From Flavobacteriaceae bacterium (lineage in GTDB: Bacteria > Bacteroidota > Bacteroidia > Flavobacteriales > Flavobacteriaceae), in NCBI GenBank assembly GCA_030626795.1, contig DAOUTI010000004.1:1-35889 (forward strand): a stretch of 35,889 nucleotides of DNA, in the 5' to 3' direction. Below the pieces are notes generated by a model. The model searched no databases. It was not told where the DNA came from and saw nothing but the letters and a program-made list of their open reading frames with translations. Both the position numbers and the translations under genes were made by a program. Every line of letters begins with the position of its first letter. Position 1 is the first letter of the stretch. Below, piece after piece: positions 1-35,889 of this stretch.

Positions 1-655
1 CTTCAAAAGGATTTGTAGCTATTTGTTCTTCAAATAACAACTTTTTAAATATCGGCTTGATATTCTTAACAACAGAATGCACGGATTGACCATTAAGTCC
101 AACTTTATTCTCCTTTAAAATAGGCGTCCTTAAATAGTCTATAAATTTTGAAACATGGACTCTTTTAAAATCCTTAACACTTATACTCATTAATTTTTTA
201 TGTTTTAAAAAATTACATAAATGATTAATAGATTTGTTATAATTTCTTTTTGTTCCTGGAGCCTTATTTACATCTGGTAAAATATCATGATTGTAAAAAT
301 GCTTTATAGCTTTTAAAACTGTTATGTTCTCATTTTTATTTCTTGAAAGCAAATAATCAACAATCATACTTGGTCTAACATCTCCCATTTTTGTTAAATG
401 AATTCTCAAATAGTTATGAAACTCATTTTGAATTTCATTAAGCAGAATATTGTGTTCTAGTAAATGCTTTTGCTTAGCACTAAAGCGTTGAGAATCTTCA
501 ACCCAATATTTAAGTTCTTCATCACTAATTTTGGTAGTGCTAATTTTTCCTTCAGATTTTTTGCGATTGTGGATGATTCGAAGATATATCGAATAACATC
601 TTCCCTTACATCTAGATTTCCCAGTTTTAATGTAAAACTTTAACGTTGTTGTCAT
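1..655 (-). CDS. Tyrosine recombinase/phage-type integrase, N-terminal part (truncated by window edge)
   Basis: Manual reverse-strand translation from ATG at 655: MTTTLKFYIKTGKSRCKGRCYSIYLRIIHNRKKSEGKISTTKISDEELKYW...GTKRNYNKSINHLCNFLKHKKLMSISVKDFKRVHVSKFIDYLRTP..., resembling the arm-binding plus SAM-like N-terminal region of Bacteroidota integrases. Not in the ORF track because it is open at the edge. Confidence 0.82.
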   Translation of the reverse strand, partial: MTTTLKFYIKTGKSRCKGRCYSIYLRIIHNRKKSEGKISTTKISDEELKYWVEDSQRFSAKQKHLLEHNILLNEIQNEFHNYLRIHLTKMGDVRPSMIVDYLLSRNKNENITVLKAIKHFYNHDILPDVNKAPGTKRNYNKSINHLCNFLKHKKLMSISVKDFKRVHVSKFIDYLRTPILKENKVGLNGQSVHSVVKNIKPIFKKLLFEEQIATNPFE

Positions 656-894
656 GCTTTTTAAATTTTGAATAAAGATTTAACATTTAATCAAAAAAAT
701 ATGGAACAAAAAAGTGACATCAAATGAATGTAAATGAACTTAAATACGATGATTAAAATTCTTTCATTTACTAGTATTTACTTTTAATTGTCTTTCCATC
801 CTTTTTGGTGAAACATTATTTCTTTTGGTGAAACAATAGTGAAACAAAAAAGTGACATTAAACGAAATCAAAGGAATCCAACTAAAATCAAAAA

Positions 895-920
895 CCCCAC
901 AGTTCCTACAAACTGTGGGG
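895..920 (-). terminator. Rho-independent terminator downstream of tRNA-Arg
   Basis: CCCCACAGTT-cctaca-AACTGTGGGG, perfect 10-bp stem; on the minus strand followed by GGTTTTTGATTTT. Confidence 0.75.
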
Positions 921-945
921 TAATGAATTCAATTGAATTTACCTT

Positions 946-1021
946 GGTGACCTCGGCAGGATTCAAACCTGCAACCGCTGGAGCCGAAATCCAGTGCGCT
1001 ATTCAGTTGCGCCACGAGGCC
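946..1021 (-). tRNA. tRNA-Arg (anticodon TCG)
   Basis: Minus strand GGCCTCGTGGCGCAACTGAATAGCGCACTGGATTTCGGCTCCAGCGGTTGCAGGTTTGAATCCTGCCGAGGTCACC: acceptor stem, GCGC D stem, CTGGA/TCCAG anticodon stem with TCG, T arm GCAGGTTTGAATCCTGC. Confidence 0.93.
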
Positions 1022-1039
1022 AAATTAACAATTTTACGC

Positions 1040-1097
1040 CTATCTGAAATCAGATGCGCTATTCTCCTGATAGCTATCGGGATGCGCCACGAGGTCC
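1040..1097 (-). pseudogene. Degenerate partial tRNA-Arg copy with D-loop insertion
   Basis: Minus strand GGACCTCGTGGCGCA-[TCCCGATAGCTATCAGGAG]-AATAGCGCATCTGATTTCAGAT parallels the 5' half of the adjacent tRNA (GGCCTCGTGGCGCAACTGAATAGCGCACTGGATTTCGG) but has no T arm. Confidence 0.65.
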
Positions 1098-1198
1098 TTA
1101 TTATTATAGATTTACGAATGATGATTTATTCGATTGTCTTTCCCATCTCCATGAAAATCGAGAACTAGGGAATCTCACTTTTTTAATACCAAGTTAAA

Positions 1199-1645
1199 TT
1201 ATGAAAGTAACTCTTTCACAACCAACGATATGGCTTTCCCATCTGCTTTTCCTGCAAATTGTTTTGACGCCATTCCCATTACTTTACCCATATCTTTCAT
1301 TGATGTCGCACCTGTTTGAGTTACAATTTCTCCAATAGCAACTTTCAATTCTTCTTCGCTCATTTGAGCAGGTAAAAATCGTTCTAATATTTTTGCTTGA
1401 GCCAGTTCAGGATCTGCTAAATCACTTCGTTTTTGTTCATTAAATATGGTAGCACTATCCTTACGTTGCTTTACTAATTTTTGTACAATTTTAATTTCAT
1501 CTTCCTCACTTAATGTAACATCACTTCCACTAGTATTTGCTAATAAAAAAGCAGATTTTAAAGCTCGTAAAGATTCTAAAGCAACTTTATCTTTCGCTTT
1601 CATCGCTACTTTCATTTGCTCCATAACTTGTTTTTGTAAACTCAT
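1199..1645 (-). CDS. GatB/YqeY domain-containing protein
   Basis: 148 aa ORF, MSLQKQVMEQMKVAMKAKDKVALESLRALKSAFLLA...; characteristic of the YqeY family. Confidence 0.92.
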   Translation of the reverse strand: MSLQKQVMEQMKVAMKAKDKVALESLRALKSAFLLANTSGSDVTLSEEDEIKIVQKLVKQRKDSATIFNEQKRSDLADPELAQAKILERFLPAQMSEEELKVAIGEIVTQTGATSMKDMGKVMGMASKQFAGKADGKAISLVVKELLS

Positions 1646-1697
1646 TTTCTAAAAATTTTAAGGGCTCAAATATACTAAAAAAAAAACTGATTTGATA

Positions 1698-1765
1698 TAT
1701 GCTCAAAGCAAATAGATTTTAGGGAGTTTGTTCAAACTCTCTAAAATCTATTTGCTTTGAGCATA
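1698..1765. repeat. 68-bp near-perfect palindrome / giant hairpin between recX and the yqeY-like gene
   Basis: Arms 1698-1730 and 1733-1765 (33 nt each), reverse complementary with one mismatch; 2-nt centre. Confidence 0.95.
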
Positions 1766-1766
1766 G

Positions 1767-2258
1767 TTAATTACTTTTATCATTAGTCATAACTTGATTT
1801 ACTTCTTCATAAATTAAATTGCTTTCAAAACCTTTACGCATTAAAAAATCTATAACTTTTTTTCTTTTTTTATAAATATCCTTTTCAGGAATAGTTTTCC
1901 ATTTTTTTTGGGTTAGCTGTTGTAAAGTAGTAAAATATTCGTCTGCATCAATCTCTTTTAAAGCCGTTTCAATATTATATTTTGATATATTTTTTTGTTT
2001 CAACTCTCTAATTATTCTTTGCTTACCCCATTGTTTTATTCTAAATTTTCCTCTTGCAAAACTCTTAGAAAAACGTTCTTCATTTAAAAACTCATGCTCC
2101 ATCAAGTGCAGAATAATAACTTCACAAGCTTCAGGAATCATACGCATTTCATATAACTTTTGTTCAATTTCGTTATGACATCTATCTTGATACACACAAT
2201 ACCTTTCTAATCTGCGTTTGGCCTCTTCAACCGTATATGTTAACTTTTTATTTTGCAT
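1767..2258 (-). CDS. recX: Regulatory protein RecX
   Basis: 163 aa; RLERYCVYQDRCHNEIEQKLYEM...FARGKFRIKQWGKQRIIRELKQKNIS typical RecX repeats. Confidence 0.9.
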   Translation of the reverse strand: MQNKKLTYTVEEAKRRLERYCVYQDRCHNEIEQKLYEMRMIPEACEVIILHLMEHEFLNEERFSKSFARGKFRIKQWGKQRIIRELKQKNISKYNIETALKEIDADEYFTTLQQLTQKKWKTIPEKDIYKKRKKVIDFLMRKGFESNLIYEEVNQVMTNDKSN

Positions 2259-2329
2259 GTTATAAAATTATTACATTCTCCAAATGTACTCTCAACATCA
2301 AATTTATCCTAACCTAAAGTCATTTAATT

Positions 2330-5300
2330 ATGTTGAAATTTTACATTACAGTAATTATAAGTATTTTTTATTTATCGATATTTTCACAAACTATAACAAT
2401 TTCTTTACAGGATTTTGATGAAACAAATCCACAATGGAACTTCACTACCGATATTCCATTTTTTGATAATAATTCGAATGGTTTTTTTGGAATTCATAAT
2501 GGCGATAATGATAACGACACCGATGACACAGGTATTTCACCTAGTGCAAATAACATCAATCATTCAAATATTATAAATGACTTTTTATTTATTAACGATT
2601 TAAATGACGAAGGAAACAATGGAACAAGCGGAGAAGCCAAACTAACTTTTGATACTTTAGATATTGCTACTTACTCCAATGTTTATATTTCATTTGATTA
2701 TCAAATTATTGCCTTTGAAGCATCTGATTATATTAGTTATCAAATTATTGAAGATGGCATAAATTCAGAGATAAAAACGCTTCCAAAAAATGACTCAGGA
2801 AGCCTAACTATTCCTATTCAAAATAAAACCCAATCTGTATCTATAAATATATTTATCAAACAAAACGGAATTGATGATTATGCTGCAATCGACAATATTA
2901 AATTAAAAGGGGTATTGATCATTCCTTGTTCAGAATTAATGATTAGCGAATATGTAGAAGGAACTTCAAGCAGTAACCATCGCAACAATTTTATTGAAAT
3001 ATACAATCCAACCAACCAAAATATAACTCTTGAGAGTTATAGCCTAACCAAATTTACCAATGACAATTTAAATACAACCGGAAATATTCCCCTTACGGGA
3101 ACAATTACAGCTTACGGCACCTATTTAGTTGAAGATGAAAATGAAATTTTAGGTGTTAATGCCAATTTATCTTCTTCGAGTAGTGTAATGGATTTTAATG
3201 GAAACGACAAAATTGTTTTACTAAAAAATGATGTAATTATTGATTTGATTGGAACTATTGGAGAGAACACCAACTTTGCTAAAGATATTACGCTACGCAG
3301 AAAAAGTAATATTCAAAATGCCAATAGTCAATACAATGAAAATGAATGGGATTTTTATGAATTAGAAGACATTGAAGATATTAATAAACATACTTCTATA
3401 TGTATTGGTATAATTCCAGAAATTGAACTTTTTGGGAATTTAAATAAAATAATAGATGGCAGTACTACTACCAATATTTCGAATAATACCTATTTTGGAG
3501 CTGCTGATATTTCTCAAGGTTTAAGTATCAACAAATCATTCGTTATTAAAAACCTAGGGAGTGATATTCTTGAAATTAACAATATAGAAATTACAGGAGC
3601 AAACACTTCTGATTTCTCTTTACAAAATAATATAGTTGCTAATATTTCTCCAAAGGATAGCCTCACTTTTTATATTGAATTCAAATCATCCGTTAAGGGA
3701 ATAAAAATAGCAACTGTTACTATAAATAATAATGATGCTTCCGAAAATCCTTATAGTTTTATAATTCAAGGAGAAGCTACTGGCATAAGTAATAGTCCGC
3801 TAATGATTACGCAATATTATGAAGGCGAAGGGAATAATAAATGGATTGAAATTACCAATATTAGCGATGCTACAACTCCTTTAAACTTTTATTATTTAGC
3901 TCTTTACAGAAATGATGATGCCGAAAATCCTCTGGGAATTAAACCCTCAACAAAGAAAACTATACCAACTTTAAACCCTGGACAAACTATAAAATACTGT
4001 TCTACTTTAAATGTAACTTTACCCAACTATGCTATTGATGGCAATGAAATTAAAACTTCGATTTGTAGTTTTAATGGAGATGATATCATTATTATTTCAA
4101 CAACAAACGATGAAACTTGTTGGGAAAATAAAATGGATATTATTGGCAATTCTAATAATTGGGGTGCGGAAAAAAGTTTTGTAAGAAAGTATGGTTGTGA
4201 AAATGCTGAACCTAAAACTGGATTTAATTTAGAAGATTGGTTGGTTTATGATGTTTCAAAAATTAATTCAGCTACAGCTGGCTATAACTTGATAATTGGC
4301 GAACATTATGTTAGTTCGACCTCTTTTGAAAACAACAAGAATTGGAATAATGGCTTACCCGATATTTACAGAGAAATTATAATCAACCAAGATTACAACT
4401 CGAACATATACGGTAATATTGAAGCTTGTAATTTAACGATAAATAAAAATATAAGTGTAGATATTAATGCAAACAACTACTTGTCTATACAAAACAATCT
4501 TACTGTAAATGGCACATTAAATATTTTACATGAAGGCTCTTTATTGATGACTAATAATTTGGGTACAATAAACAATAACGGCAATATCAATATTAACAAA
4601 ACTACAACAACTCTAAAAAAGTACGATTATACTTATTGGTCCTCACCAATTAAAAATGCAATTCTTGAAGAAGTTTTTGTTGCATCACCACAGAATTCAT
4701 TTTTCAAATTTGACGCACAGAATTATCTTGATGCAGACAATGATGGATACGATGATGATGTAAATGCTTGGCAAATAGCTTCAGGAAAAATGGAGGTAGG
4801 TAAAGGTTATACAGCCATGGCACCAAACACAAGTCCATTTGAAAATAGCCAATCGGTAATTTTTATTGGCGTTCCAAATAATGGCAATTTAACTAGTCCT
4901 ATTTATTTAAGTAATGACAATACAAATGAAGATGACGACTGGAATTTTATAGGCAACCCCTACCCTTCTGCAATAAATGCTTCCTTATTTTTAAATGATG
5001 AGAATAATAAAAACACTATAAATGGCTCAATTTATTTTTGGACACACAATACTAGTGCAACTGGAAATAAATATGATTCTGATGATTATGCTATGTACAC
5101 AGTAAATACTGGTGGTATTATGGCAAATACAAAAGGTACTATTCCAACGGGTTTTATCGCTAGTTGCCAAGGTTTTTTTGTTGAAGCAAAACAACAAGGT
5201 AATATTGAATTTAATAATGCAATGAGAGTAAAAACTGGGAATGATAATTTTTTTAAAAGTAACAAGGCCAAGGGTAAAAATCATTCCGCTACATCAGAAT

Positions 5301-5989
5301 ACATTGAAAAAGATAAAGTTTGGCTGAATTTATATAATGAAGAAGGCGCTTTTAGTCAGATATTAATTGGCTTTTTAAAAGGAGCAACAACCGCTTATGA
5401 ATCAAATTTTGATGGTTTACGCTTTAGCGGAAATGATTATTTATCCTTCTTTTCTATTGTAGAAAATCAACAACTTGCAATTCAAGGGCTACCACCATTT
5501 AAAGGCGATGAAACCGTTTCTTTAGGGTTTTCTTCTAAAATTGAAGAAACAGTAACCTTAAAAATAGGCATTGATCATTTGGAAGGGAATTTGAAGGAGC
5601 AAAATATTTATCTAATAGATAATCTTCTAAATAAAACTCACAATTTAAGTTTAAACGATTATGAATTTACACTTCATAAAAAGGATTCTATTTTAGATAG
5701 ATTCTCATTGACATTTAATAATTCTACCCTAAATTTAGAAGACATCATTCTTACAGAAGAAAAGCTAATCATTAACACCCTAAACGAAACTTTACAAGTA
5801 AGCACAACAAATAATAGTGTAATATCATCTATCCTAATTTATGATATTTTGGGTAGAGAATTAAAAGAAGTAAAAGCAAATCAATCAAAAATATCATTTT
5901 CAAGTCAAACATTAGGAGATCATGGAATTTATATTTTACACGCAAAACTTGATGATTCTAGAATCTTGAATAAAAAATTTATTAAATAA
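2330..5989 (+). CDS. Large secreted protein: lamin-tail-like segments, choice-of-anchor-D-like segment, T9SS type A-like C-terminus
   Basis: 1219 aa with N-terminal signal-like segment; LMISEYVEGTSSSNHRNNFIEIYNPT and LMITQYYEGEGNNKWIEITNIS; FVIKNLGSDILEINNIEITGANTSDFSL; C-term ILIYDILGRELKEVKANQSKISFSSQTLGDHGIYILHAKLDDSRILNKKFIK. Confidence 0.85.
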   Translation: MLKFYITVIISIFYLSIFSQTITISLQDFDETNPQWNFTTDIPFFDNNSNGFFGIHNGDNDNDTDDTGISPSANNINHSNIINDFLFINDLNDEGNNGTSGEAKLTFDTLDIATYSNVYISFDYQIIAFEASDYISYQIIEDGINSEIKTLPKNDSGSLTIPIQNKTQSVSINIFIKQNGIDDYAAIDNIKLKGVLIIPCSELMISEYVEGTSSSNHRNNFIEIYNPTNQNITLESYSLTKFTNDNLNTTGNIPLTGTITAYGTYLVEDENEILGVNANLSSSSSVMDFNGNDKIVLLKNDVIIDLIGTIGENTNFAKDITLRRKSNIQNANSQYNENEWDFYELEDIEDINKHTSICIGIIPEIELFGNLNKIIDGSTTTNISNNTYFGAADISQGLSINKSFVIKNLGSDILEINNIEITGANTSDFSLQNNIVANISPKDSLTFYIEFKSSVKGIKIATVTINNNDASENPYSFIIQGEATGISNSPLMITQYYEGEGNNKWIEITNISDATTPLNFYYLALYRNDDAENPLGIKPSTKKTIPTLNPGQTIKYCSTLNVTLPNYAIDGNEIKTSICSFNGDDIIIISTTNDETCWENKMDIIGNSNNWGAEKSFVRKYGCENAEPKTGFNLEDWLVYDVSKINSATAGYNLIIGEHYVSSTSFENNKNWNNGLPDIYREIIINQDYNSNIYGNIEACNLTINKNISVDINANNYLSIQNNLTVNGTLNILHEGSLLMTNNLGTINNNGNININKTTTTLKKYDYTYWSSPIKNAILEEVFVASPQNSFFKFDAQNYLDADNDGYDDDVNAWQIASGKMEVGKGYTAMAPNTSPFENSQSVIFIGVPNNGNLTSPIYLSNDNTNEDDDWNFIGNPYPSAINASLFLNDENNKNTINGSIYFWTHNTSATGNKYDSDDYAMYTVNTGGIMANTKGTIPTGFIASCQGFFVEAKQQGNIEFNNAMRVKTGNDNFFKSNKAKGKNHSATSEYIEKDKVWLNLYNEEGAFSQILIGFLKGATTAYESNFDGLRFSGNDYLSFFSIVENQQLAIQGLPPFKGDETVSLGFSSKIEETVTLKIGIDHLEGNLKEQNIYLIDNLLNKTHNLSLNDYEFTLHKKDSILDRFSLTFNNSTLNLEDIILTEEKLIINTLNETLQVSTTNNSVISSILIYDILGRELKEVKANQSKISFSSQTLGDHGIYILHAKLDDSRILNKKFIK

Positions 5990-6000
5990 AGGCATAAAGA

Positions 6001-6025
6001 AAAGCCTGCTGTTACAGCAGGCTTT
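6001..6025. terminator. Bidirectional terminator hairpin between convergent genes
   Basis: AAAGCCTGCTG-tta-CAGCAGGCTTT, perfect 11-bp stem. Confidence 0.85.
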
Positions 6026-6035
6026 ATGATATATC

Positions 6036-7574
6036 TTACCTTATATTTTTATCATTTTCATTATAAAACTGATATTTTAAATATGGAAAAGCATCTCTAG
6101 GTATTATTTTAATCCACTTTTTGTATTTTAAAAACCATTTCATTTGAATAGAATTTAAACCTTTAGTAAGATGGGAAGCAATAAATGTATGTACATGTAG
6201 TACAATCTCTTTATGGTTTTTTTCCAAAATCTTAGTTAAATCGGTTTCAATTTTATCAATTAAAAGAATTGGCGCTTCTACTTCGCTATTTTTGTTTGGG
6301 TTTTCTTCTTTAGTTTTGATGTCTCTTTCGGGTCTAACTCTTTGACGAGTTATTTGTATCAAGCCAAATTTACTAGGCGGTAGAATTTTATGTTTTGTTC
6401 TACTTCCGCTCATTTCTTTACGCAAATGATCATAAAGTTTTTTTCTATGATCTGCAGCATGCATATCAATAAAATCAACAACTATAATCCCTCCCATATC
6501 ACGTAATTGTAATTGGCGAGCAATTTCGGTTGCCGAAATTAAATTTACTTCTAATGCTGTATCTGCTTGTGAATTGGCTTTATTAGATCGGTTTCCGCTA
6601 TTTACATCAATTACATGTAATGCTTCTGTATGTTCAATAACTAAATAAGCGCCTTTTTTCATCGAAACTGTTCGACCAAACGAAGCTTTTATTTGTCTTT
6701 CAATACCGTAGAAATCAAAAATAGGAACTCTTGAATTATAAAGTTTTGCAATTGATTTTTTCTCAGGAGCAATTCTTTCTAAATATTCAATAATTTCTTG
6801 ATGTAAAATAGGGTCGTTTGTTGTTATACTTGTAAACGACTCATTAAATACATCTCTTAAAATTGAAGAAGCTCTATTTAACTCTGAAAGTACTTTTTGT
6901 GGAGCAACGGCATTAGGTAATTGTTTACACATATTTACCCATCGTTGCATTGAATATTGTAAATCTTTATCCAATTCGGCAACTTTAATACCTTGTGCAA
7001 CCGTGCGTAATATTACACCAAAACCTTTTGGTTTAATACTTTGCGCAAGTCTTTTTAAGCGTTCTTTTTCTTTGGTATTTGTAATTTTTTGAGATACTGA
7101 AACACGATCTGAAAATGGCACTAAAACCATATAACGTCCAGCAATTGATATTTCTGAACTAATTCTTGGCCCTTTTGTAGAAATTGGTTCTTTTACAACT
7201 TGAACCAATAAATTTTGACCTGATTTTATTGCGTCATCAATTTTTCCGTTTTTATTAATGTCTTTTTCAAAACGAAAGTTTTTTAAAGTGAATTCTTTTC
7301 TTTTACCTGTGCTTACTTGTTGTGTGAAATTTTTTAAAGATGATAATTGAGGACCTAAATCATGATAATGTAGAAATGCATCTTTTTCACTTCCAACATT
7401 TACAAATGCTGCATTTAGTCCCGATAAAGTTTTTTTTACTTTAGATAAAAAAACATCTCCTACTGAGAATTTATTATCTAAAGTTTCATTGTGTAATTCA
7501 ACAAGTTTTCCATCTTTTAATAAGGCAAAGTCTATATCAGAGGAATTCGATCTTATTATTAATTCTGTTTTCAC
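6036..7574 (-). CDS. rng: Ribonuclease E/G family protein
   Basis: 512 aa; MKTELIIRSNSSDIDFALLKDGKLVELHNE..., S1-like region, VIDVNSGNRSNKANSQADTALEVNLISATEIARQLQLRDMGGIIVVDFIDM. Confidence 0.93.
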   Translation of the reverse strand: MKTELIIRSNSSDIDFALLKDGKLVELHNETLDNKFSVGDVFLSKVKKTLSGLNAAFVNVGSEKDAFLHYHDLGPQLSSLKNFTQQVSTGKRKEFTLKNFRFEKDINKNGKIDDAIKSGQNLLVQVVKEPISTKGPRISSEISIAGRYMVLVPFSDRVSVSQKITNTKEKERLKRLAQSIKPKGFGVILRTVAQGIKVAELDKDLQYSMQRWVNMCKQLPNAVAPQKVLSELNRASSILRDVFNESFTSITTNDPILHQEIIEYLERIAPEKKSIAKLYNSRVPIFDFYGIERQIKASFGRTVSMKKGAYLVIEHTEALHVIDVNSGNRSNKANSQADTALEVNLISATEIARQLQLRDMGGIIVVDFIDMHAADHRKKLYDHLRKEMSGSRTKHKILPPSKFGLIQITRQRVRPERDIKTKEENPNKNSEVEAPILLIDKIETDLTKILEKNHKEIVLHVHTFIASHLTKGLNSIQMKWFLKYKKWIKIIPRDAFPYLKYQFYNENDKNIR

Positions 7575-7740
7575 TCTGTTATGTATTTTGCACCTACCTC
7601 TTATTAATAAATCTTTTTACGATCTATAATTAAAGGATAGATAGATTAATATAAATTTATACAGGTTATTAAATTATAACCAACAAATTTGTTTTTCAAC
7701 AAATTCTATGTCAATGAACTTACTAAACTTAAAAGGTCAA

Positions 7741-7768
7741 ATAAATAGGTGATTTCTCACCTATTTAT
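7741..7768 (-). terminator. Hairpin at the 3' end of the small basic ORF
   Basis: ATAAATAGGTGA-TTTC-TCACCTATTTAT, 12-bp stem touching the stop codon of the 30-aa ORF. Confidence 0.6.
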
Positions 7769-7860
7769 TATTTTTTCTTTTTATGTCTATTTTGTCTACT
7801 TCTTTTCTTACGCTTATGCGTTGAAATTTTACTGCGTTTTCTTTTTTTACCACTTGGCAT
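7768..7860 (-). CDS. Tiny highly basic protein (30 aa), candidate ribosome/RNA-associated protein
   Basis: Manual translation: MPSGKKRKRSKISTHKRKKRSRQNRHKKKK*; 17/30 Lys/Arg, no acidic residues. Below the ORF-track length cutoff. Confidence 0.75.
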   Translation of the reverse strand: MPSGKKRKRSKISTHKRKKRSRQNRHKKKK

Positions 7861-7887
7861 AATCTAAACTGAATTATTTGATTTTTA

Positions 7888-8178
7888 TTATTTTACAGGA
7901 ACATTAATTTTCACGCTCTCTACAAATACTTTTGCAGGTTTAAACGCTGGAATATTGTGTGCAGGTATTTTAATTGTTGTGTTTTTAGAAATATTTCTCC
8001 CTGTTTTCTCAGCTCTTTGTTTAACTATAAAGCTTCCAAAACCTCTTAAATAAACATTATTTCCTTTATTTAAAGAATCTTTAACCTCTGTCATTAAATC
8101 CTCAACTACTCTTAAAACATCCGCTTTTTCAATTCCAGATTTTTCTGAAATGCTCGCTACGATCTCTGCTTTTGTCAT
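7888..8178 (-). CDS. HU/IHF family DNA-binding protein
   Basis: 96 aa; MTKAEIVASISEKSGIEKADVLRVVEDLMTEVKDSLNKGNNVYLRGFGSFIVKQRAEKTGRNISKNTTIKIPAHNIPAFKPAK. Confidence 0.95.
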   Translation of the reverse strand: MTKAEIVASISEKSGIEKADVLRVVEDLMTEVKDSLNKGNNVYLRGFGSFIVKQRAEKTGRNISKNTTIKIPAHNIPAFKPAKVFVESVKINVPVK

Positions 8179-8299
8179 TTTTAATTATTTATACGTTATT
8201 TATTCCTCTATTAGAGTCGGCAAATATAATACATTTAATCAATTTTGGAAAGCTAATTCATTAAAATTTAATTAGATAAATTAATTGTAGTATTGCAAA

Positions 8300-9355
8300 A
8301 TGAGTAAAAAATTAGAGTTTTCTAATACATTAATAATGTGGTATTTAAAAAATAAACGCGACTTGCCCTGGCGCAAAACAAAAGACCCATATTTAATTTG
8401 GTTATCAGAAATTATTTTACAGCAAACAAAAGTGATTCAAGGCACGTCATATTATTTAAAATTTGCCCAAAACTTTGGTGATATTTCTCTTTTAGCTAAA
8501 GCAGATGAAAAACAAATATTAAACCTTTGGCAAGGTCTTGGCTATTATTCGAGAGCTAGAAATTTACACAAAACAGCAATTTATATAACAAACAACTTAA
8601 ATGGAGTATTCCCAAATAATTATGAGGATTTAAAAAAACTAAAGGGAGTTGGTGATTATACGGCATCTGCAATAGCTTCTTTTTGTTTTGACTTACCCGA
8701 AGCAACAGTTGATGGTAATGTGTATAGAGTTTTTTCGCGATATTTCGGAATTGTAACTCCAATTAATTCTACCAAAGGAATAAAAGAATTTAAACAACTG
8801 GCTCAAATACTTATTAATCCAAATAAACCAGGAACCCACAATCAGTCTATCATGGAATTTGGGGCTTTGCTATGTAAACCAAAAAATCCCGATTGCTTAA
8901 ATTGCCCACTAAACAACAGTTGTTTTGCTATACAAAATAAACAAGTCAAAAAATTACCAGTAAAGACAAATAAAGTAAAGATAAAAAAGCGGTATTTTAA
9001 CTTTATTGTAATTAACAACAATCAATCCACTTATATTGAACAAAGAGTTGCTAATGACATATGGAAAAATCTTTACCAGTTTCCTTTATTTGAATCTGAT
9101 AATGAAATTGATGTTGAGCCTATTATTAAATCTTCGGTATTTCAAGATTTGATCAAAAATGATTCCTATAAAATTTCAAGATATAATCAAAAACAAATCT
9201 TACATAAACTTACACACCAACACCTTTTTACTACTTTTTGGATTATTGATGTAAATACGAACCTAAAAAATGCCGTTAACTGGCAAAACTTAAGTAATTT
9301 TGCACTACCAACATTAATTCAAAATTTTGTTGATGATTTTAAAAAAGGAGATTAA
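8300..9355 (+). CDS. mutY: A/G-specific adenine glycosylase MutY
   Basis: 351 aa; RDLPWRKTKDPYLIWLSEIILQQTKV, LKGVGDYTASAIASFCFDLPEATVDGNVYRV, C-x6-C-x2-C-x5-C cluster region (CKPKNPDCLNCPLNNSC). Confidence 0.96.
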   Translation: MSKKLEFSNTLIMWYLKNKRDLPWRKTKDPYLIWLSEIILQQTKVIQGTSYYLKFAQNFGDISLLAKADEKQILNLWQGLGYYSRARNLHKTAIYITNNLNGVFPNNYEDLKKLKGVGDYTASAIASFCFDLPEATVDGNVYRVFSRYFGIVTPINSTKGIKEFKQLAQILINPNKPGTHNQSIMEFGALLCKPKNPDCLNCPLNNSCFAIQNKQVKKLPVKTNKVKIKKRYFNFIVINNNQSTYIEQRVANDIWKNLYQFPLFESDNEIDVEPIIKSSVFQDLIKNDSYKISRYNQKQILHKLTHQHLFTTFWIIDVNTNLKNAVNWQNLSNFALPTLIQNFVDDFKKGD

Positions 9356-9365
9356 ATTTTTGTAT

Positions 9366-9373
9366 TATCTTTG
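9366..9373 (+). promoter_or_regulatory. Candidate Bacteroidota -7 element (TATCTTTG) upstream of ssb
   Basis: TAnnTTTG match about 20 nt before the ssb ATG; no well-spaced -33 element recognised. Confidence 0.4.
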
Positions 9374-9393
9374 AATATCCAAAACCTCAACTT

Positions 9394-9825
9394 ATGGCAA
9401 ATTCTTTAAATAAAGCAATGTTAATTGGTCATCTTGGTGATGAAGTAAAAATGCATTATTTTGAAGGCGGTAATTCCATTGGAAGATTTCCTATTGCGAC
9501 TAATGAAAGCTACACAAACAAAAAAACAGGAGAAAAAATTACAACAACTGAATGGCATAATATAGTGGTTCATAATAAATTAGCTGAAATTTGTGAAAAA
9601 TACTTAAGCAAAGGTGATCGGGTTTTTATAGAAGGGCGTATCAAATCTAGACAGTGGGAGCAAGATGGTATAAAGAGATATACTACTGAAATTCAAGCTG
9701 TAGATATGACTTTTTTAACTACTAAAAAAGATTTGAATAAATCTCAAAATTCACCAGCTACCAAAATTTCTGAGAACACCTCAAACAAGGAAACTAAAGA
9801 AGAGAATGATATTTCAGCATTTTAA
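9394..9825 (+). CDS. ssb: Single-stranded DNA-binding protein
   Basis: 143 aa OB-fold Ssb with acidic C-terminal tail ending NDISAF. Confidence 0.95.
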   Translation: MANSLNKAMLIGHLGDEVKMHYFEGGNSIGRFPIATNESYTNKKTGEKITTTEWHNIVVHNKLAEICEKYLSKGDRVFIEGRIKSRQWEQDGIKRYTTEIQAVDMTFLTTKKDLNKSQNSPATKISENTSNKETKEENDISAF

Positions 9826-9847
9826 TTACTAACTAAAAAACTTATAC

Positions 9848-11146
9848 TTGGATTTAGAACCTGCGAATATTTTTTTATCTATTCCTCTTAATTTACCCAT
9901 AGTTATTGGCACAATATCATTAATTATTCTATTAATATTATCTGCAATAATTTCAGGAACAGAAGTTGCTTTTTTTTCAATTTCAAAAACTGATGTTGAA
10001 AAAAATGACAATAAAAGCTATAGTATAGTTAATGATTTATTAAAAAACCCTAAAAAACTACTTGCTACAATATTGATTGCAAATAATTTTATCAATATAC
10101 TTTTTATCATATTATTTACCTATGTTGGTGATTTTTTCTTCAGGAATATTAGCTCTGAGCTATTAAAATTTCTTCTTGAAATTGTATTAGTAACTTTTTT
10201 AATTTTGCTTTTTGGAGAAGTTTTACCTAAAATTTACGCTAACAGAAATGCATTAAAATTTGCATCTAAAATGTCAAAACCTATGACATTTTTAAATTCT
10301 TTATTAAGCGTTATAAGTTACCCTTTATTAAAATTGACTAGCCTTGTTGAAAAAAAATTAAGCAAAAAACAAAGTGATTTTTCGGTTGAAACTTTATCAC
10401 AAGCTTTAGAATTAACCTCAACTGGAGCGACCACAAAAGAAGAAAAAAAAATATTAGAAGGAATAGTGAATTTTGGTAATACAGAAACTTCCCAAGTTAT
10501 GTGCCCCAGGATAGATATTTTTGCTTTATCCATGAATGAAAATTTTAAAAATATAACAGAAAAAATTATAAAAAATGGACATTCACGAATACCTGTTTAC
10601 AATGAAAATATTGACAACATCACAGGTGTTTTATATACTAAAGATCTAATTCCACACATTAATAAAAATAATTTTCAATGGAATGAAATTATTAGAGAAG
10701 CTTTTTTTGTTCCAGAAAACAAGAAATTAGACGATTTATTAAAAGAGTTTCAAGAAATAAAAAATCATTTGGCAATTGTTGTTGATGAGTACGGCGGAAC
10801 ATCTGGACTAATAACTTTAGAAGATATTATAGAAGAAATTGTAGGCGATATTTCTGATGAATTTGATCAAAATGATTTATCCTACTCAAAATTAGATAGC
10901 TATAATTATATTTTTGAGGGTAAAACCACCTTAAAAGATTTCTATAAAGTATTACAAATTGACGATACTACATTTGAAGAAAACAAATTTGAAGCCGAGA
11001 CCTTAGCTGGATTTATATTAGAAATTACAGGTAAATTCCCAAAAAAGAATGAAAAAATATTATTCCAAGATTTTATATTTAACATTGAAGGAATCGATAA
11101 AAAAAGAATCAAACAAATAAAAGTAACTTTACCAAAAGCAAATTAG
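9848..11146 (+). CDS. gldE: Gliding motility-associated protein GldE (CNNM/CBS/CorC-type)
   Basis: 432 aa; CNNM membrane domain, CBS pair (SRIPVYNENIDNITGVLYTKDLIP, VVDEYGGTSGLITLEDIIEEIVGDISDE); located between ssb and gldD. Apparent TTG start. Confidence 0.9.
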   Translation: MDLEPANIFLSIPLNLPIVIGTISLIILLILSAIISGTEVAFFSISKTDVEKNDNKSYSIVNDLLKNPKKLLATILIANNFINILFIILFTYVGDFFFRNISSELLKFLLEIVLVTFLILLFGEVLPKIYANRNALKFASKMSKPMTFLNSLLSVISYPLLKLTSLVEKKLSKKQSDFSVETLSQALELTSTGATTKEEKKILEGIVNFGNTETSQVMCPRIDIFALSMNENFKNITEKIIKNGHSRIPVYNENIDNITGVLYTKDLIPHINKNNFQWNEIIREAFFVPENKKLDDLLKEFQEIKNHLAIVVDEYGGTSGLITLEDIIEEIVGDISDEFDQNDLSYSKLDSYNYIFEGKTTLKDFYKVLQIDDTTFEENKFEAETLAGFILEITGKFPKKNEKILFQDFIFNIEGIDKKRIKQIKVTLPKAN

Positions 11147-11147
11147 A

Positions 11148-11711
11148 ATGAAGTTTTTAAAAATATTTACCTTTTTAATAATATCAATGCTTGTTTTTAT
11201 TTCTTGCAAAGAAGATGTTTTACCAAAACCAAAAGCACATTTAAGATTAGAATATCCAAAAACTAATTACGAATTAACAAATTTAGCATGCCCATATAAT
11301 TTTGAAGTATCTACAGAAGCAAATGTTAATACCAACGAAAAGTGCTGGATGAATATTGAATATCCAAATTTAAAGGCAAGTATAAATTTAACTTATAGAC
11401 CCGTAGAAAACAACTTGAAAGAATTGTTTATTGAAGCCGAAAAACTAACTTTTAATCATGCTATCAAAGCCGATGGCATTAGTTCAGTTCCTTATTCAAA
11501 CAAGGCAAAAAAAGTTTATGGTTCTATTTATGAAGTTACTGGTAATGCAGCATCACCAATACAATTTCATGTAACCGACAGCTCTAATAACTTTATAACT
11601 GGAGCAGTATATTTTAATATAAAACCCAATTACGATTCAATTAAACCAGCAATAAATCATCTCCAAAAAGACATTATTCACATGATAGAGTCATTAACTT
11701 GGAATGAATAA
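11148..11711 (+). CDS. gldD: Gliding motility lipoprotein GldD
   Basis: 187 aa; lipobox ISCKE; PKPKAHLRLEYPKTNYELTNLACPYNFEVS; adjacent to gldE. Confidence 0.9.
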   Translation: MKFLKIFTFLIISMLVFISCKEDVLPKPKAHLRLEYPKTNYELTNLACPYNFEVSTEANVNTNEKCWMNIEYPNLKASINLTYRPVENNLKELFIEAEKLTFNHAIKADGISSVPYSNKAKKVYGSIYEVTGNAASPIQFHVTDSSNNFITGAVYFNIKPNYDSIKPAINHLQKDIIHMIESLTWNE

Positions 11712-11727
11712 CTAAAAATATCTCTCC

Positions 11728-12792
11728 TTGAAAGTATATAAATACACTAAAACAGTAAGATATTGGTTAATTACAGGTTTGGTAATGCTTATCGGCCAAG
11801 TAATTCTTGGCGGAATTACTCGTCTAACAGGGTCAGGCTTATCGATTACAAGTTGGGATATTATTACAGGCGTAATTCCTCCTTTAAACAAACAAGAATG
11901 GTTTGATGCATTTGAGCTATACAAACAAACACCTCAATTTCATAAAATTAACGATACATTTACCTTAAAAGACTTCAAATTTATTTTCTTTTGGGAATAC
12001 TTTCATCGATTATGGGTTCGTATTTTAGGCTTTATTTTCTTAATCCCTTTTGTTTTTTTTACAATCAAAAAAATAATTAATTGGTATTTAATAAAGCGAT
12101 TAATGCTAGTTGTTTTTTTAACAGCTTTAACGGCTTCTGCCGGATGGATAATGGTGCAAAGTGGATTAATTGACAGGCCATGGGTTAATGCATACAAACT
12201 AACACTTCACTTTATACTTGCTATTTTAACCATAGCAGCAATGGTTAAAACCATTGCCGATGTTTACCAATTAGAAAATAAAAGCAATAAAAATAAGAAC
12301 AAGTTTGTTGCTATTTTACTCGTCATTACATTTTTTCAATTAATCTTTGCCGGATTGATGTCGGGTATGAAGGCTGGACTTTACTTTCCTTCTTGGCCTT
12401 CAATGAATGGCAAACTTATACCCAAAGTATTATTAATTAAAAACAACTGGAATCTACATAATTTAACCAACTACGATAGCTTTGAATTTGCCCCGGCTTT
12501 GGTACAGTTTGTACACAGACTTTTAGCATATATAATTCTAGCCCTAGTGGTATTTTATTATTTTAAAAAAAGAAACACGCTCTATACAAAAGCTATAAAA
12601 TGGTTAACTACTATCTATTTACTTGCTATAATTCAAGTAATATTAGGTATACTAACGTTGGTGAAAATCAAAACAGGAATCCCATTGTTTTTAGGAATCC
12701 TACACCAACTTACAGGCGTATTGTTTTTTATTAGTTTGCTGTTTTTATACTTTTCTTTACGGAAGAAAGCTTCAAACCTTAGTTCGACCTAA
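11728..12792 (+). CDS. ctaA: Heme A synthase (COX15/CtaA family)
   Basis: 354 aa, multi-TM; ILGGITRLTGSGLSITSWDIITGVIPPLN, FFWEYFHRLWVRILG, FVHRLLAY, LHQLTGVLFF. TTG start. Confidence 0.92.
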   Translation: MKVYKYTKTVRYWLITGLVMLIGQVILGGITRLTGSGLSITSWDIITGVIPPLNKQEWFDAFELYKQTPQFHKINDTFTLKDFKFIFFWEYFHRLWVRILGFIFLIPFVFFTIKKIINWYLIKRLMLVVFLTALTASAGWIMVQSGLIDRPWVNAYKLTLHFILAILTIAAMVKTIADVYQLENKSNKNKNKFVAILLVITFFQLIFAGLMSGMKAGLYFPSWPSMNGKLIPKVLLIKNNWNLHNLTNYDSFEFAPALVQFVHRLLAYIILALVVFYYFKKRNTLYTKAIKWLTTIYLLAIIQVILGILTLVKIKTGIPLFLGILHQLTGVLFFISLLFLYFSLRKKASNLSST

Positions 12793-12819
12793 TATTCTTT
12801 CACAGTTTAGATGAATTTT

Positions 12820-13080
12820 TCATATATTCTAAGATTAATAACAACCGTGTAGCACATCACAAACTCATAAAAAAATATGCAAGAAAGTGAGTAAACTGGT
12901 TAGTTTGATGAAATTTGACGAGAAACCGACAAAGGAGGTTCACGAACACATTAATATAAAAATAAACGTAGTGAGTAATTGGTAAAATTTATCAAACCCA
13001 AAGGGAATTCAATCTTAGGCCGAACTGAACCCAGGTTTTAATTTAAAACAAAAAAAGACTACCAAATGGTAGTCTTTTTT
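12820..13080 (+). ncRNA. Candidate structured RNA or decayed-element region ending in a strong hairpin
   Basis: No supported ORF; long-range pairing TGG-tta-GTTTGAT-g-AAATTT (12897-12916) with AAATTTATCAAACCCA (12985-13000); hairpin AACC...GGTT inside. Strand not certain. Confidence 0.35.
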
Positions 13081-13082
13081 TA
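13051..13082. terminator. Bidirectional terminator hairpin
   Basis: AAAAAAAGACTACC-AAAT-GGTAGTCTTTTTTT. Confidence 0.88.
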
Positions 13083-13099
13083 TGCTTTAAATAATGTAA

Positions 13100-13453
13100 T
13101 TAAGCTTTACAGCTTCCGTCACAAGATTTACCATCTTTTGAACAGTCATGATTACATTTTTTTGCTACGTTATCAGCCATAGCTTTAGCAGAATCAATTA
13201 CTTTTTCAGCACCAGCTTTTACTGAGTCAATAGCTTTACCTGCAGCATCAACAGCTTTATCAGTTGCATCACCTGCCGCATCTACTGCATCACTTGCAGC
13301 TTCTTTAGTAGCATCTACTGCTTCTCCTGCAGCATCTTGTACTGATTCAACAGCCTCTTTTACATCTTGCTCAGCACCTTTTTTTGTTTCGTTACAAGAA
13401 ACTGCTATTAAACTTACTATAGCAATTGCTAATAATCCTTTGATTAATTTCAT
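13100..13453 (-). CDS. Ala/Asp-rich helical-repeat lipoprotein with Cys-rich C-terminus
   Basis: 117 aa; lipobox VSCNE; repeats VDATKEAASDAVDAAGDATDKAVDAAGKAIDSVK; C-term CNHDCSKDGKSCDGSCKA. Confidence 0.8.
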   Translation of the reverse strand: MKLIKGLLAIAIVSLIAVSCNETKKGAEQDVKEAVESVQDAAGEAVDATKEAASDAVDAAGDATDKAVDAAGKAIDSVKAGAEKVIDSAKAMADNVAKKCNHDCSKDGKSCDGSCKA

Positions 13454-13571
13454 AGTTAAAAATTTAGTTAAATATTAATTGTAGCGCAAATAAAGTAAAA
13501 AATCTAAAGAAAATCTAAAGATTTTGAATATTAAATAAAATTTCTCGGTAAATTATTTTTTTTTTCAAAAA

Positions 13572-13599
13572 AAACCTCAAGCATTACAACTTGAGGTTT
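13572..13599 (-). terminator. Hairpin terminator downstream of the SYLF lipoprotein gene
   Basis: AAACCTCAAG-cattacaa-CTTGAGGTTT, with TTTTTTTT on the minus-strand side. Confidence 0.75.
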
Positions 13600-13620
13600 A
13601 TAGTTTAAGACCTGAATTAA

Positions 13621-14361
13621 TTATTTAATACCGTCTTTGTATTTAAATTTTTGAGTTCCTAATACCGCTTCAGCCATAGCTCCTTTATTTGAAAATGTAT
13701 AAACAGCAACTCCATCTTGATAATCAATATTCTCCGACACTGCTTTATCAAGTGCTACTGCAGATGCTCCTCCTGCAAATTTAAATTTGTTGTTTTTAAA
13801 TCTTTCCATCGCAGCTTTATTCTCAAAGAAAACGTATTCAGAATATTGCTGGCCACCTATTTGTGCACCTATTGTGGCTTGCATTAATGTAGCAGAACCA
13901 ATTACTTTATTGTTTTTAAATACCAGTCCATGACCACCAGCACCTCCAATTACAAATCCTCCTTTAGTTATTTTTGGAAATATTACATAACCATAAGCGC
14001 CATCAAACATTTTACCAACGTTTGGATTACTCTTAGCCATAGCTAACATAGAATTATTTACCTGATTTTGTAATTTAGTGTCTTTAGGGTAATATACCTT
14101 AACACCTGCAGCTTTTACAACATCGTTTGCAGCATCTTGAATATCTTCTACAGCTCCCGCAACTTCTTCTGCAGCATCGTTTGCAGCTTTTTCTGCATCT
14201 GCAGCAGCCTCTGTAGCTTTATCAACCGCTTTATCTACATTCTTTTCTGCTTTTTCAACTGTATCTTTTAAATCTTCACTTGCTCCTTCAACAGTTTTTT
14301 TACACGATACTGTTATTAGCCCAATAAACATTACTGCTAAAACAATTTTTGATAATTTCAT
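13621..14361 (-). CDS. Lipoprotein with Ala-rich helical repeat plus SYLF/YSC84-like domain
   Basis: 246 aa; lipobox VSCKK; EKAEKNVDKAVDKATEAAADAEKAANDAAEEV; GYVIFPKITKGGFVIGGAGGHGLVF...MQATIGAQIGGQQYSEYVFF. Confidence 0.85.
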   Translation of the reverse strand: MKLSKIVLAVMFIGLITVSCKKTVEGASEDLKDTVEKAEKNVDKAVDKATEAAADAEKAANDAAEEVAGAVEDIQDAANDVVKAAGVKVYYPKDTKLQNQVNNSMLAMAKSNPNVGKMFDGAYGYVIFPKITKGGFVIGGAGGHGLVFKNNKVIGSATLMQATIGAQIGGQQYSEYVFFENKAAMERFKNNKFKFAGGASAVALDKAVSENIDYQDGVAVYTFSNKGAMAEAVLGTQKFKYKDGIK

Positions 14362-14441
14362 ATTTATTTATTTTTAATGGTTAAGTTATTATACAATAAT
14401 AAAACTTTTTTAAACTCTTTTCCAATTATATAACTATTATT

Positions 14442-14831
14442 TTATTGTTGAGAATTTAATTCTTTGAAGTTTTCTACTTCAATCAAACCTGCAACCTTAT
14501 ATAAATCTCCTCCTGCAACCTTTTGAATTACATCTTTAATTTCAACTGCTGATATTCTATTTGCATCATAAGTTATATTACCTATACTATCTGCAAAACT
14601 TACTTTTGCAAATTTAACACCATCTGCTTTGTAAAGTTTAGACTGAATCAATCGAGCACAGCCAATTTCACATGTCATTCCTTTTATTTGAACCTCAACA
14701 TTTTTTATGTTTTCAGCTAAAACCTTTTCAACAACAACCTTGTTTTTTTTACCTTCTACTTTATCATTACCGCAAGCAATAAAAAAAAGGCTTAGTATGG
14801 CTCCAAATAATATGCTTTTAATTAATTTCAT
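14442..14831 (-). CDS. Heavy-metal-associated (HMA)-like domain lipoprotein
   Basis: 129 aa; lipobox FIACG; VEVQIKGMTCEIGCARLIQSKLYKADGVKFAKVSFADSIGNITYDANRISAVEIKDVIQKVAGGDLYKV. Confidence 0.82.
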   Translation of the reverse strand: MKLIKSILFGAILSLFFIACGNDKVEGKKNKVVVEKVLAENIKNVEVQIKGMTCEIGCARLIQSKLYKADGVKFAKVSFADSIGNITYDANRISAVEIKDVIQKVAGGDLYKVAGLIEVENFKELNSQQ

Positions 14832-14901
14832 CTATTTATATTTAATATCTATGCACAAATTTAGAAAATATAAATTTATCTTTCGCTTTTAATTCAATAA
14901 A

Positions 14902-15771
14902 ATGAATGGTATACAAAAAAGATGGGTCTACTTAATAATACTCTCTTTTATTTGGGGCAGCTCTTTTATATTAATGAAAAAAGCTTTGATCAACTTAACA
15001 CCAATTCAAGTTGGAGCTTTAAGAATAATCTTCACAGCAATAACATTGTTTATTGTTGGGTTTAGACAAATATCAAGTATTACTAAAAAGCAGTGGTATT
15101 ATATTTTTTTAACTGCTGTATTGGGCACTTTTTTTCCAGCATTTCTTTTTGCTTTTGCTGTTAAAAACATTGATAGCTCTATTACATCCATATTAAATTC
15201 TTTAACTCCATTAAATACATTAATTATTGGAGCTATTTTTTATGGGTTCCCATTTTTACGCAAACAATTTCTTGGAATTATTATTGGACTTATTGGCGCT
15301 CTATTTTTAATTTTAAAAGGAGCTGAAATAAATCCTGAACAAAATTATTTTTATGCTCTTTTTATTGTGGTTGCATCCATTGGATATGCATTTAATGTCA
15401 ATATCTTAAAAAAGCACTTAAATGATTTAAATGCATTAGCTATAACAACTGGTAATTTTTTAATCCTATTTTTTCCTGCTCTAATCGTTTTATGGAAAAC
15501 GGATTTCATCCATATAGAGACTATTAAAAACACGAAAGAATCACTTTATTATTTGATCCTACTTTCAGTTTTTGGAACTGCTATGGCAAAAACATTATTT
15601 AATAGATTGGTGCAAATATCTTCGCCCATTTTTTCAAGTTCTGTAACCTATTTAATTCCAATAGTTGCCATTTTTTGGGGCTTATTTGATGGTGAGAAAC
15701 TACATATATCTCAGCTTTTTGCAGGTGTTTTAATTTTAATTGGTGTCTATTTGACAAATAAAGGGAAATAG
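14902..15771 (+). CDS. EamA/DMT family transporter
   Basis: 289 aa, ~10 TM; FIWGSSFILMKKALINLTPIQVGALRIIFTA...SSVTYLIPIVAIFWGLFDGEKLHISQLFAGVLILIGVYLTN. Confidence 0.92.
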   Translation: MNGIQKRWVYLIILSFIWGSSFILMKKALINLTPIQVGALRIIFTAITLFIVGFRQISSITKKQWYYIFLTAVLGTFFPAFLFAFAVKNIDSSITSILNSLTPLNTLIIGAIFYGFPFLRKQFLGIIIGLIGALFLILKGAEINPEQNYFYALFIVVASIGYAFNVNILKKHLNDLNALAITTGNFLILFFPALIVLWKTDFIHIETIKNTKESLYYLILLSVFGTAMAKTLFNRLVQISSPIFSSSVTYLIPIVAIFWGLFDGEKLHISQLFAGVLILIGVYLTNKGK

Positions 15772-15852
15772 CCCAACTTATTTCGCTGCAAATCAATTAA
15801 TTTCTTGTCATTTCATCTTATAAAAAAGTTTTTTCAATTTAATAAAAAGATG

Positions 15853-15860
15853 TATATTTG
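15853..15860 (+). promoter_or_regulatory. Candidate -7 element (TATATTTG) of the rplU-rpmA promoter
   Basis: TAnnTTTG match in the intergenic region 60 nt upstream of rplU. Confidence 0.55.
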
Positions 15861-15920
15861 CACCCGCCTATTTTGATGGGTTATTTATATTTAAATTAAT
15901 TAAGCGAAAAACATAAATTT

Positions 15921-16382
15921 ATGTATGCAATTGTAGAGATAGCAGGGCAGCAATTTAAAGTAGCAAAAGACCAAAAGGTTTTTGTTCATCGTTTGCAAAA
16001 TGAAGAAGGTTCAAAAGTTTCTTTTGATAACGTTCTTTTATTAGACGATGGGAAAATCACTATTGGCGCCCCAGCTATAAAAGGTGCAGTAGTTACTGCA
16101 AAAGTATTGAATCACTTAAAAGGTGATAAAGTAATCGTTTTCAAAAAGAAACGAAGAAAAGGTTATAGAGTAAAAAATGGTCATCGCCAATTTTTAACTG
16201 AAATTCAAATTGAAAGTATTTCAGCAAAAGCTCCAGCTAAAAAAGCTGCTCCTAAAAAAGAAGCAAAACCAGTTGAAGAAACTAAAAAACCAGTAGCTAA
16301 AAAAGCTGCGCCAAAAAAGGATGCTCCTAAAAAAGCTGCGCCAAAAAAAGCTGCAGCTAAAAAAGAAAGCACAAAAAAATAA
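15921..16382 (+). CDS. rplU: 50S ribosomal protein L21 with Lys/Ala/Pro-rich C-terminal extension
   Basis: 153 aa; MYAIVEIAGQQFKVAKDQKVFVHRLQNEEG...KKRRKGYRVKNGHRQFLTEIQIESI, then KAPAKKAAPKKEAKPVEETKKPVAKKAAPKKDAPKKAAPKKAAAKKESTKK. Confidence 0.95.
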   Translation: MYAIVEIAGQQFKVAKDQKVFVHRLQNEEGSKVSFDNVLLLDDGKITIGAPAIKGAVVTAKVLNHLKGDKVIVFKKKRRKGYRVKNGHRQFLTEIQIESISAKAPAKKAAPKKEAKPVEETKKPVAKKAAPKKDAPKKAAPKKAAAKKESTKK

Positions 16383-16405
16383 TTTAATCATTTAAAAATT
16401 AGATC

Positions 16406-16666
16406 ATGGCTCATAAAAAAGGTGTAGGTAGTTCTAAGAACGGTAGAGAATCCGAATCGAAACGATTAGGTGTAAAAATATTTGGAGGTCAAGGTGCTAT
16501 CGCTGGTAACATTTTAGTTCGTCAAAGAGGCACAAAACATCACCCAGGTGAAAATGTATATATGGGAAAAGACCATACTTTACACGCTTACGTTGATGGT
16601 GTTGTAAAATTTACAAAGAAAAAAGACAACAGATCTTACGTTTCTATTGTACCAATGGAATCTTAA
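16406..16666 (+). CDS. rpmA: 50S ribosomal protein L27
   Basis: 86 aa; [59 protein letters not shown]. Confidence 0.97.
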
Positions 16667-16683
16667 TATTTGTTTTTAAAATA

Positions 16684-16719
16684 AAAAAAGCCCTTACATT
16701 TAATTGTAAGGGCTTTTTT
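16684..16719 (+). terminator. Terminator of rplU-rpmA
   Basis: AAAAAAGCCCTTACA-tttaat-TGTAAGGGCTTTTTT. Confidence 0.9.
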
Positions 16720-16795
16720 ATGTTTTCGATTTTAATTCTTAAACTTCAAATGTTAATCCAATTTTCTTTATTTTCGTAAAAACTTACTTTTTACT

Positions 16796-18250
16796 TTGAG
16801 CACATTAAAACAGTTTTTTAAAGACACCATTATTTACGGAATTGCTGCCGTTTTACCTAGGGCTATTAATATTATATTGGTGAAGCTCCATACCAATACT
16901 TTAACCTCTGATAAATATGCCGAAAACACAATTTATTTTGTTTATGCTGCATACTTCAATGCCATTTTAACATACGGAATGGAAACTGCTTTTTTTCGAT
17001 TTTTTACCAAAGAAAAAGAGAAAGGCAAAGTAGTTTCAACGTCTTTTATTAGTTTATTGATAACTACACTCCTCTTTTTATCGGTTATGCTAACTTACAG
17101 TAATCACATTGCAATATATTTTGGGTTTGCAAACCCAATTTACTTTCAAATACTTATTTTAGTTACAACATTTGATACTTTAGTAGTTATACCCTATGCT
17201 TACTTAAGAGTTACTAATAAACCCATAAAGTTTGCATTTTATAAAATACTCAACATTCTTATTTATGCTTTTTTAAATTTATATTTTTTATTATACATCC
17301 CTTATGCAATAAAAAATGGGACTTATGCACCAAAATTTATTACAGCTAATTTCGAACAAAACCCTTTGGTGCTTTATATTTTTATTGCCAATTTAATTGC
17401 AAGCTTAATAACCTTTTTGTTTTTATCTCCTCTAATTTTTAAATTTAAACTTGTATTTGATAAAAAACTACTTTATAAAATGCTAACCTACGGATTACCC
17501 ATAATGATTGGAAGCTTAGCATTTGTAACCAACGAAAACCTAGACAAACTTTTAATAAGCAAGTATTTAGGAAAAGAGCAAATGGGGATTTATGCTGCTT
17601 GCTATAAATTAGGCGTGTTTATGACACTTTATATCATGGCTTTTAGACTTGGTGCCGAACCTTTTTTCTTTAACCACGCCAAAGAAAAAAATGCCAAAGA
17701 AACTTATGCAAAAATTCTAACATGGTTCACTATAGTTGGAGCCATATTTATGCTAATTATTGTTGCTTTTATTGATAGTTTTGCAAATATCTTGTTAGGA
17801 AAAGAAGAGTATTTTGAAGCCTTAGCCATTGTTCCAATCATACTTTTAGCAAACTTATTTTTAGGTATTTATAATAATTTATCTATTTGGTACAAACTTA
17901 CTGATAAAACTAAATATGGTATGTACTTCTCTATTATTGGCGCCATTATTACTATTGCATTTAATCTTGTTTTTATTCCAAAAATAGGGTTTATGGCATC
18001 TGCATGGGCAACACTACTTGCCTATTTGTTAATGACAATTATCTCTTATTTTTACGGAAAAAAGCACTATACCGTTCCTTATGATATTAAAAATATATTA
18101 CTATATTTATTTATCTCCATAGGCTTTTCTTATATCTCTTTTATATTATTTAGAGGTAATTTATTTGTATCAATACTTTTAGTATTTGTATTTATAAGTT
18201 ACACCCTTTGGAATGAAAAAAATGAAATCAAACAAATTTTAAAAAAATGA
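16796..18250 (+). CDS. Polysaccharide biosynthesis/flippase-type membrane protein (MATE/MOP-like)
   Basis: 484 aa, many [74 protein letters not shown] start. Confidence 0.9.
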
Positions 18251-18678
18251 CAATAAAAATAATTAACAAATCGAAACATCAAACACCAAGTTATGAAACT
18301 TCGGCTTCTGCCGGAATGGATTTACGTGCCAACCTTAATGAATCTATTACATTAAAGCCTCTCGAAAGAGCCATCATCAAAACAGGTTTATTTATTGCTT
18401 TACCAATAGGGTTTGAGGCACAAGTAAGACCAAGAAGTGGCTTGGCGGCCAAACATGGTATTACTGTTTTAAATGCACCTGGCACTATTGATGCCGATTA
18501 TAGAGGTGAAATAGGTGTGATTTTGGTAAATATATCTAATGATAGTTTTACAATAAATGATGGTGATAGAGTTGCACAAATGATAATTGCTAAACATGAA
18601 CATACTAAATGGCATGAAGTAAACGTTTTAGATGAAACCAAACGCGGAGAAGGCGGATTTGGAAGCACAGGAATCTAA
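18247..18678 (+). CDS. dut: Deoxyuridine 5'-triphosphate nucleotidohydrolase
   Basis: 143 aa; [55 protein letters not shown]. Overlaps the upstream gene by 4 nt. Confidence 0.97.
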
Positions 18679-18688
18679 AGCTAAATGC

Positions 18689-19576
18689 ATGAAAATAATT
18701 AACTTACTACTTTTTTTAACCTTTTTTTACGGATATAGTCAAGAGCAAAATATTGATTATGTAAAAAACATCTCTGAAGATGCATGTGATTGTATTTCAA
18801 AAATAAATACAGAAAATAACACAAAAAATAAAGCAATTAAAAGTTGTATTGCCTCATCTATTGTAAAAAATTTAAATACCGAAGTAAAATCGAATGAGAA
18901 AATTGTTTCTGAAATTCAGCTAGAAAGTAAAGCTTATAAAAAAATTGAAACCTATTTGGTTGAAAATTGTGCTGCTTTAAAACAATTATCATTTACCGAG
19001 AATGAAGATTTTAAACATGCCTCTTCAGGCAATGTGTTGGCGCAACTGGCTTATGATGATGGTTTAGAATATTTAGATGAAAATGATTACGATAGTGCTA
19101 TTTTAAAATTTAGAAAAGCAATCGAAATCGACCCTAATTTTGCATTTGCATGGGATAATTTAGGTGTCTCTTATAGAAAAACCAATCAATATGAAGAAGC
19201 TATAAAAGCTTATAAAAAATCTTTAGAAATTAATCCTAACGGAAGGTTACCTTTAATGAACATTGCTGTTACATATAACTTAAATAAAGAGTTTGAAGAT
19301 GCCATAAAGTACTATAATAAATTTATTAGTATTTATGCAGACGATGCTGAAGGATATTACGGACTTGGATTAATTTTATATACAAATAACCAACAAGAAG
19401 CAGGATTAGATAATTTGATTCATGCCTATACCATTTATACAGCACAAGATTCGCCTTACAGAGCAGATGCGGCTAAAAAAATTGGGTATATGTATAATGA
19501 TTTAAAAAACCAAGACAAAATGGAAGTGTTCAACAAAATTGCTTCCAAATACAATTTGAAAATTGAAAATAATTAA
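18689..19576 (+). CDS. Secreted TPR-repeat protein
   Basis: Likely start MKIINLLLFLTFFYGYSQ (18689) rather than track start 18632, because it gives a signal peptide and minimal overlap with dut; TPRs AILKFRKAIEIDPNFAFAWDNLGVSYRKTNQYEEAIKAYKKSLEINPN. Confidence 0.85.
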   Translation: MKIINLLLFLTFFYGYSQEQNIDYVKNISEDACDCISKINTENNTKNKAIKSCIASSIVKNLNTEVKSNEKIVSEIQLESKAYKKIETYLVENCAALKQLSFTENEDFKHASSGNVLAQLAYDDGLEYLDENDYDSAILKFRKAIEIDPNFAFAWDNLGVSYRKTNQYEEAIKAYKKSLEINPNGRLPLMNIAVTYNLNKEFEDAIKYYNKFISIYADDAEGYYGLGLILYTNNQQEAGLDNLIHAYTIYTAQDSPYRADAAKKIGYMYNDLKNQDKMEVFNKIASKYNLKIENN

Positions 19577-20251
19577 CTATTTCACTTTTTCAAAAACATT
19601 ATCGATTCTTTGCATAGCCTCTTTAGGAATAAACCTTTTTGCTGCCAATACAATTCCGAAAATGATAAAAAATACACCTAAAACTTGACGAATTTTTCTT
19701 AAAACTATAGGGGTTAGTTTTCTTTTTAATTGCTTTGCTGCCATAATTTTAACCAAATCAACAATCAAATAAGATCCAATTACTAAAGCAAAGTATTTAA
19801 ATATTTTTGATTCGTCCATTTGAAAATTCGAACTAACAGCAATTACAATGGCCAACCAAAAAGCTAAAACACCAATATTAATAAAATTTAGAAAAAAACC
19901 TTTTAAAAACAAACCTAAATAATTATTGTTTTCAACAACAACCAACTCTTTATCGGTTACTTCTTTTTTTGATTTCTTATAAAAAATTGTGAAAAAACCA
20001 TATAAAATTAATACAAAACCTCCTATCAAAAATAATTTTGGATCATCTTGAATTTCTTCTAAAACCTTAACACTTCCATAATAGGCCAAAGAAATAAAAA
20101 CAATATCAGCTAAAACCACACCCAAGTCAAAAATAATTGCCGCTCTAGCGCCTTTGGTTATACTTGTTTCAATCAATGTAAAAAAAACAGGCCCAACCAT
20201 AAAAGCCAAACCCAAACCTAAAATTATTGCATTAACATATTCGTTAATCAT
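19577..20251 (-). CDS. LysE family transporter
   Basis: 224 aa; AIILGLGLAFMVGPVFFTLIETSITKGARAAIIFDLGVVLADIVFI. Confidence 0.88.
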   Translation of the reverse strand: MINEYVNAIILGLGLAFMVGPVFFTLIETSITKGARAAIIFDLGVVLADIVFISLAYYGSVKVLEEIQDDPKLFLIGGFVLILYGFFTIFYKKSKKEVTDKELVVVENNNYLGLFLKGFFLNFINIGVLAFWLAIVIAVSSNFQMDESKIFKYFALVIGSYLIVDLVKIMAAKQLKRKLTPIVLRKIRQVLGVFFIIFGIVLAAKRFIPKEAMQRIDNVFEKVK

Positions 20252-20266
20252 TGCTTCTAATTAAGT

Positions 20267-21319
20267 TTATACATCGTCAAAATCAATTTTTATAGATGCT
20301 GTGGTAGGATGTGCCTGGCAAGTTAAAATTAAACCTTCTTCAACTTCACTAGCATCTAATATGGTGTTTTTATCCATTACCGCATTACCCTCAACTACTC
20401 TTGCCAAACAGCTACTACAAATACCTCCTTGACATGAATAAGGCGCATCTAAATCATGAGCTAATGCCACATTTAAAATAATCTCATCTCTACGCATTTC
20501 AAGTGTTGTTTCTTCATCATCTAACACAAAGGTTATTTTTGAATTGCCACTCAAATCACTATTAATTTCTTTTTTAGCGGATGTACTTGAAAACAATTCA
20601 AATTTAATAATATTATTATCTACCCCATGATTTAATAGATTTTCTTTAACCAAATCAATCATTTCTTCTGGTCCGCAAAGAAAATATTCATCAAACTTAA
20701 CCGCATTATATTTGTGCTTTAAAATAGTGTTGATTACATCTAAATTAATTCTGCCAAAAAAAGCCTTATCACTTATTTTTTGACTAAAAATATAATGAAC
20801 CTCTAATTGCCTCTTAAAATCATCAGCTAGCTTATCTAATTCCTTTTTAAAAATAGTTAACTCACTAGATTTACTACCATAAACCAAAACAAATTTACTT
20901 TCTTTCTCTGTTTCCAAAACAGATTTAATCATCGATAAAACAGGTGTAATTCCGCTACCAGCGACAAAGGCTAAATATTTTTTAGCATTGGTTTTATTTG
21001 TCTTTAAAATAAATTTTCCTTCAGGTGCAGCAACTTCAAGTATATCTCCAACTTTTAATTTATTATTTGCATATACTGAAAAAGCACCTTTATCAACTGC
21101 CTTAATCGCCACACGTAATTCATCACTATTTGGAGAAGAACAAATGGAATAAGCTCTACGCAATTTTTTGCCATCAATCTCTTTTTGAATGGTTATATAT
21201 TGACCTGGAATAAAATAAAATTCGCTTTTAGTCTTTTCGGGAATATCAAAAACTACGGAGACTGTGTTTTGAGTTTCTTTTGTAACTTCTTTTACTGGTA
21301 GCTTATAAAATATAGACAT
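20267..21319 (-). CDS. Ferredoxin--NADP reductase-like flavoprotein with C-terminal 2Fe-2S domain (PaaE-like)
   Basis: 350 aa; RRAYSICSSP FAD motif, GSGITPVLSMIKSVL NAD(P) motif, YSCQGGICSSCLARVVEG...LTCQAHP 2Fe-2S ligands. Confidence 0.92.
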   Translation of the reverse strand: MSIFYKLPVKEVTKETQNTVSVVFDIPEKTKSEFYFIPGQYITIQKEIDGKKLRRAYSICSSPNSDELRVAIKAVDKGAFSVYANNKLKVGDILEVAAPEGKFILKTNKTNAKKYLAFVAGSGITPVLSMIKSVLETEKESKFVLVYGSKSSELTIFKKELDKLADDFKRQLEVHYIFSQKISDKAFFGRINLDVINTILKHKYNAVKFDEYFLCGPEEMIDLVKENLLNHGVDNNIIKFELFSSTSAKKEINSDLSGNSKITFVLDDEETTLEMRRDEIILNVALAHDLDAPYSCQGGICSSCLARVVEGNAVMDKNTILDASEVEEGLILTCQAHPTTASIKIDFDDV

Positions 21320-21374
21320 TTATTAAAATTTAGGAAAGTAAAAAACAAAAAAATGTTTTACGATTAATAATCCA

Positions 21375-21812
21375 CTAGCTTTTTGAAATTTCATCAGACA
21401 GTTCATTTTTATCACTCTTTTGAAAAGGAAAAAACTGTTGTAATTTTTGACCTGCTTCTACAATTCCAAGCACCAAGCCTTCCGCTTTGTTTCCTTTAGA
21501 AAACTCACTGGTAACTGTATTTTTAATACTCTCCCAAAAATCATCTGGCACTACTTTATCAATTCCTGAATCACCAATAATAGCAAATTGTTTATTGTTT
21601 ACAGCAATATAAAATAGAACTCCATTTTTTTCTTCGGTTTCATCCATGTGCAATAAATGAAATATTTCTTTGGCGTGTTTTAAACAATCATCAGTTAATT
21701 TATTTTCTAAGTGCACACGTATTTCACCCGATGTTGCTACTTCAGCATCTTTGATCGCTTCAACAATTCTTTCTTCTTCTTCTTTGGTTAAAAAATCTTC
21801 TACTTTTGACAT
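21375..21812 (-). CDS. TPM domain-containing protein
   Basis: Likely start MSKVEDFLTKEEEERIVEAIKDAEVATSGEIRVHLENK; the longer track ORF start (21842) falls in a hairpin. Confidence 0.85.
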   Translation of the reverse strand: MSKVEDFLTKEEEERIVEAIKDAEVATSGEIRVHLENKLTDDCLKHAKEIFHLLHMDETEEKNGVLFYIAVNNKQFAIIGDSGIDKVVPDDFWESIKNTVTSEFSKGNKAEGLVLGIVEAGQKLQQFFPFQKSDKNELSDEISKS

Positions 21813-21832
21813 AATTGCTTTTTTATAGAAAC

Positions 21833-21863
21833 AAATAGCCAAAGTTTGTCACTTTGGCTATTT
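21833..21863 (-). terminator. Hairpin between lemA and the TPM gene
   Basis: AAATAGCCAAAG-tttgtca-CTTTGGCTATTT, perfect 12-bp stem; poor T-tract. Confidence 0.6.
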
Positions 21864-21887
21864 GAAAAACTTGTGTTTAAATACTTC

Positions 21888-22475
21888 TTAAAATGCAACA
21901 TCAGGAGCTTTTTCGCTTCCTTCTGCTGCTTGAAACAATACCAATGGATCAAATCCTAACATACCTGCTAAAAATTTTCCTGGAAATTTTCTAGTAAATA
22001 CATTATAGTCTTTAGCCGTGGCATTATATCTATTTCGTTCAACGTTAATTCTATTTTCAGTTCCTTCTAACTGACTTTGCAATTCTAAAAAGTTTTGATT
22101 TGCTTTTAAATCAGGGTATTTTTCAACAACAACCATTAATTTACTCAAAGCGCCGCTTAAACCAGACTGTGCTTTTTGAAAAGTTGCCATTTGTTCGGGT
22201 GTTACATTGGTAGGGTCGATCGTTGTTTTTGTTGCATTTGCTCTTGCCTCAATTACACCTTCAAGTGTTTCTTTTTCATGGCTAGCATAACCTTTTACCG
22301 TATTTACTAAGTTTGGTATTAAATCTGCACGGCGTTGATATGCACTTTCAACATTTGCCCATTGTGTTTTTGCTGTTTCTTGTTTTTCTACGGCGGTATT
22401 ATTAAATCCTACAACCCAATTGTAAATTCCGAATGCAATAACTGCGATAATAATTAAGGGAATCCATTTTTTCAT
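21888..22475 (-). CDS. lemA: LemA family protein
   Basis: 195 aa; WANVESAYQRRADLIPNLVNTVKGYASHEKETLEGVIEARANAT...YNVFTRKFPGKFLAGMLGF. Confidence 0.95.
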   Translation of the reverse strand: MKKWIPLIIIAVIAFGIYNWVVGFNNTAVEKQETAKTQWANVESAYQRRADLIPNLVNTVKGYASHEKETLEGVIEARANATKTTIDPTNVTPEQMATFQKAQSGLSGALSKLMVVVEKYPDLKANQNFLELQSQLEGTENRINVERNRYNATAKDYNVFTRKFPGKFLAGMLGFDPLVLFQAAEGSEKAPDVAF

Positions 22476-22492
22476 AATAAGTAATTTTAAGT

Positions 22493-22822
22493 TTAAAGTT
22501 GATTTTTAATTTGTGTTAATTCATTTCTAATTTCTTCTAATCTTAGTATTATTTTATGATTAGATACTATTTTATCAGAGTTTTCTTTGAGTTTGTTTTT
22601 TGCTCCATCTAAAGTAAACCCTTTTTCTTTTACTAAAAAATATATAAGCTGTAAATTTTTTAAATCTTCTTGCGTAAACAACCTATTTCCTTTTTTGTTT
22701 TTTTTTGGCTTTAAAACATCAAACTCATTTTCCCAAAACCTAATTAATGATGTATTTACATCAAATGCCTTGGCTACTTCGCCTATTTTATAATATCTTT
22801 TTTCGGGTAAATTTATATACAT
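22493..22822 (-). CDS. MerR family transcriptional regulator
   Basis: 109 aa; KRYYKIGEVAKAFDVNTSLIRFWENEFDVLKPKKNKKGNRLFTQEDLKNLQLIYFLV. Confidence 0.92.
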   Translation of the reverse strand: MYINLPEKRYYKIGEVAKAFDVNTSLIRFWENEFDVLKPKKNKKGNRLFTQEDLKNLQLIYFLVKEKGFTLDGAKNKLKENSDKIVSNHKIILRLEEIRNELTQIKNQL

Positions 22823-23793
22823 TAGTCGTATGATTGTCCTTCTTGCGAAGCCATTTTTAACATTTCTTGAAACTCTTCAGGCGATAAATCTCCATAATAA
22901 AAATTAATAGGGTTTACAGCATTTTTATTATAACGCACTTCATAATGTAAATGTGGAGCTTGAGATCTACCTGTGCTACCAACATATCCAATTAAATCGC
23001 CTCGCTTTACTTTTTGCCCTTTTTTTACATTATATTTTGACATGTGTGCGTATAAAGTTACGTAACCAAAACCATGATCTATTCTAACATGTTTACCAAA
23101 ACCCGTAGATCTATTATCTGCTCTAATTACTTTTCCATTTCCTGTTGCATAAATTGGAGTACCTCTAGGCGAGGTAAAATCCATACCTTTATGCATCTTT
23201 CTTGCCTTGGTAAAAGGATCTGATCTCCAACCATATCCAGATGCCATTCTAGTCAAATCTTCTTTACTAACTGGCTGAATAGCTGGTATTGACGCCAACA
23301 TTTTTTCTTTACCTTCTGCTAATTCAATAATTTCATCTAGTGATTTAGATTGCACATACAATTGTTTAGAAAGAATATCTAAATTTTTGGTCGCATCTAT
23401 AATCATTTCCGAATTATTAAAATTCTCTAAAGATTTATACCTATTTACACCACCAAAACCTGCTTTTCTTTGCTCTTCAGGAATCGGGTTTGCTTCAAAA
23501 TAAGTTCTATAAATATTATTATCTCTGGTTTGAATTCCACCCAAAACTTTTTGCGCTTGTACCATTTTTTTATCGAGCAACTCATAATGTAATTTCATAT
23601 TCTCAAGCTCTCTGGTCAGCACTTTTTGTTTAGGTGGTTCTATAAATTGGTACATCCCTAAAACCATTAATGCTCCTAACATAACAGATGCCAATAAAAA
23701 AACCAAAGTTTTTCTAAATTTATCACGTTTTCTTAACTCTATCTTTCTATATGATAAAGTTTCAGAATCGTAATAATATTTTACCTTCGCCAT
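22822..23793 (-). CDS. M23 family metallopeptidase
   Basis: 323 aa, one N-terminal TM; MHKGMDFTSPRGTPIYATGNGKV...HVRIDHGFGYVTLYAHMSKYNVKKGQKVKRGDLIGYVGSTGRSQAPHLHYEV. Confidence 0.95.
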   Translation of the reverse strand: MAKVKYYYDSETLSYRKIELRKRDKFRKTLVFLLASVMLGALMVLGMYQFIEPPKQKVLTRELENMKLHYELLDKKMVQAQKVLGGIQTRDNNIYRTYFEANPIPEEQRKAGFGGVNRYKSLENFNNSEMIIDATKNLDILSKQLYVQSKSLDEIIELAEGKEKMLASIPAIQPVSKEDLTRMASGYGWRSDPFTKARKMHKGMDFTSPRGTPIYATGNGKVIRADNRSTGFGKHVRIDHGFGYVTLYAHMSKYNVKKGQKVKRGDLIGYVGSTGRSQAPHLHYEVRYNKNAVNPINFYYGDLSPEEFQEMLKMASQEGQSYD

Positions 23794-23912
23794 AACGTAT
23801 AATTATACTATTTTTGCAATAGAATTTTTAGTAATTCTAATGTTAAGAAAACAAATTTACAATTTTTTTGTTATTCTTTAAAAACAAAATTTTTTAGTAC
23901 ATCCATATTATT

Positions 23913-26525
23913 ATGACTTCAAAAGAAATCAGGCAACAATTTTTAGATTTTTTTGCATCCAAACAGCATAAAATAGTGCAATCAGCGCCTATTGTTATGA
24001 AAAATGACCCATCTTTAATGTTTGTTAATGCTGGTATGAATCCTTTTAAAGAATATTTTTTAGGACAAAAAAAAGTAGAATTCAACCGTATTTCGGATAC
24101 ACAAAAATGTTTGCGAGTATCTGGAAAACACAATGATTTGGAAGAGGTAGGTATGGATACCTATCATCATACTTTATTTGAAATGCTTGGTAATTGGAGT
24201 TTTGGTGATTATTTTAAAAAAGAAGCCATTGCTTGGGCATGGGAATTACTTACAGAAGTTTATAAAATTGACAAAAATAATTTATATGTAACCGTTTTTG
24301 AAGGCGACAAAAAAGAAAACTTAGAATTTGACCAAGAAGCATTTAACCATTGGGCAGAATTTATTGATACAAATAGAATACTAAACGGTAACAAAAAAGA
24401 TAATTTTTGGGAAATGGGCGCTCAAGGACCTTGTGGACCGTGTAGCGAAATTCATATCGATATTAGGTCTGAAGAAGAAAAGAAAAAAATTCCAGGTAAA
24501 GATTTAGTAAACAAAGATCATCCTCAAGTAATTGAAATATGGAATCTTGTTTTTATGGAATTCAACCGTAAAGCTAACGGAACTCTCGAAAAATTACCAG
24601 CCAAACATGTAGATACTGGTATGGGCTTTGAAAGATTGTGTATGGTTGTTCAAGGCGTACAATCTAATTATGATACAGATGTTTTTACACCCATCATCCG
24701 AGAAATCGAAACCATTACCGAAACTACTTATGGTAAAGAGGTAAAAAAAGATATTGCCATTCGTGTTATTGCCGATCATGTTCGTGCTGTTGCTTTTGCT
24801 ATTGCAGATGGACAACTACCTGCAAACAATGGAGCTGGCTATGTAATTAGACGTATTTTACGCCGTGCTATTCGTTACGGTTTTACTTTTTTAAATAAAA
24901 AAGAACCCTTTATTTATAAGTTGACCAATATACTGAGCGATCAAATGGGGAAAATTTTTCCTGAAATTATTGCACAAAAACACCTGATTCAAAATGTAAT
25001 TAAAGAAGAAGAAAATTCATTTTTACGCACTTTAGATCAAGGGTTAATTCTGCTTGACAATATTATTAAAAATAATAACCACAAAACCATTTCTGGTAAA
25101 AAAGCTTTTGAATTATATGATACTTATGGCTTTCCGAAAGATTTAACTGCTTTAATTCTTCGTGAAAAAGGGCTAGAATTTGATGAAAAAGAGTTTGATT
25201 CTGAAATGGAAAAGCAAAAATCTAGATCAAAAGCTGCTGCAATTATCGATACAGATGATTGGGTAATTTTACAAGAAGATAATGATGAAGAATTTATTGG
25301 TTACGACTATTTAGAAGCAAATGTAAAAATTACACGATACCGAAAAGTGTCATCAAAAAAAGATGGTAATATGTATCAACTGGTATTTAATCTCACTCCT
25401 TTTTACGCTGAAGGAGGAGGTCAAGTTGGCGATAAAGGCTATTTAGAAGTAACTAACGGAAATGTAATTTACATTGTTAATACAAAAAAAGAAAACAACT
25501 TAATATTACATTATACCAAAAATCTACCCCGCGACCCAAAACAAACTTTTAAAGTTGTTGTTGATCAAAAACAACGCTTTAGAACCATGTGCAACCATAC
25601 TGCTACGCACTTATTACACCAGGCTTTAAGAACCATTTTAGGTAAACATGTTGAGCAAAAAGGATCTGCTGTTCATTCAAAAAATTTACGCTTTGACTTT
25701 TCACATTTTTCTAAGTTAAGTCATCAAGAAATTATTGAGGTTGAAAATTTTGTTAATTCTCGAATTAATGAAAAAATTAATTTAGAAGAAAATAGAAATG
25801 TCCCAATTGTTGAAGCCCAAAAAACAGGTGCTTTGATGTTATTTGGTGAAAAATATGGTGATACGGTTAGAACAATAAAATACGGAAAATCGATTGAACT
25901 TTGTGGCGGAACACATGTAAAAAATACTGGAGACATCTGGCATTTTAAAATCATGACCGAATCTGCAATTGCTTCAGGGGTTAGAAGAATAGAAGCGGTT
26001 ACAAATGATGCAGTAAGAGATTATTTTTTAGTACAAGACAAAGAACTTTTAAAAGTAAAAAATGCCTTTAAAAATCCAAATAATATTTTAAAAGCAATTG
26101 AAAATTTACAAGATGAAAATTCTAAGTTGAAAAAAGAAATGGAACAACTTTTAAAAGAAAAAGCGGGTTCATTAAAAGAGGACTTAATTAAAAGTGTAGA
26201 AAATATTAATGGTGTTAATTTCATTTCCACTAAAGTGGAATTAGACGGTGGCACCATAAAAACCCTTGCTTTCGACTTAGTAAATAAAGTAGATAATTTA
26301 TTTTTTATTGCCGGTTCTAATTTTAATAACAAAGCTATTTTAACTGTTTGTATTTCAAAAAAATTAGTTGCCGATAAAAACCTAAATGCAGGTACTATTG
26401 TTCGTGAACTTGGAAAGTATATTCAAGGTGGTGGTGGTGGTCAAGCATTTTTTGCTACTGCAGGAGGTAAAAACCCCGCAGGAATTAAAGATGCTCTTGA
26501 AAAAGCTAAAGATTATCTAATTTAA
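23913..26525 (+). CDS. alaS: Alanine--tRNA ligase
   Basis: 870 aa; [34 protein letters not shown]-like core, [33 protein letters not shown]. Confidence 0.98.
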
Positions 26526-26554
26526 ACATTTTAAATTAACAAGTTATAATTGCG

Positions 26555-26562
26555 TAATTTTG
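26555..26562 (+). promoter_or_regulatory. Candidate -7 element (TAATTTTG) upstream of the GSCFA gene
   Basis: TAnnTTTG match, lying inside short inverted repeat GTTATA...TATAAC (26543-26571). Confidence 0.4.
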
Positions 26563-26594
26563 AAATATAACTTTTATACCCCATTAAAAAACAA

Positions 26595-27554
26595 ATGAAA
26601 TTTAGAACCAAAATAAAAGTTTCAAAAGAAAAAAATACTATTGATTACAATTCTCAAGTTGTACTTTTTGGGTCTTGCTTTTCAGAAAATATTGAAGAAC
26701 ATTTCAAACATTATAAATTTCAAAGCAATTCGAATTCTCACGGTATTTTATTTAATCCAAAATCAATTGAAACAGCAATTGATGATTGTGTAAACAAAAA
26801 AGAATACAACCAGCGTGATTTGAACTATTTTGATGACACCTGGCTAAGCTTTAACCATCACACTAAATTTTCATCGGCTTATTTGGCCGAAATACTCCGT
26901 AATATAAATCAAGATATAACAAATACGCATAAAAAATTAAAAATAGCTTCTCATGTATTAATTACGCTTGGTACATCATGGGTTTATCGTTATAACGAAA
27001 CCGAAAATCTCGTTGCAAACTGTCATAAAGTACCACAAAGAAATTTTAAAAAAGAACTCTTATCTATTGATGAAAATATAGAAATAATAAGGCAAATGGT
27101 CTCTTTGATCCATAAGATAAATAATAAAATTAATGTGGTTTTTACTGTTAGCCCTGTGAGGCATCTCAAAGATGGTTTTGTAGAAAACACACAGAGTAAA
27201 GCAAGTTTACTTACTGCAATACATCAAGTTATTGATAATCAAACCGTTTTTTATTTTCCTTCTTATGAAATTATGATGGATGAGTTACGGGATTACCGTT
27301 TTTACAAAAAAGATTTGTTGCATCCCAACGAAATTGCGATGGATTATATTTGGGATGTTTTTAAACGAGCTTGGATAAGTGATGAATCTTACCCAATAAT
27401 GAAAGAAATCGATAGCATTCAAAAATCATTACATCACAAACCGTTTAGAGAAGATTCGGAAAAACACCAACAATTTTTAAAAAATTTAGATGCTAAAATT
27501 GAAAAAGTAATAAAACAATTTCCTCAAATGAATTTCAAAAAAAAGACCGTGTAA
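26595..27554 (+). CDS. GSCFA domain-containing protein
   Basis: 319 aa; VVLFGSCFSENIEEHFKHYKF...VLITLGTSWVYRY...VNCHKVPQ-like region...FTVSPVRHLKDG. Confidence 0.93.
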   Translation: MKFRTKIKVSKEKNTIDYNSQVVLFGSCFSENIEEHFKHYKFQSNSNSHGILFNPKSIETAIDDCVNKKEYNQRDLNYFDDTWLSFNHHTKFSSAYLAEILRNINQDITNTHKKLKIASHVLITLGTSWVYRYNETENLVANCHKVPQRNFKKELLSIDENIEIIRQMVSLIHKINNKINVVFTVSPVRHLKDGFVENTQSKASLLTAIHQVIDNQTVFYFPSYEIMMDELRDYRFYKKDLLHPNEIAMDYIWDVFKRAWISDESYPIMKEIDSIQKSLHHKPFREDSEKHQQFLKNLDAKIEKVIKQFPQMNFKKKTV

Positions 27555-27568
27555 AAACACGGTCTTTT
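27541..27568. terminator. Bidirectional terminator
   Basis: AAAAGACCGTGT-aaaa-ACACGGTCTTTT followed by T-run; its 5' arm overlaps the GSCFA stop region. Confidence 0.88.
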
Positions 27569-27585
27569 TTTATAATATTTTTTGG

Positions 27586-27897
27586 CTACTTCATACTATT
27601 AACCACATTTCCCCATGGGCCACCGTTAATGGCATCAATCCCATTTTGTTTTAAGATACTTGCTGCCGATCCACTTCTCGCGCCACTTCTACAACAAGTA
27701 ATTATTGGTTTACCAATTTTTTTTATATCATCAATTTGAAAACTAATTGTATTTAAAGGGATGTTTTTTGATCCTTGTACATGTCCTTCTGCAAATTCTT
27801 GCTCTGTTCTTACATCAATAACAACTGCTCCGTTTTCTAAATATTCTTCTATTGACACTGTGCTGGTGCTGCCACCAAATAAATTGAAAAGTCCCAT
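27586..27897 (-). CDS. Rhodanese-like domain protein
   Basis: 103 aa; VIDVRTEQEFAEGHVQGSKNIPL...PIITCCRSGARSGSAASIL. Confidence 0.92.
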   Translation of the reverse strand: MGLFNLFGGSTSTVSIEEYLENGAVVIDVRTEQEFAEGHVQGSKNIPLNTISFQIDDIKKIGKPIITCCRSGARSGSAASILKQNGIDAINGGPWGNVVNSMK

Positions 27898-27942
27898 ATT
27901 TACTTAAATTTTTTTAGTTTAAAATAGTGTGCAAATTTCGTG

Positions 27943-27950
27943 CAAATTTA
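27943..27950 (-). promoter_or_regulatory. Candidate -7 element (TAAATTTG) of the rhodanese gene
   Basis: Minus-strand TAAATTTGCACGAAATTTGCACAC; the AAATTTGCAC unit is repeated in tandem. Confidence 0.45.
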
Positions 27951-27980
27951 AACCAAATACTGTAACCGCTGTTACATTTC

Positions 27981-29267
27981 CTATTTTTTACTACTATTCA
28001 TATAGTCGATCGTTAAATTCACCATAGATTTTACACCTAATTTCAAACCACTTTCGTCGATATAAAAATCTGGAGTATGATGAGATGCTGCATCTTCAGG
28101 TTTCACATTTAAAGGTTTTCCCCCAACAAAAAAATACAAACCAGGAATTTCTTTTTGAAAGAAAGAAAAATCTTCTGCGCCAGTAATGGCGTCAATTAAA
28201 ATCACATTTTCTACACCTGCTGATTTTTGAAGTGAAGGTAACATTTTTGCTGTAAGGGCTTTATCATTATAAGTTATTGGCAATCCTTTAGAGATTTCTA
28301 TATCTGCTGTACCTCCAAAACTTTCTGCAATAGCTTTAACACGAAATATCATCATGTCATTTAATTTTTTTTGCATGGCATAATCTAATGTTCTTATAGT
28401 TCCTATCATTTCAACTTCTTCTGGAATAATATTGTTTCTAACACCTCCTCTAATTAATCCAACAGTAATTACAGCGGCTTCTTTTGTTAATTCAGTATCT
28501 CTACTTATAATTGTTTGTAAACCATTAATAATTTGAGCTGAAATCACAATGGGATCAATACCTCCCCAAGGTCTTGAGCCATGAGTTTGCTTACCATGAA
28601 CTTTAATTACAAATCGCTGTGCGGCAGCCATTGTTCCTCCAGGTTTGTATGTGATTTTTCCAACATCAATTCCTGCTCCAATGTGTAAGCCAAAAATAAC
28701 ATCTACATCAGGATTTTTTAAAACACCTTCTTTAATCATCAATTCAGCACCTCCTTCTTCACCTTCAGGAGCGCCTTCTTCTGCAGGTTGAAAAATAAAC
28801 TTTACTGTTCCTTTTAAGTCTTTTCTCATTTTACTTAGTACTTCTGCGGTACCCATTAGCATAGCAATATGCGTATCATGTCCACAGGCATGCATTACAC
28901 CTGTTTCAATACCGTTATAAGTGCTTTTTACTTTCGAAGCAAAAGCAATATCAACTCTTTCGGTAACTGGTAAACCATCAATATCTGCCCGTAAAGCAAT
29001 TACTGGCCCTGGTTTTCCTCCTTTTAAAATACCAACTACACCTGTATGTGCAACACCTGTTTGTACTTCTATTCCAAGGCTTTTTAAATGAGTAGCAATT
29101 TTTTTTGAAGTTTCAAATTCTCTATTTGATAACTCTGGATTTTCGTGAAAGTCTCTTCTCCATTCAATAACCTTTGGTTCAACTTGATCAATAAGTTTAT
29201 CTGTTTTTTGTTTTTGTGCATGTAGACTTATTGAAATTAATGCAGTAAGAAATAATAATTTTTTCAT
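27981..29267 (-). CDS. M20 family amidohydrolase/metallopeptidase, signal peptide
   Basis: 428 aa; WRRDFHENPELSNREFETSKKIATHLKSLG, GPVIALRADIDGLPVTE, VMHACGHDTHIAMLMGTAEVL, FQPAEEGAPEGEEGGAELM. Confidence 0.94.
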   Translation of the reverse strand: MKKLLFLTALISISLHAQKQKTDKLIDQVEPKVIEWRRDFHENPELSNREFETSKKIATHLKSLGIEVQTGVAHTGVVGILKGGKPGPVIALRADIDGLPVTERVDIAFASKVKSTYNGIETGVMHACGHDTHIAMLMGTAEVLSKMRKDLKGTVKFIFQPAEEGAPEGEEGGAELMIKEGVLKNPDVDVIFGLHIGAGIDVGKITYKPGGTMAAAQRFVIKVHGKQTHGSRPWGGIDPIVISAQIINGLQTIISRDTELTKEAAVITVGLIRGGVRNNIIPEEVEMIGTIRTLDYAMQKKLNDMMIFRVKAIAESFGGTADIEISKGLPITYNDKALTAKMLPSLQKSAGVENVILIDAITGAEDFSFFQKEIPGLYFFVGGKPLNVKPEDAASHHTPDFYIDESGLKLGVKSMVNLTIDYMNSSKK

Positions 29268-29283
29268 GGTTAATTAATTTTTA

Positions 29284-29337
29284 GTAAATCTAATAAAATA
29301 ATAACAATTTAATTTAATTAGATTTACACAAATAAAA
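29284..29337. repeat. Perfect 11-bp inverted repeat in the divergent promoter region
   Basis: GTAAATCTAAT (29284-29294) / ATTAGATTTAC (29327-29337). Confidence 0.75.
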
Positions 29338-29359
29338 AATCAAATTAATATCATTACCG

Positions 29360-30211
29360 ATGGTATCAAAAATTTTGCAATTATCAGAATTTCTTTTTGA
29401 CAAGCTTCAGAAAATTTGGGAAAATCAAAGAGTCAATAAAATTGTAAGTAATTCATTAGTCTTTATCTTTATTGGAAGTCTAATTATTAGCTACCTTGAC
29501 AGAAATAAAATAATTTCATTAGGGAGTCTTGATGATTTTTTTTCTAACCCTTTTTTTGCAATTGAAATTGCCTTTACATTATTATTGATTTTAGAGCTCT
29601 TGAGTTTGATTTTTGTGCTCCCAGAATCTGTAGCAAAATCAGTTGGTAAACAATTTGAAGTATTATCTCTTATATTTATAAGGTCTGGATTTAAAGAAAT
29701 AAGCCATATTAAAGATTTTGAATGGCATACCATGACTGATTCATTAATCAATTTATTTGCATATGCCGTTGGTTCATTAATTATATTTGTTATTTTAGGA
29801 TTTAATTATAAATTACAGAAACACAATCGATTAACAGACTCTGAAAATGATCAAAGTGAGTTTATTCAAACAAAAAAATTATTGGCTTTATTTTTAATGA
29901 TTGCCTTTATTGGAGTAGGAATTTATGATACTACTTTTTTATTAGAAACAGGTTCATACCTACATTCATTTCATTTATTCTACTCTGTACTTATTTTTAG
30001 TGATATTATTATTTTGCTAATCGCATTGAGATACACACTTAATTACTTGAAAATATTTAGATATTCTGCCTTTGTTTTAGCAACTTTACTGATACGGATA
30101 TCACTAACAATTCCTCCATTTTACAATGTTATTATTGGGATTTCTTCAGCTTTATTTATTTTACTCTTAACCATATCTTATAATTACTTTTTAAAAGATT
30201 CATCTGATTAG
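29360..30211 (+). CDS. Polytopic membrane protein of unknown function
   Basis: 283 aa, about 6-7 hydrophobic segments; no family confidently recognised. Confidence 0.75.
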   Translation: MVSKILQLSEFLFDKLQKIWENQRVNKIVSNSLVFIFIGSLIISYLDRNKIISLGSLDDFFSNPFFAIEIAFTLLLILELLSLIFVLPESVAKSVGKQFEVLSLIFIRSGFKEISHIKDFEWHTMTDSLINLFAYAVGSLIIFVILGFNYKLQKHNRLTDSENDQSEFIQTKKLLALFLMIAFIGVGIYDTTFLLETGSYLHSFHLFYSVLIFSDIIILLIALRYTLNYLKIFRYSAFVLATLLIRISLTIPPFYNVIIGISSALFILLLTISYNYFLKDSSD

Positions 30212-30219
30212 AAACAAAA

Positions 30220-31620
30220 TTAATCTACAAATTTAATACCGAAGGTTACAATATCAGCATTCAAATCATTGCTTCGTTGGTAATGATTATAGCGTAATTC
30301 TATATTTTTTAATCCAAACTTCCAAATTTTAGCTTTCGTAAATATATCGGTATATTTTAATCCTATTCCGTATTGATTTGCATCAAATGCAGATAAATCA
30401 TAGTCGGAAGTATAATATTTTTCTGTAGATAAATGCACTTCTTTAGGTGCAAAATAATCAGCTTCTGTTTGTGTATAAAAGCGATACATTGGAGATATGG
30501 TAAATTTTTGCCCTAATTTAATTGGTAATTCAATACTTGCAGTATGTGCTGTAACTCCCCAATCATCATAATAATATCGATAGTAGGTTCTAATTACAAA
30601 ATGCTCATTGAGGTAGAAATTAAATCGAGTACCTATTGGAAGTTTAAATCTAGAAGTTGGTAAATTTTCATTATCATCTGCCAGTTGAAATTGCTCAATA
30701 AAAAAATCTGGTTTATCAGCAAAATAAACACGATGATATGGTGTTGACAATAAACCTTCTTGCATAATAACATCAAAAAATACTGAAGCTTGGATATTTT
30801 TGGTTAGTATTTGTGAAAAGCTAGCCGATAGCGCATAGGAGTTTCTATGCTCGTCTGAGTTTAAAGTAAAATGACTTGGAGCATAAACAGCATCTGGAAA
30901 ATTTGGATCTCCAATAATATCAACTCCCTCAAAAAAACCACCATCTAAACCATCTTCTATATAAGAATCTAATTCGGTTGGGTAAATGGATCGCCATTTA
31001 TCAAAATAAATTTGAGCTTTAAAACTCAACTCTGTGTTTTGTTGATTAAATAGTTTTGTATAAGCACCTCCTACTCCAATAGAAAAATAATCATATTCGG
31101 TTGAAAAACCAATATTACCACTAACAATGGTATTTCTATCTTCAGAGCTATGTGCATAATTGGCTGAACCATGAACCAAAACATCACTCATAGAAGCACC
31201 CGAAGATGCATACCAAGGATTTGCACCTCCTTCATCAACTCCTTTTTCGATTGCAAATTTATCATCATCTTCTTCATCGTCATCGTCGTCTCCTCCTTTA
31301 GAAGCTCCCGATCTATCAAAAGGATTTATATTACTCGAAGATGCCGAAGTGTAAGCTGAAATACCAATATCAACAGTTAAAACATCATTATTTTTAATTG
31401 GCAAACTAATGATAATTGATGAAGTAAAGTCGGTTAACTCTTCTGTACCATCGCCTCCTGCAACCGAAGAATGTATTCCATCTTGAGCATAATAACTCAT
31501 TAAAATATCAACCTCGATAGATTCTAAAACCTTTTTTTGATACGTATTATTTGTAGTTTCTTGAGCCACGATATTCTGTATCAAGAAAATAAACATTATT
31601 CCTAATAATTTAAATTTCAT
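30220..31620 (-). CDS. DUF3570-like outer-membrane beta-barrel-type protein
   Basis: 466 aa; signal peptide; SYYAQDGIHSSVAGGDGTEELTD; many alternating beta-strand-like segments; ends FGIKFVD. Confidence 0.85.
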   Translation of the reverse strand: MKFKLLGIMFIFLIQNIVAQETTNNTYQKKVLESIEVDILMSYYAQDGIHSSVAGGDGTEELTDFTSSIIISLPIKNNDVLTVDIGISAYTSASSSNINPFDRSGASKGGDDDDDEEDDDKFAIEKGVDEGGANPWYASSGASMSDVLVHGSANYAHSSEDRNTIVSGNIGFSTEYDYFSIGVGGAYTKLFNQQNTELSFKAQIYFDKWRSIYPTELDSYIEDGLDGGFFEGVDIIGDPNFPDAVYAPSHFTLNSDEHRNSYALSASFSQILTKNIQASVFFDVIMQEGLLSTPYHRVYFADKPDFFIEQFQLADDNENLPTSRFKLPIGTRFNFYLNEHFVIRTYYRYYYDDWGVTAHTASIELPIKLGQKFTISPMYRFYTQTEADYFAPKEVHLSTEKYYTSDYDLSAFDANQYGIGLKYTDIFTKAKIWKFGLKNIELRYNHYQRSNDLNADIVTFGIKFVD

Positions 31621-31632
31621 CTTTTTTGCTTT

Positions 31633-31839
31633 TTAATTACAACCACATCCTCCACCAGTTTTACCGCCATTTGCTCCAGCAGCAGACTCCCGATAAGTTT
31701 GAAAAGTAGTTTCATACCTTTCCATTTTTTGAACAGATAGAACCATATCAGGGTCATTAATATTCATTTTCTGGTATTCTTTAACTGTAACACAGGAAGA
31801 AACCATAATCAAAAACAAAATCGCTATAATAATTTTCAT
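31633..31839 (-). CDS. DUF4266-like small lipoprotein with Gly/Cys tail
   Basis: 68 aa; lipobox VSSCVTVKEYQKMNINDPDM...FQTYRESAAGANGGKTGGGCGCN. Confidence 0.85.
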   Translation of the reverse strand: MKIIIAILFLIMVSSCVTVKEYQKMNINDPDMVLSVQKMERYETTFQTYRESAAGANGGKTGGGCGCN

Positions 31840-31841
31840 GT

Positions 31842-32831
31842 CTATATTTTTATATTTTTTAATTTAATTCCTTTAGAAGCATGTACTCTATTTTTATCAT
31901 CAATAATAATACAATCCACACCTTTTAACTGATTTACCATATTAATTCCTACTGAAGTTCCCATCACAAAAATTGAAGTTGCTAATGCATCGGCCAATTC
32001 AGCTTTTGGTGCAAAAATAGTTGCACTTACAATTCCTTTTGCAGGATATCCTGTCTTTGGGTTAATAATATGACTATATCTTATGCCTTCAAATCGGATA
32101 AATTTTTCATAATTACCCGAAGTGACAACTGCTTGGTCGTCAATATCAAACCAAGAGTAAATTTTGTTTTTATTCAACGGGTTTGTAATACCCACTTTCC
32201 AACTTACGCCATCTGGCTGTTTCCCCCAGCAGTTTAAATCACCCGAAGCATTAATCAATCCTGCTTTTACACCCTTATTTTGTAATAATTTTTTAGCCTT
32301 ATCAGCCGCATAACCTTTACCAATGGCACCGAAACCTATTTTCATTCCTTTCACTTTTAAAAAAACGGTTTGGTTGTTATAATCTAAAATGATATTAGGA
32401 TAGCCTACTTTTTCTACTGATTTTTTTATCGCTTCCGCGGAAGGCATTTCGGTAATAGAGCCATCAAATTTCCAAATTTTATCCATCGATGCATACGAAA
32501 TATCAAAAGCGCCTTCCGTAATTTTTGAAATTTGAATAGACCTATTAATTAGGTCAAACAATTCCTTACTTACTTTTACAGGTTCAATTCCTGCATTTTG
32601 ATTAATTTTTGATGTTTCAGAATTCTTATCCCAAGAAGAAATTATATTTTCTATTCGTTTAATTTCTGCAACAGCAATATCAATATAATTGTTTCCATTT
32701 TCTTTTGTAGATGCAACCACCGAAATATCAAACCTACTTCCCATTAGTTTTAGGGTACGGTCATATTTCTTCTCTTGTGCAACAACAGAAAAAACAAACA
32801 CAAATAAAAATAGCGTTAAAATATTTCTCAT
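31842..32831 (-). CDS. apbE: FAD:protein FMN transferase
   Basis: 329 aa; KLMGSRFDISVVA, GFGAIGKGYAADKAKKLLQNKGVKAGLINASGDLNCWG, HIINPKTGYPAKG, ADALATSIFVMG. Confidence 0.94.
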   Translation of the reverse strand: MRNILTLFLFVFVFSVVAQEKKYDRTLKLMGSRFDISVVASTKENGNNYIDIAVAEIKRIENIISSWDKNSETSKINQNAGIEPVKVSKELFDLINRSIQISKITEGAFDISYASMDKIWKFDGSITEMPSAEAIKKSVEKVGYPNIILDYNNQTVFLKVKGMKIGFGAIGKGYAADKAKKLLQNKGVKAGLINASGDLNCWGKQPDGVSWKVGITNPLNKNKIYSWFDIDDQAVVTSGNYEKFIRFEGIRYSHIINPKTGYPAKGIVSATIFAPKAELADALATSIFVMGTSVGINMVNQLKGVDCIIIDDKNRVHASKGIKLKNIKI

Positions 32832-33265
32832 TTTTCAAAAGCAATCAACTCATTAACATATTCTTGAGCAGTAATTTTTTTATATCCAGTCTCTCCTAAT
32901 ACATTTCCATTTTTATCTAGAACCAAAACCAAAGGAAAGTAACCTCTGTTATTATATTTTTCAGCCAAAGCATCATTGTGACTTTGTTGTTCTTTACTTA
33001 ATTTATTTGCTTTTCTTTTTGGGAAATCTAGTTTTAACAATATCCAATTATCTTTTGCGTGTTTCTTAAATTCATCACTTTCCCAAATATATTTTTCTAA
33101 TTTAATGCACGGTGCACACCAATCAGACCCAGAAAAAACCATAATCATATTTTTATTTTCTTGAGCGGCTGTTTCTTTTGCTTCCTCAAAATTTGTAAGC
33201 CATTCTTGCGAATAACTAGTTATTGAAATAAAAAATAACAAAACAGTTATAATATTTTTTTTCAT
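32828..33265 (-). CDS. Thioredoxin-fold secreted protein (CAPC active site)
   Basis: 145 aa; signal peptide; MIMVFSGSDWCAPCIKLEKYIWESDEFKKHAKDNWILLKLDFPK. Confidence 0.92.
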   Translation of the reverse strand: MKKNIITVLLFFISITSYSQEWLTNFEEAKETAAQENKNMIMVFSGSDWCAPCIKLEKYIWESDEFKKHAKDNWILLKLDFPKRKANKLSKEQQSHNDALAEKYNNRGYFPLVLVLDKNGNVLGETGYKKITAQEYVNELIAFEK

Positions 33266-33402
33266 ATCGTTTTAAATTTTTAAAAATATACGGAATTAAT
33301 ATATAAGAATAATTCTAAATAAACACTTTAAATTACCATAACTCGAGTACTCTAATTATTTTGACAATATCAAAATTATCAAAAAATGGGTATAGCTAAA
33401 AT

Positions 33403-33438
33403 AAAAAAGCCCAGTGAAATAAATTTCATTGGGCTTTT
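33403..33438 (-). terminator. Terminator of glnN
   Basis: AAAAAAGCCCAGTGAAAT-aa-ATTTCATTGGGCTTTT, near-perfect long stem, on the minus side of glnN. Confidence 0.85.
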
Positions 33439-33456
33439 AAAATTAAGTTAATAAAT

Positions 33457-35643
33457 CTATCGTGTAAACAACATTTCTCTGTATTTAGCTAAAGGCCATT
33501 TTTCATCATCAACCATCAATTCTAATTTATCGCAATGGTATCTAATTTCATCAAAATAAGGTTTTACTTTATCACAATATGTAATTGCTTTTTGCTCTAC
33601 ATCTTCCATAACATTTGCTTTTTTACGTTCTTCAACCATAGCTTTCACTTTAATTGTAATACCGCTGATATGACCGGAAATTGCTTTAATCAATTCCAAT
33701 TGCTCTTTAGCAATAGTTTCAAATTCTGACTCAAAAACATCTTTCAATCCCGTTACATTTTCAATCAAAACATTTTGATAATTAACCGCAGTAGGAATTA
33801 CGTGATTCAAAGCAATATCTCCTAAAACTCTACCTTCTATTTGAATACGTAAAGAATACTCATCCAATTCAATTTCATGACGAGCTTCAATCTCCACCTT
33901 ACTCATTACCTCTAATTCATCATACAAATCGATAGTTTTTTTAGCAATTTTAGCTCTTAGAGCAATTGGCGTAGTTTTGTTATTACTTAAGCCTCTCTTT
34001 GCTGCTTCATCTTCCCAAGCTTGTCCGTACCCATTTCCTTCAAATAATATATCTCTAGATTCTTTAATATATTCACGTAAAACATTAAAAATAGCTTCAT
34101 CTTTTTTCAATTCTTTACTAGCAATCAATTTATCAACTTCAATTTTAAAATCTTTCAATTGTTTTGCAACAATCGAATTTAAAATTGTCATTGGGTTAGC
34201 ACAATTTGCCAAAGAGCCTACAGCTCTATACTCAAATTTATTTCCTGTAAAGGCAAAAGGAGATGTTCTATTTCGATCGGTATTATCCAACATAATTTCT
34301 GGAATTTTACCTACAACATTTAATTTAAGATCAGTTTTTTCTTGCGGAGATAATTTACCGTTAGTAACACCTTCTAATTCTTTCAATACTTTAGTTAATT
34401 GCTCGCCAATAAAAACTGAAATAATTGCTGGAGGTGCTTCATTTGCCCCCAAACGATGATCATTACTTGCTGATGCAATTCCTGCTCGCATCAATTCTTC
34501 ATATTCGTGAATTGCTTTAATGGTATTGATAAAGAAAGTCAAAAATTCTAAATTACGCATAGGTGTTTTACCTGGCGCCAATAAATTTACACCTGTATTT
34601 GTACTTAATGACCAGTTATTATGTTTACCCGAACCATTAATTCCTGCAAAAGGTTTTTCGTGTAATAACAATTTAAAATTATGTTTTGAAGCTATTCTAC
34701 CCATAACATCCATTAGTAATGAATTGTGGTCAACCGCTAAGTTGGCTTCTTCATAAATTGGGGCCAATTCAAATTGATTTGGCGCTACTTCGTTATGCCT
34801 TGTCTTTACAGGAATTCCTAACTTCATACATTCATATTCCAATTCGCGCATAAAATTCATTGCTCTTTGCGGAATACTACCAAAATAATGGTCGTCTAAT
34901 TGTTGACCTTTGGCAGAGGAGTGGCCTAATAAAGTACGACCTGTCATAATAATATCAGGACGAGAAATTGCCAATGCTTTATCAATTAAAAAGTATTCTT
35001 GTTCCCAACCTAATGAGGCATTTACTTTAGTTACATTTTTATCAAAGTATTTTGCTACAGCAGTAGCATGTTTATCAATTGCTTGTAAAGCTCTTAATAA
35101 AGGTGTTTTATTGTCTAAGGCTTCACCAGTATAGGCAACAAAAATTGTAGGAATACAAAGTGTTGTACCATAAACAAATGCTGGCGATGTTGGATCCCAA
35201 GCCGTATAACCTCTCGCTTCAAAAGTATTTCTTATTCCGCCGTTTGGAAAACTTGAAGCATCTGGTTCTTGCTGTACCAATTCATTACCTCCAAATCTTT
35301 CAATGGCATTACCACCTTCGGTTGGTTCAAAAAAAGCATCATGCTTTTCTGCTGTTCCACCTGTTAAAGGTTGAAACCAATGCGTATAATGACTAACTCC
35401 TTTTGCCATTGCCCATTCTTTCATAGCTGAAGCAACTTGATCGGCAATTTTTCTATCAATTTTAGTGCCTTTTGTCATTGCACTCATTACTCCATTGTAT
35501 GCTTCTTTGGTCAAATACTGGCGCATAGAGTTTTCGCTAAATACATTGATACCAAAAGATTCTGAATGTTTTGCTGGTTCAGTAAATTCAACCGGTTTAC
35601 GGTTTAGTGTTTCCTTTAAAGCTTGAAATCGAAAAGTAGTCAT
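33457..35643 (-). CDS. glnN: Glutamine synthetase type III (GlnN)
   Basis: 728 aa; SHYTHWFQPLTGGTAEKHDAFFEP, GWEQEYFLIDKALAISRPDIIMTGRTLLG, NEVAPNQFELAPIYEEANLAVDHNSLLMDVM, RTSPFAFTGNKFEYRAVGS. Confidence 0.96.
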   Translation of the reverse strand: MTTFRFQALKETLNRKPVEFTEPAKHSESFGINVFSENSMRQYLTKEAYNGVMSAMTKGTKIDRKIADQVASAMKEWAMAKGVSHYTHWFQPLTGGTAEKHDAFFEPTEGGNAIERFGGNELVQQEPDASSFPNGGIRNTFEARGYTAWDPTSPAFVYGTTLCIPTIFVAYTGEALDNKTPLLRALQAIDKHATAVAKYFDKNVTKVNASLGWEQEYFLIDKALAISRPDIIMTGRTLLGHSSAKGQQLDDHYFGSIPQRAMNFMRELEYECMKLGIPVKTRHNEVAPNQFELAPIYEEANLAVDHNSLLMDVMGRIASKHNFKLLLHEKPFAGINGSGKHNNWSLSTNTGVNLLAPGKTPMRNLEFLTFFINTIKAIHEYEELMRAGIASASNDHRLGANEAPPAIISVFIGEQLTKVLKELEGVTNGKLSPQEKTDLKLNVVGKIPEIMLDNTDRNRTSPFAFTGNKFEYRAVGSLANCANPMTILNSIVAKQLKDFKIEVDKLIASKELKKDEAIFNVLREYIKESRDILFEGNGYGQAWEDEAAKRGLSNNKTTPIALRAKIAKKTIDLYDELEVMSKVEIEARHEIELDEYSLRIQIEGRVLGDIALNHVIPTAVNYQNVLIENVTGLKDVFESEFETIAKEQLELIKAISGHISGITIKVKAMVEERKKANVMEDVEQKAITYCDKVKPYFDEIRYHCDKLELMVDDEKWPLAKYREMLFTR

Positions 35644-35705
35644 TTTTTAATATATTTTATATGATACCACAAAAATATAACTTTTTACAAATAAAACCAC
35701 CATAC

Positions 35706-35776
35706 CCCTTATTTTTTTAGGGTAAAATTGTTATTTTTATTACTTAAATAAAAAATAACCCTAATTTTTATAGGTA
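35706..35776 (-). promoter_or_regulatory. Candidate regulatory region of glnN: two spaced copies of CCCYWATTTTTWTAGG around an AT-rich palindrome
   Basis: cccttatttttttagggta (35706-35724) and ccctaatttttataggta (35759-35776), with GTTATTTTTATT...AATAAAAAATAAC between. Confidence 0.45.
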
Positions 35777-35813
35777 TATCAATATATGATTTAAAATTTG
35801 TGAAATAGTAACC

Positions 35814-35889
35814 TTATAAGGTTAAGGCTATAAAAACAATATATCCGCCAAGGAGAATTAATCCCTCTTTCCATGATAGTTTCATTCTA
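35814..35889 (-). CDS. C-terminal end of a membrane protein (possibly Na+/Ca2+ antiporter family), truncated by window edge
   Basis: Minus-strand reading RMKLSWKEGLILLGGYIVFIALTL*; only a terminal TM-like segment is visible. Confidence 0.45.
   Translation of the reverse strand, partial: RMKLSWKEGLILLGGYIVFIALTL

Follow-up and report, generated by a model that had tools for sequence, protein, structure and literature searches.

What occupies the spacer behind the heme A synthase gene ctaA in this Flavobacteriaceae bacterium: an RNA gene, the remains of a protein gene, or a mobile element? The window (the whole analyzed stretch of contig DAOUTI010000004.1, 35,889 nucleotides) had been read in an earlier note as carrying a structured, ORF-free region at 12820–13080 that ends in a strong hairpin. 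A noncoding RNA (ncRNA) or an element scar was proposed, with a decayed gene as a further option, and an Rfam scan, a homologue search, a covariation analysis, and a copy count were suggested as checks. The individual observations are borne out. The arms of the long-range stem lie at 12897–12916 (TGG-TTA-GTTTGAT-G-AAATTT) and 12985–13000 (AAATTTATCAAACCCA), and the end hairpin is a perfect 15-bp inverted repeat with arms at 13050–13064 and 13067–13081. The gap holds no ORF of ≥80 aa, its G+C content is raised (0.31 vs 0.13–0.34 in the window's other gaps), and the short open frame is present as described. These structures are real, yet they belong to two unrelated features, a MITE and a terminator (Table 1).

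The segment 12775–13037 is almost certainly a decayed, non-autonomous miniature transposon (MITE) of the IS982 type, which was inserted at the end of ctaA with a 3-bp duplication, presumably by a transposase acting in trans, has decayed since, and would now be part of the ctaA 3′ UTR. Its start lies 45 bp ahead of the region delimited in the earlier note, within ctaA.

Table 1. Features at and around the ctaA 3′ end, in window coordinates.
Feature	Position	Strand	Remarks
ctaA (heme A synthase)	11728..12792	+	COX15-CtaA Pfam match, 2.4e-77
Left 3-bp target site copy, TCA	12772..12774		From the empty-site alignment with G009
Left terminal inverted repeat, AACCTTAGTTCGACCTAATATT	12775..12797	+	2 mismatches to AACCTGAGTTCGRCCTAAG
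Left subterminal MITE part	12775..12833	+	97% identity to the sibling on C124 (element 1–59)
Segment absent from full-length siblings, with a short dispersed repeat (~12840–12897)	12834..12893	+	G018 and G009 have a similar multicopy repeat
MITE internal module, 5′ arm of the earlier note's stem	12894..12924	+	97% identity to C124
Nested 60-bp noncoding repeat	12922..12982	+	95% with the C168 sibling; 80–85% in four other Flavobacteriaceae genera
MITE internal module, 3′ arm of the earlier note's stem	12985..13012	+	96% identity to C124
Right terminal inverted repeat, TCTTAGGCCGAACTGAACCCAGGTT	13013..13037	-	~5 bases longer than in the family
Right 3-bp target site copy, TTA	13038..13040		One substitution from TCA
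Bidirectional intrinsic terminator, outside the element	13050..13081		Perfect 15-bp inverted repeat, flanking A/T runs
Small Ala-rich lipoprotein gene, convergent with ctaA	13100..13453	-	ORF with lipobox-like N-terminus

The MITE Family

Comparison within the genome of origin (G000, a draft of 240 contigs, 84% complete) places the 263-bp, decayed, and mosaic segment 12775–13037 in a multicopy family. A BLAST search of 12793–13085 against this genome returned partial relatives on contigs C168, C124, C86, and C104, from which the ends AACCTGAGTTCGACCTAAG and the family pattern AACCTGAGTTCGRCCTAAG in inverted orientation were read; 17 family matches were counted at E≤1e-5. Scanning G000 for the end pattern gave 20 forward and 19 reverse matches, compared with 0 for the reversed-pattern control. 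Paired ends span 92–316 bp, mostly ~263 bp, in many copies devoid of a transposase ORF. The 3-bp flanks are identical in 23 of the 35 elements that have both ends, whereas shuffled flanks gave a mean of 3.9 and a maximum of 12 in 5000 trials. The window copy shares these traits: it is short, transposase-free, and one of many, with slightly diverged terminal inverted repeats and a target site duplication (TCA/TTA) with one mismatch. The one-base difference between the target copies and the ~5 extra bases of the right end are among the points that speak against the IS982-type MITE reading.

Aligned with the sibling on C124, the window copy resolves into three collinear blocks of 96–97% identity plus the right end. 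The family's right-hand hairpin (~110 nt) is deleted after the 12985–13012 module. The copy is a degraded mosaic that lacks this hairpin and carries two short repeats nested within it.

The nested 60-bp repeat also accounts for the open frame. The frame (KPTKEVHEHINIK) is part of this noncoding repeat, which recurs in a single sibling element and, in other genera, in contexts that look noncoding. A decayed protein gene (KKVSKLVSLMKFDEKPTKEVHEHINIKINVVSNW*) would fit the existence of a short open frame and the 60-aa ORF with a similar peptide in the C168 sibling. However, the peptide straddles the junction between a MITE module and the nested repeat, and the homologues of other genera, located in apparently noncoding stretches, show indels of lengths not divisible by three; a former gene is hardly credible here.

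Several side observations concern these repeats. The dispersed repeat (TTCACGAAC..AT-rich..GTGAGTAA) occurs in several Flavobacteriaceae genera and is nested in MITEs here (window 12840–12897 and 12922–12982; L013, L020, L274–L276). A related short repeat also lies within a further multicopy element, which has ATACCAGTTTAACACC-like ends and is often located at contig ends (L280:580-800 in G018 C50; L279; L278; L281 in G009 C76). A second MITE subfamily of ~204–215 bp has AACGTGAGTTCGACGTAA ends (G000 C14:3071, C22:3525 and 14746, C81:22446-22650, C195:5133-5336, C172, and C215; L109–L112, L099, L293, L294) and is closer than the window's subfamily to the autonomous IS982 element of G005 described below. 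Two 22-bp palindromes (AACCTGAGTCCGAACTCAGGTT; L107:489-510 in G000 C233 and L108:524-545 in G000 C9) consist only of two fused terminal repeats, and one of them is flanked by a 3-bp duplication; they may be minimal elements or deletion scars. Finally, a 160-bp element copy on G000 C131 (L074:1-220) has flanks that form a perfect inverted repeat as well (aattaagcttaa..ttaagcttaatt), which may reflect an assembly artefact or an inverted duplication.

Insertion at the End of ctaA

The last codons and the stop of ctaA come from the left terminal repeat of the element, AAC CTT AGT TCG ACC TAA (NLSST*). The closest relative, G009 (also JAKITQ010000058), whose ctaA is 82% identical, has an uninterrupted site. 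When the element and 3 bp are removed, the window flanks align with G009 over the junction TTCAATTTAAA and onward into the shared terminator. The C-terminus accordingly reads ..LRKKAS|NLSST* in the window vs ..LRKKIS|I* at the empty site. The ctaA gene of G018 has the same NLSST* tail; it stems from a remnant of ~50 bp, almost devoid of the interior, that sits at the identical codon. No element is present at ctaA in G009 and G003. In the phylogenetic tree, G018 falls with moderate support beside G003. Because both G003 and G009 are free of the element, G000 and G018 may share one old insertion that was later lost in others, or may each have acquired an insertion at this codon. In at least three further genes, encoding GATase, Aminotran_4, and NUDIX proteins (L102, L293, L157), the terminal repeat likewise makes up the 3′ end in frame; the upstream domains of these genes are essentially complete.

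The sequence of events can be pictured as follows. An IS982-family transposase, presumably supplied in trans, would have inserted the MITE at a TYA target within the last ctaA codons, duplicating 3 bp. The in-frame terminal repeat (AAC CTN AGT TCG ACC TAA) exchanged the last residue of CtaA for NLSST and a new stop, leaving the remainder of the gene intact. Later decay deleted the right hairpin, let the ends diverge, and allowed two short repeats to nest. As the element lies behind the ctaA stop but ahead of the old terminator (13050–13081), its transcription as part of the ctaA 3′ UTR would be expected.

Terminator, Folding, and Covariation

The hairpin at 13050–13081 is nearly identical in the element-free G009, at the orthologous position. 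It combines a G+C-containing stem with a following T run at a gene end, as is typical of intrinsic terminators, and is an ordinary terminator of both ctaA (+) and the lipoprotein gene (-), separate from the MITE. The description of one unit ending in this hairpin does not hold, given that the hairpin lies outside the element. The lipoprotein gene at 13100–13453 has no Pfam match. As a side observation, many ctaA ends of the same genus enter the terminator stem (L179, L181, L183, L186, L188–L191), their tail SKKKLPxG* being derived from the A-run and the 5′ arm of the hairpin.

The separation of the two features also qualifies the structured character of the region. The 261 nt delimited in the earlier note do fold better than shuffled sequences (z = -2.9), but most of the excess is due to the terminator hairpin; for the element without the terminator, z is -1.7, and 10 of 200 shuffles do equally well. 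An independent structured ncRNA built around the 12897–13000 stem and terminated by the 13050–13081 hairpin could draw on this fold excess, on a weak promoter-like match at 12799–12828, and on the terminator downstream. Yet every Rfam family stays below its gathering score here, and the sub-threshold matches of a permissive run center on the AT-rich terminator. Promoter-like matches occur at chance level. The stem shows no pairs with changes on both sides in the sibling copies, and its pairing (75.0%) equals that of shuffled sequences (75.3%); it is an alternative pairing without covariation. Moreover, the closest relative G009 keeps the terminator without the remainder, and the region is a mosaic of repeats present elsewhere. 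A discrete ncRNA is therefore very improbable. What stands of the original proposal is the element scar, with its terminal inverted repeats, 3-bp duplications, multicopy family, empty site, and matching autonomous IS982 elements.

Intact members of the family behave differently from the window copy. Two sibling copies fold far beyond shuffles (z = -8.4 and -5.7). The consensus fold of seven full-length copies (six from G000, one from G018) has 89 pairs, with 92.4% of cells pairing, and 30 pairs are changed on both sides, compared with 13.5 in shuffles and 5–11 in slid controls. This covariation is no proof of RNA function, since homogenization of the DNA arms or a transposase requirement for matching ends can cause the same pattern.

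In addition to the insertion itself, co-option may be considered, either of the terminal repeat as a useful gene end or of the folded MITE as a stability or processing element in the ctaA 3′ UTR, as proposed for NEMIS and ERIC. The G018 remnant, with its identical codon and tail, and the in-frame GATase, Aminotran_4, and NUDIX gene ends are in line with this idea. On the other hand, the window copy barely outfolds shuffles and has lost its right hairpin, the G018 interior has almost wholly disappeared, G009 and G003 do without the element, and relatives differ freely in their CtaA C-termini, so that co-option appears improbable. A broader proposal is that the terminal repeat of the IS982 group is shaped to give a harmless short tail and an immediate stop (AAC CTG AGT TCG ACC TAA = NLSST*; T* in the next frame), that it recurs as the end of working genes (ctaA in two species, GATase, aminotransferase, NUDIX), and that in intact copies the covarying fold has an effect at the transcript level. 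This proposal is unlikely. The decayed IS982-type MITE of the window presumably has no function.

Autonomous IS982 Relatives

In G005, a member of the same genus, an autonomous IS of 1021 bp (C42:6520-7540) has AACGTGAGTTCGACGTAA ends and an intact transposase of 301 aa, assigned to the IS982 family at 1.4e-78 by NCBIfam. Close relatives of this transposase were found in 15 of 400 Flavobacteriaceae genomes. Most of the IS982 copies fetched have AAC[C/G]TGAGTTCGA ends ~1.0 kb apart; elements of this kind occur in about ten other genomes of the family, and several have exact 3-bp duplications. Some of them (L301, L304, L309) have AACCTGAG ends resembling those of the window's family. Matching ends between the MITE and autonomous IS982 elements are thus present in the G005 element and its relatives. 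In the elements compared by eye, the similarity is limited to the ends, with no interior derived from a parental IS. Since the IS and the MITE have only their ends in common, there is no firm link to direct descent from a known IS.

For the CCTGAG subfamily, no parent turned up in this genus, nor was an IS982 transposase found in G000. The latter absence is weak evidence, because G000 is a fragmented draft from which repeats often drop out. Other candidates were rejected. The two matches to DDE_Tnp_1 (PF01609) transposases in G000 are not near these ends, the IS982 transposases of G006, G010, G005 C348, and G002 are not followed by such ends, and none is present at the IS982 fragment of G003.

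Comparison with Known Elements

IS982-derived MITEs are already known in Bacteroidota, namely MITECca01 of Cardinium (PMC9769881). Like the window MITE, MITECca01 (240 bp) is short, non-autonomous, multicopy, and mostly intergenic, with IS982-type terminal repeats, a likeness that refers to the description and not to the terminal sequence (PMC9769881). In contrast, MITECca01 has its parental ISCca4 in the same genome and shares with it the repeat-adjacent interior (PMC9769881), whereas the window MITE matches by its ends only and the incomplete genome yielded no parent. The autonomous Flavobacteriaceae IS982 elements (G005 C42:6520-7540, L304, L309) have the terminal pattern AAC[C/G]TGAGTTCGA[C/T][C/G]TAA in common with the MITE, with 3-bp duplications in several copies, but they are ~1 kb long, encode a transposase, and show no interior similarity to it. 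NEMIS/Correia, ERIC, and RUP are likewise small structured mobile repeats often found in untranslated parts of transcripts (PMC2229807). Their ends and target duplications differ from those of the window MITE.

No description of the present family was found in a limited literature search, which had subscription journals outside its scope. The element is an ordinary one, newly recorded, and a tidy case of a transposon end turned gene end. Recognizing it disposes of a false ncRNA candidate and gives Flavobacteriaceae drafts, in which repeats of this kind go unannotated, a named MITE family along with the IS group that probably helps it.

A precedent for the fusion is MITEAba12 of Acinetobacter, which is fused to gene 3′ ends and provides stop codons and short tails (PMC6382973). 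It resembles the window MITE in this respect, but has 113 bp, folds weakly, and is related to ISAba12 instead of IS982 (PMC6382973). At ctaA, the concrete outcome is that a conserved respiratory gene now takes its C-terminus and its stop codon from a transposon end, and the corresponding site of a relative is cleanly empty.
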